Positions 1 to 64,000 of a DNA stretch of 64,000 nt are shown here, one piece after another. This DNA is from Candidatus Woesearchaeota archaeon CG10_big_fil_rev_8_21_14_0_10_37_12 (GTDB lineage Archaea > Nanobdellota > Nanobdellia > Woesearchaeales > ARS49). A program made the translations under genes and the position numbers. Location of the stretch: NCBI GenBank assembly GCA_002762795.1, contig PCYA01000008.1, positions 17,484 to 81,483 on the forward strand. Reading direction: 5' to 3'. Each line of letters starts with the position of its first letter. Within the stretch, counting starts at the first letter, position 1. The notes beneath the pieces were generated by a model that saw only the letters and a list, made by a program, of their open reading frames with translations, searched no databases and was not told the DNA's origin.

Positions 1-340
1 TGTAGGAATAAATGAATCAACAGAACTACGCAGAGAACTATTGACAAATTCTAAGAAACTACTTATTAGCTTAAAACAATACGAAAAATATTCACGAATT
101 AGTGAGGAAAAAATTCAGAAAATCAGAGATTTGAAACACGTTTACGATGAACTCACAGTTCTTAACAAAAAAATAAGAGGAAAACTGCCAAACGTTCCAG
201 TAAAAACACCAGAACAAAGTAAACAGTTTACAGTTAGCAGTAAACAATCAGAACCGATAAAAAGAGAACCAAAAACAAAAATAGATGTTCTTGAAGATGA
301 ACTTGACAAGATTGAGAGCAAACTGCAAGGATTGGAATAA
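1..340 (+). CDS. Hypothetical coiled-coil protein, 5' end outside the window
   Basis: The reading frame is open from base 2, so the gene starts before the window; an in-frame TTG at 41 is unlikely to be the real start. The visible 113 residues are highly charged and helical (heptad-like Leu/Ile spacing over the first 60 residues), followed by a Pro/Thr/Lys-rich linker and a short acidic helix ending in KLQGLE. This looks like the C-terminal tail of a cytoplasmic coiled-coil protein. I do not recognise a family. It converges with the phosphoribosyltransferase gene 13 bp downstream. Confidence 0.6.
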   Translation, partial: VGINESTELRRELLTNSKKLLISLKQYEKYSRISEEKIQKIRDLKHVYDELTVLNKKIRGKLPNVPVKTPEQSKQFTVSSKQSEPIKREPKTKIDVLEDELDKIESKLQGLE

Positions 341-353
341 TTAAACTACTAAT

Positions 354-959
354 TTAACACTTCTGCAGCATCTTATCAGAAACCTGCTCAAACTCCTCGT
401 AAAATTGACCAACAGCAACAAAATCAAAAGGAGTTGCTAAACAAATAAACTCGTCAACACGTTTTGCTATTTTTCGTGCAGTACTTGGTGGAGCAACCGG
501 AACCGCAACAACCAGCTTTTTTGGCAATTGTTGTTTGATTAATTCTATTGCGGCCTCCATTGTATGACCTGTTGCGAGACCATCATCAACAATGATTACG
601 GTTTTGTTTTTCAATTCAGCTGGTTTTTTGTTCCCCTTATACTGTTTGTATCTTTGTTTTAATGATTGCTGAATGCTTTCAACCTCTCTGTTTACGTATT
701 CCTCAGAAATATCAAAATCAGGGTTCACAAAAAAACCAGACAGAGAAGCAGAACCAATAGCAACCTCAGAATTTCTCGGGCTACTGATTTTTTTTGTTAA
801 AATAATATCAAGCGGAAGATGTAATTGATTCGCTAACGGCCTGCCAATTTCCAATCCTCCGCGAGGAATTGCAAGAATAATTGCTCCTTTTTTGTTTTTG
901 TACTGTTTTAACTTATCTGCCAACAATTCTGCTGCGTGAAAACGGTTTTTGAACATCAT
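354..959 (-). CDS. Phosphoribosyltransferase (PRTase type I fold)
   Basis: A 201-residue protein with the PRPP-binding loop VIIVDDGLATGHT at residues 121-133, the diagnostic signature of type I phosphoribosyltransferases. It is preceded by the N-terminal IPRGG segment (31-35) common in ComF/DUF-type PRTases whose substrate is not assigned. Family knowledge gives transfer to or from PRPP; the acceptor cannot be read from sequence. Its ATG overlaps the stop of the PEBP gene upstream in an ATGA arrangement, so the two are probably translationally coupled, with YbaK as first gene of the cluster. Confidence 0.85.
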   Translation of the reverse strand: MMFKNRFHAAELLADKLKQYKNKKGAIILAIPRGGLEIGRPLANQLHLPLDIILTKKISSPRNSEVAIGSASLSGFFVNPDFDISEEYVNREVESIQQSLKQRYKQYKGNKKPAELKNKTVIIVDDGLATGHTMEAAIELIKQQLPKKLVVAVPVAPPSTARKIAKRVDEFICLATPFDFVAVGQFYEEFEQVSDKMLQKC

Positions 960-1603
960 GACTGCTCATACAACCCAATTAATTCTGCTTGCTCAAGAAT
1001 ATGCCCCTGCATTGCGCGCTCAACTTCAGTCTTTGTAGCACCTTCACTCAGATTAAGCGTTATGTCAAGCGCGTACAACTTGAAAAAGTAACGATGCTCA
1101 CGATCTGGAGGACACGGACCAGTATATGCATTGTTGCCAGCTGAGTTTTTTCCTTGAATCCCTTCTGGAACTTTACCCTCTTCTATTGTTCTCACGTGTG
1201 ACGGAATATTGAATATCACCCAATGATCAAATACTTCAATGCCTCTGCTTTCTTTCACAAAATCAGGAATGTCAGGATCATCCACAATTAACACCAAAGA
1301 TTTTGCTTGCTCTGGAATGTTTTGGAACTGTAACGGCGGAATTATGTTCTCCCCATTACACGTGTACTTTGCAGGAATTTTACCATTGTTTTCAAAAACA
1401 AATTCTATTTTCATTGAAATCACCTCGCTTTGAGCAGCACAACTTGATAGAATAAGTACCAGTACAAAAAAGTTACGAAGAAAAACCAACACCTTGAAAA
1501 TAATTGGTTTGTTTTTCTGCGTGCTGAAAAATGTTTTTTGCACGTTTGAGACAACAAAACCAGGCCACCTCTTTAAGAAAGAAGTCTTGCATATTTTCAT
1601 CAC
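956..1603 (-). CDS. YbhB/YbcL (PEBP, Raf-kinase-inhibitor-like) protein, probable lipoprotein
   Basis: The PEBP core runs from about residue 64 to the end and shows YTCNGENI, the DDPDIP segment, FDHWVIFNIP and YTGPCPPDREHRYFF, the anion-binding pocket motifs of the family. With the first ATG (1603, ATGA overlap with the YbaK stop) the protein has a hydrophobic stretch and a lipobox LSSC at Cys55. An alternative ATG at 1414 is preceded by a strong SD (GAGGTGA) and would give a 150-residue cytoplasmic form. Both starts are plausible; I favour the lipoprotein because the lipobox sits where expected before the domain. The ligand is unknown. Confidence 0.8.
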   Translation of the reverse strand: MMKICKTSFLKRWPGFVVSNVQKTFFSTQKNKPIIFKVLVFLRNFFVLVLILSSCAAQSEVISMKIEFVFENNGKIPAKYTCNGENIIPPLQFQNIPEQAKSLVLIVDDPDIPDFVKESRGIEVFDHWVIFNIPSHVRTIEEGKVPEGIQGKNSAGNNAYTGPCPPDREHRYFFKLYALDITLNLSEGATKTEVERAMQGHILEQAELIGLYEQS

Positions 1604-2085
1604 TTGTGAATATTGCAGATTTTAGCATTGTTTGCTCTCACCAACTCTTTTGTTGCAATTTTAACTAATGAATTCTGTGATCCTCCTCCTGAATAAACAA
1701 TTTCCTTTGCCATTACTTTTTCGTCAACAAGAAAAATCGCATTATAACCAAACGAAGGCGTTCCGCCGCAAGGATAACCTGTTTTTTCCAAAATTTCATC
1801 AGGAGTTGCTGTTCGCGGACGATACATGCCTAATAACTTTCCAACTTTTGTTGTACTTGCTTTATCTTCACCTTTCACAATTGCTACGATTAAATTGTTA
1901 TCTGCTGTTATCATGCAAATATTTTTCACAAGATTATCTTCAGACGTATTAGCTGCTTCTGCAGCTTCTTTCACAGAATGACATGATTGGTTGAATGAAA
2001 AATGTTCTGCTTGAATATTATTTTCTGCAATATATTTTTTGAGTTTTTCTTCGTGTTGGTTCATAAAATTAGAAAAACTACCCAC
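1600..2085 (-). CDS. YbaK/ProX-type aminoacyl-tRNA deacylase
   Basis: A 161-residue single-domain protein of the YbaK/EbsC family, which hydrolyses mischarged aminoacyl-tRNA in trans. Family features visible are VKNICMITADNNLIVAIVKG with the central lysine region, the GMYRPRTATPDEI segment, and the GYPCGGTPSFGY loop that lines the active site. Length matches stand-alone YbaK proteins. It is the first gene of a minus-strand cluster with PEBP and the phosphoribosyltransferase. Which amino acid/tRNA pair it edits cannot be told. Confidence 0.85.
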   Translation of the reverse strand: MGSFSNFMNQHEEKLKKYIAENNIQAEHFSFNQSCHSVKEAAEAANTSEDNLVKNICMITADNNLIVAIVKGEDKASTTKVGKLLGMYRPRTATPDEILEKTGYPCGGTPSFGYNAIFLVDEKVMAKEIVYSGGGSQNSLVKIATKELVRANNAKICNIHK

Positions 2086-2116
2086 TATAAAACCTTTTTT
2101 GATTCACCCAAAAAAA

Positions 2117-3202
2117 TTAAATTGTTATGGGCAGACCATTTCTGATTTCTTTTACCAAATACTCTTTGGTAAATCCACCTTTACCATCAGCAATTAAATG
2201 ACCAGACGCGCCTTCATATTTTTTTAACTGATTCAAATAATCTGCAAGCACTGTTGTATCTGTACTTTTTGTAGCCTGCATGGCTTTTGCAATTAACATG
2301 ACTGCATCATATGCTGAATCTGCACCAATATCAGGTTCTTTACCATGTCGTCTTTTATACTTATCTGCAAATTCATCAGTTGGCGTTAGGAAAGTCAAAA
2401 ATTGCATTCCATCATAGGCACCATTTGCAGACGCAATTATATCCCTATCCAAAGTTATCGAATACATAGGCAAAGATATTCCCAATTCTTCCATGCTCTG
2501 CCCAAACAATGAACCAACCTGAATAGCTGCCGCAGTCAATACCACTGCATCAACATCTGCGTTCTTAATTTTCAAAGCATCACTACGAACATTTGTATCA
2601 TCAACCTGCAAATCGATTGTTAATTTGATTGTTCCGCCAAGATCCTCAAAACGTTTTACAAACGCATCTGTTTGTGCTTGCACCCAGACTTCTTGCGCAT
2701 TAACTACTGCAATAGTTCTATGTCCCTGATCGTACACGTAATCTGCCAAATACGTGGATAAAATATAATCATGAGGCCATGTATTAAACAAATAGTGGCT
2801 GCCCTCATTAAATTCTTTTACTCCCAATGATGGCGAGATCATCAACGCCTTCTTTTCATCAGCAAGATTTACCAACGGAAGACCTGTAAATGACCACGTA
2901 GTTCCAATAATTATATCTATATTTTCCACCTCTGTTAACATTTGAAACGCAGTTAATGCTCCTTTTTCACTGCTGTGATCATCCTGATGATTCACTACAA
3001 TTTGTTTGCCAAGAACTCCTCCATCTGCATTAAGTTCTGAAATTGCTAAATCAATACCATTTTTCTCATCAGTTCCCCAAGAAGACCCATCACCTGTTAA
3101 AATAAGAATACTTCCCAGCTCAATCTGTTCACGTTCTGTTTGCCCTGAACATGCTACAATAAGCAAAAGCACAAACAAACATCCTATTTTCTGTTGTCTC
3201 AT
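2117..3202 (-). CDS. ABC-type branched-chain amino acid (Leu/Ile/Val)-like substrate-binding lipoprotein
   Basis: A 361-residue protein with an N-terminal signal and lipobox LIVAC (Cys18), then a Peripla_BP_6 fold: GSILILTGDGSSWGTDEKNGIDLAI, DDHSSEKGALTAFQML and a late DSAYDAVMLIAKAM segment match LivJ/amide-binding receptors. It would sit outside the cytoplasmic membrane anchored by lipid. No permease or ATPase gene is beside it, so it is an orphan receptor in this window. It is divergent from the TrmB-like gene at 3321, sharing a 118-bp intergenic region. A GGTGAT SD lies 6 nt before the ATG. Confidence 0.85.
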   Translation of the reverse strand: MRQQKIGCLFVLLLIVACSGQTEREQIELGSILILTGDGSSWGTDEKNGIDLAISELNADGGVLGKQIVVNHQDDHSSEKGALTAFQMLTEVENIDIIIGTTWSFTGLPLVNLADEKKALMISPSLGVKEFNEGSHYLFNTWPHDYILSTYLADYVYDQGHRTIAVVNAQEVWVQAQTDAFVKRFEDLGGTIKLTIDLQVDDTNVRSDALKIKNADVDAVVLTAAAIQVGSLFGQSMEELGISLPMYSITLDRDIIASANGAYDGMQFLTFLTPTDEFADKYKRRHGKEPDIGADSAYDAVMLIAKAMQATKSTDTTVLADYLNQLKKYEGASGHLIADGKGGFTKEYLVKEIRNGLPITI

Positions 3203-3262
3203 TTCAAATCACCACCAAACATACAACTTATATTCTGTAGAATACACATATAAACATTTATT

Positions 3263-3286
3263 CTCCTTTGAAGGAGGATTATATAG
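3263..3286. promoter_or_regulatory. Inverted repeat next to a TATA box between divergent genes
   Basis: CTCCTT-TG-AAGGAG (3263-3276) is a 6-bp-arm dyad directly followed by TTATATAG (3279-3286), which lies about 35 bp before the TrmB-like start. A second TATA-like element, read on the minus strand near 3248-3255, would serve the binding-protein gene. The dyad is well placed to be an operator for the adjacent TrmB-like regulator; that role is inferred. Confidence 0.5.
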
Positions 3287-3320
3287 AAGATTTTAAGTAT
3301 TCCCTAAACTTCCTGAGTTC

Positions 3321-4040
3321 ATGGACACGCAAACTCTTGAAGAGATCGGGCTTACACACGCAGAAATTAAAGTGTACTTAGCACTGCTTGGATTCGGAAC
3401 AGCAACAGCAGGACCAATCCTGGACAAAACAGGATTACATAACTCTGTTGTGCATACCACGCTTAACAGATTAATTGAAAAAGGGCTTGTCAGTTTTATC
3501 AAAGAAGGCAAACGAAACCATTATCAAGCTGCAAACCCAAAACACATATTAACATTTCTCGATGACAAAAAAGAACGCGTTCAAGAAATAATACCAGAAT
3601 TACTTGCAAAACAACAAACAGCAAAAGAAAAACCAGAAGTTATCACTTTTCGAGGCGTGCGTGGTGTAAAAGAACTTCTTTACGAACTCCTTGAAGCAGG
3701 AGGAAACAAACAATACACACTCGGATCAACAGAAAAAGCATTTCTCCTTCCTGGAACGTGGTGGGAATCATACCACAAAAAAAGAGCAGCAAAAGGCATC
3801 AAAGCAAAAATCATCTTCAACGAATCACTAAAATACTGGAAAGCAGAAACAAAATACAAAAAAGCAGAAATACGCTACACAAAAAAAGGATTTGAACCCC
3901 TTACTGAAATAATCATTCGAAATGACAAAGTAGGAATTATTATCTGGACAGAAAAACCAATGGGTGTTTTGTTTCACAACAAAGCATTAGCAGACTCTTA
4001 CGAAAAACATTTTCAACTCATATGGAATCAAGCGAAATAA
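3321..4040 (+). CDS. TrmB-family transcriptional regulator
   Basis: A 239-residue protein. Residues 1-70 form a winged helix of TrmB type (LGLTHAEIKVYLALL-like opening, recognition helix near HNSVVHTTLNRLIEKGLV, wing EGKRNHYQAANP). The C-terminal half (about 110-239) resembles the PLD-like/sugar-sensing domain of short TrmB proteins. TrmB regulators control transporter genes in archaea, and this one faces a transporter-type binding lipoprotein, which fits regulation of that gene. Another TrmB-like protein is encoded at 45.3-46.1 kb. Confidence 0.85.
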   Translation: MDTQTLEEIGLTHAEIKVYLALLGFGTATAGPILDKTGLHNSVVHTTLNRLIEKGLVSFIKEGKRNHYQAANPKHILTFLDDKKERVQEIIPELLAKQQTAKEKPEVITFRGVRGVKELLYELLEAGGNKQYTLGSTEKAFLLPGTWWESYHKKRAAKGIKAKIIFNESLKYWKAETKYKKAEIRYTKKGFEPLTEIIIRNDKVGIIIWTEKPMGVLFHNKALADSYEKHFQLIWNQAK

Positions 4041-4067
4041 GTTCGAAATAGGAAACATTTATATATT

Positions 4068-4090
4068 TCTCATATATTTGGTATATACTT
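4068..4090 (+). promoter_or_regulatory. AT-repeat promoter of the DUF2683/RelE toxin-antitoxin pair
   Basis: TTATATATTT at 4070-4079 lies 27 bp before the ATG at 4097, typical spacing for a leaderless archaeal transcript. ATATATTT is repeated at about 4082, so an autoregulatory antitoxin could bind the pair of repeats. The binding role is inferred from toxin-antitoxin biology. Confidence 0.45.
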
Positions 4091-4096
4091 GACGTT

Positions 4097-4342
4097 ATGG
4101 TACAAGCAATGATTCAAATAAGTGAAGAAACAAATCGGGTTCTAAATATTGTTAAAGCAAAAGCAGGTCTCAAAGATAAATCAGAAGCAATAAATTATGT
4201 AGTTTCAAAATATGAAGAAAATCTCTTGGAACCAGAATTAAGACCTGAATACATAAAAAAAATTCAAAATATAGAGCGAAAAGGCAAATTCAGCAAGTAC
4301 AAAAACCTTGCTGATCTCAGGAGAGAAATAGAGCATGCGTGA
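4097..4342 (+). CDS. Antitoxin, DUF2683/ribbon-helix-helix-like
   Basis: An 81-residue protein: a short strand MIQISEETNRVLNIVKA followed by a helix KDKSEAINYVVSKYEENL, the pattern of small RHH-type antitoxins, then a C-terminal tail that would wrap the toxin (LRPEYIKKIQNIERKGKF). Its 3' end overlaps the toxin ATG by 8 bp, as usual for type II toxin-antitoxin operons. It probably neutralises the RelE-like product and represses the shared promoter. Confidence 0.8.
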   Translation: MVQAMIQISEETNRVLNIVKAKAGLKDKSEAINYVVSKYEENLLEPELRPEYIKKIQNIERKGKFSKYKNLADLRREIEHA

Positions 4343-4607
4343 ATTCTCAATACAAGAAAACCTCAAAAAATTACTCGGCAAATTAGAAAAAAAGGATAAG
4401 AAAACTTATGAAATTCTCTTGCGAAAAATGCAAGAAATATTAACTTGCGAGAATGTTGAACACTACAAAAACTTAAGAAAACCCTTGCAACATCTAAAAC
4501 GCACACACATAAATAACTCATTTGTACTAACATTCAAATACGACAAAGAAAAAGATCACGTGCTTTTCTATGAGTTTGATCATCACGATAATATTTACTG
4601 CAATTAA
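4335..4607 (+). CDS. RelE/ParE-like toxin of a type II toxin-antitoxin system
   Basis: A 90-residue basic protein with the RelE fold pattern: N-terminal helices FSIQENLKKLLGKLEKKDKKTYEILLRKMQEIL, then NLRKPLQHLKRTHINNSFVLTFKYDKEKDHVLFYEFDHHDNIY. The LRKPLQHLKRTHI segment resembles ribosome-dependent RNases of the RelE family. It overlaps the antitoxin gene and ends one base before the convergent DHFR-like gene. mRNA cleavage is inferred from family, not shown. Confidence 0.8.
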   Translation: MREFSIQENLKKLLGKLEKKDKKTYEILLRKMQEILTCENVEHYKNLRKPLQHLKRTHINNSFVLTFKYDKEKDHVLFYEFDHHDNIYCN

Positions 4608-5114
4608 TTATTTAATCACCCCATAATGCAACTGAACTTCATCATCAGACAATTTATTCATGTTAAGAAGTTTTAACTTTGCTTCAAAATCAGCATCGGC
4701 AAATAATTTGATTCCTTTGCCAAAAAGAGTTGGCTCAATATCTAAATAAATTTCATCAACAATATTTTCTTTAATAAAAGACGCATTAAGAATGCCTCCT
4801 CCTGCAACAATCACGTGATCAAATTCTGAAAGTAAATTAAGAGCTTCTTTCGGAGTTTTAGCAAGCATATGATATGGCTGAAGCGTCTCAAAATCACCCT
4901 TGCTCACAACAGCAATTTTTACTTTTTCGAACTCTGAAAATTCAGGTTGTTTTGTTAATATGTTGTATGTTCTCCTGCCTACTATCAACGCACCTGCATT
5001 TCTAACAGCAGCACTGTAACTATCCCACTCTGTTTTAGATATCCAACTCGTATCATCGTCCTCTTTTGCAACATATCCGTTTGCACTAATTGCCATGTAC
5101 AAAATAACTTTCAT
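4608..5114 (-). CDS. Dihydrofolate reductase-family protein (RibD C-terminal-like)
   Basis: A 168-residue protein matching stand-alone RibD_C/DHFR-like reductases: MAISANGYVAKEDD at the N terminus, GALIVGRRTYNIL in the middle (NADPH-contact region), HVIVAGGGILNASFI and the C-terminal EIYLDIEPTLFGKGIKLF. The family reduces riboflavin or pterin precursors, but many archaeal copies have no assigned substrate. The ATG overlaps the upstream metallopeptidase stop by 4 bp. Confidence 0.85.
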   Translation of the reverse strand: MKVILYMAISANGYVAKEDDDTSWISKTEWDSYSAAVRNAGALIVGRRTYNILTKQPEFSEFEKVKIAVVSKGDFETLQPYHMLAKTPKEALNLLSEFDHVIVAGGGILNASFIKENIVDEIYLDIEPTLFGKGIKLFADADFEAKLKLLNMNKLSDDEVQLHYGVIK

Positions 5115-5941
5115 TCTTCAACCTTCATGTGCTGCTTAAGCAACTCGAACCAGCTATATTTAATTTGCGCATATTCCTCCTTGCAACCAATTGCGCGTTC
5201 TTTTGGCAGCACATCCAAAACAGGATCTGCGAAATCAGAATTGCTACCGTACACCCAACAAGCAACATTAAAGAAGCGTTGCAAATCTAAAGAATGCTCA
5301 TCCCAAAAAGCAAGATCCTGAACATCTGTTTCAACACCGCTCAAACCAAAAAACAACGCGCCTGCTAACGCCGCTTCCTGCATTTCAAAACTTCCTTCAG
5401 CAAGAATAACCGTAGCAAGCTGATCAACGGCATCTTCTTCTTTACCTGTAACCGGCAAATTGAATATGTCAATTACTGCATGACCAAGCTCGTGGAAAAA
5501 CACAAAATACGTTGCACTCAAAACAGCCCTGCCATGCTCTTCATCAGAATCTACAAACTCTTCAAACAAGTCTGCAAAATAATTCATCAACTCATAACAC
5601 ATTACCACTTGCTTTTGCGCAGGAAAATAAAACGCATTAACTTCTTTACACTCAGAAAAAACAATTTGCACATCATATGGCAAAATAAAAACAGAATTCA
5701 AAAGCTGAACAGTTGAATCAAATACTTCTTCCTGCAAAACAGATCTGAGTTCAGCATACTTTTTTGTTACGGCAAAACTTACCTTAAAATCACCAGCGTC
5801 AACAAACTTTTGCTGCAACGGACACTTTGCAAGTGAATCTGTAACTGAACCATCCCAGCACTGCACTGTTTGACGCTCAACAATCTGAGGCTGAGAACAA
5901 GAAAAAAGAAACAGTAAAAATAATATACTTATTTTATTCAT
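5111..5941 (-). CDS. DUF4344-type putative metallopeptidase, lipoprotein
   Basis: A 276-residue protein with an N-terminal signal ending in a lipobox LFSC (Cys15). The zinc-binding helix is HELGH at 150-154, followed by an acidic EEDAVDQ segment (168-174) that could supply the third ligand, the arrangement of DUF4344 metallopeptidases. Six to eight cysteines in the extracytoplasmic part may form disulfides. It should act outside the membrane; no substrate is known. Translation is coupled to the DHFR-like gene. Confidence 0.75.
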   Translation of the reverse strand: MNKISILFLLFLFSCSQPQIVERQTVQCWDGSVTDSLAKCPLQQKFVDAGDFKVSFAVTKKYAELRSVLQEEVFDSTVQLLNSVFILPYDVQIVFSECKEVNAFYFPAQKQVVMCYELMNYFADLFEEFVDSDEEHGRAVLSATYFVFFHELGHAVIDIFNLPVTGKEEDAVDQLATVILAEGSFEMQEAALAGALFFGLSGVETDVQDLAFWDEHSLDLQRFFNVACWVYGSNSDFADPVLDVLPKERAIGCKEEYAQIKYSWFELLKQHMKVEE

Positions 5942-5974
5942 AAACTTGCTAATTTAGTCAGATATAAAAATATA

Positions 5975-6493
5975 TCATTCAAGCCACATATCACACACAT
6001 TATCAACCAACTTATCAATAAAGCTTTCTCTGTGCATAATCAATAAGTGAACTAGCTTTTCTTTAGCTATGACAAATCCATAATATGTTTTCTTTCCATT
6101 CTGATTTCTTTCAATAATTCCTTTTTCTTCCAACTTTTTAATGTGCCAAGAAATAGTCGATGGTGATAATTTAACAAATTGTGCAATCGCTTTATGATTT
6201 GCTTTATTCTTAATCAACAAGAACAATAATATGTTTCTTATGCTTCTTTGTCTAAGTAAACCCAACAAAACCTTGTCATCTGATGAAAAAAATTTTGGAA
6301 AATAACGCACCTTATTATTCTCCTTTACCTCAGATAAAACACCATGTCTAACTAAAAAATTCAAATGATGCTGCAAGGAACCTGTTGATAGGTTGGTTTT
6401 TCTTTGAATCTCTCTAAAATGAGATCCCGGGAATGCTTCTACTGTTTGAAAAATTTTTTTTCTTACATCAAGATCCAATACAGATTTTTGCAT
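5975..6493 (-). CDS. Transcriptional regulator with two winged helix-turn-helix domains
   Basis: A 172-residue protein with two ArsR/MarR-like winged helices. The first spans about 10-60 (GSHFREIQRKTNLSTGSLQH, wing NNKVRYFPKFF); the second spans about 85-150 (HKAIAQFVKLSPSTISWHIK, wing NQNGKKTYYGFV). Such double-wHTH proteins are common in archaea and usually sense membrane or metabolic state. It is the last gene of a three-gene minus-strand cluster after the PepSY and four-helix membrane proteins, 7 bp from the latter. Confidence 0.8.
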   Translation of the reverse strand: MQKSVLDLDVRKKIFQTVEAFPGSHFREIQRKTNLSTGSLQHHLNFLVRHGVLSEVKENNKVRYFPKFFSSDDKVLLGLLRQRSIRNILLFLLIKNKANHKAIAQFVKLSPSTISWHIKKLEEKGIIERNQNGKKTYYGFVIAKEKLVHLLIMHRESFIDKLVDNVCDMWLE

Positions 6494-6500
6494 TATACCC

Positions 6501-6866
6501 TCATTTCTTCAGCATGCCAAACAAAAATATAAGCACTATGATGAAGTCAAGAATGCTTGCAACAGGATCAACAAACGAAAGCTCTGCAATAAATAGTTCA
6601 TGACTAATCAAAAAGCCCTTAATTGCGAACAGCAAAAATGCAACCCAAATAAACAACAACTTAAGTTTTTCAGTCCTAATATGTGCTATCAAAGATACAA
6701 TAAATAATACTGTTGCGATAATGGCACTTCCAAAGTAAAATACTTTCTCCAATTCCAAACCAAATATCTCTATATCATCCTCAAATTCCTCAGCAGTAAC
6801 TAACGGAGTGCAGAATAATAAAATAAAAACTGACAGCAACAACATAGCAGGTAATTTCTTTTTCAT
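6501..6866 (-). CDS. Membrane protein with signal peptide and three or four TM helices, function unknown
   Basis: A 121-residue protein starting with a cleavable-looking signal (residues 1-25, ending VTAEE), a short acidic extracytoplasmic stretch, then hydrophobic helices at about 40-62, 70-88 and 100-118. A strong SD (GAGGAGGT) sits 3 nt before the ATG. Gene order with PepSY and a double-wHTH regulator suggests a sensing or envelope-stress unit; this is inference. No family recognised. Confidence 0.7.
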   Translation of the reverse strand: MKKKLPAMLLLSVFILLFCTPLVTAEEFEDDIEIFGLELEKVFYFGSAIIATVLFIVSLIAHIRTEKLKLLFIWVAFLLFAIKGFLISHELFIAELSFVDPVASILDFIIVLIFLFGMLKK

Positions 6867-6875
6867 ACGACCTCC

Positions 6876-7313
6876 TCAATCACGTTCTATACCTAACACT
6901 GCACCGGTTTCAATATCAATAACCACATCAATCTCATCACCACCATCACGAATTTCAACAACAAACGCATCTTTACCACGTTTACGCTCTGCTTCAACAT
7001 CAGTAACCCTGCCAGGAACTTGAGACAATGCAATCATCTTGGCTTCTTCCTGCGTCACCCTTGCCCTCCTTAATACTTCTTTATCCACGGGGATGTCATC
7101 GTCATCAGATTCATCACTGTCATCACCTGTTTCATCAATATCTTGGTAAACTGGTTGCGTATTCGTTACAACTGGTTGTTGGACTGTTGGTTGTTGATGT
7201 GGAACAACAGGAAGTGGTTTTGGCTTTGCAAAATTCATTGCCAATAGTATTCCTGAAATTAACAAAATAATTAATAAAATCAAAAGCGTTGCTATCAATG
7301 CTGATTTTTTCAT
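6876..7313 (-). CDS. PepSY-domain membrane-anchored protein
   Basis: A 145-residue protein with one N-terminal TM anchor (7-28), a Pro/Gln/Val-rich linker, an acidic patch (about 60-76) and a C-terminal PepSY-like module: VTQEEAKMIALSQVPGRVTDVEAERKRG, then VVEIRDGGDEIDVVIDIETGAVLG. PepSY domains inhibit peptidases or bind envelope partners, and the topology puts the domain outside the cell. It begins the cluster with the genes at 6501 and 5975. Confidence 0.8.
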   Translation of the reverse strand: MKKSALIATLLILLIILLISGILLAMNFAKPKPLPVVPHQQPTVQQPVVTNTQPVYQDIDETGDDSDESDDDDIPVDKEVLRRARVTQEEAKMIALSQVPGRVTDVEAERKRGKDAFVVEIRDGGDEIDVVIDIETGAVLGIERD

Positions 7314-7417
7314 ATTTGGTTTGAAAATTTATTAGTTTAAATAATGATTAGTACAAGGATAGAACTGCGTTAATACAGTCTATTGAAACATGCAAATATA
7401 TAGTCTCAAAACACAAC

Positions 7418-7448
7418 TTTTAAATAATAGTTAGGTTTAAACTAACTA
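7418..7448 (+). promoter_or_regulatory. TATA box and near-palindromic operator of the MNT-HEPN pair
   Basis: TTTTAAATA at 7418-7426 is about 27 bp before the ATG at 7451. Directly after it, TAGTTAGGTTTAAACTAAC (from 7428) reads almost the same on both strands around GTTTAAAC, so it overlaps the expected transcription start. That is a typical position for autorepression by an antitoxin complex. Confidence 0.5.
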
Positions 7449-7450
7449 AT

Positions 7451-7990
7451 ATGAAGAAAGAAGAAAACGTCTTGAACTTATTTTTCGAAGAGCCAACAAA
7501 GCAATGGCATTTTGAAAACATAATTAAAACTGCTAAAATCAGCAGACCACAAGCAGCACAATGGCTAAAAAATTTCGCTAAAAAATATCTTATTAAAAGA
7601 ATAAAAACAAAAGGCAAGATGCCACACTACATTGCAAATTATGAAAGTGAAGAATATCAAATTAGCAAGAAGCTTTTCGCTCTCAACAAGCTGGCAGAAA
7701 CTGGATTTTTTTCAGATTTAAAAAAACTCACTAAAGCAAAAACAATCATACTATTTGGTAGCATGAGTCGTTGGGACTGGCACAAAGACAGCGATATTGA
7801 TTTATTTGTGTATGGGAGTTCTGAAGGATTGAACAAAAATTTTTACCGAGGAAAACTACATAAAGAAATCCAAATTTTTGAATGCAAAGATAAAAGAGAT
7901 TTGGCAAAATATAAACCAGCCTTACTCAAAAATATATTAGAAGGACAATTAATAAAAGGAAACTTAGATTTTGTGGAAATACATGCATAA
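7451..7990 (+). CDS. wHTH-nucleotidyltransferase (MNT-type antitoxin)
   Basis: A 179-residue protein with an N-terminal winged helix (about 1-62) and a minimal nucleotidyltransferase domain whose active-site signature is GSMSRWDWHKDSDIDL at 103-118, giving the GS..R and DxD residues. In MNT/HEPN systems the nucleotidyltransferase (MntA) adds AMP to the HEPN toxin and silences it. Its end overlaps the HEPN start by 8 bp. The fused wHTH would let it bind its own operator directly. Confidence 0.85.
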   Translation: MKKEENVLNLFFEEPTKQWHFENIIKTAKISRPQAAQWLKNFAKKYLIKRIKTKGKMPHYIANYESEEYQISKKLFALNKLAETGFFSDLKKLTKAKTIILFGSMSRWDWHKDSDIDLFVYGSSEGLNKNFYRGKLHKEIQIFECKDKRDLAKYKPALLKNILEGQLIKGNLDFVEIHA

Positions 7991-8474
7991 AGAAAGAACA
8001 AAAGAAAACATTTACGACGTTTGTATAGCTGAAGGATCATACTTGCCCTTATCTGAATTTGATGAAAATCAAATCAGGGACATGATTAAATTAGCATTTA
8101 AAGACTTAGAAACTGCAAAGAAGCTGATTAAAATTTCTACCAAAGACAGCGATGACTGGAACGCAATATACAAACTACACTACGATGCTTTGCACACTAT
8201 TGCAGAAGCTCTTGTAAGAATTGATAAAATAAAAATCAAAACACATGAGTGCTTATTCGCATACTTGTGCCAAAAACACTCTGAATTAGAATTTAACTGG
8301 GAATTTTTTGAAACTATCAGAAGCAAAAGAAACCGAAGCACATATTATGGCGAATCAATAAGCAAGGAACAATGGAAAAATGTTGAATTGCAGATGAATC
8401 TATATATTAAAACTCTTAAAAATGCTTTAGAAATGCAATTCGCATCATCACCTTCCTTTGCAAACTCCCCATAG
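7983..8474 (+). CDS. HEPN-domain protein (toxin partner of MNT)
   Basis: A 163-residue all-helical HEPN protein. The start at ATG 7983 is preferred over the in-frame TTG at 7971. The conserved motif near the C terminus is RSKRNRSTYYG (about 113-123): R-N is followed by Tyr where many HEPN RNases have His. The RN...YYG variant is, from memory, common in archaeal MNT-associated HEPN proteins. HEPN toxins cleave RNA; whether this one does is uncertain because of the His-to-Tyr position. Confidence 0.8.
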   Translation: MHKERTKENIYDVCIAEGSYLPLSEFDENQIRDMIKLAFKDLETAKKLIKISTKDSDDWNAIYKLHYDALHTIAEALVRIDKIKIKTHECLFAYLCQKHSELEFNWEFFETIRSKRNRSTYYGESISKEQWKNVELQMNLYIKTLKNALEMQFASSPSFANSP

Positions 8475-8540
8475 CACTCGCCACCATGTAAAGAATAGTT
8501 GTCATAAACAAGCAAGAATTACTGATTTTTATATTGATTT

Positions 8541-9341
8541 CTAAGATTTGCGCGCGATCAGTGTAACATGAGGTTGGTTAACTAACTCTACTTTATACCC
8601 CTCTTCTCTAAGCAAACTTGACAGGGCACAGTATGTTTGCTCACCTGCAACCCTATGATATGCAGCAACAATAAACTGAGCACCATAAGCGATTGTTTCA
8701 GAAGCTCCCCTGAATGCTTCAAGTTCATGCCCTTCAATATCCATCTTCACAACGATTGGCTTGCTCGCAGTTCTTGCTTCTGCTGTTAATGAATCCAAGG
8801 TTATTGTTCTTACATCAACCAGCTCTGATCCATTTCTTCTGTAATCAGGATTAACAATTTGAGATTCAACACCATTTAGTACTAACTGTTTTTTTCCAAC
8901 ACCATCAGATAATGCCAGCTCTAAACTTGCAACATCTACGCCGTTCAAATCCAGTACTTTTTGCAGATAGGCTCGATTAACCGGATCTGGCTCTAAAGCC
9001 ACAACAACACCAGAACCAACCATTCTCGAGGCTAACACTGCAAATTCTCCAGGATATGCTCCTGCATCAATAACAAGTGCTCCCTCTGCAAAAGGCTTTG
9101 TAAAATACGGCGGAATCTCAACACCCATACCCAACAAAGGAACAATAGACTCTCTTGGAAACAGAACTTGCTGGCCTTGTAGCGGCCCATCTGGAAATGT
9201 TACACGATAACAACTCTTCCCAAGATCATACGCTACATCAATGCCTCCATTTCTTGTAGCACGATGATGCACATATCTCAGTACTTCTTTGAACGGTCCT
9301 TCTGGAACAACTCTATTAACCAAATCCTTTAATCTTTGCAT
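8541..9341 (-). CDS. FkbM-family SAM-dependent methyltransferase
   Basis: A 266-residue protein with motif I VIDAGAYPGEFAVLAS (around 110-125), an acidic end of strand 2 in VVALEPDPVNR, and the FkbM hallmark VVKMDIEGHELEAFRGA (around 198-214). FkbM enzymes O-methylate sugars or polyketides, so a surface glycan substrate is plausible, but no glycosyltransferases are nearby. It lies between the HEPN gene (convergent) and tRNA-Leu. Confidence 0.85.
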   Translation of the reverse strand: MQRLKDLVNRVVPEGPFKEVLRYVHHRATRNGGIDVAYDLGKSCYRVTFPDGPLQGQQVLFPRESIVPLLGMGVEIPPYFTKPFAEGALVIDAGAYPGEFAVLASRMVGSGVVVALEPDPVNRAYLQKVLDLNGVDVASLELALSDGVGKKQLVLNGVESQIVNPDYRRNGSELVDVRTITLDSLTAEARTASKPIVVKMDIEGHELEAFRGASETIAYGAQFIVAAYHRVAGEQTYCALSSLLREEGYKVELVNQPHVTLIARKS

Positions 9342-9392
9342 GAATCAGAAATCTTGGCAACCGTTTAAAAAATGTTTTAAGAAAAATTTAGA

Positions 9393-9407
9393 AATGCGGA
9401 GGGCAGG
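9393..9407 (-). repeat. 15-bp duplicate of the tRNA-Leu 3' end
   Basis: AATGCGGAGGGCAGG at 9393-9407 repeats exactly the tRNA-Leu 3' end plus two flanking bases at 9473-9487, 80 bp away in the same orientation. Duplication of a tRNA 3' end is the usual trace of site-specific integration; here the interval holds only a small hairpin (AACGCA...TGCGTT), so any element is gone or was only a tRNA remnant. Confidence 0.6.
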
Positions 9408-9474
9408 TAGAGACAAGACGCTGCGCTCTTCTGTCTAACCTTCCCTCAACGCAATCTACTCACTGCGTTCGTAA

Positions 9475-9558
9475 TGCGGAGGGCAGGATTTGAACCTGCG
9501 AAGACACTAAGTCAATAGCTCTTGAGGCTATCCCCTTTGACCACTCGGGAACCTCCGC
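9475..9558 (-). tRNA. tRNA-Leu (anticodon CAA)
   Basis: Read on the minus strand the 84-nt sequence folds as a class II tRNA: acceptor GCGGAGG/CCTCCGC with discriminator A, anticodon stem ATAGC/GCTAT with loop CTCAAGA (anticodon CAA), long variable arm TGACTTAGTGTCTTC, T-arm GCAGG-TTCAAAT-CCTGC. The long variable arm plus CAA anticodon gives leucine. The CCA end is not encoded and no intron is seen. Confidence 0.95.
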
Positions 9559-9576
9559 GAATTGCTTTGAAGTATA

Positions 9577-9705
9577 GGGAACTTTGAAAAACCATTGGAA
9601 TTTAGTCAAAATTCCCAAGCCAACACTAAAAAACCAAGGGTTTTTGGTGCCAGAAAATCTCTGATTTTCTTGGGCTTTGAATACCGACGACAAAAATCAT
9701 AGGGC
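9577..9705. repeat. Cluster of small hairpins (element I)
   Basis: Upstream of the tRNA gene are consecutive perfect or near-perfect hairpins: TTGGAATTT/AAATTCCCAA (9595-9616), AAAAACC-AAG-GGTTTTT (about 9630-9646) and AGAAAATC-TCT-GATTTTCT (about 9652-9670), with matching outer sequence (CTTTGAA... near both ends). Stem length 7-9 and loop 3-4 are the same style as elements A-F elsewhere in the window, though the sequence is different. No coding potential. Confidence 0.5.
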
Positions 9706-9821
9706 GTTCACGACATTGACCAAAAAACTGATTAATTCAAAATTTCCTATAAAGAATAACCCAAAGTATCCTTTTAAAAGTTATTGGTTTATTAAACGAA
9801 ATAGAATACTATAGAAAAAAA

Positions 9822-10154
9822 CTAACAATAATAATTAATTCGTGCATCTGGCATTGATCCAGGATTTCTCCTTATGTATTCGCAAAACAATGCATGTGTT
9901 AATCTTGCTTGTTCATATGCCTCACTTACATATCCGTTTTCATCATTATCCAAGACCAATGTACGATCTGGTGCCTGCCGTGGCAACGATGCTGTTTGAT
10001 CTGGAATCGGTGCAGCAAATTGGTCTCGACCAGCAGAAGGTCCTAGACGCGGAACGTTGCCTGTTACATCACCAGTAAAACTCACAAAAGCCATTAAACC
10101 AAGAGCTATCACTGCAACTACCAGCAACGTGGCCATAGAGCTTGATTTTGTCAT
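9822..10154 (-). CDS. Small secreted or membrane-anchored protein, unknown
   Basis: The ATG at 10154 is chosen because GGAGGT lies 7 nt upstream; an earlier ATG at 10175 lacks this. The 110-residue product has one hydrophobic segment (about 7-28, MATLLVVAVIALGLMAFVSF) and a Pro/Asp-rich soluble tail ending in a helix with two cysteines (FCEYIRRNP...YYC). No family recognised. It is divergent from the acidic micropeptide gene at 10309. Confidence 0.7.
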   Translation of the reverse strand: MTKSSSMATLLVVAVIALGLMAFVSFTGDVTGNVPRLGPSAGRDQFAAPIPDQTASLPRQAPDRTLVLDNDENGYVSEAYEQARLTHALFCEYIRRNPGSMPDARINYYC

Positions 10155-10246
10155 GTGCTTACCTCCAGTATACAAGCTAAAACTGCTTTCCTTATCTTAA
10201 ATTTTGAGCAAGTATAGTACGACAATACTTATTTGTCAGAAAGACA

Positions 10247-10257
10247 AAACTTAAATA
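10247..10257 (+). promoter_or_regulatory. TATA-type promoter of the acidic micropeptide
   Basis: ACTTAAATACC at 10247-10257 matches the archaeal TATA consensus. A start about 25 bp downstream (near 10275) would leave a 30-35 nt leader containing GGGAGGTG immediately before the ATG at 10309. Confidence 0.5.
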
Positions 10258-10308
10258 CCTCCTTTCAAACAAGGGCAAGCTATTCTCTGCAGAACAGGGA
10301 GGTGCAAC

Positions 10309-10389
10309 ATGAAATATGAACTAAAAGCATACGACGAAGATGAAGACAATAGCTGGGACGATGATGATAACTTGGGAGACGACGATTAA
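10309..10389 (+). CDS. 26-residue acidic micropeptide
   Basis: An ORF too short for ordinary gene calling: ATG at 10309, TAA at 10387-10389, with a perfect SD GGAGGTG 5 nt before the ATG. The peptide starts MKYELKAYDEDEDNSW and ends in Asp-rich sequence; 13 of 26 residues are Asp or Glu. It has its own TATA box upstream and a GC hairpin plus T-run immediately after the stop, so it looks like a complete monocistronic unit. Function unknown; metal or basic-protein binding is conceivable from composition only. Confidence 0.6.
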   Translation: MKYELKAYDEDEDNSWDDDDNLGDDD

Positions 10390-10399
10390 AATATTAATT

Positions 10400-10420
10400 G
10401 CCGCGAAAGCGGCTTTTTTT
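10400..10420 (+). terminator. Hairpin plus T7 terminator
   Basis: GCCGC-GAAA-GCGGC (10400-10413) is a GNRA-loop stem followed by seven T (10414-10420), a textbook intrinsic-type terminator. It begins 11 bases after the micropeptide stop and precedes the separate TATA-like CTTAAAA of the RNase J gene, insulating the two units. Confidence 0.75.
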
Positions 10421-10463
10421 CTTCTTCGATACTCTTAAAAACACATACGCAATTCTGAAGTTC

Positions 10464-11801
10464 ATGGATATACAAATAGCAGCTGTTGGTGGCTACGGTG
10501 AAGTTGGCAGAAACATGACTGCTGTAAAAGTCAACGATTCTGTTGTGATTTTTGACATGGGTCTGCATTTACCAAACTACATCAAACTAACAGAAGAAGA
10601 AATGGACAACACTACAAGAAACAGCATCAAAACACTACAAACAGCAAATGCAATTCCCCTTGACTACACCATAGAAGATTGGCGATCACAAGTTATTGCA
10701 ATTGTTACAACACATGCGCACCTTGACCATTTAGGAGCAATACCCAGACTTGCAAAAAAATACAAAGCGCCAGTAATCTGCACACCATATTCTGCAGCAC
10801 TCCTGCGCATAATTTGCAGAGATGAAAAAATAACACTGCCTAACAACATAATAGAAATGAAAGCAGGAGGAATAAAAAAACTCAACAAAGACCTAGAAAT
10901 GGAATTTGTACACACAACACACAGCACACTACAAACAATCATTGCTGTGCTTCACACTCATACAGGGTCAATCATATACGCAAACGATTACAAACTAGAC
11001 AACGCACCAGTATATGGAAACCCGCCCGATTACCCACGATTAAAACAATTAGGAGATCACGGAGTTCTTGCACTTATGCAAGACTGTATTTATGCAGGAA
11101 ACCCAAGAAGAACACCCCCTGAACAAGAAGCAAAAGACAAACTACGAGACATATTATTCAGAATACCAGAAAATGAAGGCATACTTGTAACAACATTTGC
11201 AAGCCACGCAGTAAGATTAAAAACAATTACTGAATTCGGGAAAAAACTCGGCAGAAAAGTTATTTTTCTTAGTAGAAGCATGGAAAAATACGCCATGGCT
11301 GCAAAAGACGCAAAAATTTTTGACTTAAGCCAAACAGCAGACGTTATAAAATATGCGCGAAAAATACGAAGAAAAATCGCAGACGTAATAAAAGACGGCA
11401 AACATAAATACTTACTTGTAGTATCAGGACATCAAGGAGAACCAAACAGCACCCTCAACAAAATGGTACACAACATTTACCCCTGGAACTTCAAAAATGA
11501 CCATATTATTTTCTCATCACACATCATTCCAGCAGAAATCAACAGAAAAAACAGAGCAACACTAGAACAAAACCTCAAAAAAATAGGAGCTCACATTTAC
11601 ACAGAAGCACACGTATCAGGACACAGCAGCAGAGAAGACATGCGAGACATTATCAACATGCTCAAACCAAAACATCTAATTCCAGCACACGGCGAAATGC
11701 ACATGATGGAAGCGTTCAAAAGCTTAAGTGAAGAAATGGGATACAAAGAAGGAAAAACACTTCACCTTATCTTAAATGGAGATCGGAAAACAATTAAATA
11801 A
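10464..11801 (+). CDS. rnj: RNase J (beta-CASP metallo-beta-lactamase exoribonuclease)
   Basis: A 445-residue protein from ATG 10464; the upstream in-frame TTG would run through the terminator and is rejected. Metal-binding HAHLDHLGAIPRL (motif 2) and late motifs VVSGHQGEPNSTL, HVSGHSSREDMRDII and LIPAHGEMHM are those of archaeal RNase J, a 5'-3' exoribonuclease acting in RNA turnover. Length agrees with aRNase J. CTTAAAA about 28 bp upstream is a possible TATA box. Confidence 0.9.
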   Translation: MDIQIAAVGGYGEVGRNMTAVKVNDSVVIFDMGLHLPNYIKLTEEEMDNTTRNSIKTLQTANAIPLDYTIEDWRSQVIAIVTTHAHLDHLGAIPRLAKKYKAPVICTPYSAALLRIICRDEKITLPNNIIEMKAGGIKKLNKDLEMEFVHTTHSTLQTIIAVLHTHTGSIIYANDYKLDNAPVYGNPPDYPRLKQLGDHGVLALMQDCIYAGNPRRTPPEQEAKDKLRDILFRIPENEGILVTTFASHAVRLKTITEFGKKLGRKVIFLSRSMEKYAMAAKDAKIFDLSQTADVIKYARKIRRKIADVIKDGKHKYLLVVSGHQGEPNSTLNKMVHNIYPWNFKNDHIIFSSHIIPAEINRKNRATLEQNLKKIGAHIYTEAHVSGHSSREDMRDIINMLKPKHLIPAHGEMHMMEAFKSLSEEMGYKEGKTLHLILNGDRKTIK

Positions 11802-11802
11802 A

Positions 11803-12037
11803 AATCCCAACCACCGCAAGCAGTAGGGTACAAGAAAATTCTTTGAATTTTCTGTACAAGAAAAGCAAAGCATTTCTGTGCAAGGAAATCATGGTAATTT
11901 CCTGCACACAAAATTGAAAATTTTGTTGTGCCCAGAAAATTTTTCAAATTTTCTCGGGTTTAAAGTTATGATACTCCATCAATTGTAAGAAAAACAAGGA
12001 CGAACCCAACCGCCCCAAGGAGCGGAGTATCATAACA
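11803..12037. repeat. Multi-hairpin intergenic element F
   Basis: The gap between rnj and pcn is a series of hairpins: AGAAAATTC/GAATTTTCT near 11832-11851, GGAAATCATGGTAATTTCC near 11880-11900, ACAAAATTGAAAATTTTGT near 11907-11925 and AGAAAATT...AATTTTCT near 11935-11953. An outer pair GTTATGATACTCC (about 11966-11978) / GGAGTATCATAAC (about 12025-12037) encloses an ACCGCC...GGAGCGG-like stem. Stem and loop sizes match the A-E repeats but the sequence differs. Confidence 0.6.
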
Positions 12038-12141
12038 AATAAAGTATTAAACTTTGATTTGGGAATGACTCTACTCCAGTATAGTAATCTATTTAAACTC
12101 CTGCTAGCCTAAAATCAACTGTTAGAAAGGGGGAAAAGATT

Positions 12142-12888
12142 ATGAAACTAGTATTGGCAGATCCAACCATTCTTAAAGACAGCATCAGCGTAATTTCAGA
12201 CCTTGTAAACGAGGCGAGCTTTAAAATAACCCGAGACGGACTTGAAATGATCGCAATGGACCCGGCAAACGTTGCAATGGTTATTTTTAAGTTATTATCA
12301 AGCAGTTTCACAGAATACGACATTGAAAACGAAAGAGAAATAGCAATAAATCTAGCAAACTTCAGACAAATCCTCAAAAGAGTAAACGCAAACGATATTC
12401 TAACCTTAGACATTACCGAAGACAACAAACTACACATCAAACTGAAAGGAAGAAACACAAGAACTTTCAGCATACCACTTATCGAATTGGAAGAAAAAGA
12501 ACAAAGAATACCAAACTTAACATTTCCAGTAAATATCAGCACCACAAGCAACATTCTAACAAACGCAATAGCAGACGCAGACATCATTGCAGAAAGCGTT
12601 ACATTCTCAGCAGAACCAGACACGTTTGCCATTGCGGCAGAAGGAAACCTAAGCAAAGCAAACATAGAAATCAAAAACGGCGATGAAACAAAAATACAAA
12701 CAGAAAACCAAGAAAAAACAAAATCAAAATATTCAATAGAATACCTCAAAAAAATGATCAACGCAGGAAAACTCGCAGACAATGTACAAATATTCTTCAG
12801 CAAAGATTATCCACTAAAACTAGAATACAAAGTTATGGATAAATTGTTATTGAGTTTTATTCTAGCACCAAGAGTAGAGAATGACTAA
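12142..12888 (+). CDS. pcn: DNA polymerase sliding clamp (PCNA)
   Basis: A 248-residue PCNA: LKDSISVISDLVNEASFKITRDGLEMIAMDPANVAMV at the N terminus, the interdomain IPLIELEEKEQRIPNL, and the C-terminal YKVMDKLLLSFILAPRVE. It forms the homotrimeric ring that tethers PolD, FEN1 and other enzymes to DNA. A GGGGG SD-like run lies about 9 nt before the ATG. The gene stands alone, with glutaredoxin 50 bp downstream. Confidence 0.95.
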   Translation: MKLVLADPTILKDSISVISDLVNEASFKITRDGLEMIAMDPANVAMVIFKLLSSSFTEYDIENEREIAINLANFRQILKRVNANDILTLDITEDNKLHIKLKGRNTRTFSIPLIELEEKEQRIPNLTFPVNISTTSNILTNAIADADIIAESVTFSAEPDTFAIAAEGNLSKANIEIKNGDETKIQTENQEKTKSKYSIEYLKKMINAGKLADNVQIFFSKDYPLKLEYKVMDKLLLSFILAPRVEND

Positions 12889-12937
12889 ATTCTGAAAAGA
12901 GGTAAAGATTAAAAATAGAGACTTGCTGTTTAAACAT

Positions 12938-13177
12938 ATGACCTTAACAATATACCAAATACCAAACTGCCCCTTCTGCAAAAAAGTACGCAGAAAACTA
13001 GATGAACTTAAACTTGAATACGAAACAATAGACATTGATCCAATCAGCAGACCAGACATAGTCATGGAAAACAGCGGAACTGTGCCTGTATTAATTGACG
13101 ATGGAAAAATAATTCCAGATTCAACACGCATTCTCGAATATTTGGGGAAGAAATACAAACACTACGAAGAAGAGTAA
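12938..13177 (+). CDS. Glutaredoxin-like protein
   Basis: A 79-residue thioredoxin-fold protein from ATG 12938 with the CPFC redox motif (Cys11, Cys14), then TVPVLIDDG with the cis-proline (TVP) and DSTRILEYL, the glutathione-binding helix region of glutaredoxins. It probably reduces protein disulfides in the cytoplasm; archaea generally lack glutathione, so its thiol partner is open. Confidence 0.9.
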   Translation: MTLTIYQIPNCPFCKKVRRKLDELKLEYETIDIDPISRPDIVMENSGTVPVLIDDGKIIPDSTRILEYLGKKYKHYEEE

Positions 13178-13209
13178 GGTTTTTATTACATGCAATGAAT
13201 TAAAAAATC

Positions 13210-14052
13210 ATGCAAACACTATTACTCCTGCGACCTCAGCAATGGTACAAAAATTTTCTTGTGTTTGTACCTTTAATCTTTTCAGGAAACCTAACAAACA
13301 ATCCTGCACTAATTGCCGCCCTGCTCGCTTTTGTAAGCTTTTGCTGTTTTTCATCAGCAACATACATTATCAATGATTATGTTGACAGAGAAAAAGACAG
13401 ACAAAACCCTGAAAAAAAAAACAGACCATTAGCAGCAAAAACAGTCGGTGCAGGAACTGCTTTTGTTTTAATTATTGCCTTACTTATAGTTGGATTTTTT
13501 ATTGCAAACAACATATCAAAAAATGTTGTACTTGCAGGAATTGCTTACATACTACTCAGTCAAGCATACACTTTCTGGTTAAAACACGAAGTATATGCAG
13601 ATATTATTCTATTGTCTGTCAACTATGTCATAAGAGCTATGGCTGGCGCATACGCAATAAACGTTTTTATCAGCCCATGGCTCATGGTTTGCGTCTTTTT
13701 CCTCGCACTCTTTTTAGTAGTTGGCAAACGACACGCAGAAGTTAACTTACTTAAACACAAAGCAGATAAGCTGAGGAAAACACTTGCAGGATACAGCGAA
13801 GATATTGTTACCAGTATCTGCACACTCGCAACAACTACTTTGATTTTAGCATATACACTCTACGTTTTTTTTGGAATACACCATAGATTGTACATAACAC
13901 TTCCGTTTGCAATTTATCTTATTCTCAGATACTACGGATTCGTTAGAACAGGGCACACGATTGCACGACACCCCCACTATATTTTTCTTGATAGCAGAAT
14001 GGTTATTGGACTGTTGTTATGGCTTGGAATTACGCTTTTGATACTTTACTAA
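13210..14052 (+). CDS. UbiA-family prenyltransferase, decaprenyl-phosphate phosphoribosyltransferase-like
   Basis: A 280-residue protein with about eight TM helices. It opens LLRPQQWYKNFLVFVPLIFS, has the first Asp motif NDYVDREKDRQNP (58-70 region) followed by RPLAAKTVG, and a later RHAEVNLLKHKA segment, closely matching the subgroup that transfers phosphoribose to polyprenyl phosphate rather than aromatic prenyltransferases. It would act in the membrane making a lipid-linked pentose for cell-surface glycans. Substrate assignment is by family resemblance. Confidence 0.8.
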   Translation: MQTLLLLRPQQWYKNFLVFVPLIFSGNLTNNPALIAALLAFVSFCCFSSATYIINDYVDREKDRQNPEKKNRPLAAKTVGAGTAFVLIIALLIVGFFIANNISKNVVLAGIAYILLSQAYTFWLKHEVYADIILLSVNYVIRAMAGAYAINVFISPWLMVCVFFLALFLVVGKRHAEVNLLKHKADKLRKTLAGYSEDIVTSICTLATTTLILAYTLYVFFGIHHRLYITLPFAIYLILRYYGFVRTGHTIARHPHYIFLDSRMVIGLLLWLGITLLILY

Positions 14053-14493
14053 TCACTTATTTCCAAAATAGAACATCTTCTGAATATCAACATCTTCTGG
14101 CTTAAAATTGCCTTGCCTTGGATGCTCAACTTTTGGCTCAGTCTTCAAAGGAACCTGCTTATCTTTAGGAATCGGGTGCGATTCAGAAAACTTGCCAAGC
14201 TGAGAACGTACACTATTCAATTCACCAATCAACTGGTTAATTGTACTGCGAAACAAGGAAAGCTGCTGATCAACATATTGCTTGTTTTGCTCCAACAGCA
14301 ATTCAACCTTGCGTATTTCAAGCGCTGCAGTTGGACGATCTACCTGCATTGATTCTGACAAAGGCATTGCTTGTTTTCTCGGTTCAATCGCTTCCTGCGC
14401 CTGCCTAAACGCATCTTCACTTGATTCAGCAAAACGATGCTTCTTCAACTCCTGAGCTAATGAATTCACCTTCAATAAATTAGAAACATCCAT
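14053..14493 (-). CDS. Hypothetical coiled-coil protein
   Basis: A 146-residue protein, helical between about 60 and 115 (LEIRKVELLLEQNKQYVDQQLSLFRSTINQLIGELNSVRS), with a disordered Lys/Pro-rich tail ending DIQKMFYFGNK. GAGGTG lies 6 nt before the ATG. Last gene of a three-gene minus-strand cluster with a zinc-ribbon-like protein and a TPR-like protein. No recognised family. Confidence 0.65.
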   Translation of the reverse strand: MDVSNLLKVNSLAQELKKHRFAESSEDAFRQAQEAIEPRKQAMPLSESMQVDRPTAALEIRKVELLLEQNKQYVDQQLSLFRSTINQLIGELNSVRSQLGKFSESHPIPKDKQVPLKTEPKVEHPRQGNFKPEDVDIQKMFYFGNK

Positions 14494-14502
14494 ACAAACA
14501 CC

Positions 14503-14742
14503 TCATTCTCTTAACACCAAATAACCATCATGAATCATATATCTGCGACCTTGCGGAGGAGCGGGGCGAGGAGCTGCCAACGGAACACGCATAGGTGAAA
14601 TACCACTAAGCACTCCTGAACACTTCGCACAATACACTTTTTTACCTTCCTGCTTTACAATACATAACTCACAAACTCGCTTACCACACCAAGTACATCC
14701 GCCAATTCTTTCTTTTCTATGACGATCACATTTCTCAATCAT
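14503..14742 (-). CDS. Small zinc-binding protein with four CxxC-type knuckles
   Basis: The ATG at 14742 overlaps the stop of the upstream TPR-like gene (ATGA), which decides the start. The 79-residue product has a B-box-like Cys/His pattern: C-x2-H (CDRH), C-x2-C (CTWC), C-x2-C (CELC), then C-x2-C (CAKC) within the first 45 residues, enough for two zinc sites, followed by a Pro/Arg-rich linker and a short C-terminal strand (YMIHDGYLVLRE). Probably a protein-protein adaptor for the neighbouring helical-repeat protein; inference only. Confidence 0.7.
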   Translation of the reverse strand: MIEKCDRHRKERIGGCTWCGKRVCELCIVKQEGKKVYCAKCSGVLSGISPMRVPLAAPRPAPPQGRRYMIHDGYLVLRE

Positions 14743-15464
14743 TTTTGCCTTCCAAAATTCTGCTCTACAAACTGAGCCATCATATGATTGCCAGCAAGTG
14801 TATAACACTGCAACGCTGTAGCAATAAGATTTTCACGTAAACAAACATCACCCAAAGCAGACAATTTTTCTGAATTACCTGCAAGCTCAAAAGCTTTCGA
14901 AGCGTACCCGAGCTGCCGCTCACGCAACGCTTTATCACCGACTTCAACAAGTTTTTGTTTATTATTCAATGAACTAAATACTTCAATAGCATAATCATAT
15001 TTTTCTTTTCGTAAGCATTCATCGCCAACAGACGCTAAACGAGGAACATCATCAATTGCGCGAAACGCCTGAATAGCAGCACCAAGCTTACCATCCTCTA
15101 AACATTTTGATCCTATCTTGCTCAATTTTTCATGATTTCCAGCCAAACGATAACACTCAATTGCATTCTCAAACAAACCAACACGCTCATAATCAATACC
15201 GATATCAGAAATTCGCGCATGATTACCAGCAAGAATAAACGCTTTCATTGCTTCCTGCAAGCGACCCTTGCGAACGTACTCTTCACCAAAACTATTTAAC
15301 AAAACAAGACGCGTTGACTCATCAAACATTGACAAATTCACATTATCTAATCCTTTCTCCAACAAGGCAGGAAGAATTTTCCTCATATTTTCAATTTGCA
15401 CAGACTGCTGCTTAAGCACATTAACTGACTCAACCGCAGACGCCATTGTTTCTAATATATCCAT
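14739..15464 (-). CDS. TPR-like helical-repeat protein
   Basis: A 241-residue protein built of about six repeats of 33-36 residues, recognisable by recurring phrases such as AIECYRLAGNHEKLSKIG, AIQAFRAIDDVPRLASVG and ASKAFELAGNSEKLSALG. The helix-pair pattern is that of TPR-like solenoids. SD GAGGTG precedes the ATG at 15464 by 6 nt. First gene of the cluster; probably a scaffold. Repeats with a LAGN turn differ from canonical TPRs. Confidence 0.7.
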   Translation of the reverse strand: MDILETMASAVESVNVLKQQSVQIENMRKILPALLEKGLDNVNLSMFDESTRLVLLNSFGEEYVRKGRLQEAMKAFILAGNHARISDIGIDYERVGLFENAIECYRLAGNHEKLSKIGSKCLEDGKLGAAIQAFRAIDDVPRLASVGDECLRKEKYDYAIEVFSSLNNKQKLVEVGDKALRERQLGYASKAFELAGNSEKLSALGDVCLRENLIATALQCYTLAGNHMMAQFVEQNFGRQK

Positions 15465-15545
15465 TCAACACCTCTTTAACAACACCAAAAATCAAGGCAT
15501 ACCAATATATAAATGTTACTTTTTAGTATACTGGAAAAAGTTTGA

Positions 15546-15828
15546 AATAAAGAAAAACGCACTATTCCCCGACCTGAAGGTCAGGTATTTCGCTCAAAAA
15601 ATTCAATGCATTTTTTGGCGCCATAAAATTCTTAAGAATTTTATCAGTATCGTGCGTTTTTCTACAGCGAAAAATACATTTTTCGCGTACAGAAAACCTA
15701 AAGGTTTTCTTGTACAGGAACTAAAATTCCTGATACGCAAACAACTTCGTTGTTCGCGATACTTGCAAAGTTCGCCCTAAAGGGCAGGGTTTTAAACCCC
15801 AGTGCAAAGTCCTGCGAACTTTGCAATA
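15546..15828 (+). repeat. Modular multi-hairpin repeat, copy A
   Basis: Module 1 is closed by GAAAAACGCAC (15552-15562) and GTGCGTTTTTC (15652-15662), enclosing CCCCGACC-TGAA-GGTCAGG and AAAATTCTTAAGAATTTT. Then come GCGAAAAATACATTTTTCGC, GAAAACCTAAAGGTTTTC, AGGAACTAAAATTCCT and AACAACTTCGTTGTT. Module 2 is closed by GCAAAGTTCGC (15765-15775) and GCGAACTTTGC (15814-15824). Nearly every base is in an inverted repeat. It sits between divergent genes and does not encode protein. Copy B lies 390 bp away in the same orientation. Confidence 0.85.
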
Positions 15829-15890
15829 AGAAGTTGACATTAAAGAGAGAAAAGCCAAAAAATTAAAAGCCCATCAACCATACTGAGCAC

Positions 15891-16202
15891 ATGAATATTA
15901 TTTTGACTGTTTTTGCTGCATGGCTCGTCAATCAAATCATTAAAATAATTATTGCTAAACGTATTAATTCTTTTTTCAAAATTGGAGGAATGCCAAGCTC
16001 CCATGCAGCACTCTCAAGCGCATTGGCAACAACAATAACACTCACAGACGGGTTTTTAGCAAGCAGCAGCGCAATAAGTTATGTCTTGCTTGCATTTATT
16101 TTACACGATGCGTACAGAATACGGAAACAGCATAACATTTCTGAGTTGTTAGCAGGAATATTCGTCGGAACTATAATCAGTCTAATAATGTTTCATGTGT
16201 AA
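15891..16202 (+). CDS. Divergent PAP2 / DUF212-family membrane phosphatase-like protein
   Basis: A 103-residue protein with three TM helices. The conserved GGMPSSHAALSSALATTI segment (33-50) and the C-terminal HNISELLAGIFVGTII are the two signatures of DUF212 acid-phosphatase/VanZ-like proteins related to PAP2 phosphatases. It is shorter than the usual 130-150 residues of the family, mainly in the loop between the signatures. It probably dephosphorylates a membrane lipid carrier. The gene is enclosed by hairpin repeats A and B. Confidence 0.75.
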   Translation: MNIILTVFAAWLVNQIIKIIIAKRINSFFKIGGMPSSHAALSSALATTITLTDGFLASSSAISYVLLAFILHDAYRIRKQHNISELLAGIFVGTIISLIMFHV

Positions 16203-16217
16203 TTAAACGATTCCTGC

Positions 16218-16499
16218 AATAAAGAAAAACGCACTATTCCCCGACCTGAAGGCCGGAGTATTTCGCTAAAAAATTCAAGAAATTTTTGGCGCCATAAAAT
16301 TCTTAAGAATTTTATTGGTATCGTGCGTTTTTCTACAGCGAAAAATACATTTTTCGCGTACAGAAAACCTTGAGGTTTTCTTGTACAGGAACTAAAGTTC
16401 CTGATACGCAAACAACTTCGTTGTTCGCGATACTTGCAAAGTTCGCCTAAAGGGCAGGGTATTAAACCCCAGTGCAAAGTCCTGCGAACTTTGCAATAA
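16218..16499 (+). repeat. Modular multi-hairpin repeat, copy B
   Basis: Almost identical to copy A along its full length, including both closing stems. Differences fall mostly in loops or bulges (for instance GGCCGGAG versus GGTCAGG in the first hairpin and GAGG versus AAAGG in a loop), which leaves stems intact. It ends at the stop of the minus-strand gene at 16500, so it also serves the convergent gap as possible terminator. Confidence 0.85.
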
Positions 16500-16898
16500 T
16501 CAAACCCGCGGAACTCCTGAAAATAAAGACTCTAAGCCAGACTTTAACACGGCTGGCTCAGTAATCTGATCATGTGTATGCGGGTACAATATCCACTTCT
16601 CATTTACATCAGGATTCACAAAAAAAATACACAAATCTTTTTTTGACGCCAATTTTTTCCAGTCTCTAAGCACAAAATCAAGATTTTGTTTTTTATTGAG
16701 AAGCATTACCTTGACAACGCCTGGAGCAAATATAATCTCATCGATTTTTTGTAAAACGGGAAACACAAAAACACGCACCAAACCATCTCTTCTGTGCACA
16801 ACAAAACCGTCAGAAACATCCTCAAACTTAACAATAGCTCCCTCTAACAAATCGCGTTGTTGCAGAAAAGTCTTTGCCCATTCATTTAAATCAGACAT
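16500..16898 (-). CDS. Conserved-looking hypothetical protein
   Basis: The ATG at 16898 is preferred over 16916 because a TATA-like ATAAAAGTTTAAG (16924-16936) then lies about 30 bp upstream, giving a leaderless transcript. The 132-residue alpha/beta protein alternates strands (GFVVHRRDGLVRVFVFPVL, GVVKVMLLNKK, DLCIFFVNP) with helices and has no signal or membrane segment. I cannot assign a family. Confidence 0.6.
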   Translation of the reverse strand: MSDLNEWAKTFLQQRDLLEGAIVKFEDVSDGFVVHRRDGLVRVFVFPVLQKIDEIIFAPGVVKVMLLNKKQNLDFVLRDWKKLASKKDLCIFFVNPDVNEKWILYPHTHDQITEPAVLKSGLESLFSGVPRV

Positions 16899-17048
16899 GG
16901 TCACGATGTTCGGCAATCACTACTTAAACTTTTATCGCTCCTAATTAGTAAGTAGTATGTGGTAACCAGTAAGCAGCACACAGTAAAAAGTAAAGAGTTC
17001 AGTGTTTATAGCATACAATTTAAAGATCGCAAAAAGTAACTACCATAA

Positions 17049-17298
17049 TTAAGATAAGATGGGGCACTCTAAACCAGGATTACAATTCCTGCTCACTTCA
17101 GTTCTTATTCCAATACAAGAAGTTTTACGGAAGAAATGATCTTCATATATGACCATTTCAAATCCCATACAATCACAGAATTGCATACTTCTTTCTTCCT
17201 CAAACAAATCACAAGTAGGAAAAGGTGACAATTTAACAATGATTGCAATGAGAACTAAAAAAAATAATAACTATCAGTCCTATCATTTTCAAGTTCAT
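17049..17298 (-). pseudogene. Small membrane-anchored Cys-rich protein, broken by a frameshift in a T8 run
   Basis: On the minus strand an ATG at 17298 opens a hydrophobic segment (MNLKMIGLIVIIF) that hits a stop after 21 codons. Removing one T from the run of eight (plus-strand A run near 17258-17265) joins it to a 60-residue open frame ending at 17049, giving about 82 residues: one TM helix followed by a Cys-rich domain (CDLFEEERSMQFCDCMGFEM, SCIGIRTEVSRNC). Such anchored Cys-rich proteins are common in DPANN genomes. Either a real pseudogene or a homopolymer error. Confidence 0.55.
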
Positions 17299-17328
17299 AC
17301 CAATTTGTTACTAAACCTTATTTAATAA

Positions 17329-17610
17329 TTATGCTGCTTCAACTGGCTCTTCATCCTCAGAATAACTAGGCATTGCAGCTTTGCTAATGATCATGATATC
17401 ACCAACTGCTTTTACAAGTTGATGAGGAACAATGACTCCTTTTGCGCTGCCAAGCACTCTGCTCAAAAAAGAACTCTTTGTTGCACGAACACGCCAACCA
17501 TGAACCTTATTCTGCGAAAGAATTGATTCTTCAACATCACCAAAATAATCACCTTCATCAGTAAAAACCCTAATATTATACATTTCCTGAATTTGCTTCA
17601 TTCTCAACAT
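17329..17610 (-). CDS. PRC-barrel domain protein
   Basis: The ATG at 17610 is set by AAGGAGG 8 nt upstream; an earlier in-frame ATG at 17634 is not needed. The 93-residue protein is a single PRC barrel: MLRMKQIQEMYNIRVFTDEGDYFGDVEESIL, then GVIVPHQLVKAVGDIMIISKA. Small archaeal PRC-barrel proteins include the cell-division factors CdpB; this could be one, but no ftsZ or sepF is nearby. It ends with an acidic tail. Confidence 0.85.
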   Translation of the reverse strand: MLRMKQIQEMYNIRVFTDEGDYFGDVEESILSQNKVHGWRVRATKSSFLSRVLGSAKGVIVPHQLVKAVGDIMIISKAAMPSYSEDEEPVEAA

Positions 17611-17755
17611 ATGCTCAGCCTCCTTAGTTACCATTCTTTAAGAGTTAAGATATTTAAACATTTCGAGAACGCAGTTTGAGGTAAGAAGTATGAGTTAGGA
17701 AAGAAAGGGGAGTTCATACAATATTTAATAAATCACGCAAATACACAAAAAAAAC

Positions 17756-18448
17756 ATGAAACTCACAATCATCGGAACAAGCCACATATCTCCTGAAAGT
17801 TTAAAACATGTAGAAGAAACAATACGTGAAAAAAAACCAACAATCATCGCTGTTGAGCTTGACAAGAAAAGACTTGCTGCGCTGCTACAAAAAAAATACA
17901 ACCCGCACACGAAAAATTTTTCGCTCAAAGACATCAAAAGGATAGGACTTAAAGGCTGGCTATTTGCACAAATAGGCTCATGGGTAGAAAAAAAACTGGG
18001 CAACAAAGTAGGTGTGAGTCCTGGGACAGAAATGCTAAAAGCGATAGAAATAGCACAACAAACAGGCGCAAAAATAGCACTAATAGATCAAGACATAGAA
18101 ATAACACTTAAAAAATTCTCAAATGCGCTAAGCTGGAAAGAAAAATGGACTTTTGCAAAGGATCTTATCAACGGATTAATATTTAAAAAAGGCATCAAAT
18201 TTGACCTTGCAAAAGTTCCATCACACAAAATAATCAACAAACTAATCAAAGAAGTCAAAACAAAATACCCTAACGTTTACTGCGTTCTCATAAAAGAGCG
18301 CAACGAAGTCATGGCCAAGAAACTTGCACACATATTACTTAATCACCCTGATGCAGAAATTGTAGCAGTTGTCGGAGCAGGACATGAAAAAGAAATAAAC
18401 TTGCTTGTTAAGAAAATATATAAAGAGCATAACATACAACCTCTTTAA
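17756..18448 (+). CDS. TraB/PrgY/GumN-family protein
   Basis: A 230-residue protein starting MKLTIIGTSHISPESLKHV, with IIAVELDKKRLAALL (around 38-52), the two TraB signatures, and the C-terminal IVAVVGAGHEKEI matching the conserved GAGH loop. It lacks the C-terminal TM region of longer archaeal TraB proteins. The family is thought to be protease-like (EreA/TIKI superfamily, GxxH and E residues). It is followed after 11 bp by the degenerate M50 protein. Confidence 0.85.
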   Translation: MKLTIIGTSHISPESLKHVEETIREKKPTIIAVELDKKRLAALLQKKYNPHTKNFSLKDIKRIGLKGWLFAQIGSWVEKKLGNKVGVSPGTEMLKAIEIAQQTGAKIALIDQDIEITLKKFSNALSWKEKWTFAKDLINGLIFKKGIKFDLAKVPSHKIINKLIKEVKTKYPNVYCVLIKERNEVMAKKLAHILLNHPDAEIVAVVGAGHEKEINLLVKKIYKEHNIQPL

Positions 18449-18459
18449 AAAGAGGCAAC

Positions 18460-19188
18460 ATGCGAAATTTCGTAGATAAATTAAACAAATATTTCTGGTA
18501 CACAAAAGCAGAGTTCAGAGGATTCATTATTGTGGTTTTGGCACTTGCATTTATCTACTCATGGGATCAATGGGGAACAACCTCTTTTGACTCTGCAATA
18601 GGACTTGTAAACTTCATTAAATCAATAATTTTTGTAGCAATTACTGTATTCATACACCACTCTGGCCAAAGAATCATGGCATTAACCATGGGACAAAAAG
18701 TCACACACTTATTCTGGTGGCACGGCATCATAATTGGACTTATCTTAGTATTAGTGAGCAATGGAAACATCAAATTCTTAGCAGCAACAGGAGCGATGAT
18801 AACTACTGTACACATACACCGCCTCGGAGGATTCCGTTACGGACCAAACTTAACATCACTATCAAAAATTGCCATGACTGGGCCAGCAAGCAATATCATA
18901 TTTGCAGCACTTATCAAAAGCCTAGAATGGATCAACTTGTTGCCAGAAAGCGTGTCTGTTCCGCTGTTTAACTTAAATCTTGCATTTGCTGCCTGGAATC
19001 TGCTTCCAATACCACCGTTAGATGGATCGCACATATTGTACACCTCACGTCTAACATACATATTTGTAGCAACAACAATAATCACATACATACTCTTGGC
19101 AATATTTTTAAACTTCTACTCATTCATAATAGCACTGCTAGTCGGAGGATTTGCCTGGCTTATATACTTGATAAAGACTTCACTTTAA
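18460..19188 (+). CDS. M50 site-2-protease-like membrane protein lacking the catalytic glutamate
   Basis: A 242-residue protein with about six TM helices. It retains the M50 features MTGPASNIIFAA (139-150) and NLLPIPPLDGSHIL (180-193, N and DG metal-ligand motif). The HExxH helix is replaced by HHSGQ at 66-70 (VFIHHSGQRIMA), so the general-base Glu and second His are missing. It is probably proteolytically inactive, like other pseudo-S2P proteins. It shares an operon with TraB and a small membrane protein. Confidence 0.75.
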   Translation: MRNFVDKLNKYFWYTKAEFRGFIIVVLALAFIYSWDQWGTTSFDSAIGLVNFIKSIIFVAITVFIHHSGQRIMALTMGQKVTHLFWWHGIIIGLILVLVSNGNIKFLAATGAMITTVHIHRLGGFRYGPNLTSLSKIAMTGPASNIIFAALIKSLEWINLLPESVSVPLFNLNLAFAAWNLLPIPPLDGSHILYTSRLTYIFVATTIITYILLAIFLNFYSFIIALLVGGFAWLIYLIKTSL

Positions 19189-19189
19189 C

Positions 19190-19528
19190 ATGGGAACTGC
19201 ATTCACACCAACAAAACCGATATTAGACTGGCCAGAAATAGCAGCAGCACCATTTTTACTCATCGGATTGGCACTCGCAATATTCTCAAAAAATAACTTA
19301 ATATTATACACTGTCTGCTTTCTTGTAGGCTTATTATTTGGCAGAGCCTGGTACGTTAACAAAACACGAGAAAAAGTACCAATCTTCCTTGCAATAATGA
19401 CTTTCTTTCTTGGTTTTATTCTTGGAAGCTTATACGCAAATTTGCGCATCACTGTTTTCGTATTACTGCTTGGTGCACTTGCAGGATACTGGATACAAGA
19501 AAAAAACATAATTGAACACGTATTCTAA
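19190..19528 (+). CDS. Small integral membrane protein, unknown
   Basis: A 112-residue protein with four predicted TM helices (about 17-33, 38-55, 62-82, 87-104) and a short charged C terminus. It starts one base after the stop of the M50-like gene, so it is in the same operon and may be its partner. I recognise no family. Confidence 0.7.
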   Translation: MGTAFTPTKPILDWPEIAAAPFLLIGLALAIFSKNNLILYTVCFLVGLLFGRAWYVNKTREKVPIFLAIMTFFLGFILGSLYANLRITVFVLLLGALAGYWIQEKNIIEHVF

Positions 19529-19553
19529 ACGTAGAGAGTAAAAAGCTCAGAGC

Positions 19554-19783
19554 AAATAAAGAAAAACGCACTATTCCCCGACCTGAAGGTCGGGGTATTT
19601 TATCGTGCGTTTTTCTACAGCGAAAAATACATTTTTCGCGTACAGAAAACCTAAAGGTTTTCTTGTACAGGAACTAAAGTTCCTGATACGCAAACAACTT
19701 CGTTGTTCACGATACTTGCAAAGTTCGCCCTAAAGGGCGGGGTATTAAACCCCTCTACAAAGTTCTTGCGAACTTTGCAATAA
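19554..19783 (+). repeat. Modular multi-hairpin repeat, copy C (internally deleted)
   Basis: Same family as A and B, but the segment holding the AAAATTCTTAAGAATTTT hairpin and its flanks is missing from module 1, so the first hairpin (a perfect CCCCGACC-TGAA-GGTCGGGG) is followed directly by TATTTTATCGTGCGTTTTTC. The deletion removes whole stem-loops and leaves the outer stem paired. Module 2 is kept. Positioned between a membrane-protein gene and hef. Confidence 0.85.
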
Positions 19784-19800
19784 TCAAAAACAAGAAAGCC

Positions 19801-19810
19801 TATAAATAAA
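19801..19810 (+). promoter_or_regulatory. TATA box of hef
   Basis: TATAAATAAA lies about 25 bp before the GTG start at 19829, consistent with a leaderless mRNA and supporting the GTG as the true start. Confidence 0.6.
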
Positions 19811-19828
19811 AGAAAAATCAACAAATAC

Positions 19829-22015
19829 GTGCTAAAAGACTTTACTCCAAGACTATATCAAGAAACAATCTTAGCAACAGCAGCACTCAAAAACACACTA
19901 GCAGTACTGCCAACAGGAATGGGAAAAACAGGAATTGCAATACTTCTAACAGCACAAAGACTAAGCCAATACCCAAAATCAAAAATACTCATCTTAGCAC
20001 CAACAAAACCATTAGCAGAACAACACCTCAATACATTCAAAAAACACCTTGATATTGATGAAGATAAATTCGTTTTGTTCACAGGAAACACACCACCAGC
20101 AAAAAGATCAGAACAATGGAACAAAGTACAAATAATATTCTCAACGCCACAAGGACTAGAAAACGACATCATCAGCAATTCCATCAACATCAAAGATATA
20201 AGCCTGCTCGTATTCGATGAAGCACACAGAGCAACAGGTGATTACAGTTACGTATTCATCGCAAAACAATACCAACAAAAAGCAGACTGGCCACTAATAC
20301 TCGCACTAACTGCAAGTCCCGGGGGCGATGTTGAAACAATAGAAAACGTCTGCAAAAACTTATTCATCGAAGCAGTAGAAGTAAGAACTGAAAATGATCC
20401 TGATGTACAGCCATACGTCCAAGAAACCGAAATCAGCACTATAAGAGTAGAACTTCCTGAGCAGTTCAAAAAAATACAGCAACTTCTCAAACAATGCATT
20501 CAAGGAAAAACAAACCACCTCAAAGAATACGGAATCAGAGCAACAAACTTAGTAACCAAAAAAGATCTTCTGGGATTACAAAAGGAACTTCACGCAAAAG
20601 TTGCATCAGGAGAAAAAGATTTTGAAGCATTCAAAGCAACAAGTGTGCTTGCAGAAATCATGAAAGCGCATCACGCACTAGAATTATTAGAAACACAAGG
20701 AACAACCCCTCTAATTAATTATTTTGAAAATATGTACCAACAATCATACACAAGCAAAATAAAAGCAGTAAAAAACCTAACAGCCGACCTTGCATTCAAA
20801 AGCTCATACATACTCACACAAAAACTAATTGAACAAAATATTGAACACCCAAAACTTGCTGAAGTAACCAAACACGTTACTGAACAACTTGCACAAAACA
20901 AATATGCAAAAATAATATTATTTACACAATATCGCGACACTGCAACAAAACTTCACGATGAATTAGACAAACTGAACGTACTTTCGCAAGTATTTGTTGG
21001 ACAAGCCAAAAAAAGAAACACTGGCCTTAGCCAAAAACAACAAGCAGAGGTACTCGATCAATTCCGAGACGGAATGTTCAACGTGCTCATCGCTACAAGC
21101 GTTGCTGAAGAAGGCCTTGACATACCAAAAGTAGATTCAGTAATATTCTTCGAACCAATACCAAGCGCAATACGACACGTCCAACGAAGAGGAAGAACAG
21201 GAAGACAAGAAAAAGGAGATGTAACAATATTTTTAACGAAAGGAACACGAGAAGAAGCATACGCATGGAGCGCAAAACACAAAGAACGACGCATGAACGA
21301 TGCACTCGGACAATTACGAACACGATTACAACTTAAAATAAATCAGCAACCAACATTAAAACAATTCGATACATCTGTAAAAATTTTTGCAGACTATCGA
21401 GAAAAAACAACCGGAACAGTCAAAGAACTTGTTGAACAAGGAGTAACAATAAAACTCGAAATGCTCAAAAGTGCAGACTACTTACTAAGCAGTCGCGTAG
21501 GCGTTGAACTCAAAACAATGCAAGACTTTGTTGACAGCATTGTAGATGGAAGACTATTAGAGCAAATCAAAAACTTAAAAGAACATTATGAGCGGCCAAT
21601 TGTAATCATACAAGGCAAAGAAAACATTTATGGCCTGCGAAACATTCACCCAAACGCGATACGCGGCATGTTGGGCACTATCGCAGTTGGATACTGTTTG
21701 CCAATTTTATACACACAAGACGAAAAAGACACTGCTGCACTTTTGATAACAATCGCCAAACGAGAACAAGAAGAAAACAAAAAAGAATTTAGCCCGCATG
21801 CTGACAGAAAACCTATGACAATTAAGGAGCAACAAGAATATTTAGTTAGTTGTTTGCCATCAGTTGGACCAAACTTAGCAAAAGAATTACTAAAACAATT
21901 CGGAAGCATACGCAAAATATTCGATGCAAATGAGGAGCAGTTAAAACAAGTGAAGGGCCTGGGCGATAAAATCGCAAAAGGAATAACAGGATTAATTGAG
22001 GGAAAATATAAGTAA
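19829..22015 (+). CDS. hef: Hef-type helicase-nuclease (FANCM/XPF-like)
   Basis: A 728-residue protein. N-terminal SF2 helicase: Walker A PTGMGKT (28-34), DEAH (about 131-134), the SAT-like LTASPGG, and motif VI QRRGRTGR. C-terminal XPF-type nuclease around 555-575 (SSRVGVELKTMQDFVDSI), then tandem helix-hairpin-helix (CLPSVGPNLAKELL, VKGLGDKIAKGI). Hef processes stalled forks and branched DNA. The nuclease core reads ELKxxxD where the consensus is ERKxxxD: Glu, Lys and Asp are kept but the Arg is Leu, so cleavage activity is not certain. GTG start. Confidence 0.93.
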   Translation: MLKDFTPRLYQETILATAALKNTLAVLPTGMGKTGIAILLTAQRLSQYPKSKILILAPTKPLAEQHLNTFKKHLDIDEDKFVLFTGNTPPAKRSEQWNKVQIIFSTPQGLENDIISNSINIKDISLLVFDEAHRATGDYSYVFIAKQYQQKADWPLILALTASPGGDVETIENVCKNLFIEAVEVRTENDPDVQPYVQETEISTIRVELPEQFKKIQQLLKQCIQGKTNHLKEYGIRATNLVTKKDLLGLQKELHAKVASGEKDFEAFKATSVLAEIMKAHHALELLETQGTTPLINYFENMYQQSYTSKIKAVKNLTADLAFKSSYILTQKLIEQNIEHPKLAEVTKHVTEQLAQNKYAKIILFTQYRDTATKLHDELDKLNVLSQVFVGQAKKRNTGLSQKQQAEVLDQFRDGMFNVLIATSVAEEGLDIPKVDSVIFFEPIPSAIRHVQRRGRTGRQEKGDVTIFLTKGTREEAYAWSAKHKERRMNDALGQLRTRLQLKINQQPTLKQFDTSVKIFADYREKTTGTVKELVEQGVTIKLEMLKSADYLLSSRVGVELKTMQDFVDSIVDGRLLEQIKNLKEHYERPIVIIQGKENIYGLRNIHPNAIRGMLGTIAVGYCLPILYTQDEKDTAALLITIAKREQEENKKEFSPHADRKPMTIKEQQEYLVSCLPSVGPNLAKELLKQFGSIRKIFDANEEQLKQVKGLGDKIAKGITGLIEGKYK

Positions 22016-22089
22016 ACGTTTGCAGTCAGCAAGTCAGAAGTTTGAAGTAAGAGGTTCCAAAGTTGTTCCATCTTGTTTCACGAAGTTAT

Positions 22090-22525
22090 TAAATACCTCC
22101 TTAAAGATCTTTTCTCTCAGAAGCCACCATCCACGAGTGCGAAGGGCTCAGTAAAATGGGCCCTCGCTACTCTATTTTTCTAATAGATACAGAGAGGAGA
22201 CGTGCTACTGGCTTGCGGTCTTTCGGTTATGTCCTCTCTTTAAAACTCACCTGTGCTTCTAAACATTGAAAGCCAGACTATTTTGCGCTTTCTATTTTTT
22301 GGTCGATGGGGAGCTTTAAAGAGGGGCGAACAAAAACAAGGCAAGCGCAAGGAGCACGTCCCCTCTGTCAAGAACCACTGGTGATCGCTCCTTCGTCGCT
22401 CAACACCAGTGGCATGACTGTTCAGAAAATCATAAGAAAAAATAACCAGTGGTTCTTGATCATGCTCGGAATGCCACTCGCTACAGTAAACCACTCGTGA
22501 TACACACTAGTGGCATTCCGACATG
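22090..22525 (+). ncRNA. Structured non-coding region, possible RNA (G1)
   Basis: This 550-bp gap holds no credible ORF. A TATA-like ATTAAATACC at 22088-22097 precedes dense inverted repeats: GAGGGGCG/CGTCCCCTC near 22320-22365; TCAAGAACCACTGG (22368-22381) / CCAGTGGTTCTTGA (22446-22459); and CGGAATGCCACT/AGTGGCATTCCG at about 22467-22519. CCACTGGTG can instead pair with CACCAGTGG at about 22404-22412, so two folds compete. CTTCTAAACATTGAAAGCC (from 22256) recurs at 54576. I looked for RNase P and SRP RNA motifs and did not find them; strand and function are open. Confidence 0.45.
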
Positions 22526-22571
22526 TAAAGAAAGCCAAACAAAATTATTTTTTTTGAAATAAGACTCACAA

Positions 22572-23414
22572 TTAAAACTTCATCTCATGCAAGCGCTTTA
22601 CACGCTCTTCAGTCCTAGGATGCGTACTAAACAACGCGGCAAAATTCTGCGCCCTAAACGGATTCACAATAAACAAAGAACTCATAGTAGCATTGCCACG
22701 CATTGGATGATGCTTCACAGAATTCTCTATCTTTTGCAACGCAGAAGCCAAATGCTTACCATCTTTCAACGTTTTAGCACCAGTAGCATCAGCCAAATAT
22801 TCTCGCGAACGCGAAATAGCAAGCTGCAAAATCGCTGCAATAATTGGCGTAAGAATTGCTAAAACCAACAAGCCAACAATATTTTGCCCTTCATTATCTC
22901 TGCCAAAACCACCAAACAACGCAGCAAACTGAGCCATACTCGCAACATATGAAATAACTGCTGCCATAGTTGCAGCAACTGTTGTTACCAACATATCCCT
23001 ATTTTTAACATGAGACATCTCATGAGCCAACACACCCTCAAGCTCATCTTTGCTTAACAACTTCAAAATACCCTCAGTACAAGCAACAACAGCTTTTCTA
23101 GGACTAGGTCCCGTAGCGAACGCATTTGGCGTTGGATTTGGAACAATAAAAATCTGCGGCTTAGGCAACTGCATTTTATGCGCAAGAGTTTCTATCATGC
23201 TATGCAATTGCGGATACTCTGACTTCTTTGCAGGCTTTGCATGATACATTGCGATTACTAATTTATGGGAATAAAACAACATACCAAAATTCATCAAAAC
23301 CGCCAGAATTAAAGCAATTGTTAATCCTGCATTACCACCTAACAAAAAACCTACAAACAATACTAAAGCTGACAACGCTGCAAGCAAAACTGCTGTTTTA
23401 AGATGATTAAACAT
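22572..23414 (-). CDS. htpX: HtpX, M48-family membrane zinc protease
   Basis: The start at ATG 23414 gives the standard HtpX N terminus MFNHLKTAVLLAALSALVLF and puts a TATA box (near 23436-23443) about 27 bp upstream; the longer frame from 23465 is rejected. The 280-residue protein has two N-terminal TM helices, the zinc motif HEMSHVKNRD, two further hydrophobic helices and a downstream SREYLADA glutamate motif. It degrades damaged membrane proteins. Confidence 0.95.
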   Translation of the reverse strand: MFNHLKTAVLLAALSALVLFVGFLLGGNAGLTIALILAVLMNFGMLFYSHKLVIAMYHAKPAKKSEYPQLHSMIETLAHKMQLPKPQIFIVPNPTPNAFATGPSPRKAVVACTEGILKLLSKDELEGVLAHEMSHVKNRDMLVTTVAATMAAVISYVASMAQFAALFGGFGRDNEGQNIVGLLVLAILTPIIAAILQLAISRSREYLADATGAKTLKDGKHLASALQKIENSVKHHPMRGNATMSSLFIVNPFRAQNFAALFSTHPRTEERVKRLHEMKF

Positions 23415-23506
23415 ACAACTCAAAAAAAACATGTCTCTTATAAATATTGCGAACAGCATATTCACAGTCCATAAACTTTAAAAAGCAAGTATCTGGCTAA
23501 CAAAAC

Positions 23507-24247
23507 ATGCCACATTTCCTAAAAAATTCAACATATATCTTTCTACTGATCACACTATTAGCCTGTGCCCCTACACAATTAGCACAACAAGAACAGCTTA
23601 ACGCGATCGAACCCATTACAGAAACTCACACTGTTTCAACTGAAGAATTACAAAATGTACTTGCAGAATTTGAAAAACTAGATCAACAACATAACACGAG
23701 CTGGAAATTTGAGCAAGTTCCTGACAAAATCATCCCTCTCTCTGCAATTGAACCATGGACCTTACAAGTCCGAGAATTACAAGAAAACACTACTGACAAA
23801 GCAACAAAACACTTACTAGATGCACGACTGGCAATGCTCAGATCGCAAGCAGCGCAGTATGCCATGTTTTCATTCGGAGAACAAGGTAACCTCGCAATGG
23901 TTCAACAAGGGAAACAATACAAAGTAATCGAAACAATTGATTGTGATGATGCGCCAACCATTATTAAAACAGCAGAAATAAGAGGAGAATCATATGATTC
24001 ATGGGTCGATTTCTATGTCAACATGGATTATGTACTCATGTCAAGTAAAAAAGCCAAAGAACTATTAGGCACAGGAGTAAACAACAGAACAAAATACTAT
24101 TATAATCCAGGAATAGCACCAACACTCAAAATACTCCAAGCAACACAAAAAGCACTCAAAGAACAATGCAACATAACTGTAGACCTTCTCAGTGAAAGAA
24201 TAAACAAACAAGAAAAAAGACCTGAAGGCTACATTCCTGAAGTATAG
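23507..24247 (+). CDS. Lipoprotein of unknown function
   Basis: A 246-residue protein with a signal peptide and lipobox LLAC (Cys21), then a mostly helical charged region (VSTEELQNVLAEFEKLDQQ), repeated arginines with LLDARLAMLRSQAAQYAMF, and a C-terminal domain with two cysteines (ETIDCDDA, KEQCNIT). It is anchored outside the membrane. Divergent from htpX across 93 bp. No recognised family. Confidence 0.7.
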   Translation: MPHFLKNSTYIFLLITLLACAPTQLAQQEQLNAIEPITETHTVSTEELQNVLAEFEKLDQQHNTSWKFEQVPDKIIPLSAIEPWTLQVRELQENTTDKATKHLLDARLAMLRSQAAQYAMFSFGEQGNLAMVQQGKQYKVIETIDCDDAPTIIKTAEIRGESYDSWVDFYVNMDYVLMSSKKAKELLGTGVNNRTKYYYNPGIAPTLKILQATQKALKEQCNITVDLLSERINKQEKRPEGYIPEV

Positions 24248-24290
24248 ATGATGGTGCCAAGAAAAGACTGAAGAGCTTAAAATCGAGAAC

Positions 24291-24446
24291 AAATAAAGAA
24301 ATTGCCTGAAAACTCGCTATCCCCGCAACAAGCTGACGGGGTATTACGCGAGTTTTCTCGGCTTCGCCGACCAGCAATTTCAGTCTTTCAAAGTTGGTGC
24401 AGATAACCGCAGCAAGCTGCGGGGTATTCGACCCAACATTTGAAAT
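24291..24446 (+). repeat. Modular multi-hairpin repeat, diverged copy E
   Basis: It has the layout of A-D but different stem sequences: outer GAAATTGC/GCAATTTC (24298-24305 / 24373-24380), inner GAAAACTCGC/GCGAGTTTTC, a CCCCG...CGGGG hairpin followed by the shared TATT, and CGGCTTCGCCG. Module 2 is TCAAAGTTGG.../CCAACATTTGA around CCGCAGCAAGCTGCGG and the shared GGGTATT. Both sides of each stem have changed together relative to copy A, which points to selection on structure. Confidence 0.7.
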
Positions 24447-24487
24447 AACAGCAAAGAACATATAAACTTCTTCACATCAGTAAAATT

Positions 24488-25855
24488 ATGAGCACTTACC
24501 AAAAAATCCCTCTGAATATACTTCTTAAATATTACAAACAGAAACACATACAAGAAGCACTTGTGTCTGCTGCCACAAGCAAAGAAATTGCGGTAAGCTA
24601 TGGCGGCACTGGATACGGAAAAAGACCCGATGTACTGCAATACCCTCAAGACATTCTGGAACTCGTAAAACAAGGCGCAACAAGCTTTCACTGCAGCGAA
24701 GAACTCTGGAACAACCCCTTACAAATCACCACAGGAATGAGTCCTGGAGAACTAAACAACATACGCACAGGATGGGACTTACTATTAGACATAGATTGTC
24801 CTGAACTCGAATATTCCAAAATCGCAGCAGACTTAATAATACAAGCACTTCAATACCACGGAGTAAAAAATATTGGAATCAAATTCTCAGGCAACCACGG
24901 ATTCCACATAGGCATACCATTTGAAGCATTTCCAGAACGAGTAAACAATATCTCAACAAAAAACTTGTTTCCTGACGGACCAAGAAAAATAGCTGCATAT
25001 TTGCAAGACATGATAAAAACAGAACTCACAAAAAGACTGCTCTCAATGCATGATATCGAAACAATTGCTAACAAAATAAACAAGAAAAAAGAAGAATTGT
25101 TTATTAACAAAAAACTCGATCCATTCACCATTCTAGCCATAGATACTATTTTGATAGCAACAAGACACCTTTACAGAATGCCATATTCGCTCAACGAAAA
25201 ATCAGGACTAGCAAGCACAGTCATAAAACCAGAACAAATATTATCTTTCAAGAAAGACCATGCAAAACCTTTGACAATACAAAAAACATTTCCTTTTCTA
25301 GAACGCGAAAAAACCCTCCCTGGAGAAGCAACAAAACTACTTGTAAGCGCGTTTGATGCACAAATAGAACGCGAAGAAATAATCATTAAACCAATAAAAA
25401 AAGAATTTGAGCCAGTATTACACTCAATACCTGAAGAATACTTTCCGCCATGCATACAACTCATCTCTAAAGGATTAACAGATGGTAAAAAAAGAGCTGT
25501 ATTTATCCTCATAAACTTCCTACGATCCTGCGGCTGGGAGTACAACGCAATAGAAGAATACTTGAAAAAATGGAATGAACTCAACCCCGAACCATTGCGA
25601 GAGGTTTTGCTGCTTGGACAACTTAGGCACCACAAAGCAAACAAAAAAACCATTCTGCCGCCAAACTGCAGTAACAAAGCCTATATGATAGACTTAGGAG
25701 TATGCAAACCAGACGGATTTTGCAAAAAAATAAAAAACCCTGCAAATTATACTATTGCCAAACAAAGAAATGTGACAAGACAAAATACAAAACACACGAT
25801 CAAGAAAAAAACAGAAAAATCCAAAAAAGACGCTATCTCAGATGTTGCTTCCTAA
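24488..25855 (+). CDS. priS: Single-chain DNA primase: PriS catalytic domain fused to PriL Fe-S domain
   Basis: A 455-residue protein. The PriS part (about 1-300) has SYGGTGYGKRPD, the catalytic DLLLDID (98-104), GIKFSGNHGFHIGIPFEAFP with the conserved His, and a PYSLNEKSGL segment. The C-terminal part (about 310-425) matches the PriL Fe-S domain, with cysteines at 322, 394, 406 and 412 as [4Fe-4S] ligands. Fused monomeric primases of this type are known in Nanoarchaeum and other DPANN; no separate priL gene is needed. It makes RNA primers at the fork. The C-terminal tail is Lys-rich. Confidence 0.9.
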   Translation: MSTYQKIPLNILLKYYKQKHIQEALVSAATSKEIAVSYGGTGYGKRPDVLQYPQDILELVKQGATSFHCSEELWNNPLQITTGMSPGELNNIRTGWDLLLDIDCPELEYSKIAADLIIQALQYHGVKNIGIKFSGNHGFHIGIPFEAFPERVNNISTKNLFPDGPRKIAAYLQDMIKTELTKRLLSMHDIETIANKINKKKEELFINKKLDPFTILAIDTILIATRHLYRMPYSLNEKSGLASTVIKPEQILSFKKDHAKPLTIQKTFPFLEREKTLPGEATKLLVSAFDAQIEREEIIIKPIKKEFEPVLHSIPEEYFPPCIQLISKGLTDGKKRAVFILINFLRSCGWEYNAIEEYLKKWNELNPEPLREVLLLGQLRHHKANKKTILPPNCSNKAYMIDLGVCKPDGFCKKIKNPANYTIAKQRNVTRQNTKHTIKKKTEKSKKDAISDVAS

Positions 25856-25863
25856 AAAAGCAA

Positions 25864-25872
25864 GCTTTATAA
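25864..25872 (+). promoter_or_regulatory. Promoter of the ribosomal super-operon
   Basis: CTTTATAAAG is a strong TATA box about 165 bp before rpl3, so the transcript would carry an unusually long leader of roughly 145 nt in a genome where many mRNAs look leaderless. Confidence 0.55.
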
Positions 25873-25918
25873 AGGGCGGCTTGCCCCGAGAATATATTGA
25901 CGAAAATCAACTGACAAG

Positions 25919-25990
25919 CCTGCGAATAAAGATTCCCAGTACAGTCGGTGCAAAAAAAGCACTTACTTTATTCTCACGGAATTTCGCAGG
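25919..25990 (+). promoter_or_regulatory. Leader stem-loop upstream of rpl3
   Basis: CCTGCGAA (25919-25926) pairs with TTCGCAGG (25983-25990), ATAAAG (25926-25931) with CTTTAT (25966-25971), and GTGC-AAAAAAA-GCAC (25949-25962) forms the tip. It lies in the long rpl3 leader and could be a binding site for an autoregulating ribosomal protein, by analogy with ribosomal operons generally; not a family I know. Confidence 0.45.
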
Positions 25991-26034
25991 AACACAGTAA
26001 AAATACAGCAGGAACACAAAAATAACGAGATAAA

Positions 26035-26988
26035 ATGCCTAGAATCAGAAATCCAAGACGAGGAAGCATGCAGTTTTGGCCAAGAAAACGTGCCAAAAAG
26101 TTAGCTAGCAGAATAAGATCCTGGACTGGAAAAAATACAAAAATTCTCGGATTTGCAGGATATAAAGTCGGCATGACACATCTCATCATCACTGACAACA
26201 AGCCAACAAGCATCACTAAGGGCGAAGAAATTCAAATGCCTGTCACAATTCTCGAATGCCCCCCAATCAAAATCGCTTCAATTCTTCTCTACAAAAAAAC
26301 CGCATATGGTCTTAAACCATCGGGACAAATACACGCAGAAAAACTCGACAAAGAACTAGCAAAAAAAATAAGCCTACCAAAAAAACAACCAAAAAACGCA
26401 GACACAACAAATATTGCAGACGTACGATTACTGGCATACACACAACCAAAAACAACAACTATAGGCAAAAAGAAACCAGAACTCATTGAACTTGGTATTG
26501 GTGGAAAAGTTGAAGAGAAACTCAAATATGCACAAAGCATACTCGGCAAAGAAATACCAATCAATGATGTGTTCACGGCAGGGCAATTTGTTGATTTAAC
26601 AGCAGTAACAAAAGGAAAAGGAACCCAAGGACCTGTAAAAAGATTCGGCGTTAATATCAGAGTACATAAAAGCGAAAAAACAAAAAGAGGCCCTGGAAGC
26701 CTTGGACCATGGCATGGACACAGAACTTACCGAGTGGCTCATGCTGGACAGACAGGATACCAACAAAGAACAGAACACAACAAACATATCATTAAAATCA
26801 GCGGCAATCCAGAAGAAATACAAAAAAAAGCAGGTTTCTCAAGATACGGACTTGTAAAAAATCAATACATCTTAATAAAAGGAAGTGTTGCAGGCGCGAA
26901 AAAAAGAATCATCACATTAACAGAGCCACGCAGAACAGTATCGAACGAGGCAAAAGAACCACCAATAATTGTATACACACAACAATAA
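26035..26988 (+). CDS. rpl3: Large-subunit ribosomal protein uL3
   Basis: 317 residues, typical for archaeal uL3. Visible signatures are RGSMQFWPRKRAK at the start, GFAGYKVGMTHL and the hallmark GPVKRFGVNIRVHKSEKTKR...GPGSLGPWHGHRT region. First gene of the super-operon; uL3 nucleates 23S rRNA folding near the peptidyl-transferase centre. Confidence 0.96.
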   Translation: MPRIRNPRRGSMQFWPRKRAKKLASRIRSWTGKNTKILGFAGYKVGMTHLIITDNKPTSITKGEEIQMPVTILECPPIKIASILLYKKTAYGLKPSGQIHAEKLDKELAKKISLPKKQPKNADTTNIADVRLLAYTQPKTTTIGKKKPELIELGIGGKVEEKLKYAQSILGKEIPINDVFTAGQFVDLTAVTKGKGTQGPVKRFGVNIRVHKSEKTKRGPGSLGPWHGHRTYRVAHAGQTGYQQRTEHNKHIIKISGNPEEIQKKAGFSRYGLVKNQYILIKGSVAGAKKRIITLTEPRRTVSNEAKEPPIIVYTQQ

Positions 26989-26992
26989 GAAC

Positions 26993-27799
26993 ATGGAAGT
27001 TAAAATACTAGACGCGGAAAATAAGGAAACAGGCAAACAAAAATTGCCAGCACAGTTTAACACACAGATCAGACCCGATATGATTAAACAAGCAGTAGAA
27101 ACAATACAAGCAAACAACAGACAACAATATGGAGCAGACCCTAGAGCAGGACAACGCGCAAGCGCAAACTTAAGCAGAAGAAGACGAGACTACAAAGGAT
27201 CATACGGAAAAGGCATCAGTAGAGTACCAAGAAAAACTATGGTAAGACGCGGAATGCAAATGATCTGGGTAGGAGCATTCGCACCAGGAACAGTAGGCGG
27301 AAGAAAAGCCCACCCACCACGCGCAGAAAAAATATTTGCAAAAAGAATCAACGACAAAGAAAGAAAACTCGCAATCAGAAGCGCTCTTGCAGCAACGATG
27401 AACAAAGAAATAGTTGCGCAAAGAGGCCACAAAATACCTACACAATACCCATTCATACTCGACAATACATTTGAAGAACTAGCAAAAACAAAAGACTTGC
27501 AAACAGCATTTGAAAAACTCGGATTGCAAGCTGAGTTAACACGAGGAAGCAAACAAAAAGTCAGAGCAGGAAAAGGAAAAACAAGAGGAAGAAAATACAA
27601 AAAAGCAACAGGACCTTTACTTGTTGTAAGCAAAAACTGCAAAACTATCAAAGCAGCAGAAAACATTCCAGGAGTAAACATTGTCCAAATAAACAACATC
27701 AATGCAGAAGATTTAGCACCAGGAACACACTGCGGAAGATTAACACTATTCACACATGCAGCAATACAAAAACTAGAGAAAGAAAAACTATTCATGTAA
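26993..27799 (+). CDS. rpl4: Large-subunit ribosomal protein uL4
   Basis: 268 residues from ATG 26993, 4 bp after the rpl3 stop; the frame is open further upstream but MEVKILD is the family start. Signatures: LSRRRRDYKGSYGKGISRVP, GGRKAHPPR and GKGKTRGRKYKKATGPLLVV. uL4 lines the exit tunnel with its extended basic loop. Confidence 0.95.
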   Translation: MEVKILDAENKETGKQKLPAQFNTQIRPDMIKQAVETIQANNRQQYGADPRAGQRASANLSRRRRDYKGSYGKGISRVPRKTMVRRGMQMIWVGAFAPGTVGGRKAHPPRAEKIFAKRINDKERKLAIRSALAATMNKEIVAQRGHKIPTQYPFILDNTFEELAKTKDLQTAFEKLGLQAELTRGSKQKVRAGKGKTRGRKYKKATGPLLVVSKNCKTIKAAENIPGVNIVQINNINAEDLAPGTHCGRLTLFTHAAIQKLEKEKLFM

Positions 27800-27809
27800 T
27801 ATTGAGAAA

Positions 27810-28070
27810 ATGGACCAAGAAAACGTAATAAAATATCCGCTGGCCACAGAAAAGTCAATCAGACTCATGGAAAGCGAAAACAAACTCGTATTTGTAGTAG
27901 ATAAACGAGCAACAAAAACAGAAATCAAACAAGCTGTGGAAAAAACATTCAACACAAAAGTTGTTGCAGTCAATACGCTCAACAGCATAAAAGGAAGAAA
28001 ACAAGCATACATCACTTTCGCGAAAGACGTTGCGGCAATAGACATTGCAACAAACTTAGGCATCATGTAA
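27810..28070 (+). CDS. rpl23: Large-subunit ribosomal protein uL23
   Basis: 86 residues: IKYPLATEKSIRLMESENKLVFVVDKRATK and VVAVNTLNSIKGRKQAYITF are classic uL23. It sits at the tunnel exit and is the docking site for SRP and other nascent-chain factors. Ten bp after rpl4. Confidence 0.96.
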   Translation: MDQENVIKYPLATEKSIRLMESENKLVFVVDKRATKTEIKQAVEKTFNTKVVAVNTLNSIKGRKQAYITFAKDVAAIDIATNLGIM

Positions 28071-28079
28071 GGCGACACA

Positions 28080-28793
28080 ATGGGAAAAAGAATAGCACAA
28101 CAAGCAAGAGGAAAAGGCGGTCCAGCATGGAGAGCAAGAAGCTTTGCATACGCAGGCCAAAGCAGACTTAGATCTGAGACTCAGCAACTTATTACAGGAC
28201 AAATCACCAACTTTATCAAAAGCGCAGGACACAGTGCACCACTCATGGAAGTAAAATATCAAGATGGACAAACAGCATTGCTACCAGCACCAGAACACGT
28301 TAGACAAGGAAACCAAATAACCAGTGGAAAAGGTGGCGAAGCATTGCCAGGAAATGCCTTATATCTTTCAGATATTCCAGAAGGAACACCAATTTACAAT
28401 ATAGAAAAACAACCAGGAGACGGAGGAAAATTCTGCAAAACGGGCGGAAGCACTGCCCGATTACTAAGCAAAACAGAAACACATGCAACAATAAAATTAC
28501 CAAGCAAAAAAGAAAAACAAATCAATCTCAAATGCCGCGCAATAATCGGGGTCATTGCAGGAGGGGGAAGATTAGAAAAACCACTCCTTAAAGCAGGCGT
28601 GAGACATCACAAAAAAAGATCAATGAACAAAAACTGGCCAAAGCCACGAGCTGCAGCACAAAACGCAGTAGATCACCCATACGGAAATAAGAGAACAAGC
28701 AGAAAAGCAAAACAAAAATCAACAAACAAGTTTGCACCACCAGGAAGAAAAGTAGGGAAACTCTGGCCAAGAAGAACAGGAAGAAAGAAGTAA
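28080..28793 (+). CDS. rpl2: Large-subunit ribosomal protein uL2
   Basis: 237 residues with ARGKGGPAWRARSFAY, the GQLLSK-like ARLLSKTETHATIKLPSKK and the C-terminal VDHPYGNKRTSRK. The last retains the conserved HP(Y/F)G region near the peptidyl-transferase centre. Basic Lys/Arg tail as usual. Confidence 0.96.
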   Translation: MGKRIAQQARGKGGPAWRARSFAYAGQSRLRSETQQLITGQITNFIKSAGHSAPLMEVKYQDGQTALLPAPEHVRQGNQITSGKGGEALPGNALYLSDIPEGTPIYNIEKQPGDGGKFCKTGGSTARLLSKTETHATIKLPSKKEKQINLKCRAIIGVIAGGGRLEKPLLKAGVRHHKKRSMNKNWPKPRAAAQNAVDHPYGNKRTSRKAKQKSTNKFAPPGRKVGKLWPRRTGRKK

Positions 28794-28808
28794 GAGGAAT
28801 AAACCAAA

Positions 28809-29189
28809 ATGGCAAAGGAATATTTGTATCGTGGAAAAACAGTTGACGAGATCAAAAAATTAGATCTTGCCACATTTGCACAGCTTTGCCCATCAAGAGA
28901 ACGAAGAAAATTAAAACGTGGATTCACTGAACAAGAAAAAAAATTCCTTGAACGCGTACGCGCAGACAAAAAAACAGTCAAAACACATTGCAGAGATTTA
29001 GTAATCATACCAGAACTTATAGGAAAAACAATCAAAGTACACAATGGAAAAGAATGGATACAATTGGAAATACTGCCTGAAATGATCACACATAGACTCG
29101 GAGAATTTGCGCTAACACGTAGATCAGTCAAACACAGCTCCCCAGGAATCGGAGCAACCAGAAGCAGTGCAGCACTATCGGTGAAGTAA
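28809..29189 (+). CDS. rps19: Small-subunit ribosomal protein uS19
   Basis: 126 residues: YRGKTVDEIKKLDL, VKTHCRDLVIIPELIGKTIKVHNGKEW and the basic C terminus with KHSSPGIGATRS are diagnostic. uS19 is in the small-subunit head with uS13. Confidence 0.95.
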   Translation: MAKEYLYRGKTVDEIKKLDLATFAQLCPSRERRKLKRGFTEQEKKFLERVRADKKTVKTHCRDLVIIPELIGKTIKVHNGKEWIQLEILPEMITHRLGEFALTRRSVKHSSPGIGATRSSAALSVK

Positions 29190-29191
29190 AC

Positions 29192-29662
29192 ATGAGCTAC
29201 AAATACTCAACACAACTAATAGAAAACAGCGCCAAAGCAATAGGTCTTGCCTTGCCAATATCAAGGAAACAAAGTATCATGATCTGCCAGAAAATCCGCG
29301 GAATGAACGTACAAAAAGCAAAAAATTTACTTGAGAAGGTAATGAACAAAAAAGAACCAATCCCATTTACCCGATTTGCAGAAGGAGCAGGACACAAAGC
29401 CGGCATGAGCTCAGGAAAATACCCAATAAAAGCGTGCTCACAAATACTCACATTACTTAAAAGCGCAGAAGCAAATGCTCAATACAAAGGATTAGGAACA
29501 GGCAATCTCATAGTAAAACATGTCGTTACACAAAAAGGACCAACAACACAAAAACATGGAAGAATCAGAGGAAATGCAAAAAGAACTCACGTTGAAATTG
29601 TATTAGAGGAATCAAAAACAACCACAGAGAAAAAAACAAAACAAAAAAAGGTAACCAAATGA
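29192..29662 (+). CDS. rpl22: Large-subunit ribosomal protein uL22
   Basis: 156 residues, starting 2 bp after rps19. MSICQ-like ISRKQSIMICQKIRGMNVQKAKNLLEKV and the loop TTQKHGRIRGNAKRTHVEI identify uL22, which lines the exit tunnel. A Lys/Thr-rich tail (residues 142-156) overlaps the rps3 start by 4 bp. Confidence 0.95.
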   Translation: MSYKYSTQLIENSAKAIGLALPISRKQSIMICQKIRGMNVQKAKNLLEKVMNKKEPIPFTRFAEGAGHKAGMSSGKYPIKACSQILTLLKSAEANAQYKGLGTGNLIVKHVVTQKGPTTQKHGRIRGNAKRTHVEIVLEESKTTTEKKTKQKKVTK

Positions 29663-30282
29663 TAGAAAGAAAATTCGTTTCAGAAAATTTGAAAGAATAC
29701 CGTATCCAGGAATTCATATCAGCTACATTACGCAATGTAGGACACAGTCACACCAAATTAGTACGCACACCAATGGGTGAGAAAGTAATCATATATGCAA
29801 GCAGGCCTGGGCTTATCGTTGGAAGAAAAGGAGAAAATATCAAAAAACTAACAAGCACGCTCAAGAAAAAATTCAAACTCGAAAATCCACAAATAGAAAT
29901 TGCAGAAGTAGAAAACCCAAACCTTGACGCGCAAATAGTGGCTGAAAGAATAGCAGGAGCACTCGAACGATTCGGAACAAACAAATTCAAAGCCATAGGA
30001 CACAAAACAATGAGTGATGTCATGGGCGCAGGAGCACTTGGAATAGAAATAATTGTTTCAGGAAAAGTGCCAAGCCAACGAGCAAAAAGCTGGAGATTCT
30101 ACACTGGATACCTCAAGAAATGCGGAGACATTGCAATAAGCGGCGTAAAACGCGCGCAAGCAATTGTTATCACCAAGACAGGAGAAGTTGGAATCAAAGT
30201 AGCAATCATGGGGCCAGATGTTAAACTTCCAGACGATATAACAATACAAGAATTAAGCACTGAGAGCAAAAATGAAAAATAA
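29659..30282 (+). CDS. rps3: Small-subunit ribosomal protein uS3
   Basis: 207 residues with an N-terminal KH domain (IYASRPGLIVGRKGENIKKL, the GxxG loop) and the C-terminal KVPSQRAKSWRFYTGYLKKCGD. uS3 forms part of the mRNA entry tunnel with helicase function. ATGA overlap with rpl22. Confidence 0.96.
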   Translation: MIERKFVSENLKEYRIQEFISATLRNVGHSHTKLVRTPMGEKVIIYASRPGLIVGRKGENIKKLTSTLKKKFKLENPQIEIAEVENPNLDAQIVAERIAGALERFGTNKFKAIGHKTMSDVMGAGALGIEIIVSGKVPSQRAKSWRFYTGYLKKCGDIAISGVKRAQAIVITKTGEVGIKVAIMGPDVKLPDDITIQELSTESKNEK

Positions 30283-30472
30283 AGAACTCCGCAATTTACC
30301 ACCAGAAGAACTGAAACAAAAAATCATTGAAGCACGCAAAGAACTCATGAAAGACAACGCACAAGTGGCAATCGGAACAAATCCAAAAAACCCAGGAAAA
30401 ATCAAACTCGCTAAAAAAACAATTGCACGGATAAAAACAATCCTTGCACAGGAGGCTGAGCAGAAAGCATGA
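30272..30472 (+). CDS. rpl29: Large-subunit ribosomal protein uL29
   Basis: 66 residues, two long helices: KELRNLPPEELKQKIIEARKEL and KLAKKTIARIKTILAQ, matching uL29. Its start lies 11 bp inside rps3. It binds near the tunnel exit next to uL23. Confidence 0.93.
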   Translation: MKNKELRNLPPEELKQKIIEARKELMKDNAQVAIGTNPKNPGKIKLAKKTIARIKTILAQEAEQKA

Positions 30473-30774
30473 CTGTATGTGAAACCTGTGGGTTACCACA
30501 AGAACTTTGCGTTTGTGAAAGCATCGCAAAGGAAAGCCAAAAGATCACCATCAGACTCGAAAACAAAAGGTACAACAAAAAATATACTGTTATCGATGGT
30601 ATAGACGACAAGGAAATATCCCTTGATCAAATATGCAAAAAACTCAAAGAAGCCTTGGCATGCGGTGGAACTGTCAAAGAAAACCGCATAGAACTTCAAG
30701 GCGAACACAAACAAAGAGCAAAACAAATATTAATTGCAGCAGGATTTGCTCCTGAAACAATTATCATAAAATGA
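30469..30774 (+). CDS. Translation initiation factor aIF1 (SUI1)
   Basis: 101 residues. An N-terminal zinc-knuckle-like CETCGLPQELCVC precedes the SUI1 domain KYTVIDGIDDKEISLDQI, LACGGTVKENRIELQGEHK and GFAPETIIIK. aIF1 checks start-codon pairing in the P site. Placement between rpl29 and the RNase P gene is normal in archaea. ATGA overlap with rpl29. Confidence 0.93.
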   Translation: MTVCETCGLPQELCVCESIAKESQKITIRLENKRYNKKYTVIDGIDDKEISLDQICKKLKEALACGGTVKENRIELQGEHKQRAKQILIAAGFAPETIIIK

Positions 30775-31025
30775 CCATGAATACACATGCTATTCATGAT
30801 GAATGGATTGGCAAACAAGCACTTGTAAAAAAAGCTGCTAACAAACAGTTAGAAGAAATACAAGGAATTGTTGTTGATGAAACAAAAAACACAATCCACA
30901 TTGAAACCGAAAAAGGAATAAAAAAAGTTCCAAAAAAAGGAACAACATTCATAATCGGGGGCAAAACAGTACAAGGAAACAAAGTCCTTGTACAACCAGA
31001 AGAAAGAATCAAACTTAAGGTGTAA
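30771..31025 (+). CDS. rnp1: RNase P protein component 1 (Rpp29/Pop4)
   Basis: 84 residues of an Sm-like barrel: HDEWIGKQALVKKAANKQLEEIQGIVVDETKNTI and TTFIIGGKTVQGNKVLVQPEERIKL match Rpp29. It binds the specificity side of RNase P RNA with Rpp21. It overlaps the aIF1 gene by 4 bp; a second ATG two codons in is also possible. Confidence 0.93.
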   Translation: MTMNTHAIHDEWIGKQALVKKAANKQLEEIQGIVVDETKNTIHIETEKGIKKVPKKGTTFIIGGKTVQGNKVLVQPEERIKLKV

Positions 31026-31026
31026 C

Positions 31027-31365
31027 ATGCAAACAAGAACCAGAGGAAGAACATTTACCGGCATCGTAGTAGCTGCACGAATGCAACACACAGCAACAGT
31101 AGAATGGCCACGCAGAAAAAACGTTCAAAAATATGAACGATATGAGAAAGCACGCACACGAGTAAAAGCACACAACCCTCCAGAAATAAACGCGCAAGAA
31201 GGAGATATCGTGCGCATCGTAGAATGCAAGCCTCTCAGCAAAACAAAACACTTCATCATCACAGAAAAAATCAAACACGAAAAACTATTCGCAGCAAAAC
31301 AAGAACTTCAAGAAGAAGGAAAAGTTAGACGTGAAAAGAAACAAGAGAAGGGGCAAGAAGAATGA
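31027..31365 (+). CDS. rps17: Small-subunit ribosomal protein uS17
   Basis: 112 residues from ATG 31027, one base after the rnp1 stop. RGRTFTGIVVAARMQHTATVEWPRR and the NPPEINAQEGDIVRIVECKPLSKTKHF segment are diagnostic. A charged Lys/Glu tail of about 25 residues extends past the usual end. Confidence 0.95.
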   Translation: MQTRTRGRTFTGIVVAARMQHTATVEWPRRKNVQKYERYEKARTRVKAHNPPEINAQEGDIVRIVECKPLSKTKHFIITEKIKHEKLFAAKQELQEEGKVRREKKQEKGQEE

Positions 31366-31763
31366 AAGCAGTCAAAGCACGCATAACAAAAGGCCTCCCT
31401 CACAGAGCAGTAGTCTTAGCATGCGACAACAGCGGCGCAAGACTCATGAGAATAGTTTCAGTCATAAACTGCAAAACAGTCAAAGGAAGAAAACCCAGCG
31501 CAGGAGTAGGAGACAAAGTCATGTGCTCAGTCATACAAGGCAAACCAGACATGCGCAAACAAGTAGTAAGTGCAGTCATTGTCAGACAAAAAATGCCATA
31601 CAAAAGACGAAACGGAATGCACATAAAATTTGAAGACAACGCAGCAGTAATAATCAAAGACGATCTTGGAAACCCAAAAGGAACACTAATAAAAGGACCG
31701 ATCGCAAAAGAAGCAAGCGAAAGATGGCCGCTAGTATCAAAAATAGCAAGCTCAATAGTATAG
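31362..31763 (+). CDS. rpl14: Large-subunit ribosomal protein uL14
   Basis: 133 residues with VLACDNSGARLMRIVSV, GVGDKVMCSVIQGKPDMRK and KFEDNAAVIIKDDLGNPKGT, the uL14 signatures. It contacts the small subunit in bridge B8. Overlaps rps17 by 4 bp. Confidence 0.96.
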   Translation: MKAVKARITKGLPHRAVVLACDNSGARLMRIVSVINCKTVKGRKPSAGVGDKVMCSVIQGKPDMRKQVVSAVIVRQKMPYKRRNGMHIKFEDNAAVIIKDDLGNPKGTLIKGPIAKEASERWPLVSKIASSIV

Positions 31764-31770
31764 GTAAAAA

Positions 31771-32130
31771 ATGAACTGGAGTACAACCTGGAAATCAAGC
31801 AAAAAACCAAGCAAACAACGCAAATACGTACGCAACGCGCCACCACACATACGCAACACGATGCTAGGCAGCCATCTCACAAAAGAACTTCGCGAAAAAC
31901 ACAAAACAAGAAGCTTGCGAGTAAGAACAGGAGACAAAGTCAAAATCATGAGAGGGCAACACAAAGGAAAAACAGGAACTATTGAAAAAATAGACACCAA
32001 AAGACAAAGAGCATACATTACAGGAGTAGAAACAGTCAAAAAAGACGGCAGCAAAACATTATACCCCTTAAGACCATCAAACCTCATCATACAAGCACTC
32101 AAAGAAGACAAACGGAGAATCACACAATGA
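31771..32130 (+). CDS. rpl24: Large-subunit ribosomal protein uL24
   Basis: 119 residues: SKKPSKQRKYVRNAPPHIR at the N terminus and the KOW motif VRTGDKVKIMRGQHKGKTG (around 51-69). The stop overlaps the rps4e start. Confidence 0.96.
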   Translation: MNWSTTWKSSKKPSKQRKYVRNAPPHIRNTMLGSHLTKELREKHKTRSLRVRTGDKVKIMRGQHKGKTGTIEKIDTKRQRAYITGVETVKKDGSKTLYPLRPSNLIIQALKEDKRRITQ

Positions 32131-32798
32131 AAACCCACCTTAAACTCGTCGCAACACCGAAAAGCTGGCCAGTACTAAGAAAAACGCACAAATTCATCAC
32201 AAAGCCACGAACAGGAAAGCCACTAGAACACAGCATGGCAATTGCAACAATACTCAAACAAACAGGAATTGCAGACACAACCAGAGAAGCTAAAAAAATA
32301 ATACAACAAAAACTTGTATCAATAGACTGCAAAATAACAACAGACCACAAATTACCCGTAAGCTTCATGGACACAGTACACATTAAACCAGACATGACAC
32401 TACGATCAAGCATCACCAAAAAAGGAAAACTACAATTTACACAAATAGCAGAAAAAGAACAAACACAGAAAATCTGCAGAATAATCAACAAACACACAAT
32501 CAAAAACGGAAAAACACAACTCAACCTTTCAGACGGCAGAAACATTATCACAGACAAAAAATATGATGTTGGAGATAGCGTACTAATAGAACTACCAAAA
32601 CAAACAATCAAAGACCATTTCAAACTCGAAAAAGGAAACACTGCTTTACTTGTTGGCGGACGCCACACAGGAACAACAGCAATCATTGATGAAATACAAG
32701 GCGAAAGAATCTGGCTCAAAGAAAACGAAAAACGAATCGAAACTCTGGTAAAATTCGCATACATCATAGGAAAAGACAAACCAGCACTAAAACTATAA
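32127..32798 (+). CDS. rps4e: Small-subunit ribosomal protein eS4
   Basis: 223 residues with an S4-like RNA-binding region (FITKPRTGKPLEHSMAIATI, ISTD-like VSIDCKITTDHKLPVSFMD) and a C-terminal KOW module (GNTALLVGGRHTGTTAIIDEI). eS4 is archaeal/eukaryotic specific, a marker that this is not a bacterial operon. Confidence 0.95.
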   Translation: MKTHLKLVATPKSWPVLRKTHKFITKPRTGKPLEHSMAIATILKQTGIADTTREAKKIIQQKLVSIDCKITTDHKLPVSFMDTVHIKPDMTLRSSITKKGKLQFTQIAEKEQTQKICRIINKHTIKNGKTQLNLSDGRNIITDKKYDVGDSVLIELPKQTIKDHFKLEKGNTALLVGGRHTGTTAIIDEIQGERIWLKENEKRIETLVKFAYIIGKDKPALKL

Positions 32799-32799
32799 A

Positions 32800-33318
32800 A
32801 TGAACAAAATGCAAGAACCACGGATAGAGAAATTAACCCTGAACATAGGAGCAGGCAAAGACCAAACTAAACTCGAAAAAGGAGTTGCAGTACTCAAGTT
32901 AATCACAGGAATAGAACCGCTAAAAACAATAACACAAAAAAGAATCCCAACATGGGGATTAAGACCTGGTCTGCCAGTCGGTTGCAAACTCACATTACGA
33001 AAACAAAAAGCAGAAGAGATTCTTAAAAGATTACTTGAATCAAAAGACAACACACTCAAACAAACACACTTTGACGAAGCAGGAAGCATCAGCTTCGGAA
33101 TTACAGAACACATAGACATACCTGGAATAACATACGATCCAAAAATAGGAGTTATAGGACTACAAGTATGCCTAACACTTGAAAAACCAGGATACAGAAT
33201 CAAAAGAAGAAAACTCGAAAAAAAACAAATACCAAAAAAACACGCAATACGCAAAGAAGAAGCAATAAAATTCATGCAAAACAAATTCAAAATAAAACTA
33301 ACAGGTGAAGAAGAATGA
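32800..33318 (+). CDS. rpl5: Large-subunit ribosomal protein uL5
   Basis: 172 residues: [44 protein letters not shown] and [20 protein letters not shown] are uL5. It binds 5S rRNA with uL18. The next gene starts in the last 4 bp. Confidence 0.95.
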
Positions 33319-33548
33319 CAACAAGCGACTGGACAAAAGTATTCAAGCAACTTAAAGCAAAACCTGTAAAAATGAAAAAATACATCAAACACAACGCACC
33401 AAGAGACAGACCAACTGGACAAACACACAAAAAATGCAGCAGGTGCGGCAAATTCGGCAAAGGACACATATCAAAATACAAAGTAGGACTATGCAGGCAA
33501 TGTTTCAGAGAACTTGCAACAAAAATAGGATTCAAAAAATACAGTTGA
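33315..33548 (+). CDS. rps14: Small-subunit ribosomal protein uS14 (zinc form)
   Basis: 77 residues. The zinc ribbon is [20 protein letters not shown]...CF, with the [10 protein letters not shown] end typical of uS14. The N terminus is about 20 residues longer than in most archaea ([20 protein letters not shown]), basic and likely rRNA-binding. Confidence 0.93.
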
Positions 33549-33560
33549 GGACCCAGAAAA

Positions 33561-33950
33561 ATGTTAAACGACCCACTAGCAAACGTGTTATCAGCAATCG
33601 TTAACTACGAAAAAATCGGAAAAAAAGAACTTTTAATCAATCCCGTCAGCAATGTAATCAAAAAAGTACTTGCAATAATGCAAGAACACCATTACATCGG
33701 CGCGCTAGAAGAATTGCATCAAGCAAACGGCGGATTTGCAAAGATAAACTTGCTAGGAAACATCAACAATTGCGGAGTTGTTAAACCACGATTTTCCGTA
33801 AAAAACCTTGAATTCCAGAAATTCGAAAAAAGATACCTGCCCGCAAACGGAGTAGGAATACTAATCATCAGCACACCAGAAGGAATCATGACACATGATG
33901 CTGCACGAGAAAAAGGACTTGGAGGCAGACTACTCGCATATTGTTACTAA
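33561..33950 (+). CDS. rps8: Small-subunit ribosomal protein uS8
   Basis: 129 residues: NDPLANVLSAIVNYEKIGKKEL at the start and GVGILIISTPEGIMTHDAAREKGLGGRLLAYCY at the end are full archaeal uS8 signatures. Confidence 0.96.
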   Translation: MLNDPLANVLSAIVNYEKIGKKELLINPVSNVIKKVLAIMQEHHYIGALEELHQANGGFAKINLLGNINNCGVVKPRFSVKNLEFQKFEKRYLPANGVGILIISTPEGIMTHDAAREKGLGGRLLAYCY

Positions 33951-33954
33951 AAAA

Positions 33955-34506
33955 ATGAAAGAAGACATCACAGAAATCATACAAGTACCGAGTGAAGTAA
34001 CGGCAACAATAACAAACCAAGAAGTGAACGTAAAAGGCAAAGAAGGCGAACTTAGCTATATGTTAAACACTCCAAAAATAAAAGCAGCACTTGCAAACGG
34101 CACAATCACACTCAGTGTTAAACAAGCCACAAAACGAGAAAAAAGAACCATTAACGCAATCAGAGCACACATCAGAAACATGATTAACGGAGTACAAAAA
34201 CCATACACTTACAAACTTAAAATATGCAGCGGACATTTCCCAATGAACGTTTCAATAAACGAAAACACACTCTTTATTAAAAACTTCCTTGGCGAAAAAA
34301 GTCCAAGAACAACAACAATCCACGATGGAAAGTCAGTGAAAATAGAAGGAGACCAAATAACTGTGCAAAACCCTAGCAAAGAACTTGCAGGAAAAATAGC
34401 AAGCAACATAGAACTCCTCACAAACAAAGGCAAAAGAGATACCAGAACTTTCCAAGACGGCATATACATCACAGAAAAAGCCGGAAAGCCAGTGAGGAAA
34501 AAATGA
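33955..34506 (+). CDS. rpl6: Large-subunit ribosomal protein uL6
   Basis: 183 residues from ATG 33955 (4 bp after rps8). IIQVPSEVTATITNQEVNVKGKEGEL and NFLGEKSPRTTTIHDGKSVKIEGDQI are the two uL6 repeats. The frame is open further upstream inside rps8, but the family start fits here. Confidence 0.95.
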   Translation: MKEDITEIIQVPSEVTATITNQEVNVKGKEGELSYMLNTPKIKAALANGTITLSVKQATKREKRTINAIRAHIRNMINGVQKPYTYKLKICSGHFPMNVSINENTLFIKNFLGEKSPRTTTIHDGKSVKIEGDQITVQNPSKELAGKIASNIELLTNKGKRDTRTFQDGIYITEKAGKPVRKK

Positions 34507-35057
34507 GCAAAGAACTACTTACACTCAGAAAAAAAATTGACAACAAAAGACCTTCATTTAAAAGATACTGCCACAACAAAAGAAAACGCGTAGGCACAAA
34601 ATGGATCAAACCAAAAGGAATGCACAACAAAGTACGCTTAGGATTTTGGGGAAAACCACCCATGGTCAGCAAAGGCTACAGAGGACCAGCAGCAGTACGA
34701 ACAGTTGATCAAAGCGGATTATTACCTGTGCTTGTTCACAATATGGCAGCACTATCACAAATAAAACCAAAAGAACAAGGAGTAATAATTGCAAAAATAG
34801 GCAATAAAAAAAGACTTGCAATACTAACTGCCTGCCAAGAGAAAAAAATCACAGTACTCAACGCAAAAACAATCGATAATAAAATCAAAAAAATAACAGA
34901 CAAACAATCTGCAAAAAAACAAACAAAACAGAAGCAAGCAGAACTCAGACAAGAAAAAACAAAAGAGAAACAAAAGAAAAAACCAGAAGAAGAACAAACA
35001 AACGATCAAGAACAAGAGAAAAAAGAAATCCAAAAAGTACTAACGAAACGAGAATAA
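34503..35057 (+). CDS. rpl32e: Large-subunit ribosomal protein eL32 with long charged C-terminal tail
   Basis: 184 residues. Residues 1-125 are eL32: RPSFKRYCHNKRKRVGTKWIKPKG, MHNKVRLGFWGKPPMVSKGYRGP, VLVHNMAAL. The last ~60 residues (from KKITDKQSAKK) are almost only Lys, Glu, Gln and Arg, a tail not present in standard eL32. Confidence 0.93.
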   Translation: MSKELLTLRKKIDNKRPSFKRYCHNKRKRVGTKWIKPKGMHNKVRLGFWGKPPMVSKGYRGPAAVRTVDQSGLLPVLVHNMAALSQIKPKEQGVIIAKIGNKKRLAILTACQEKKITVLNAKTIDNKIKKITDKQSAKKQTKQKQAELRQEKTKEKQKKKPEEEQTNDQEQEKKEIQKVLTKRE

Positions 35058-35058
35058 A

Positions 35059-35511
35059 ATGAAACTACAAAAACGAATCGCAGCAAGAATACTCAAATGC
35101 GGAACAAACAGAATCAAGATAGATAGCACAAAACTCGGAGAAGCAAAAGAAGCAATCACTGCATTTGACATCATGCGTCTTGCAAAAAAGAAAATTATAT
35201 CAAAAAAACAAGCAATAGGGGTAAGCAGATCACGCGCAAAACAAAGAACGATCCAAAAAAGAAAAGGAAGACAAAGAGGGCATGGAAGCAGAAAAGGAAA
35301 AGCAGGAGCAAGACAAAACCCAAAACAAAAATGGATAAACAACTCACGAGCACAAAGAACTCTGCTAAAAAAATTACGTGAAAATCAACACATTGTGCCA
35401 AACACATACCGAGAATTATACTTAAAGGTCAAAGGTGGTTACTTCAGAAGCACAAACCACATTAAAATATACCTACAAGAACACCAATTGATAGTGGGTG
35501 GTAAGAAGTAA
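35059..35511 (+). CDS. rpl19e: Large-subunit ribosomal protein eL19
   Basis: 150 residues: KLQKRIAARILKCGTNRIKID, GVSRSRAKQRTIQKRKGRQRGHGSRKG and YRELYLKVKGGYFRS are diagnostic of eL19. Follows rpl32e by one base. Confidence 0.95.
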   Translation: MKLQKRIAARILKCGTNRIKIDSTKLGEAKEAITAFDIMRLAKKKIISKKQAIGVSRSRAKQRTIQKRKGRQRGHGSRKGKAGARQNPKQKWINNSRAQRTLLKKLRENQHIVPNTYRELYLKVKGGYFRSTNHIKIYLQEHQLIVGGKK

Positions 35512-35534
35512 GAAATTTGAAGTAGAAAAACAAA

Positions 35535-35576
35535 ATGGCAACAAACGGAAATAAATTTCCGAAATTGCAATTTTGA
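35535..35576 (+). CDS. Mini-ORF 1 upstream of rpl18 (13 residues)
   Basis: ATG at 35535 to TGA at 35574-35576 encodes MATNGNKFPKLQF. Its first 10 bases (ATGGCAACAA) are the same as the rpl18 start, and the whole 42-bp frame is repeated exactly at 35599. It contains the hairpin GGAAAT-AA-ATTTCC. It may be a translated leader or simply part of a tandem repeat; no SD is evident. Confidence 0.35.
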   Translation: MATNGNKFPKLQF

Positions 35577-35598
35577 AAAAAAGAACAAGAAAATCAAA

Positions 35599-35640
35599 AT
35601 GGCAACAAACGGAAATAAATTTCCGAAATTGCAATTTTGA
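35599..35640 (+). CDS. Mini-ORF 2 upstream of rpl18 (13 residues)
   Basis: An exact copy of the mini-ORF at 35535 with a repeat period of 64 bp; it ends 8 bp before the rpl18 ATG. The preservation of ATG, frame and TGA in both copies is what suggests it might be translated. Confidence 0.35.
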   Translation: MATNGNKFPKLQF

Positions 35641-35648
35641 AAAACAAA

Positions 35649-36221
35649 ATGGCAACAAATAACAAATATACTGTACAACACCGCAGAAAGCGCGAAGGAA
35701 AAACAAACTACAAAGTACGCATGAAACTATTAAGCGGACACAAACCAAGACTAGTCATCAGAAAAAGCCTAAAACATATACAAGCTCAAATTGTAGAATT
35801 CAATCCATCAGGAGACAAAGTTGTTATCAGCGCGCACACAAAAGAACTTGCAAAATATGGCTGGAAAGGAAGCAACTGCGGAACAAACGCAGCATACTTA
35901 ACTGGATTGTTACTTGGCAAAAAAGCAAAAAACAAAACATGCGTACTAGACATAGGACAATACACAAGCGTCAAAGGATGCGTACTATACGCTCTAGTAC
36001 AAGGCGCAACAGATGCAGGCCTAAAAATCCCCTGCTCAAAAGAAGTCATCCCATCAAAACAAAGAATACGAGGAGAACACGTAGCCGCATACGCAAAACA
36101 ACTCAAAACAGACAAAGACAAATACTCACAACAATTCGCAACATACATCAAAAAAGGACTTGATCCCGAGACATTACCAAACCACTTTGATGAAATCAAA
36201 AAGAAAATCGAGGCACAATGA
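35649..36221 (+). CDS. rpl18: Large-subunit ribosomal protein uL18
   Basis: 190 residues from ATG 35649. YTVQHRRKREGKTNYKVRMKLL, RLVIRKSLKHIQAQIVEF and NCGTNAAYLTGLLLGKKA identify archaeal uL18, the 5S rRNA binder. Stop overlaps rps5 start by 4 bp. Confidence 0.95.
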   Translation: MATNNKYTVQHRRKREGKTNYKVRMKLLSGHKPRLVIRKSLKHIQAQIVEFNPSGDKVVISAHTKELAKYGWKGSNCGTNAAYLTGLLLGKKAKNKTCVLDIGQYTSVKGCVLYALVQGATDAGLKIPCSKEVIPSKQRIRGEHVAAYAKQLKTDKDKYSQQFATYIKKGLDPETLPNHFDEIKKKIEAQ

Positions 36222-37033
36222 CTGAAACAAAAATACAGACAGAAAAACTACCTGAAATAGAAGAAGAAACAAAACTCGAAATAGAACCGATCACAGAAGT
36301 AGAAGAAATTGTTGAAGTAGAAAAAGAAACAAAACCTCAACTGCCACTAAGCATAGAAGGCTGGAAACCAAAAACAAGCATAGGCAAAAAAGTACTGACA
36401 AAAGAAATAACCGACATAGATGAAATACTTGATCAAGGATCACCCATTTTAGAAGAACAAATAGTAGACATGCTTCTGCCAATACAAACAGAACTTCTCA
36501 TGGTAGGACAAAGCAAAGGAAAATTCGGCGGCGGAGCAAGAAGAATATTCAGACAAACACAAAAGAAAACACCCGAAGGAAACAAACCAAGCTTTGCATG
36601 CCTTGCAGTAATAGGAAACGGCAACGGATACGTAGGAATAGGATACGGAAAAAGCAAAGACACCGTACCAGCAAGAGAAAAAGCAATCAGAAATGCAAAA
36701 TTAAACATATTCAAAATAAGACGAGGAGCAGGCAGTTGGGAAGACGCAACAACAGAAGCACACAGCATACCTTGGAGCGTAGAAGGAAAATGTGGAAGCG
36801 CAAGACTAATGCTCAAACCAGCACCAAAAGGAAAAGGATTAGTAATAGAACAAGAATGCGCAAAAATACTAAAACTTGCAGGCATACAAAACATATACAG
36901 CAAAAGCTACGGCGGAACAAAATCAAAAATAAACTTTATCATGGCCTGCGTAGATGCACTCAAACAACTCAACGCGTTCAAACCAAGAGAATCAAACATC
37001 AAAAATGTTCACATGATTGAGGGCAAAAAATAA
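36218..37033 (+). CDS. rps5: Small-subunit ribosomal protein uS5 with acidic N-terminal extension
   Basis: 271 residues. The uS5 double-stranded RNA-binding fold is at about 85-200 (VGQSKGKFGGGARRIF, VIGNGNGYVGIGYGKSKDTVPAREKAIRNAK) and GIQNIYSKSYGGTKSKINF follows. The first ~45 residues are a Glu-rich extension (EEETKLEIEPITEVEEIVEV), unusual for an rRNA-binding protein. Confidence 0.94.
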   Translation: MTETKIQTEKLPEIEEETKLEIEPITEVEEIVEVEKETKPQLPLSIEGWKPKTSIGKKVLTKEITDIDEILDQGSPILEEQIVDMLLPIQTELLMVGQSKGKFGGGARRIFRQTQKKTPEGNKPSFACLAVIGNGNGYVGIGYGKSKDTVPAREKAIRNAKLNIFKIRRGAGSWEDATTEAHSIPWSVEGKCGSARLMLKPAPKGKGLVIEQECAKILKLAGIQNIYSKSYGGTKSKINFIMACVDALKQLNAFKPRESNIKNVHMIEGKK

Positions 37034-37034
37034 A

Positions 37035-37358
37035 ATGAAACTGGCAATAATAAGAGTACGAGGAAGCGTAAGAACAACCAAACAAGTACAAGACACATTC
37101 AAACACTTAGGACTTACAAGAAAAAACACCTGCGTACTCAAAGAAGACACACCAACAATAAAAGGAATGCTCAAAAAAATAGAACCATTCATAACATGGG
37201 GACCTGCAAATGATGATACAGTAAAAAATATTAAAGACAAAAAACATTTAACACCACCAAAAAGCGGATACGGTTTCATAAAAAAACACCACAGAATAAA
37301 AGGAGCATACGGCAACAGAAAAGAAAAAATCAACGATCTTATCATGAGGATGCAATGA
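37035..37358 (+). CDS. rpl30: Large-subunit ribosomal protein uL30
   Basis: 107 residues from ATG 37035. KLAIIRVRGSVRTTKQVQDTFKHLGL is the uL30 start; the archaeal C-terminal part includes LTPPKSGYGFIKKHHRIKGA. Overlaps rpl15 by 4 bp. Confidence 0.92.
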   Translation: MKLAIIRVRGSVRTTKQVQDTFKHLGLTRKNTCVLKEDTPTIKGMLKKIEPFITWGPANDDTVKNIKDKKHLTPPKSGYGFIKKHHRIKGAYGNRKEKINDLIMRMQ

Positions 37359-37792
37359 CAGTAAACAAAAGAAGAAAAAGCAGCAGAATGCAAGGCAGCA
37401 ACACACACGGATGGGGACCAAACCAACACCGAGGCAGTGGAAGCCGAGGAGGAGTTGGAAGAGCCGGAACAGGAAAAAAAGCACACAACAAAAAAACAGA
37501 AATCTGGAAAAACCCAAACTACATGGGAAAATCAGGATTTACCAGATTACGATCCAATAACAAAATAAACGCTATAAGCATACAACACTTGCAAGACAAA
37601 ATTCCTAATCTCATAAAAGAAAAAAAAGCATCTGAAAAAAACGGCACGGTAGAAATAAACCTATCAAAAATAAAATATGACAAATTACTAGGAACAGGCA
37701 AAATCACGCAAAAGCTTACAATTATCGGCCAAGCCACTGCAAAAGCAAAAGAAAAAATTGAACAAGCAGGAGGCAGCGTGGTGCAGGAATGA
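37355..37792 (+). CDS. rpl15: Large-subunit ribosomal protein uL15
   Basis: 145 residues: SSRMQGSNTHGWGPNQHRGSGSRGGVGRAGTG at the N terminus and LTIIGQATAKAKEKIEQAGG at the C terminus. Last ribosomal gene of the operon; overlaps secY by 4 bp. Confidence 0.94.
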   Translation: MTVNKRRKSSRMQGSNTHGWGPNQHRGSGSRGGVGRAGTGKKAHNKKTEIWKNPNYMGKSGFTRLRSNNKINAISIQHLQDKIPNLIKEKKASEKNGTVEINLSKIKYDKLLGTGKITQKLTIIGQATAKAKEKIEQAGGSVVQE

Positions 37793-39180
37793 GTTTACTT
37801 GACAATATACTAAACAACTTACCAGAAGTTGCACATCCCACTCAGAAAAAACTCTCATTTAAAGAAAAAATTAAATGGACACTCATCATATTGTTGCTCT
37901 TTTTCATTCTTGGATTAGTTCCCCTATTTGGACTAGGACCAAACGAACTTCAAAGATTTGAACTACTCGCAATCATACTAGGAGCAAGCTTTGGAAGCAT
38001 TATCAGCTTAGGAATAGGACCAATAGTCACCGCAAGCATCGTATTACAATTACTCAACGGATCAGGAATAATTAAATTTGATCTAACAACAAAAGAAGGC
38101 AAAAAAAGATTCCAAGGAATACAAAAACTTCTTTCTGTAGCTTTTGTCATCTTCGAAGCGTCAATATACGTATTCATGGGCGGACTTGCACCCCCTGAAA
38201 TATTGATCGGAACAAGCAGATACTTTCAAATGCAACTAATACTCATTTTCCAATTAATTCTCGGCGGCATCCTCATAATGTTTATGGATGAAGTCACAAA
38301 CAAATGGGGATTAGGATCAGGAATAAGCCTGTTCATCGCAGCAGGAGTCAGCCAAAGCTTGTTCATACAATTACTAAGCCCATTACCATCACCACAAAAC
38401 CCCGCAGTTGCAACAGGAGCAATACCCGCATTATTCCAAAGCTTAAGCACAGGAGATCCACAAACAGCACTATTATTAGTAGCAGGAATACTTGCAACAG
38501 TTGCCGTGTTCGCATTAGCAGTCTATGCACAAGCAATGAAAGTAGAAATACCCTTGTCTTTCGGCAGGGTACGAGGACATGGAATCAGATGGCCATTAAA
38601 TTTCATTTACACAAGCAACATGCCAGTGATACTCATCAGCGCACTACTTGCTAACATGCAATTGTGGGCGCAATTGTTCCAAAAATGGGGATATCCAATA
38701 CTCGGAACATTTGTAGGAAACCAACCAGCAAGCGGTTTAATTTCATGGACAACACCACCAAACATTGTAGGAAGTGCAATCAGAGGAGGACTAACAGGAG
38801 GAATGATCTTACAAGGACTTGGCTACATGATATTCATGGTCATAGGAGCCGTTGTATTCTCCTGGTTCTGGGTACAAACAAGCGGAATGGATGCACGAAG
38901 CCAAGCCAAAAACATGATGAACAGCGGCTTACAAATACCAGGATTCAGACGAGACGAAAGAGTACTTGAAAGATTACTACAAAGATATATCAGCCCTTTA
39001 ACAATCATGGGTGCAATAACAATAGGTGTACTCGCGTCAGTTGCAGACTTAAGCGGAACACTCACCAACGGAGCAAGTTTATTCCTATCAGTCATGATCA
39101 TATATAGATTCTACGAAGACATAGCAAGACAACACATGATGGACATGAACCCAATGCTGCGCAAATTCATGGGAGGCTAA
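37789..39180 (+). CDS. secY: Protein translocase subunit SecY
   Basis: 463 residues with ten TM helices. The plug-region GPIVTASIVLQLLNGSGI (about 82-99), GLGSGISLFIAAGV and the late cytoplasmic loop AYAQAMKVEIPLSFGRVRGHGIRWPLNFIY match archaeal SecY. It forms the membrane channel for secreted and membrane proteins. As usual it closes the spc operon, here followed directly by the EMC3-like insertase gene. Confidence 0.96.
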   Translation: MSLLDNILNNLPEVAHPTQKKLSFKEKIKWTLIILLLFFILGLVPLFGLGPNELQRFELLAIILGASFGSIISLGIGPIVTASIVLQLLNGSGIIKFDLTTKEGKKRFQGIQKLLSVAFVIFEASIYVFMGGLAPPEILIGTSRYFQMQLILIFQLILGGILIMFMDEVTNKWGLGSGISLFIAAGVSQSLFIQLLSPLPSPQNPAVATGAIPALFQSLSTGDPQTALLLVAGILATVAVFALAVYAQAMKVEIPLSFGRVRGHGIRWPLNFIYTSNMPVILISALLANMQLWAQLFQKWGYPILGTFVGNQPASGLISWTTPPNIVGSAIRGGLTGGMILQGLGYMIFMVIGAVVFSWFWVQTSGMDARSQAKNMMNSGLQIPGFRRDERVLERLLQRYISPLTIMGAITIGVLASVADLSGTLTNGASLFLSVMIIYRFYEDIARQHMMDMNPMLRKFMGG

Positions 39181-39182
39181 CA

Positions 39183-39923
39183 ATGGTCTTTCTTGATTCT
39201 TTTTTTACAAAAACTCTTGGATTCATGCTGAACTGGAATCCTTTATGGGCAATACTCTTGTTGTCATTTGTTATTTCTTTAGTAATTGTTGTTCTTTATA
39301 GAGTATTCACAGATCAGACAGAAATGAAACAACTCAAAGACCAACTTAAAGAACACCAAACCAAGATGAAAAAACTCAAAGATGATCCTGCAAAACTCAT
39401 GAAAGTGCAAAAAGAAGCCATGGGAATTAACATGCAATACATGAAAAAAAGCATGAAGCCAACACTAATTACGTTCATTCCAATATTGCTTATCTTTGGC
39501 TGGATGAATGCACATTTCGCATATGAACCAATTATTCCCGGGCAAGAATTTAATGTGCTTGTAGAAGTACGCGAAGGAATCACGGGCAACATTACAACAA
39601 CTGTTCCTGAAGGAATAAATGTAGTTGGTGAAACAGAGAAAAAAGTCGAAAACAATCAAGCCAAATTCACGTTCAAAGGCAAAGAAGGAGATTACTTCAT
39701 TACAGTCAAAACAGAAGAACATGAAGCAGACATAAAAGTATTAATAACAAACGACAGAAACTACGCAGAAGTCATCCAGAAACCAGAAAACAAGGCATTC
39801 AAAAGCATCACCATTGAGAATAAAACATTGAAACTTATCTGGGGATTAAGCTGGATATGGATATACATAATTTCTGCAATAGTATTCAGCATAGGATTAA
39901 GAAAAATTCTAAATGTGCATTAA
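39183..39923 (+). CDS. DUF106 / EMC3-TMCO1-family membrane insertase-like protein
   Basis: 246 residues: TM helix 1 (about 20-40), a cytoplasmic coiled coil (DQTEMKQLKDQLKEHQTKMKKLKDDPAKLMKVQKEAM), a Met-rich hairpin (MGINMQYMKKSMKPTLITFIPILLIFGWM), then an extracytoplasmic domain and a last TM. This is the Oxa1-superfamily layout of archaeal Ylp1/DUF106 proteins that work with SecY. The ~100-residue extracytoplasmic domain before the last TM is larger than usual. The adk gene often found between secY and DUF106 is absent. Confidence 0.88.
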   Translation: MVFLDSFFTKTLGFMLNWNPLWAILLLSFVISLVIVVLYRVFTDQTEMKQLKDQLKEHQTKMKKLKDDPAKLMKVQKEAMGINMQYMKKSMKPTLITFIPILLIFGWMNAHFAYEPIIPGQEFNVLVEVREGITGNITTTVPEGINVVGETEKKVENNQAKFTFKGKEGDYFITVKTEEHEADIKVLITNDRNYAEVIQKPENKAFKSITIENKTLKLIWGLSWIWIYIISAIVFSIGLRKILNVH

Positions 39924-40020
39924 CAACACTCAGCGACGAGCCATTTATAAATAGAAAGCTTTTTAAAGGACAAAAGCATTTATAAAGCTCAGGGGAACAG
40001 TTGAACATAAGAGATCAAAC

Positions 40021-40590
<570 letters not shown>

Positions 40591-40667
40591 ATTCTCGCGT
40601 TCACATATCGTAAACTTTACGTCTTTTGCACCACAAAACTTAAATCAAGTAGACTGCAAACAACATA

Positions 40668-40720
40668 TAGTAAGCAGAAACTATTGCTGTGTACTATAAT
40701 ATACAGCCTACTGCTTACTA
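40668..40720 (+). promoter_or_regulatory. 10-bp perfect stem-loop in the mcm leader
   Basis: TAGTAAGCAG (40668-40677) and CTGCTTACTA (40711-40720) are exact complements and enclose a second weak stem (GCTGTGTA...TATACAGC). It ends 13 bp before the mcm ATG, directly in front of the GGGGGA ribosome-binding site, so it could affect translation. Confidence 0.5.
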
Positions 40721-40733
40721 ACAAGGGGGAGTA

Positions 40734-42746
40734 ATGGATGCAACAACACTAGTCAACATAATCACTGAATTTCTCGAGAAGAACTATTATGATCAACTAT
40801 TAGAAAAAGTACGAAGAGGAGAAAAAAGCCTCTCAATAAATTTTACGTCACTTGCAGAATACAACCCAGAAATAGCAGACATGCTGTTAGACCAACCACA
40901 AGAAATTCTCAAAGCAGGAGAGATTGCAATAAACCAACTCAACCTAGGACAAGACATTAAAGGATTTATTATTAGATTTGCGAATTTGCCTGCGAGCGCC
41001 GGAACACTCATCAGACAAATCAGAAGCAAACACCTCGGCAAGCTGTTAACCTTCCAAGGAGTTGTCAGAAACAAAAGCGAAGTAAGACCACAAGTCGCCT
41101 CTGCAAAATTCGAATGTCCCTCTTGCGGAAACACACACGTCATTTTACAACTCGACAGCAAATTTCACGAGCCAACTAAATGCAGCTGCGGAAGAAAAGG
41201 AAAATTCACACTTGTACACAAAGATCTAGTAGACGCACAAATGATGGTCTTAGAAGAAGACCCAGAACAACTAGAAGGAGGAGAACAACCCAAACGAATG
41301 AACGTGCTACTACAAAATGACTTAGTAAGCCCCCTCACAGAGAAAAAAACAAACCCTGGAAGCAAAGTACAAGTAATAGGAGAAGTCAAAGAAGTACCAA
41401 TTTATCTCCGATCAGGAGGACAAAGCACCAAATTCGACTTATTCATCGAAGCAAACAACTTCATACCAATAGAATCAGACTACACAGATATAAAAATAAG
41501 CCCAGAAGAAGAACAAGAAATAAAAAAATTAGCAAAAAAACCAGATGTGCTTACAATCATACGAGATTCAATTGCGCCAAGCATCTACGGACACGAAAAA
41601 ATCAAAGAAGCCCTTGCACTACAAGCAATGGGAGGCATACGAAAAAAAAGAGATGACGGAGTCGTAACAAGAGGAGACATCCACATGCTATTCGTAGGAG
41701 ACCCTGGAGCAGCAAAATCACAACTACTCAAACGAATGCAAGTAGTAGCACCAAAAGCAAGATACATAACAGGAAAAGGAGCTTCGGGCGCAGGACTCAG
41801 CGCAGCAGTAGTCAAAGACGAATTCCTACAAGGATGGAGCTTAGAAGCAGGAGCATTAGTACTAGCAAACAAAGGATTGTGCATGATCGACGAAATGGAC
41901 AAAATGAGCAAAGAAGACGGATGGGCAATGCACGAAGCACTAGAACAACAAACCGTAACAATCAGCAAAGCAAACATTCAAGCAAGTCTAAGATGCGAAA
42001 CAACAGTACTAGCAGCAGCAAACCCAAAATTTGGAAGATTTGATCCATACGACACTATTGCGAACCAAATCAACATGGCACCAACACTCATTAACAGATT
42101 TGATTTAATATTTCCAATAAAAGACCTGCCAGACCCAACAAAAGACGAAAAACTTGCGCAATTCGTATTAGAACTGCACCAAAACAATGTTGAAACACCA
42201 CAAATACCAACAGAACTCCTGAGAAAATATATTGCGTACGCACGACAAAACATGTTCCCAAAACTTACTGACGCTGCAATAATAGAACTCAAAGAATACT
42301 ACCTAAAAATGCGCGCGAGTGTTAGCTCAGCAAACGTCAAAAGCGTACCAATAAGCGCACGACAACTAGAAGGACTAGTAAGACTATCAGAAGCACACGC
42401 CAAAATGCGCCTGAGCGAAAAAGTAGAAAAAAAAGACGCAAAAAAAGCAATAGAACTTCTAGACTACTGCTTACGACAAGTCGCGCTCGACGAAAAAACA
42501 GGAACATTTGACATAGACAGAATAGCAACAGATACCCCTGCGAGCAGTCGCAACAAGTTGCATTTAATTAAAGAAATAATTAACGAATTAGAACAAATAA
42601 CAGGAAAAACAATACCTCTTGATGACATCCTCAAAGCAGCATCAAGCAAAGACGTGAATGAAAGAGAAACTGAAGAGATCATTCAAAAATTAAAAAGAGC
42701 AGGAGACATATTTGAACCAAGAAGAGGATTTATTAGTAAAATATAA
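40734..42746 (+). CDS. mcm: MCM replicative helicase
   Basis: 670 residues. N-terminal zinc site CPSCGNTHV...CSCG (about 130-160), AAA+ Walker A GDPGAAKSQ (about 321-329), Walker B CMIDEMDKM, sensor 1 LAAANP, Arg finger region LINRFDLIF, and a C-terminal winged helix. It unwinds DNA ahead of the fork. No intein is inserted at the usual Walker A site. AGGGGGA SD precedes the ATG. Confidence 0.97.
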   Translation: MDATTLVNIITEFLEKNYYDQLLEKVRRGEKSLSINFTSLAEYNPEIADMLLDQPQEILKAGEIAINQLNLGQDIKGFIIRFANLPASAGTLIRQIRSKHLGKLLTFQGVVRNKSEVRPQVASAKFECPSCGNTHVILQLDSKFHEPTKCSCGRKGKFTLVHKDLVDAQMMVLEEDPEQLEGGEQPKRMNVLLQNDLVSPLTEKKTNPGSKVQVIGEVKEVPIYLRSGGQSTKFDLFIEANNFIPIESDYTDIKISPEEEQEIKKLAKKPDVLTIIRDSIAPSIYGHEKIKEALALQAMGGIRKKRDDGVVTRGDIHMLFVGDPGAAKSQLLKRMQVVAPKARYITGKGASGAGLSAAVVKDEFLQGWSLEAGALVLANKGLCMIDEMDKMSKEDGWAMHEALEQQTVTISKANIQASLRCETTVLAAANPKFGRFDPYDTIANQINMAPTLINRFDLIFPIKDLPDPTKDEKLAQFVLELHQNNVETPQIPTELLRKYIAYARQNMFPKLTDAAIIELKEYYLKMRASVSSANVKSVPISARQLEGLVRLSEAHAKMRLSEKVEKKDAKKAIELLDYCLRQVALDEKTGTFDIDRIATDTPASSRNKLHLIKEIINELEQITGKTIPLDDILKAASSKDVNERETEEIIQKLKRAGDIFEPRRGFISKI

Positions 42747-43844
42747 TTACCTATTAATTTCTATCCCTGCAGCTTCAGCACTCGATATGTCTTCTGAATA
42801 TTGTTGTAGCGCAAAACAAGAATTTTTCAAAAACTGATTCATGATTTTACCACAACCAACATAATTATTATCATACGCAAAATCAAGATAACAAGAATCT
42901 CGCGTATCATCTGTGACTATCTCATCACACACTTCCATTCGCTTACTTTTCGTTGCAATAGTAATTAAGCATCTGTCAACAAGATTTCTCTGACCAATAG
43001 AATCACACGTGTTACGCGCACGAGAAAAATCAACAGTTGCTAAATTTGCTGCCTGATCAATCCTGCCTGCAGCAGACACTCCACCACCACAATCAAGCAT
43101 GCAAATTGCTGCGGATTCTCCAGACTCACACGCACCATTACCACAACACGGAACAATTGGCGAATGAGAACACTGACCATTTGAGCACACATCTGTTGTA
43201 CAAAAATTCAAATCATCACAACCAGCCGGACACATCTCCAACTGCTCACGAGGAACAGCAACTGTATCAATAACTATTTCTGGTTTTTGTGCTGCAGCAA
43301 CAACAGAAACCTTGCTGCGTTTTGTAATTTGTTTCGAACCATACAAAACAACAGCACTTATATCGTAATTACCAAAATTAGCAGACGCTGGAACAAGCAA
43401 AGAAAAAGAGACGCTTGCACGATCTGTAACGCTAACTTGTTTTGCCTCTGATAAAACCATTGACCCTGATAAAGACAGAGCCACATCAACTGTACTTGTA
43501 ATTTCTCTGCCAGACGGATTAAAAACATCCACTGAAACAGACACTACTTTTCCTGGAGAAACTTCCTGCGTCAACACATTCAATGTTGCTGAGAGTTCAA
43601 CCGGTTCTCTGGAAAATGTTAAAACAACAAAAATAACGCCAACAAGAAGCCCTAAAACAACAAATAGAATAACCAACACTCTCGTACTGATCGCGTGCTG
43701 ATGAGTTGCTCCTGCTGCACGAAACGCGTCCTGAATTTCAACATTTGAGTATCCTGCTTTTTCAAGCGTAGTGCGAATTACTTTAAGATCATAACCTTGA
43801 CTAACAAGCCTTTGCACGTATGAAACTAAACTCTGTCTCGCCAT
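42747..43844 (-). CDS. Membrane-anchored protein with helical N-terminal domain, Ig-like region and Cys-rich domain
   Basis: 365 residues: an N-terminal helical module (LVSYVQRLVSQGYDLKVIRTTLEKAGYSNVEIQDAF) on the cytoplasmic side, one TM (about 54-77), a beta-rich Ig-like domain (85-185), then a Cys-rich stretch (CPAGCDDLNFCTTDVC, CCGNGACESGE) and a final helical domain with more cysteines. CGNGxCexGE repeats are typical of exported DPANN proteins. Function unknown; convergent with mcm. Confidence 0.75.
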   Translation of the reverse strand: MARQSLVSYVQRLVSQGYDLKVIRTTLEKAGYSNVEIQDAFRAAGATHQHAISTRVLVILFVVLGLLVGVIFVVLTFSREPVELSATLNVLTQEVSPGKVVSVSVDVFNPSGREITSTVDVALSLSGSMVLSEAKQVSVTDRASVSFSLLVPASANFGNYDISAVVLYGSKQITKRSKVSVVAAAQKPEIVIDTVAVPREQLEMCPAGCDDLNFCTTDVCSNGQCSHSPIVPCCGNGACESGESAAICMLDCGGGVSAAGRIDQAANLATVDFSRARNTCDSIGQRNLVDRCLITIATKSKRMEVCDEIVTDDTRDSCYLDFAYDNNYVGCGKIMNQFLKNSCFALQQYSEDISSAEAAGIEINR

Positions 43845-43900
43845 CTTTTTTAACGCATTTTAAATTGCTGCGTATATAAAATCTTTGGTCCATATGTTTT

Positions 43901-43907
43901 TATATGC
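43901..43907 (+). promoter_or_regulatory. TATA box of hjc
   Basis: TTATATG about 25 bp before the GTG start at 43926 suggests a leaderless mRNA and supports that start codon. Confidence 0.5.
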
Positions 43908-43925
43908 GCTCCTCTTAACAATTGT

Positions 43926-44318
43926 GTGGGAAACAAACAAAAAGGAAGCAGTGCTGAACGCGAATTAATTCATTTATTCTGGAAAACAGACTGGGCAGCA
44001 ACAAGAGTAGCAGGAAGCGGGAGTATGCAATACCCCAGCCCAGACATCATTGCACACAGACCAGGAATAAGCTTAGCAATAGAATGCAAGGCAACACGAC
44101 AAACATACAAATATCTCGAAAAAGAAGAAATACAACAACTTATTGAATACTCAATAAAAGCGGGAATAACTCCTCTTATTGCCGTGAGATTTCCCAGACA
44201 ACCATGGTATTTCTTGAGTCCAGAGCAACTCAAAGAGACAGAAAAATTCCACATGATATCTCTTGAAGAAGCACAAAAAAAAGGCAAAACATTTGAAACA
44301 CTCACGAAAGGTTTATAA
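43926..44318 (+). CDS. hjc: Holliday junction resolvase Hjc
   Basis: 130 residues from a GTG. The nuclease core is complete: GSSAERELI (catalytic Glu), SMQYPSPDIIA (Asp) and LAIECKATR (E-x-K). The fold and length match archaeal Hjc, which cuts four-way junctions in recombination and fork repair. Followed 32 bp later by tfe. Confidence 0.95.
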   Translation: MGNKQKGSSAERELIHLFWKTDWAATRVAGSGSMQYPSPDIIAHRPGISLAIECKATRQTYKYLEKEEIQQLIEYSIKAGITPLIAVRFPRQPWYFLSPEQLKETEKFHMISLEEAQKKGKTFETLTKGL

Positions 44319-44350
44319 ATAAAGTTCAGACAAAAAACAATGGTGTGTTG

Positions 44351-45019
44351 ATGAAGCTAACAGCAAAACTAATAGAAGAACTTGTTTCTGAATTGGCCGG
44401 ACAAGATGTTGTACCGCTTGTAGAAGCCCTACGAAACAAATCAAATGTTTCAGAACTCAAACTCGCGGAACAACTAAAACGCGAAATAAACACAATAAGA
44501 AACATGCTTTACAGACTCTATGAACACAACTTAGTCAGCTTCACACGAAAAAAAGACAAAAAAAAAGGATGGTACATTTACTACTGGACCTTGAACTCAA
44601 ACCGTGTAAAAGATCTTATTGCTGAAGTAAAAAAACAAAAAATACATCGATTACAAGAAAGATTGGACAGAGAACAACAAACACAATTCTATAGCTGTTC
44701 AGAAAAGTGTGTGCGCCTAGACTTTGAAGAAAGTCACGATCATGGATTCAAATGCCCTGAATGCGGAACCCTATTAGATGTTGAAAACAATAAACACATT
44801 GTTGAAAGACTTGCCAAAACAATTTCTGAAATGCAAAAAGAACTAGATGAACTACAAAAAGAAGAAGTTCCTGTAAAACGCACAAAAGTAATTGAAAAAA
44901 GTGTTAAAAAGAAAACACGACCTGAAAAAACAGCAAAAGGTCAAAAAAGCGCAAAGAACACAAAAGCAAAGAGAAAAATATCAAGCAATAAAAAATCAAC
45001 AAAAAAGAAAAGGAAATAA
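44351..45019 (+). CDS. tfe: Transcription factor E (TFE, alpha subunit) with Lys-rich tail
   Basis: 222 residues. N-terminal winged helix (VSELKLAEQLKREINTIRNMLYRLYEHNLVSFTRKKDKKKGWYIYYW) and a zinc ribbon (YSCSEKC...FKCPECG) as in TFE/TFIIE-alpha. TATAAA at about 44312 puts transcription start close to the start codon; GTG 44345 or ATG 44351 could be used. The last ~50 residues are almost only Lys, Arg, Ser and Thr, an unusual basic extension. Confidence 0.93.
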   Translation: MKLTAKLIEELVSELAGQDVVPLVEALRNKSNVSELKLAEQLKREINTIRNMLYRLYEHNLVSFTRKKDKKKGWYIYYWTLNSNRVKDLIAEVKKQKIHRLQERLDREQQTQFYSCSEKCVRLDFEESHDHGFKCPECGTLLDVENNKHIVERLAKTISEMQKELDELQKEEVPVKRTKVIEKSVKKKTRPEKTAKGQKSAKNTKAKRKISSNKKSTKKKRK

Positions 45020-45023
45020 AAAA

Positions 45024-45224
45024 TTATTTTCGCTTCTTAACTTTCAATGCGTTTTCGATTCGCAATTCTTCTTTCAGCACTTGCTGAACCATCTTCTCAA
45101 TATGGTTCTCAATACGCGCAATTCTTCTTTCCATAAGAACAAACACGCGCATACAATATACTAAACCAAACAACACCCCAATAATAACTGCAAGCACTAT
45201 TCTGATCAACACAACCTCTGCCAT
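45024..45224 (-). CDS. Small membrane protein with coiled-coil tail
   Basis: 66 residues: one TM (about 4-26) followed by an amphipathic helix RRIARIENHIEKMVQQVLKEEL. GAGGTG sits 5 nt before the ATG, which supports it as a real gene. Converges with tfe. Unknown function. Confidence 0.6.
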   Translation of the reverse strand: MAEVVLIRIVLAVIIGVLFGLVYCMRVFVLMERRIARIENHIEKMVQQVLKEELRIENALKVKKRK

Positions 45225-45293
45225 ATAACACCTCTTTTTTAGTATGTAATAAGTGGCTTGAAGTTTGAAGTATATAAAAGTGTTGTGGAAAAA

Positions 45294-46085
45294 TTATTTC
45301 TTATCCCACAACAAATTAAATGTGTTTTCAAAGTTTTTGGCAAAACCTTCAGCAGCCGCCCAAACACCAAAATCGTAATTTGGATGAGTATTATCATCCA
45401 ACACCATAAAAGTAACTTGATTGCCATCAAAAACACAAAAACGCGCAGGGACGTTTGCAACTTGCTTGATTTTTGCCAAACCTGCAAGCTTTTTCATCGC
45501 AGCATCAGAACCCTTATCCTTTCCTGATGTTAAGATCTTAATAGAAACACCTTTTGCCTTTGCTTTCTGTAATACTCCTTTAAGCGCATCGGCTTTACGC
45601 ACAAGACCTTGTGCAGTTGTTGAAATACAAATTGTTTTTTGCGCATTTTTAATACGAGAAGAAAGATGATGGTACAAATTCTGGCGGCCTCTTACTGCGC
45701 CAGTAAGATCAACAGGATCAACCATCTTAATACCCTGATCGTGCAAATTGTTAAGCTCTGTAAGAACTTCACTTTCTTTAAGCTTCTCAATCACTTTTTC
45801 CTGTCTTTCCGCGTCTTCATGAATGGATTTCTTAACTCGATCAACAACTTCCGCAGGAGGCACAGCAATATATTTTATGGGTTTGCCGAGCTTCATCACA
45901 ACAAAACCCTTTCGTTCAAGACTTTCAAGAACATCGTAACTTCTGCTTCTTGGCACGTTTGCAATATCAGACAGCTCTCCTGCAGTTGCAATACCCCTTG
46001 ACAACAAAGCAGTCCATAATTTTGCTTCATAGCTGTTAAGCCCAAAATCTTTAAGTTTACCTAAAAAATCCTTCTGAACAATCAT
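45294..46085 (-). CDS. TrmB-family transcriptional regulator
   Basis: 263 residues from ATG 46085, chosen because a GGGGGAA SD lies just upstream; ATGs further up are not supported. N-terminal TrmB winged helix (LNSYEAKLWTALLSRGIATAGELSDIANVPRSRSYDVLESLERKGFV), a coiled-coil dimer helix (~95-115) and a PLD-like C-terminal domain. Its ligand is unknown; the gene borders the replication origin. Confidence 0.88.
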   Translation of the reverse strand: MIVQKDFLGKLKDFGLNSYEAKLWTALLSRGIATAGELSDIANVPRSRSYDVLESLERKGFVVMKLGKPIKYIAVPPAEVVDRVKKSIHEDAERQEKVIEKLKESEVLTELNNLHDQGIKMVDPVDLTGAVRGRQNLYHHLSSRIKNAQKTICISTTAQGLVRKADALKGVLQKAKAKGVSIKILTSGKDKGSDAAMKKLAGLAKIKQVANVPARFCVFDGNQVTFMVLDDNTHPNYDFGVWAAAEGFAKNFENTFNLLWDKK

Positions 46086-46169
46086 TACTATTCCCCCGTT
46101 GCGTTCATCACCCTTGTTACTCCTGAGCAGGCATAACACATATATAAAGCTTTCTTTTTAGTCTGACAG

Positions 46170-46191
46170 ACCCTTTGATTTCCTGTGGAGG
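46170..46191 (-). promoter_or_regulatory. Origin recognition box (ORB), left
   Basis: On the minus strand CTCCACAGGAAATCAAAGGG followed by T matches the archaeal ORB core (CTCCACAGGAAA...GGGGT type). It is inverted relative to the right-hand ORB at 46427, as expected for Orc1-bound origins. Confidence 0.85.
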
Positions 46192-46239
46192 TTGTATTGT
46201 TTTTTGTGGGTTTTGATTTTACCATGAAAACCAACAGAA

Positions 46240-46330
46240 AAAATTAAAAAACCAAATAAATTATTTATTTATTTATTTATTAATTTATTTATTAATTAAT
46301 TATTATATAGAAAATAATAATAATTGGTTG
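46240..46330. other. Replication origin AT-rich core (oriC, duplex unwinding element)
   Basis: About 90 bp almost free of G and C, made of repeated TTTATTTATTAA-type sequence, lies between the two inverted ORBs and 160 bp before orc1/cdc6. This is the standard layout of an archaeal origin. With the ORBs it spans 46170-46447. Confidence 0.85.
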
Positions 46331-46426
46331 TTTTTTGACGTAAATCTTTCTATTTCTTCTACAGATTTCACAATAAGGAGCAAAAACACAAAAACACATT
46401 AAAACAAACAACAATAAAAACACCAA

Positions 46427-46447
46427 CTCCACAGGAAATCAAGGGGT
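46427..46447 (+). promoter_or_regulatory. Origin recognition box (ORB), right
   Basis: CTCCACAGGAAATCAAGGGG followed by T is the right ORB; it agrees with the left box at all but one base of the core. The G-run end and the CTCCACAGGAAA body match the euryarchaeal and Sulfolobus ORB consensus known to bind Orc1/Cdc6. Confidence 0.88.
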
Positions 46448-46493
46448 GGGACATCTCCAAAGCTTTAAATAGTAAATAATAAAATATTTCCAC

Positions 46494-47705
46494 ATGAAAG
46501 AAAAGGGGCTGGTAGATTTTTTTGAGACATATCTATTAAAAAAACCAATTTTTACAAACAAACTAGTTTTACAATCCAACTACACCCCAGATCAAATATT
46601 TCATCGCGACGAGCAAGTAACACAAATCGCACAAGTGCTCGCTCCAGTCTTGCGTGGTGATAAACCATCAAACATTTTTCTCTATGGAAAAACAGGAACT
46701 GGTAAAACACTAACTGCCAAATACACCACACAACAACTTCTCAAAATAACACAACAAAAAAAATTACCTATAAAAGTTATTTATGTCAATTGCAAACTTA
46801 AAAAACTTGCAGACACAGAATACCGGCTTGTAGCACAACTTCTTCGCGAATACGGTAAACAAATACCACCAACAGGACTGCCTACCGATGAAGTATACCA
46901 TCACTTTTTTACAACACTTGATAAAGAAGCACACCACCTACTTCTCATTCTTGATGAAATAGATCAACTCATAGGCAAAGCAGGAGATGAACTATTATAC
47001 AATCTCACCAGAATAAATTCAGAACTCAAAAATACACAAATAACACTCATAGGAATATCAAATGATCTGATGTTTACAGAAACACTCGATCCAAGAGTAA
47101 AAAGTTCACTAAGCGAAGAAGAACTTATATTCCCACCATACAACGCACTACAAATACAACAAATACTTCAAGAACGCGCAAAACTCGCATTCGATCCTGA
47201 ATCACTCGGAGAAGGACTCCTTGAAAAATGCGCAGCATTCGCAGCAAGAGAACACGGAGACGCACGCAGAGCACTAGAACTTTTACGTGTAGCAGGCGAA
47301 ATAGCAGAAAGACAAAATGAAACACAAATAAAAATCAATCACCTTGACAAAGCCGAAGAAAAAATAGAAAGAGACAGAATTCTGGATATTGTAAACACCC
47401 AACCAAAACAACACCAGACAACACTCCTCGCAATACTTCATGCCTGCGCACAAAATACAGGAGTGTTCACAGGAGAAATATACTCTCTCTATGAAAAATA
47501 TTGCGAACAAACAGGACTAAGACCGCTCACACAAAGAAGAATAAGTGATGTCATAGCAGAACTTGACATGTTAGGAATAATCAAAGCAAATGTTATCAGC
47601 AAAGGAAGATATGGCAGAACAAGAGAAATAAGATTAAGCATTAATGAAGTACTTGTACAAAAAGTTAAACACACACTCGCAGAGGAGCTAGGCATATGGA
47701 GTTAG
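46494..47705 (+). CDS. cdc6: Origin-binding initiator Orc1/Cdc6
   Basis: 403 residues. AAA+ Walker A LYGKTGTGKT (about 61-70), Walker B LLLILDEIDQL, sensor 2 region REHGDARRALELLRVAG, and a C-terminal winged helix that binds ORB. It should bind the ORB pair just upstream and load MCM. Overlaps polB by 10 bp. Confidence 0.96.
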   Translation: MKEKGLVDFFETYLLKKPIFTNKLVLQSNYTPDQIFHRDEQVTQIAQVLAPVLRGDKPSNIFLYGKTGTGKTLTAKYTTQQLLKITQQKKLPIKVIYVNCKLKKLADTEYRLVAQLLREYGKQIPPTGLPTDEVYHHFFTTLDKEAHHLLLILDEIDQLIGKAGDELLYNLTRINSELKNTQITLIGISNDLMFTETLDPRVKSSLSEEELIFPPYNALQIQQILQERAKLAFDPESLGEGLLEKCAAFAAREHGDARRALELLRVAGEIAERQNETQIKINHLDKAEEKIERDRILDIVNTQPKQHQTTLLAILHACAQNTGVFTGEIYSLYEKYCEQTGLRPLTQRRISDVIAELDMLGIIKANVISKGRYGRTREIRLSINEVLVQKVKHTLAEELGIWS

Positions 47706-49138
47706 CACTCATCAAAAAAAAGGAAATAGTAAGCACATTTCTCAAACACAACATACTTGTAAGTAAAGAACTACTTGAAAAACTCAACAAACCAGAAACA
47801 GTGGAAACGTGGCACGATGCATTAACAAAAGGCACACACCCCGAAGAACTCATCAACAGAAAAACAGAAACTACTGGAAGCGTAGAAGTCATTTGGGATT
47901 ATACTGAAAAACCTCACAAAAGAACAATACAAGATTTTGTAGACCATTTTAATGCAAGATACAGAGCAATAGAAAAAATACTTAAAACAAGACAAGAACT
48001 CAAAAATCTAACAAGTATTGCACGAGTTCGCGCAAAAAAAGACAAAGAAGAATTATCAGTCATAGGAATAATAGAAAACAAACGAACAACAAAAAATGAA
48101 CACATAATATTAACCATAGAAGATACATCAGGCAAAATAAACATTCTAATATCAAAAACAAAACCAGAACTACTCAAACTAGCAAATGACTTAGTACTGG
48201 ACGAAATAATAGGGATATCAGGAACTGCAGGACAAGACAACATAATCTTCGCAAACAACATAATTATTCCAGATATACCAATACAAGAACCAAAATTAGC
48301 ACCAGATGATATTTACATTGCCGCACTATCATGCGTACACGTAGGATCAGCAATATTCGAAAAAGAAAAATTCAACAATTTCATTCAATGGTTAAACGGC
48401 AACTATGGAAACCAAAATGAAAAAGAAATCGCAACAAAAACAAAATATATTATTGTAACAGGGGATTTAGTAGACGGCATAGGAATATACCCAGACCAAG
48501 AAAGCGAACTGGAAATCAAAGACATCAAAGAGCAATACAACGAATTTGCAAGACTATTCAGCCAAATACCACAAGATAAAATAATCATACTAGGACCCGG
48601 CAATCACGATGTGGGAAGAATAAGCGAACCACAACCAAAACTTAACAAAGAATACACACAAAACATATGGAATCTACCAAACACAATAATGGTATCAAAT
48701 CCAGCCGTTTTGCGCATACACAAAACAAACAATTTTGCAGGAGTAACAGTTCTTATGTACCATGGATACAGCTTTGATGATTATGGAGAAATTGTACCAA
48801 GCATAAGAGAAAGCGGACAACACATATCAGACAGAGCACCACTTATTATGAAATACTTACTTCAAAAAAGACACCTAGGACCACAACACGGAATCAAACA
48901 TTTATACTCCCCAGACCCACACACAGACTCGCTCGTCATAGAACACATACCAGACTTATTCATTGCAGGACACATACACAAAGCAGGAGCGCTACAATAC
49001 AGAGGAACAACAATCGTTTGCGGAAGTTGTTTTCAAAAACAAACAACCTTCCAAGAAAAAGTAGGACACATACCAGAACCAGGAGTTATCCCACTAATAA
49101 ATCTCAAAACAAGACAAGTAAACTTTATACAATTTTAA
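47696..49138 (+). CDS. polB: DNA polymerase D small subunit DP1 (3'-5' exonuclease)
   Basis: 480 residues. An OB-fold domain in the middle (VIGIIENKRTTKNEHIILTIEDTSGKINIL) precedes an Mre11-like phosphoesterase: VTGDLVDGIG, LGPGNHDVGR, YHGYSFDD and AGHIHKAG carry the metal ligands. This is the proofreading subunit of PolD. Starts inside cdc6 and is followed one base later by polC. Confidence 0.95.
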   Translation: MELALIKKKEIVSTFLKHNILVSKELLEKLNKPETVETWHDALTKGTHPEELINRKTETTGSVEVIWDYTEKPHKRTIQDFVDHFNARYRAIEKILKTRQELKNLTSIARVRAKKDKEELSVIGIIENKRTTKNEHIILTIEDTSGKINILISKTKPELLKLANDLVLDEIIGISGTAGQDNIIFANNIIIPDIPIQEPKLAPDDIYIAALSCVHVGSAIFEKEKFNNFIQWLNGNYGNQNEKEIATKTKYIIVTGDLVDGIGIYPDQESELEIKDIKEQYNEFARLFSQIPQDKIIILGPGNHDVGRISEPQPKLNKEYTQNIWNLPNTIMVSNPAVLRIHKTNNFAGVTVLMYHGYSFDDYGEIVPSIRESGQHISDRAPLIMKYLLQKRHLGPQHGIKHLYSPDPHTDSLVIEHIPDLFIAGHIHKAGALQYRGTTIVCGSCFQKQTTFQEKVGHIPEPGVIPLINLKTRQVNFIQF

Positions 49139-49139
49139 C

Positions 49140-52100
49140 ATGACATACGCAACAGAACACATGCACAAATACTTTGAAACCCTCAAACAAGAAGTTGACA
49201 AACTATTCTCCATCGCAACAAAAGCCCGACAAAAAGGACTAGATCCAGAAAAAACAGTAGAAGTATCATTAGCAGCAAACATGGCAGAAAGAGTAGTAGG
49301 GCTCATATCAGTTGTAGCACCACAAATCGCAGGATCAGGAGCAGTGCAAAGAATCATAGAACTGGAAAAACAATACGGAACACTAGACTGGAGAGTCGCA
49401 CTCAAAATAGCAGAAGAAATAGCACAAGAAAAATTCTGCAAATTCAAAGACAAGAAAGAAGCAATGGAAGTAGGAATAAGAACAGGATTCGCATACGTAA
49501 CAGTAGGAGTAGTAAGCTCGCCATTAGACGGAGTTGTCAACATAGAAATCAAAAAAAGAATGGACGGAAAAGAATACCTCTGCGTAAATTATGCAGGACC
49601 AATCAGAAACGCGGGAGGAACCGCAGCAGCAGTAAGCGTTATCATTACTGATTACGTGCGCAAAAAAATGGGCTACGAAATATATGACGCACAACCAGAC
49701 GAAATAAACAGAGCAGTAACAGAACTACAAGATTATCACGAAAGAGTAACCAACCTCCAATATGTTCCAAGCCAAGAAGAAGTAGAATACATGATGAAAT
49801 ATTTACCGGTAGAAGTCAGCGGAGACCCAAGCGAAAAAATAGATGTCAGTAATTACAAAAACCTGCCAAGAATACCAACAAACAAAATACGAAGCGGGTA
49901 TTGTTTAGTATTATCATCATGCATACCACTCAAAGCACCAAAACTCTGGAAACAACTCAGTAACTGGGGCAAAGAATTCGAACTAGATACTTGGAATTTT
50001 CTCGAAGAATTTTTGGCAATACAAAAAAAAGCAAAAGCAAAAGGCGGAACAAAAGCCAAAACAAACCAGAAAATATCACCAGATTACACATACATCTCAG
50101 ACCTTGTAGCAGGGAGACCAGTATTAGGATACCCATTAAGACCAGGCGGGTTTAGATTACGTTACGGAAGATCGCGAGTGAGCGGATTCAGCGCGCAAAG
50201 CATACATCCAGCAACAATGTACATCCTCAACCAATATATTGCAACAGGAACACAACTCAAAACAGAACGACCAGGAAAAGCAGCAAGCATGACACCCTGC
50301 GACACAGTAGATGGGCCAATAGTAAAACTCAAAAACGGAAACGTTCTCAAATTACACACACTTGAAGAAGCAAAACAAGTAAACTCTCAAATAACAGAAA
50401 TACTTTACCTTGGAGATACACTCATATCGTACGGAGACTTTTTCAACAGAGCACACGCACTTGTACCAGCAGGTTACTGTCCAGAATGGTGGGCACAAGA
50501 AGTAGACAAAATGTTAGAACATGGAGGTTTGAAGTTTGAAGTAAGAAAAGAATTATTGGAAAACCCACTCAAAGAAAAACCAACACCAGAAGAAGCAATA
50601 ACTATAGCAATAAATACAAACACACCATTGCACCCAGATTACACACCTTACTGGAACCTACTGTCTGTTGAAGATTACAAACTGTTTCTTGACTGGCTAG
50701 ACCATGCAAAAACATATTACGATGAAAAAACAATTGAAAAAATAGTTTTACCTATCAATAATGCAAAAAAAGCACTTGAACGAATAGGACTGCCGCACAT
50801 TTTGGTTAATGAAGAATACATTGTCATCGAACACAAATATGCTTTATCATTGGCATCAATATTTAATTTTAAGGAAACAAAACCGAGCACTCGAAAACAA
50901 ACAATCATAGAAGGACAATCAATCATAGACCACATAAATTCCTTTTCTACAATAAAAATCAGAGACACAACAGGAATATTTATCGGAACACGTATGGGCA
51001 GACCAGAAAAAGCAAAACAACGCGAACTCACAGGAAGCCCACATGTACTTTTTCCAGTAGGAAGCGAGGGAGGAAGACTAAGAAGTTTCAATGCAGCATT
51101 TACAACAGGAAAAATAACAGCAGACTTTGCAATGTTTCACTGTCAGAACTGCAAAACTGACACAGTATTAACGTCTTGCGAAGTTTGCAACCAACAGACA
51201 CAAAGATATTGGATGTGTAAACTATGTGGCAAACAAGAATCAAACACTTGCCAACAACACGGACCAAATCAACCAAGCCAAAACAAAACAATACCCATCA
51301 ACCACTATTTTGAACATATCACAAAACTACTCGGCACAAGACAATATCCGGAGTTAATCAAAGGCATCAGAGGAACAAGCAACCAAGAACACATACCTGA
51401 GCACCTTGCAAAAGGAATACTCAGAGCCAAATATGAAATACACGTATACAAAGACGGAACAACAAGATACGACATGACACAATTACCAATAACACACTTC
51501 AAACCAAAAGAAATAGGAACAACCATACAAAAATTAAAAGAGATGGGATATACAACAGACATTCACGGAAAACAACTTGAACAAGAAGAACAAATATTAG
51601 AACTCAAACCACAAGACATTATCTTGCCTGCATGCGAAGAAAGCCCCGATGCAGGAGCAGACAAAGTACTAACAAACATCGCAAACTATGTAGACGATTT
51701 GTTAAATTCATTATATAAACAAGAACCATACTACAACATAAAACATGCCCAAGATCTTGTTGGGCAGCTTACAATAGTTCTTGCACCACACACAAGCGCA
51801 GGAACAGTAGGCCGAATAATCGGATTCACAAAAACACAAGGCTTGTATGCACACCCATTAATGCATGCAGCCACCAGGAGAGACTGCGATGGTGATGAAG
51901 CATGCGTCCTTTTACTACTTGATGCATTTTTGAATTTCAGCAAAACATATTTGCCAGGCAACAGAGGATCAACAATGGACACACCATTAGTGCTCACAAG
52001 CCTACTCACACCATCAGAAGTTGATGATATGGTCTTTGATTTGGATATCGAATGGAAATACCCTCTTGAATTTTATTTAGCAACGCTCGAATACAAACTA

Positions 52101-52634
52101 CCATGGGAAATAAAAATTAATCAGCTTAAAATGCATCTAGGCAAACCAAACCAGTACGAGGGAATGGGATTCACACACGACACAAAAGACATCAACCAAT
52201 CAGTGCTTTGCAGCGCATACAAAACCCTCCCATCAATGGAAGACAAACTCAAAGGACAAATGGATCTAGCAGAAAAACTACAGAGTGTCAACGCAACAGA
52301 CGTAGCAACATTAGTAATAGAAAAACATTTTATCAGAGACACAAAAGGCAACCTGCGCAAATTCTCAATGCAACAATTCAGGTGTGTCAATTGTAATGAG
52401 AAATTCAGAAGACCACCGCTCGTAGGAAAATGCACTGCCTGCAAAGGAAAAATAATATTCACAATAAGTGAAGGATCAATCATAAAATATTTTGAACCAA
52501 CAGAATCACTCGCAAACAAATATAATGTAAGACCATACCTCAAACAATCCATAGAACTGCTTAAATTAAGAATAGAAAGTGTATTCGGAAAAGATCCCGA
52601 AAAACAAATGGGACTGGGAAGCTGGTTTAGTTAG
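49140..52634 (+). CDS. polC: DNA polymerase D large subunit DP2
   Basis: 1164 residues, the catalytic subunit. Two-barrel active-site Asp cluster RRDCDGDEACVLLLLD with D915, D917 and D919; upstream QSIHPATMYILNQYIATGTQLKTERPGK; zinc fingers CQNCKTDTVLTSCEVC...CKLCG and CVNCNEKF...CTACKG. It is uninterrupted: no intein at the catalytic loop, a common insertion site in this gene. Works with DP1 and PCNA as main replicase. Confidence 0.97.
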   Translation: MTYATEHMHKYFETLKQEVDKLFSIATKARQKGLDPEKTVEVSLAANMAERVVGLISVVAPQIAGSGAVQRIIELEKQYGTLDWRVALKIAEEIAQEKFCKFKDKKEAMEVGIRTGFAYVTVGVVSSPLDGVVNIEIKKRMDGKEYLCVNYAGPIRNAGGTAAAVSVIITDYVRKKMGYEIYDAQPDEINRAVTELQDYHERVTNLQYVPSQEEVEYMMKYLPVEVSGDPSEKIDVSNYKNLPRIPTNKIRSGYCLVLSSCIPLKAPKLWKQLSNWGKEFELDTWNFLEEFLAIQKKAKAKGGTKAKTNQKISPDYTYISDLVAGRPVLGYPLRPGGFRLRYGRSRVSGFSAQSIHPATMYILNQYIATGTQLKTERPGKAASMTPCDTVDGPIVKLKNGNVLKLHTLEEAKQVNSQITEILYLGDTLISYGDFFNRAHALVPAGYCPEWWAQEVDKMLEHGGLKFEVRKELLENPLKEKPTPEEAITIAINTNTPLHPDYTPYWNLLSVEDYKLFLDWLDHAKTYYDEKTIEKIVLPINNAKKALERIGLPHILVNEEYIVIEHKYALSLASIFNFKETKPSTRKQTIIEGQSIIDHINSFSTIKIRDTTGIFIGTRMGRPEKAKQRELTGSPHVLFPVGSEGGRLRSFNAAFTTGKITADFAMFHCQNCKTDTVLTSCEVCNQQTQRYWMCKLCGKQESNTCQQHGPNQPSQNKTIPINHYFEHITKLLGTRQYPELIKGIRGTSNQEHIPEHLAKGILRAKYEIHVYKDGTTRYDMTQLPITHFKPKEIGTTIQKLKEMGYTTDIHGKQLEQEEQILELKPQDIILPACEESPDAGADKVLTNIANYVDDLLNSLYKQEPYYNIKHAQDLVGQLTIVLAPHTSAGTVGRIIGFTKTQGLYAHPLMHAATRRDCDGDEACVLLLLDAFLNFSKTYLPGNRGSTMDTPLVLTSLLTPSEVDDMVFDLDIEWKYPLEFYLATLEYKLPWEIKINQLKMHLGKPNQYEGMGFTHDTKDINQSVLCSAYKTLPSMEDKLKGQMDLAEKLQSVNATDVATLVIEKHFIRDTKGNLRKFSMQQFRCVNCNEKFRRPPLVGKCTACKGKIIFTISEGSIIKYFEPTESLANKYNVRPYLKQSIELLKLRIESVFGKDPEKQMGLGSWFS

Positions 52635-52933
52635 TCATGCAATAAAACAGCCTGCGCATAAGGAACATCAGCTATCTTTCTGATATTATCATCAACAATA
52701 ACTCCTTCTTCAACACCAAGCTTTACTGCCTCACTACCAACTAAATTAACACCATCAGCATTGCGAATTAAATCACCAACTTCGGAAACAAGGCGTTCAT
52801 CACCATTAAAAAAATCACCTCGCAAATCAAGTCGCTTATCATTTTCTTCAAGAAGTTTACCAAAAAGAGCTTTATCACAAACTGCAACAATCGTATGATT
52901 GTCTTTTTTATGAACTTTCGCAATCAAACTCAT
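52631..52933 (-). CDS. DUF424-domain protein
   Basis: 100 residues: LIAKVHKKDNHTIVAVCDKALFGKLLEENDKRLDL and the DFFNGDER segment followed by VNLVGSEAVKLGVEEGVI match DUF424, a small archaeal family next to translation genes. Its start overlaps the aIF2-beta stop by 4 bp, in line with the known pairing. Role unknown. Confidence 0.85.
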   Translation of the reverse strand: MSLIAKVHKKDNHTIVAVCDKALFGKLLEENDKRLDLRGDFFNGDERLVSEVGDLIRNADGVNLVGSEAVKLGVEEGVIVDDNIRKIADVPYAQAVLLHD

Positions 52934-53340
52934 ATTTTTGATTTCACCGTTTGTTTATTTCCACACGCAGAACATTTCATGAAGCTAAAATCACCTTCGC
53001 GCGTAATTTCAGTGTCAGGCTTGCCACACGCACCACAAAGCACAAACTCATCAGCATATTGACGAATCTTGCTATTAATTCTCGTGGAAGCAATTTTTGC
53101 ACCAAGCACCAACAGACCAGACCTTGTTATATCGCCAGGGGTTGCAAGCTCTTTCAAAAGATATTTTAACAAATGATCAATAGGGCGGCGCAGAATGCCT
53201 GCAATTTGGTCAAAATTAGAAATAACTGTTTTATTTCCTTCAAGGTGTCCTTTTACTTTAGGAATTTCAAAACGCTCCTTCTCAAAAACACTTTTCGGCA
53301 AACGCTCACGAGCACGCTTTAGCAACTGTTCATATTCCAT
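52930..53340 (-). CDS. Translation initiation factor aIF2 subunit beta
   Basis: 136 residues from ATG 53340; a TATA box about 27 bp upstream (TTTATAAAT read on the minus strand) and family length reject the longer frame. RARERLPKSVFEKERFEIPKVKGHLEGNKTVISNF and the zinc ribbon CGACGKPDTEI...CSACGNK are diagnostic. It binds aIF2-gamma and helps deliver initiator tRNA. Confidence 0.95.
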   Translation of the reverse strand: MEYEQLLKRARERLPKSVFEKERFEIPKVKGHLEGNKTVISNFDQIAGILRRPIDHLLKYLLKELATPGDITRSGLLVLGAKIASTRINSKIRQYADEFVLCGACGKPDTEITREGDFSFMKCSACGNKQTVKSKI

Positions 53341-53528
53341 AAGAGAATAAACTAAATAATCATTTATAAATTTTGAGGTTTCACAGCATATAATGTGGCA
53401 GAAGACACAAATATTCATAAAAAAGCTATATCTTCCTAATATAGTACCTGACAAAGCATACAAAAACTTGTGTCCGTCACTATACAACCAAAAGTATATA
53501 AATCCAATTAAAAGAACATTCACAAAAA

Positions 53529-54377
53529 ATGGTGCTAGAATCTTTACTCAGTCCTCTTCGAGCAGAAAGACACCCCTTCTTAGATTTCTTACTAGGATTC
53601 GCATACGGAACACTTGCCGTATTTCTTTCACTATGGATATTTGAAGAACAAAGCAGCATGGTCATGGTGTTATTGGTAAGCTTAGCAGCACTACCCTTAA
53701 TTTATCACACACTACGCTTTGAAGAAAAAAAAGATTTGGTGCAACAGGAAAACAAATCATTATGGCACAATCACGCACCAGCATTACTCTTATACACCAT
53801 GTTATTTCTCGGAATATCAGTATCATTCACTTTTTGGTACATTGCACTCCCGGCAGAAAGCTCAAGCCAATTATTTCAAGTACAAACACAGACAATCACA
53901 AACTTAAACCAACACGTCACAGGACAAATAACACAAACAGGACTACTCAGCAAAATATTTCTAAATAATGTAAAAGTAATGATATTCTGTCTGCTATTCA
54001 GTTTCTTATACGGATCAGGAGCAATATTTATTTTAACATGGAACGCAAGCGTTATAGGCGCAGCAGCAGGAAACTTCATCCGAACACACATGGCAGACTT
54101 TGCAGCATCAACAGGATTCCACAAAGCAGGAGCATACTTTTACGTCAGCAGCCTGAGCGTTCTGAGATATGCAATACACGGAGTACCAGAAATATTTGCA
54201 TACATAATTGCAGGATTAGCAGGCGGCATACTAAGCATGGCAGTCATCAAAAAAGACTTTGGCAGCGGCAAATTTGAACGGGTGTTATTAGACGTTTCAG
54301 ATTTGGTATTATTGGCAGTTCTTGTTTTATTTATTGCAGGAATAATGGAAGTATTTATCACTCCAGCATTGTTCTGA
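53529..54377 (+). CDS. SpoIIM-family integral membrane protein
   Basis: 282 residues with five to six TM helices and the SpoIIM/DUF95 pattern: FLNNVKVMIFCLLFSFLYGSGAIFILTWNASVIGAAAGNFIR followed by HGVPEIFAYIIAGLAGGIL. In archaea this family has no sporulation role; transport or membrane-fold functions are proposed. A TATAAAT-like box lies just upstream. Confidence 0.85.
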   Translation: MVLESLLSPLRAERHPFLDFLLGFAYGTLAVFLSLWIFEEQSSMVMVLLVSLAALPLIYHTLRFEEKKDLVQQENKSLWHNHAPALLLYTMLFLGISVSFTFWYIALPAESSSQLFQVQTQTITNLNQHVTGQITQTGLLSKIFLNNVKVMIFCLLFSFLYGSGAIFILTWNASVIGAAAGNFIRTHMADFAASTGFHKAGAYFYVSSLSVLRYAIHGVPEIFAYIIAGLAGGILSMAVIKKDFGSGKFERVLLDVSDLVLLAVLVLFIAGIMEVFITPALF

Positions 54378-54409
54378 TTTAAAGAGAGGGAAGTCTTCCA
54401 CCTGGTGTG

Positions 54410-54544
54410 TTATTGCAAAGTTCGCAAGAACTTTGTAAAAGAGTTTAATACCTCACCCTTTAGGGCGAACTTTGCAAGTAGAAAAACGCACGATAAAATA
54501 CCCCGACCTTCAGGTCAGGGAATAGTGCGTTTTTCTTTATTTTA
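54410..54544 (-). repeat. Modular multi-hairpin repeat, copy D (minimal form)
   Basis: Read on the minus strand this is GAAAAACGCACTATTCCC, a CTGAC-CTGAA-GGTCGGG type hairpin, CGTGCGTTTTTC, then directly module 2 (GCAAAGTTCGCCC...GCGAACTTTGC). All the small hairpins that lie between modules in A and B are gone. It is the shortest copy and defines the two essential modules. Located between convergent genes. Confidence 0.85.
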
Positions 54545-54840
54545 AGTAAAGTCATATCCTTAAACCTGGCCCGCACTTCTAAAATTGAAAGCCAGATGAT
54601 TAGCTTACGCTTTGATAATGTTTGCTTAACTGCCCCAAACGCAACGGTTTATCACGCTGTTCTTTCTCGAAGGTTCTAAATCCACCAAGCCCCACTATTG
54701 TGACTCCGCTTTGCTACGTCCCAAAATATTGATTTCGCTATCGCAAAATCAATACACCCTCAGCAAAAGCAAACATAACACGATTATCTACGCTTTCAAG
54801 TTTACCATAAATTGGGAGTTATATACTGTCAGAAAGCACA
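54545..54840 (-). ncRNA. Structured non-coding region, possible RNA (G2)
   Basis: Almost 300 bp without a convincing ORF. TTGAAAGC near 54584 is complementary to GCTTTCAA near 54803, and AAGCAAAC near 54775 to GTTTGCTT near 54625, nesting as an outer double stem. An inner hairpin TTGATTT-CGCTATCG-AAATCAA lies near 54730. The end CTTCTAAAATTGAAAGCCAGA (54576-54596) is shared with the 22.25 kb region. This could be an RNA gene, but I could not match RNase P, SRP or 5S motifs. Confidence 0.4.
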
Positions 54841-54844
54841 CGAA

Positions 54845-55363
54845 TTACTCAAGCACCTTTATCTTACCAGGACGAATCTCAAACAATTCGCCAGCAGCAA
54901 GCAAGCTCACCACTTTTTCCTCACCAACTTTTGCAGCAATCACATCAAAATCAGCACCATCACCAGAATCAAGCGAACGAACCAAATCAAGCACATTAAT
55001 TTGTTTTGATGATCCAACCATTTTTGGCCTTAACAAACTTGCCCAGCTCAGCCAAGCAGAATCAACCTCTTTAACAACTTCACTCAACACATACACTTCA
55101 TTATTCTGCTTTCTAGGACGACCAATAACAAGCACAGGCTTGCCAACATCAATATTCAAAGAAGAATCAAACGATCGCACAATAATGCAACCAGAACCAT
55201 CATCAACTACAAGACCAGACGAAACAACAAAACCATACAAACGAACCCTCTCAACTTTTTCATTACCCAAAAACAAAGCACTAGGACTATCCAACCGCTC
55301 AAAAAACTCAGCAGTACAAATATCACTCACCCAACACAATTTAGCTGCTTTACGACTCTCCAC
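54845..55363 (-). CDS. RPA32-like single-stranded DNA-binding OB-fold protein
   Basis: 172 residues: one OB fold (VERVRLYGFVVSSGLVVDDGSGCIIVRSFDSSL...VLVIGRPRK, about 38-90) followed by a C-terminal winged helix (DFDVIAAKVGEEKVVSLLAAGELFEIRPGKIKV), the layout of RPA32/RPA-associated archaeal proteins. It probably protects or marks ssDNA at forks. Its large RPA partner is not in the window. Confidence 0.8.
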   Translation of the reverse strand: MESRKAAKLCWVSDICTAEFFERLDSPSALFLGNEKVERVRLYGFVVSSGLVVDDGSGCIIVRSFDSSLNIDVGKPVLVIGRPRKQNNEVYVLSEVVKEVDSAWLSWASLLRPKMVGSSKQINVLDLVRSLDSGDGADFDVIAAKVGEEKVVSLLAAGELFEIRPGKIKVLE

Positions 55364-55421
55364 CTTACAAAAAAATAAACAAATACCAATATAAATGCTT
55401 TATGACACTACAACAACTACT

Positions 55422-56312
55422 TTACAAATCAAGCCTCATAAAATCATACGCAGAAATAACATTATCAAACGCAGTCCTAGCATCTTGCTCAAGATCAATT
55501 GTATTCTTGTACCTTGCACTAAAATGAGTCAACACAAGCTTTTTAACACCAGCACGTGAAGCAACCTGTGCAGCTTCCAAAGCAGTCAAATGACCATGCT
55601 CCATCGCTTTATCTTTTAATTCACTTGTATATGTACTATCACAAATTAGCAAATCAGCATCTTCAGCAAGCAATTCACAATTCTTAGTCATAACAGTATC
55701 AGTAATAAAAGTTAACTTCTTTCCCTTAATGATTATTGTTGCCTCTTTAGGACTTACATCTTTTCCTTTCCACTCAATGGATCTTCCTTCCTGTAACTCG
55801 CCAAGCAAAGGACCATCAGGAATTCCAAGCTTTTTAACATAATCAACTTTAATCCTTCTTCTATCTTTTTCAATAAAAGAAAAACCAACACACGGAACAG
55901 GATGATCCATAGGCAAACTTTCCATCTTAAACGCATCTGTATCTAAGAAAATACCTTCTGGCACTTCATGAATCACAATATTAAATTTAGTTTCAAATTC
56001 AATGCCGCCAAACATACGCTGAAACGCCCGTTTGCTCCCTTTTGGACCATAAATATCAATCTTTCTGTTCAAATCTAAAGAGCCAATAGTCAACAACAAG
56101 CCAGGCAAACCAAGAACATGATCACCATGCCAATGAGAAATACAAATCTTTGTAACTTTTGCCAAAGAAAGACCAGCCAAACGCATCTGGCGCTGTGTAC
56201 CTTCCGCACAATCAAACAAAATACCATCTGACTTAAACTCCAAAAAAACAGCACTCGGATTCCTCTCCTTCGTAGGCATCATACAAGACGTGCCCAAAAA
56301 CGTAACTTGCAT
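55422..56312 (-). CDS. rnz: Ribonuclease Z (tRNA 3' endonuclease)
   Basis: 296 residues from ATG 56312; a TATA box about 27 bp upstream supports this over the longer frame. QVTFLGTSCMMPTKERNPSA, the HWHGDHVLGLPGLLLTIGSL zinc motif, MDHPVPCVGFSF and late LVLTHFSARY are standard RNase Z. It trims tRNA 3' trailers; tRNA-Leu here lacks an encoded CCA, so such processing is needed. Confidence 0.95.
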   Translation of the reverse strand: MQVTFLGTSCMMPTKERNPSAVFLEFKSDGILFDCAEGTQRQMRLAGLSLAKVTKICISHWHGDHVLGLPGLLLTIGSLDLNRKIDIYGPKGSKRAFQRMFGGIEFETKFNIVIHEVPEGIFLDTDAFKMESLPMDHPVPCVGFSFIEKDRRRIKVDYVKKLGIPDGPLLGELQEGRSIEWKGKDVSPKEATIIIKGKKLTFITDTVMTKNCELLAEDADLLICDSTYTSELKDKAMEHGHLTALEAAQVASRAGVKKLVLTHFSARYKNTIDLEQDARTAFDNVISAYDFMRLDL

Positions 56313-56413
56313 ACATTTGATACACACACAATCGTATATAAATATTGCCGAAAACCATTTTTTCGCACTTTGCACAAACAAGATTTAAATAATAACCAAA
56401 AAGTCAAATAAAC

Positions 56414-56959
56414 ATGTTACAAGACGATATTCACAGACCATATTTCTTAACTCCACGTGGAGAAGAAATAAAGATTTATGGAACGCCCAGAAATAGAACA
56501 GGGCACGTTCTGGAATATGCTGATGAACTTGTTAGGGATGAACTTGGGAAAGAACAACAAGTTCATTTAGGATTAATTATTGTGGGCGGATCGGCAGCCA
56601 CAGTTTTATTACAATCGCAAATGGAGAACATTGTAGCAGAAGTTCCCGATGAACAAATTGCGCACTTTCTAGATCAATTAAGACCAGGACACGCTGAAGC
56701 ACTAAACAAATACATGATTGCAACGTATCTTCTTGGACATTCTGCAGTGCCTTTACCAGCAAAAAAAACTGCTGAACGAGCACAACCATACTTCAGAACC
56801 ATGTTTGTTGCACAAACTGGATTATCATTCGGAAGCCAAACATTTACGCAAAACTATGAACTTCAACCATTACAAAACTTATTAGAAACATACGGAAAAC
56901 AATACACGTCTCAAGAAGAACAATTCAGACGAGCAGTAGAACAATTTTCTCACGGGTAG
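56414..56959 (+). CDS. Hypothetical protein
   Basis: 181 residues, soluble, helical in the second half. The N-terminal part has LTPRGEEIKIYGTPRNRTGHVLEYADELVRDELGK, and a hydrophobic strand HLGLIIVGGSAATVLLQ follows. No signal peptide or known motif. It stands alone between rnz (divergent) and endA. I do not recognise it. Confidence 0.65.
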   Translation: MLQDDIHRPYFLTPRGEEIKIYGTPRNRTGHVLEYADELVRDELGKEQQVHLGLIIVGGSAATVLLQSQMENIVAEVPDEQIAHFLDQLRPGHAEALNKYMIATYLLGHSAVPLPAKKTAERAQPYFRTMFVAQTGLSFGSQTFTQNYELQPLQNLLETYGKQYTSQEEQFRRAVEQFSHG

Positions 56960-56994
56960 ATAGTTTTTTAAACAAAACAATCTAAAAATACTGT

Positions 56995-57519
56995 ATGAAA
57001 CATATCGTTGCAACATACAACAAGTACGCAATTCTTACAGAAAACAGCCAACAAGCCAAAGAACTAAACACCAAACAAAGCTACGGGACAATACTCAAAA
57101 ATGGATGCGTGCAATTATCAACACTTGAAGCAACTTACTTAGCAGAAGCAGAAAAAATTATCATTCTTGACGGAAAAAACAAAACAATACCCACAGAAAT
57201 ACTCTTCAAAAAAGCAGCCAAAGAAAAAAACTTCTGGATAAGATACCCAGTATACAAAGACTTCCGCGACAGAGGATACGTTATTAAAACAGCACTCAAA
57301 TTCGGAGCAGAATTCCGCGTATACGGCAGAGGAATAAAACCAGGACAAAAACACGCAAAATGGATCGTTTACCCAGTCAAAGAAACAGACAACCACACCT
57401 GGCATGACTTTGCCGCAAAAAACAGAGTAGCGCACAGCACCAAAAAGAAACTACTCATTGGCGTAGTAGATGAAGAACAGGACGTCACATACTGGGAAGT
57501 AAGCTGGATCAAACCGTAA
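56995..57519 (+). CDS. endA: tRNA-splicing endonuclease EndA
   Basis: 174 residues, the short homotetramer-type subunit. The catalytic domain shows FRDRGYVIKTALKFGAEFRVYGRG, PGQKHAKWIVYPV, and KKLLIGVVDEEQDVTYWEVSW, carrying the Tyr, His and Lys catalytic triad. It cuts bulge-helix-bulge introns; none is seen in the one tRNA here. Confidence 0.93.
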   Translation: MKHIVATYNKYAILTENSQQAKELNTKQSYGTILKNGCVQLSTLEATYLAEAEKIIILDGKNKTIPTEILFKKAAKEKNFWIRYPVYKDFRDRGYVIKTALKFGAEFRVYGRGIKPGQKHAKWIVYPVKETDNHTWHDFAAKNRVAHSTKKKLLIGVVDEEQDVTYWEVSWIKP

Positions 57520-57555
57520 CAAAACTATATAAACATCAAACCAGCCAAAAAGAAC

Positions 57556-58515
57556 ATGGACTATCGAGAAAAAATTCTTGCGCTTGTAAGAACAAAACCA
57601 GTGCTTCCAAATGATGTCGCAAAAGAACTCAAAACTAATACGACAATGGCAGGAGCCATGCTATCAGAACTATGCTCAAACGGGCTGCTGAAAGTATCAA
57701 CTGTTAAAATAGGAGGGTCCCCACTATATTATCTTCCAGAAAATAAGCACCAATTATTGAACTACTTAAACAACCTGAACAAAGAAGACAAACAAACAGC
57801 AGAAAGGCTACAACACGAGCAAATAATCAGAGAACAAGACGAACAACCCTTAACACGCGTAAGCTTACGACAAATCAAAGACTTCGCAGAACAACTCATT
57901 GTAGCATACGAAGGCAAAGAAGAAACATTCTGGAAATGGTATGCACTTACAGACAAAGAAGCAGAAGAAAAAATCAAACAAATACTTGAATCAAAAAGTA
58001 AAGAGTCGAGAGCAGAGTCTGGCGGAAAGCAAATCTCTCCCGGACTTCAAGCAAGCTTGAAGAGTAAAGAGTCAGAAGTTAATAGTTTGCAGTTAGAATT
58101 AGAACATTTGAAGCCTGAAACTGGAAAAGAAACAGATAAAGACACAACACAAGAAACAAAAGAAAAACCAAAAAAAGAACCAAAACCAAAGAACGTGCAA
58201 ACAAAACAAGAAGACTTTTGGCAAACCATAGAACAATTTTTACAAGACAACAAAATACAACTTATTGAAAAAAACATGACCAAACGAAACACAGAATACG
58301 ATTTGCTCATAGAATTACCTTCTCCAATGGGAACTCTAACATACTATTGCAAAGCGCGACACAAAAAAAGCATCTCACCAGAAGATCTAAGCTCAGCATA
58401 CGTACAAGGACAACTCAAAAAAATACCAGTCATCTATTTAACAACAGGAAAACTCACCAAAAAAGCAGAACAACACACAAGACAATTAAGCGGGTTTACA
58501 GTCAAACAATTATGA
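57556..58515 (+). CDS. wHTH protein with C-terminal restriction-endonuclease-like domain
   Basis: 319 residues. N-terminal winged helix (LVRTKPVLPNDVAKELKTNTTMAGAMLSELCSNGLLKVSTV), a charged linker of about 80 residues with repeated SKESRAES / SKESEVNS phrases, and a C-terminal alpha/beta domain (NTEYDLLIELPSPMGTLTYYCKARHKKSI) with the E...D...KxR pattern of REase-like folds. The linker DNA (about 57996-58105) resembles AGTAAAGAGTC-type intergenic repeats, as if repeat sequence had entered the gene. Role unknown. Confidence 0.7.
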   Translation: MDYREKILALVRTKPVLPNDVAKELKTNTTMAGAMLSELCSNGLLKVSTVKIGGSPLYYLPENKHQLLNYLNNLNKEDKQTAERLQHEQIIREQDEQPLTRVSLRQIKDFAEQLIVAYEGKEETFWKWYALTDKEAEEKIKQILESKSKESRAESGGKQISPGLQASLKSKESEVNSLQLELEHLKPETGKETDKDTTQETKEKPKKEPKPKNVQTKQEDFWQTIEQFLQDNKIQLIEKNMTKRNTEYDLLIELPSPMGTLTYYCKARHKKSISPEDLSSAYVQGQLKKIPVIYLTTGKLTKKAEQHTRQLSGFTVKQL

Positions 58516-58541
58516 CTGCTTTTTTACTAACAAAACAAACA

Positions 58542-58967
58542 CTAAACTTCAGACATAAAAACCCTCATCTTCTTAACACAATCTTTAACAGCTTTGAACA
58601 CATCATCACTTAACATATTTTCTTTAGAATAATCTATGATCGGTCTAACAGACTGAATTTTTCTTCCAAACTCATTCATCCAATCATGACGCGGGAACAC
58701 CCACAAATGGAAACCATGCTCGCTATCTTCATTCTGAAAAAAATAAACTTCATCTATTTTCAAAATAGTTCTCATGCCTTTCCGAACCTTGCGTAGCAGA
58801 TTAACAAATTCAATCGCTTCTTCATCAGAAAAATCATCAAAAGACTTCAACTTCCTCAAAGGAGCAATTATAAAAAATCCAGGAATAGGAACTTCCCAAT
58901 CCTGATGAATATCAAAATAGTCAGTTTTGATAACCAACTCATTCGGAAACAGTATTTTATCGCCCAT
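58542..58967 (-). CDS. HIT-like protein (atypical histidine triad)
   Basis: 141 residues from ATG 58967; the longer frame upstream is antisense to fen and rejected. FFQNEDSEHGFHLWVFPRHDWM (about 93-114) contains a HxxHxWxFPRH arrangement similar to, but not the same as, the canonical HxHxHxx triad. HIT enzymes hydrolyse nucleotide phosphoramidates or dinucleotides. Divergent from fen across 52 bp. Confidence 0.6.
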   Translation of the reverse strand: MGDKILFPNELVIKTDYFDIHQDWEVPIPGFFIIAPLRKLKSFDDFSDEEAIEFVNLLRKVRKGMRTILKIDEVYFFQNEDSEHGFHLWVFPRHDWMNEFGRKIQSVRPIIDYSKENMLSDDVFKAVKDCVKKMRVFMSEV

Positions 58968-59019
58968 ATGATTCAATTGAAAAATAAAGTTTATAAAACT
59001 AATGCAACATAAAACCCAT

Positions 59020-60036
59020 ATGGGCGTAAACTTCAGAGAAATAATAGAATATGAAAACATCAACATCAAAGACTTAGCAGGCAAAACAATAGTTGTAGAT
59101 GGACACAACACACTATACCAGTTCCTCAGCAACATACGAAGCAGAGACGGCGGATTACTAACAGACAGCCAAGGGAACGTTACCAGCCATCTCATCGGCC
59201 TATTTGCAAGAACAACAAAACTAATGCAAACAGGAATAAAACTGGCTTTCGTATTTGATGGCAAACCACCAGCAATCAAACACGCAGAACTAGAAAAAAG
59301 AACAGAACTCAAAAAACAAGCAGCACAAAAATACGAAGAAGCACTAGAAGCAGAAGACGAACAAGCAATGCAAAAATATGCAGCACGAACATCCAAACTC
59401 ACAAAAGAAATGGTACAACACGCAAAAAACTTGCTAGACGCACTAGGAATACCATACATACAAGCACCGAGTGAAGGAGAAGCACAAGCAAGCTACATCG
59501 TCAAACAAGGACACGCATGGGCAGTCGCAAGCCAAGATTACGACAGTTTATTGTATGGAACGCCACGATTAATTCAGAATTTATCAATAGAAGGCAAGAA
59601 AAAACAACCAGGGAAATTCATGTATAAAACCGTTGAACCAAAATTAATCAACCTTGCTGAAAACCTAAAAAAATTAGAATTAACAAAAGAGCAACTCATC
59701 TGGTTATCCCTACTCGTAGGAAATGATTACGCACCAAAAGGAGTCAAAGGAATCGGACCAAAAAAAGGACTAGAACTCGTCAAAAAACATAAAACAGCAG
59801 ACAGTTTATTTGCTGAAGTTACTCTGGAAGATGATGTTGACTGGAAAGAAGTAATATCAACATTTGAACATATGCCTGTTGAAAAAAATTATGACTTAAC
59901 ATGGAAAAATATAAACAAAGAAAAAACTGTTGAAGTACTCGTTGAAAAACACGACTTTGACCTTGAACGCGTAAAGAAAAGATTAGACGAATTGACACCT
60001 AAAGTACAACAAAAAGGACTCAGGGGATGGTTTTAA
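59020..60036 (+). CDS. fen: Flap endonuclease FEN1
   Basis: 338 residues from ATG 59020, which gives the family start MGVNFREII and puts TTTATAAAA (58989-58997) about 27 bp upstream. VVDGHNTLYQFLS, FVFDGKPPAIK, APSEGEAQASYIV, SQDYDSLLYG and the H2TH PKGVKGIGPKKGLELV are all present. The C-terminal VQQKGLRGWF fits a PCNA-interacting (PIP) peptide. Removes flaps from Okazaki fragments. Confidence 0.96.
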   Translation: MGVNFREIIEYENINIKDLAGKTIVVDGHNTLYQFLSNIRSRDGGLLTDSQGNVTSHLIGLFARTTKLMQTGIKLAFVFDGKPPAIKHAELEKRTELKKQAAQKYEEALEAEDEQAMQKYAARTSKLTKEMVQHAKNLLDALGIPYIQAPSEGEAQASYIVKQGHAWAVASQDYDSLLYGTPRLIQNLSIEGKKKQPGKFMYKTVEPKLINLAENLKKLELTKEQLIWLSLLVGNDYAPKGVKGIGPKKGLELVKKHKTADSLFAEVTLEDDVDWKEVISTFEHMPVEKNYDLTWKNINKEKTVEVLVEKHDFDLERVKKRLDELTPKVQQKGLRGWF

Positions 60037-60141
60037 AACAAAAACATCATATTCTACTACTGATGAAATGTTTTCTGAAAGAACATGAGTTAATCTAAAA
60101 ATAGGAGATGATGTGTGGTTGGATTTGATTAAACTCGTTCA

Positions 60142-61176
60142 TCATAATACTGCTTGTTCTAAGAACCCAAACTTATTTCTTTTAGAATCTAATTCAACTT
60201 TAACACCTAAGGGAATAGTAATAATAGGATCTGTATGCCCAATATCAACATTATACAAGATTGGAATACTATAATCTCTTGTATTATACAAAATAATTTC
60301 TTTTAATGTTTTAATCTGTTCTTCTGTGTATCCAAACCCCCTACCAAAAACAATTCCTTTAATCTGTTTGAATACTCCTAAATTCCTCAAATCACCTAAA
60401 GCAGAATCTACCTTAGCTAAACTCTCCCCTTTTCTAAAATCTTCTCCCTCTGGTGTTTCTAATAATAGAATTTTGTCTTTGAAATCAGGCCAATATTTTG
60501 TACCTGCTAAATGTAATATTACTGGTAAGCATCCACCAAGAATTTTTCCCTCAGCTTTTCCTTCTTTTAACCATTCATATCCTTTATTTTCTCTATGTTT
60601 TCTCTTTTTCTTCAAATCATCTTTATTTATCCAATCAATATTTTTATCATCAGTCCATTGTCTTGAAGGCTTAACCTCCCCTATATTTTTTGTTACGGCT
60701 TTGAAAAAATGTGTAGCAGTAAACTCATCAGGGTTAGGATTTTCTCCAAATTGGGTGATTACAGCAGGACCATAAAAACCAACTAACCCTGTTTGAGAAT
60801 ACAAAGCTAAATGCAAACTTGTAATATCTGAATATCCACAAAGGATTTTTGGGTTTCTTTTGATAGTTTTAAAGTCTAAATATTCTAAAGTCTGATGAGA
60901 TGTATTTCCACCTATTGTTGTAATTATGGTTTTAATCTTTTTGTCCTCAAAAGCAGCCATAATATCTTTTGCCCTATTTTCAGCTGTATCAGAACTAATG
61001 CCTGAATTCTTTTTGGCAGTGGGAAATATTTTTACTTTGTAGCCTAATTCTTCAAAATACTTTCTTCCTTTTTCAAGTCTGTGTAAAGTTAAAGCTGCCA
61101 GTCCTCCAGCTGGTGCTACGAAAGCGATAGTATCTCCTTTCTCTAATTTTTGTGGCTTCATCAGTTTCATATCCAT
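60142..61176 (-). CDS. S66-family peptidase, MccF/LD-carboxypeptidase-like
   Basis: 344 residues from ATG 61176 (TATA-like element about 25 bp upstream). GDTIAFVAPAGGLA, TIGGNTSHQTLEYLDFKTI, CGYSDITSLHLAL (nucleophile Ser), and LLLETPEGEDF are S66 signatures, closest to MccF-type enzymes. Archaea have no murein, so self-immunity to peptide-nucleotide antibiotics, or scavenging, fits better. Codon use (GCT, GGT, AGT, AGG, GAT preferred) differs from the C-ending codons of its neighbours, suggesting transfer. Confidence 0.85.
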   Translation of the reverse strand: MDMKLMKPQKLEKGDTIAFVAPAGGLAALTLHRLEKGRKYFEELGYKVKIFPTAKKNSGISSDTAENRAKDIMAAFEDKKIKTIITTIGGNTSHQTLEYLDFKTIKRNPKILCGYSDITSLHLALYSQTGLVGFYGPAVITQFGENPNPDEFTATHFFKAVTKNIGEVKPSRQWTDDKNIDWINKDDLKKKRKHRENKGYEWLKEGKAEGKILGGCLPVILHLAGTKYWPDFKDKILLLETPEGEDFRKGESLAKVDSALGDLRNLGVFKQIKGIVFGRGFGYTEEQIKTLKEIILYNTRDYSIPILYNVDIGHTDPIITIPLGVKVELDSKRNKFGFLEQAVL

Positions 61177-61289
61177 ACTAAAATTAAATTTAGTCGCTAT
61201 AAAAAGCATTCGGTCTTAATTAACCAGACGTTTGTTTTATAGTTAACAAATTAGACATTTTTATAAGCTATCTATACTCAGACCTTTTC

Positions 61290-62108
61290 ATGCCAACACT
61301 CAAACAAGCACTTGCAAAAAAACTTTCAAAAAAAGAACTTGAACTGATTAGGGGGAGTTTTGATGTCATAGGCACTATTGCGATCGTAGAAATACCAATA
61401 GATTTGCAGAAAAAAGCAAAACTCATTGGAGAAACACTTCTTGGTATGCTCAAGCAAGTAGAAACTGTTACAATGAAAACAGGAAGTCATGTTGGTAAAT
61501 ACAGAAAACAACAAATGAAAATAATAGCAGGCAAACGAAAACTTGTAACAAAACACAAAGAAAACGGAATTGCTCTTGATTTGCACGTTGCAAACTGTTA
61601 TTATTCGCCAAGATTGTGCACAGAACGCATGCGCATTGTTCAACAAATAAAAAAAGGAGAACGCATACTTGTAGCAGGATCAGGAATAGGAGTGTATCCT
61701 CTGGTGTTAGGAAAGCACACCAAAGCAAAAGAAATCATAGGAATAGAACACAACTCGGAAGCACACAAGTATGCAGAAAAAAATATAAAAACAAACAAAC
61801 TAAGCAATCGCGTTAAAGTATTACTGGGTGACGCAACAAAAATCAAACTTGGGCAGTTTGACAGATTAATAGTAGCAATACCACGCCCGGGAATAGTGAT
61901 CGTCCCTGAGCTTCTTAGGCATCTGAAAAAAGGAGGTACAATTCATGCATATGATTTTGCGCCAGAAGAAAACCTACAAGAAGCTGCCGAAAAATTACAA
62001 AAAGCATGCACGGAAAAAAATAGAAAATGCAAAACATTACGCGTTGTCAAAGCAGGACAAAGCGCAAGCAGAATTTACAGGGTTTGTGTAGAAGGAATAG
62101 TGAAGTGA
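61290..62108 (+). CDS. trm5: tRNA (guanine-N1)-methyltransferase, Trm5 family
   Basis: 272 residues: N-terminal D2-type region (LIRGSFDVIGTIAIVEIP...VETVTMKTGSHVGKYR), then Rossmann core LVAGSGIGVYPLVLGK, IIGIEHNSEAHKYAEKNIK and LLGDATKIKLGQFDRLIVAIP. LDLHVANCYYSPRLCTERMRI is characteristic of Trm5, which makes m1G37 and protects reading frame. Motif IV reads IPRPG where many have NLP(K), a variant form. Confidence 0.88.
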   Translation: MPTLKQALAKKLSKKELELIRGSFDVIGTIAIVEIPIDLQKKAKLIGETLLGMLKQVETVTMKTGSHVGKYRKQQMKIIAGKRKLVTKHKENGIALDLHVANCYYSPRLCTERMRIVQQIKKGERILVAGSGIGVYPLVLGKHTKAKEIIGIEHNSEAHKYAEKNIKTNKLSNRVKVLLGDATKIKLGQFDRLIVAIPRPGIVIVPELLRHLKKGGTIHAYDFAPEENLQEAAEKLQKACTEKNRKCKTLRVVKAGQSASRIYRVCVEGIVK

Positions 62109-62326
62109 TTTTATAATGATTAACAAAAATAAAACAAACACAAAAAGAAACAATCCGATACTCACACTACTCAAAAATTTATTAGCTAATAAAACATAAT
62201 TATGAGATGACTTCCCTTGTTAAGTGACCCTAACTGAACGAAGTGGAGTGAGAGCGCAGCGTGGTAAGAGACCGAAGGGAGCGCATAGTAATTATTAGTG
62301 GCTCCTTACACATTATTAAGGCAAAC
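62109..62326. other. Junction between core genome and the cassette-like region
   Basis: No ORF. After trm5 there is AT-rich sequence, then GTTAAGT (62219-62225), which fits the integron core-site form GTTRRRY, then GAACGAAGTGG...GAGCGCAGCG-type sequence. TTAGTGGCTC (62295-62304) and AAGGCAAACTCATTTTT (62318-62334) are the left arms of inverted repeats whose right arms lie past the next gene. Confidence 0.5.
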
Positions 62327-62334
62327 TCATTTTT
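62318..62334 (+). repeat. Inverted-repeat left arm of the LigT cassette
   Basis: AAGGCAAACTCATTTTT is the reverse complement, with one mismatch in 17, of AAAAATGAATTTGCCTT at 62942-62958. Outside it, TTAGTGGCTC (62295-62304) matches GAGCCACTAA (62974-62983) exactly. Together the arms hold only the one gene. Confidence 0.85.
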
Positions 62335-62935
62335 CTAATTTCGTAGAAAATAAAACTTTTCGGCAAGTACAATAGTTTCCAAGGTGGCAAAGAGCAAGCT
62401 TTGAGGCAACAAATTTAACCGGATTTATTATATCCTTCGGCTCGCCAACACCGAGAGTTATGTGGGGTTTGTAATTTTCACGAACACTAGTTTTAGCAAA
62501 TCCCTTTACCCAAAACATAGGTATCTCATTTACTGGCGGTGGACTGTAAAACATTTCTTTCTGCACATTATCATAGGTAAAGATTGAATTCATTTCGTCC
62601 AGTATTGTTTCGTGAAATTTTTGAAGTTCAGGTGTTCTTTCAATTTCAAGACCAGAAATTACTTTGCCATCGGGGCGAGCCGAAGTTTTTATATGTGTTA
62701 TTTTGAGCACTAAAGCAGAAAATTTTTTAGCCAAGACTTCCAATTTCTTACTTACTTCTGAAACTTGTTCTTCTGTAATTAACCCCATCGCTAATGTGAT
62801 ATGTGGAATACAAGTCTTGACATCAAGAACATAATTTTCTGCAACAGTATCCGAAAATGTTTTATTTATCTTGATCGCAAGTTGTGTTATATCATCAGGT
62901 GGTATCAACGCCACATCAATAGCAATTTGGGACAT
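62327..62935 (-). CDS. 2'-5' RNA ligase (LigT)-like phosphoesterase
   Basis: 202 residues with two HxT motifs, CIPHITLAMG (near 45-54) and YKPHITLGVG (near 171-180), the catalytic pair of the 2H phosphoesterase superfamily. These act on cyclic or 2'-5' RNA ends. The gene is packed tightly between inverted repeats, whose left arm overlaps its stop codon. Codon use (CCG, GAG, AAG, CTT) differs from core genes, in line with acquisition. Confidence 0.85.
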   Translation of the reverse strand: MSQIAIDVALIPPDDITQLAIKINKTFSDTVAENYVLDVKTCIPHITLAMGLITEEQVSEVSKKLEVLAKKFSALVLKITHIKTSARPDGKVISGLEIERTPELQKFHETILDEMNSIFTYDNVQKEMFYSPPPVNEIPMFWVKGFAKTSVRENYKPHITLGVGEPKDIINPVKFVASKLALCHLGNYCTCRKVLFSTKLEK

Positions 62936-62941
62936 ACAATT

Positions 62942-62958
62942 AAAAATGAATTTGCCTT
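62942..62958 (-). repeat. Inverted-repeat right arm of the LigT cassette
   Basis: Right partner of the arm at 62318, 7 bp before the gene's start codon; the next pair outward is GAGCCACTAA at 62974-62983. Confidence 0.85.
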
Positions 62959-62994
62959 ATTTAAACGTTTTGTGAGCCACTAAAAAATTATTGC

Positions 62995-63082
62995 GTATAA
63001 CATCGGCATTAACCGAAGTCGGCGTAGCCGATTTGGACGGAGAAGTCTGCAAGACTTCGGAATCTCTTAATCGCTGTTAAAC
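62995..63082. other. attC-like imperfect palindrome between two cassette genes
   Basis: The 88-bp stretch begins GTATAAC (62995-63001) and ends GTTAAAC (63076-63082). The latter fits the integron core site GTTRRRY; the former is one base off RYYYAAC. Inside, CCGAAGTC (63013-63020) pairs with GACTTCGG (63053-63060) and ATTAA (63008-63012) with TTAAT (63067-63071), with unpaired bases on one side and a variable tip, as in attC sites. GGAGAAGTCTGCAAGACTTC recurs at 63975. No integrase gene is in the window. Confidence 0.5.
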
Positions 63083-63146
63083 TCGTCCGTTAGGACTTGA
63101 TTTTTAGTGCAACGATCCGTAGCGAAGCGAAGGAAAAATTCAAAGT

Positions 63147-63159
63147 AAATTTGAAGTCC
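63147..63159 (+). repeat. Nested inverted repeats around the wHTH/RelE cassette
   Basis: Three arms lie left and right of the gene pair in mirror order: GTTAAACTC 63076-63084 / GAGTTTAAC 63895-63903; AAATTTGAAGTCC 63147-63159 / GGACTTCAAATTT 63878-63890; GGGCAGTTTTCC 63204-63215 / GGAAAACTGCCC 63854-63865. All are perfect, 9 to 13 bp. This is the middle left arm. Confidence 0.85.
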
Positions 63160-63225
63160 GTCCATCAAGCGAACGCAGTGAGTAATCAAGACACAGATTT
63201 ACGGGGCAGTTTTCCGAAAGATTTA

Positions 63226-63245
63226 AATATATCAATTGATATATT
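63226..63245 (+). promoter_or_regulatory. 20-bp perfect palindrome at the promoter of the wHTH/RelE pair
   Basis: AATATATCAATTGATATATT (63226-63245) is identical on both strands, overlaps the TATA element TTTAAATATA (63222-63231), and ends 6 bp before the ATG at 63252. It is the expected kind of operator for an autoregulated toxin-antitoxin operon with a leaderless mRNA. Confidence 0.7.
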
Positions 63246-63251
63246 GCTCTT

Positions 63252-63530
63252 ATGGCGCTTCAAAAACTAGAAAACCCTTTTGTAAGGTCACCCACTCTTG
63301 ATACGGTCCTTATGGTAGAGAAAGCTATCGAAGAATTCAGCGGAGAATTCAATAGGACTGAACTTTGGAAAAACCTCCCAAAGAAAGTCATGTGGCAAAC
63401 TTATCTAGTCGTTCTTGAATATTTGGAAAACATCAATAAAATTGCAGTAGATAAAGAAGGTAAAATTGCTTACATTTGGAATCCAGCCCTCGCAAAGAAA
63501 TTAAAAACGCGAAAGGAGATCAAACTATGA
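63252..63530 (+). CDS. wHTH antitoxin-like protein
   Basis: 92 residues folding as a winged helix: TLDTVLMVEKAIEEFSGEFNRTELWKNLPKKVMWQTYLVVLEYLENINKIAVDKEGKIAYIWNP, with helices then a two-strand wing. Stop overlaps the toxin ATG (ATGA). Known archaeal pairs join this type of wHTH to a RelE-like toxin. Likely binds the 20-bp palindrome just upstream. Confidence 0.75.
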   Translation: MALQKLENPFVRSPTLDTVLMVEKAIEEFSGEFNRTELWKNLPKKVMWQTYLVVLEYLENINKIAVDKEGKIAYIWNPALAKKLKTRKEIKL

Positions 63531-63853
63531 TAAAACCATCAAAAGTCGTTTTCATAGATGACAAACTAGAAAAAAATTTCAACTCTCTAAAAGAAGAAGA
63601 CCCAATCAAGAAAGGTATTGTGAGGGCCATTAAAGATCTCCGACAAAACGCATTTTCTGGAATCCAAGTTCCCAAAAAATTAATCCCAAAAGAATACCTA
63701 CAAAAATATGAGATTAACAACTTATGGAAATATGACTTGCCCAACGGATGGAGATTACTCTACACAGTAACCCCAGAAAATGAAGTAGAAGTAATATCTG
63801 CAATCTTAGAATGGTTCAACCACAAAGACTACGAAAGAAAAATGAAATACTAA
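63527..63853 (+). CDS. RelE-like toxin
   Basis: 108 residues from ATG 63527. VVFIDDKLEKNFNSLKEEDPIKKGIVRAIKDLRQNAFSGIQVPKKLIPKEYL and NLWKYDLPNGWRLLYTVTPENEVEVISAILEWFNHKDYERKMKY match a RelE/ParE-superfamily group common in archaea. The last residues hold the conserved H-x-x-Y-E pattern. Second RelE-type pair in the window, but not similar in sequence to the one at 4335. Confidence 0.8.
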   Translation: MIKPSKVVFIDDKLEKNFNSLKEEDPIKKGIVRAIKDLRQNAFSGIQVPKKLIPKEYLQKYEINNLWKYDLPNGWRLLYTVTPENEVEVISAILEWFNHKDYERKMKY

Positions 63854-64000
63854 GGAAAACTGCCCTCCTCCTTTTTAGGACTTCAAATTTTATTGAGTTT
63901 AACATCGGGCTTAAGGGAAGTTTTTTCTTCCTCGTGGAGCGAAGCGGAACAGAGCTGAAGAAAAAATTTGGGTGGAGAAGTCTGCAAGACTTCGGAACTC
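63854..64000. other. Right side of the wHTH/RelE cassette and start of a second attC-like element
   Basis: No ORF. Holds the three right arms (63854-63865, 63878-63890, 63895-63903). GTTTAAC (63897-63903) fits RYYYAAC exactly and is followed by ATCGGGCTTAAGGGAAG, a TTTTTTCTTC/GAAGAAAAAA hairpin, and GGAGAAGTCTGCAAGACTTC (63975-63994), repeating the element at 62995-63060. The window ends before the expected GTTRRRY. Confidence 0.55.

Follow-up and report, generated by a model that had tools for sequence, protein, structure and literature searches.

The closest described counterparts of the elements reported here are the PATEs of Haloquadratum walsbyi, which have no terminal inverted repeats, carry near-terminal palindromes like those of IS605-type transposons and are too short to encode a transposase (PMC3119063). 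In the available part of that account, ends-only versions arise by deletion of the core, intact IS200 transposase is scarce in the organism, and the palindromes of PATEs are targeted by other small repeats. The Haloquadratum repeat SMR-A, which is ∼110 bp long with prominent terminal inverted repeats, inserts in the palindromes close to the ends of PATEs and IS605-type transposons, and its mover is given there as unknown (PMC3119063). In IS608 guide bases located 5′ of the hairpin base recognise the cleavage sites, and the left flank retains the target tetranucleotide (PMC5934647). Archaeal IS200/IS605 omega-RNAs (PMC12558985) and palindromic repeats (PMC3733652) are the subjects of further reports.

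Here we examine a 64,000-nucleotide stretch of DNA (the window) from Candidatus Woesearchaeota archaeon CG10_big_fil_rev_8_21_14_0_10_37_12, in which an initial annotation recognized four hairpin-rich gaps (copies A to D) and considered them unlike any known archaeal MITE. This view is not supported, as the Haloquadratum PATEs are of the same kind. Both systems display palindromes near the termini, lack terminal inverted repeats, have IS605-like ends and are too short for a transposase, and ends-only copies occur in a second family of the host genome (F2) and in a relative (G003), as they do among PATEs (PMC3119063). As far as the published description extends, the family fits every PATE feature testable here and is a variant of the PATE kind. 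It differs from PATEs in its woesearchaeal host, its ATAA junction and the location of its end hairpins, often inside a long closing stem. It also differs in hairpin blocks that build multi-branched trees of up to ∼440 nt, and in residing in a genome in which no transposase gene was found. The elements resemble IS200/IS605 transposons, and IS608 in particular, in having hairpins just inside the ends, in inserting 3′ of a constant tetranucleotide and in guide bases at the hairpin foot (PMC5934647), but the repeats described here are non-coding and guide pairing has the standing of a suggestion. REP/REPIN repeats with RAYT likewise have hairpins between genes that carry a tetranucleotide at their foot (PMC6006769), whereas size, two distinct ends and a RAYT that was not found set the present family apart. 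Hairpin elements of sponge mitochondria are likewise intergenic, hairpin-forming and repeatedly invading, with no link to IS200 ends seen in the accessible portion of that source (PMC2800124). Within the text of the sources returned, the literature search yielded no description of such elements in Woesearchaeota or other DPANN.

As judged from sequence, the family comprises dispersed copies with fixed ends, bordered at both junctions by ATAA (once by ATTA). Its end module consists of a closing stem, a hairpin, GGGTWTTARACCC and AATAA; the core of this module is common to a tnpA-carrying element from the same GTDB family and recurs in further genomes, many of which have closing stems that differ in sequence yet pair. 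The family is not a new class of RNA. Copies A to D belong to a set of more than 25 elements in the host genome that have an end plan of the G003 type and are likely non-autonomous, PATE-like derivatives of IS200/IS605 elements; a TnpA supplied in trans would move them as single strands in folded form. A non-coding family of a DPANN archaeon that had been puzzling would thereby find its place in single-strand transposition, with a candidate enzyme named.

Architecture and distribution of the hairpin elements

The four gaps share one non-coding hairpin element, as the initial annotation had claimed, although its limits are here revised by 1–2 bases for copies A, B and C and by 4 for copy D, and the family (F1) extends across the genome. 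Besides these copies the window contains two more elements of the same kind, one of them belonging to F2:

11798–12042, plus strand: further element, ATAA followed by AAATCCCAACCACCGCAAGCAGTAGGGTAC... ...AACAAATAA, in which GGGTA is followed by a hairpin block; limits set by eye
15547–15829, plus strand: copy A, long form, composed of ATAA, a module 1 enlarged by two additional inner hairpins, a middle section of four hairpins, module 2 and ATAA
15552–15662, plus strand: module 1 of copy A, closing stem GAAAAACGCAC/GTGCGTTTTTC, containing the end hairpin CCCCGACCTGAAGGTCAGG and then TATT
15663–15762, plus strand: middle block of copy A, four hairpins with TAC/GTAC between them; missing in copy D
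15763–15829, plus strand: module 2 of copy A, closing stem TTGCAAAGTTCGC/GCGAACTTTGCAA, a hairpin, the core GGGTTTTAAACCC and the final ATAA
16219–16499, plus strand: copy B, long form
19556–19783, plus strand: copy C, with the middle hairpins and without the two inner hairpins of module 1
24293–24448, plus strand: F2 element of 156 nt, ATAA followed by AGAAATTGCC...CCCAACATTTGAAATAA, with a two-module plan as in F1
54410–54540, minus strand: copy D, short form, modules 1 and 2 only

Copies A to D each have the two closing stems, and whole hairpins are the unit of difference between copies. Comparison thus bears out the earlier statements that copies C and D keep both modules and that the copies differ by complete stem-loops. 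The core of module 2 is GGGTTTTAAACCC in copy A and GGGTATTAAACCC in copies B and C, while the plan of module 1 in copy A matches the end of the G003 insertion sequence (see below) that reads ATAA followed by AG. Copies A, C and D, folded separately in stretches that include 1–3 extra flanking bases, form structures far exceeding chance. As DNA, z-scores were −10.4 (plus strand) and −11.5 (minus strand) for copy A, −11.3 for copy C and −7.4 for copy D, and copy A folded as RNA gave −9.1; in each case 0 of 200 shuffles were as stable. The F2 element at 24293–24448 gave a z-score of −7.0 as DNA.

The host genome spans 1.35 Mb in 19 contigs and is 99.1% complete; its SecY (Pfam PF00344, E 7.7e-65) is 80% identical to that of uncultured archaeon LFW-252_3 and ∼70% identical to Woesearchaeota-named records. 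A BLAST search with copy A returned matches on many contigs and in both orientations, which is at odds with a single recent tandem duplication, one of the grounds on which the initial annotation would have regarded the copies as debris. At least 27 distinct left and at least 26 distinct right outer ends were read, these being lower bounds because 40 of 59 BLAST candidates were scored. The left count is derived from 31 matches by subtracting three inner arms, located on the other strand, and one chance match inside an ORF (window position 32177). The junction tetranucleotide is ATAA at 26 of the 27 left ends, and at 25 of the 26 right ends, where the regular expression demanded NTNA and some alternatives were therefore beyond its reach; the exception on each side is ATTA. 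Both exceptions belong to one copy, L030:1368–1548 on contig C9, the sole ATTA copy among the F1 ends read. The third base after the right-junction tetranucleotide is A in 24 of 26 cases, counted by eye. Near-terminal palindromes are present and terminal inverted repeats, also judged by eye, are not. The latter agrees with the initial annotation, which nevertheless made no mention of the ATAA found at both ends of nearly every copy.

The elements range in size from 74 to 440 nt, too short to encode a transposase. When 25 copies were compared with mechanically called ORFs most appeared to fall between them, although a mechanical ORF of 153 amino acids spans L035, and at three loci (L007, L013 and L015) the junction ATAA includes the TAA stop of the upstream ORF. 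Contigs C5, C6, C8 and C9 start or stop within F1 elements and C19 within another hairpin family; the repeats therefore broke the assembly. GC skew near the copies is negative at 17 of 23 loci, a bias so weakly one-sided that a preference for the lagging strand is not established. One F1 copy, L024 on contig C4, splits an MFS gene, the flanking ORF pieces matching positions 5–75 and 83–335 of MFS_1. This is one case of gene interruption, and the 56 relatives searched include no genome of the same genus.

End modules and the G003 insertion sequence

A profile search for Y1_Tnp (PF01797) in 57 genomes, including that of the host, identified the domain in 17, the host genome not being among them. 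G003, which is from the same GTDB family, contains two identical 544-nt elements (100% over positions 1422–1965 of L150 and L163), in each of which an open tnpA occupies the minus strand. The encoded protein matches the NCBIfam model transpos_IS200 (E 2.4e-36, 124.8 bits), with HLH and YIKNQ visible, and scores 19.4 bits against the REP transposase model, for which the cut-off is 80. The ends of the element are ATAA followed by AGCTCCCAATCGGGGCAGAGCCCCGGGGTATCC ... CTTTCGGGGCAGAGCCCCGGGGTATTAAACCCAGAAAGGAATAA. The end plan common to F1 and G003 consists of ATAA followed by AG...hairpin-GGGGTAT, and of hairpin-GGGGTATTAAACCC...AATAA. At L199 (contig C6 of G003) a right end of the IS200 type is followed in tandem by an ends-only copy of 50 nt.

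These ends have a narrow distribution among tnpA loci. Flanks were inspected at nine loci, of which L150 and L163 display the G003 ends. L149 (G041; identity 80% across 454 nt) carries a variant end, GGGGTATTTACCC...AATAA, with a left flank that is not ATAA, L164 (G043) shows one side only, and the G003 ends are lacking in the flanks of L146, L148, L154, L155 and L168. In a scan for which 30 loci were fetched, none of 23 further tnpA loci from relatives contained the exact core, and G003 is the only genome in which an autonomous partner carrying it was seen. The ends therefore belong to one tnpA lineage and not to the tnpA genes of relatives in general.

In the host genome no match to PF01797 was obtained at E≤10, tblastn with the G003 TnpA gave a best E of 0.07, and no TnpB scored above the cut-off. 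The transposase has likely been lost from this genome or was left unassembled; its absence from the assembly can mean recent loss, an unassembled copy or supply from outside. On four contigs of G003 core matches are found no more than 170 bases from the start of the contig, which we offer as a ground for a possible unassembled copy of tnpA. Searches of phage, plasmid, viral-contig and genome-contig sequences with the element or its left end, from which records of the host or very near genomes were possibly excluded, returned nothing.

A pattern for the core (GGGTWTTARACCC, a gap of 3–33, then AATAA) was run against 116 genomes, comprising that of the host and 115 relatives. It matched 23 times in the host and 64 times in 18 of the 115 relatives, totals that include some overlapping or chance matches such as L177 (host) and L179 (G001); the reversed pattern, used as a control, matched twice across all 116 genomes. 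Sequences flanking the core are mostly genome-specific and repeated within a genome (12 matches in G012, 10 in G091 and 9 in G003), the exceptions being G041, which has the G003 tail, and G012, the tail of which, CCCAACATTTGAAATAA, is the same as in F2.

Covariation of the closing stem was assessed in 22 hand-chosen end modules that represent 19 genomes, with the G048 relative among them and L177 and L179 left out, by scoring the longest pairing between the 45 bases preceding the core and the bases following it. The summed score of 202 exceeded that of every one of 20,000 permutations of partners (mean 116.9, s.d. 7.2, maximum 154). Ten of the 22 modules (F1, G002, G023, G029, G055, G056, G064, G077, G091 and G103) beat all 21 swapped partners. 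In F2, G012, G018, G043a and G048 the score is equalled by one or two swapped partners, and in F5, G003, G033, G041, G043b, G062 and G081 several swapped partners do as well as the native closing stem or better. Thus, in many families the closing stem is kept by pairing rather than by sequence, while in others it is short or absent. That closing stems covary between genomes goes against the second ground for debris in the initial annotation, a lack of covariation combined with a lack of transcription. With the core in 18 relatives, differing flanks and stems that pair clearly in roughly half the modules examined, the collection represents a natural mutagenesis of TnpA recognition. By eye, the full two-module plan of the F1 type is found with unrelated stems in G064 (L190 and L205) and in part in G077 (L184) and G023 (L183).

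A DNA search of 56 relatives with the whole element gave three weak matches among the candidates scored, in G048, G035 and G036. The match in G048 is a relative of module 2; its interpretation as an RNA with compensatory changes was dropped once the tnpA loci showed its core at transposon ends. The matches in G035 (L041) and G036 (L043) comprise inner hairpins only and were treated as chance or unrelated.

Proposed movement as single-stranded DNA and its alternatives

In the mechanism proposed here a Y1 HUH transposase (TnpA), provided in trans, would cut out and insert the element as a folded single strand. On the sense strand of the G003 tnpA, module 2 would correspond to the left end and module 1 to the right end. 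The element would start after TTAT on the module 2 side and finish with TTTATT on the module 1 side, the TTAT junctions being the probable places of cleavage, and a tetranucleotide resembling AATA, located 5′ of the CCCC hairpin, may serve as guide. The consensus F1 element has AATA in this position at both ends, complementary to TATT. The guide-like bases vary, being AAAA in module 2 of several F1 copies, including copy A, and AAAA or GATA in other families; guide pairing in F1 is put forward as a suggestion only. The presence of ATAA at both ends is compatible either with left and right cleavage sites or with a duplication. L030 leans to the latter, since its guide-like bases are unchanged despite ATTA at both junctions, for which target duplication is a better explanation than guide pairing and which the single-strand model leaves unexplained. 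It is because of this copy, the missing host TnpA and the 23 loci without the exact core that movement in trans is something we infer.

The initial annotation had offered three options for the element: an RNA, a single-stranded DNA fold, or a mobile element moved by an enzyme encoded elsewhere. The ends of the IS200/IS605 type, the fixed junction, the interrupted gene and the dispersal across the genome support the second and third options, which apply together, while RNA is not the reading favoured.

The junctions are also what would be expected of a MITE moved by a DDE-type transposase, which acts on double strands and would duplicate a 4-bp ATAA target. The two ends carry ATAA, in L030 each of them reads ATTA instead, and the MFS reading frame, examined by hand, is consistent with one retained TTAT. 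Such an origin is nevertheless unlikely, as it needs the same four bases at 26 of the 27 left flanks and has to accommodate the missing terminal inverted repeats (by eye), end modules that are hairpins with covarying stems, and a Y1 TnpA encoded by an element with the same end plan. The covarying stems, the stability of copy A as RNA (z −9.1) and the apparently intergenic position of most of the 25 copies relative to mechanical ORFs would also suit structured RNAs or transcript signals, such as terminators or stability elements, that are under selection whatever their origin. We consider this highly unlikely, given that one copy breaks a gene, content varies between copies and transposon ends have the same core. 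Furthermore, in the window Rfam at gathering thresholds identified one tRNA only, and the 56 relatives contain no whole-element match except the three weak pieces.

Hairpins in arrays, flanked by the tetranucleotide GTAC, bring to mind repeats of the REP/REPIN type, which a domesticated TnpA-REP (RAYT) disperses. To this we attach very little probability, because a Y1 protein was not found in the host genome and the G003 TnpA scores 124.8 bits against the IS200 model and far below the REP transposase cut-off (19.4 versus 80). Moreover, elements of 74–440 nt with two different ends are not single short palindromes, and their linkers are TAC/GTAC rather than a GT[AG]G foot. Tandem duplication followed by slippage, leaving inert debris, draws some credit from the proximity of copies A and B, only 0.7 kb apart, and from the tendency of palindromes to invite deletion between TAC repeats, as would be inferred here. 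Exact ends, occurrence on many contigs in both orientations and the interruption of a gene make this account scarcely credible. Group II introns, CRISPR, casposons and retrons were considered and set aside, as no matching feature was noticed.

Hairpin blocks and other repeat families

Hairpin blocks that start with CAA and end with TTGTA occupy the site GGGTA^TT of end modules at seven places in the host genome (L014, L015, L017 (twice), L018, L035 and L231), in modules of the F1, F2 and F5 types. This count excludes three of ten matches: L001 and L022, which are unrelated sequences, and L042 (G048), which is not at an end hairpin. Right modules free of blocks also occur in F1, F2 and F5, and G043 (L186) has a similar hairpin in the same position. 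At L025, L030, L036 and L037 other hairpins are found within the loop of the GCCCTAAAGGGC hairpin. Comparison of L025:1500–1700 with L036:1455–1655 reveals that an inserted hairpin common to both has its apex in opposite orientation, like a flipped tip.

The blocks would enter the end module at this one site, or drop out between short repeats, and it is by these routes that elements would grow or shrink by whole hairpins. A tentative extension, possible at best, is that the blocks constitute a second mobile layer of single-strand units that home to AATA^CCC (tnpA sense strand) and ride on PATEs. If so, transposon ends would grow into branched single-stranded trees while folding is still required for movement. 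The blocks resemble SMR-A, as described in the part of the Haloquadratum account available, in being short inserts of inverted structure within end palindromes, but differ from it in consisting of GTAC-joined hairpins placed at precisely the same base within the end module. The recurrent placement at one base offers a testable route to the movement of transposase-free small repeats such as SMR-A. The hairpin blocks and the covarying closing stems are the features that a specialist would find unusual.

Further families are built on related plans. F2 elements range from 74 nt (L245, ends only) through 156 nt (window) to ∼400 nt (L014), and F5 is recognized by the terminal sequence GGGTATTAGACCCAATGAAGAAATAA. 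F3 is a large multi-hairpin family with the end GGTTCTTGACA that falls outside the ATAA rule:

22430–22525 of the window: F3 member; other members are at L026, L028, L029, L038 and L039

Inner hairpins of F3 are in common with F1 and F2, and its linkers are GTGC/GCAC compared with GTAC in F1 and F2, a paired change. The window contains other repeats. At 35519–35646 two tandem 64-bp copies, 94% identical and with hairpins, lie before an ORF that belongs to a series of short plus-strand ORFs, and at 46170–46447 a 35-bp inverted repeat (83%) flanks a stretch rich in TTTA repeats.
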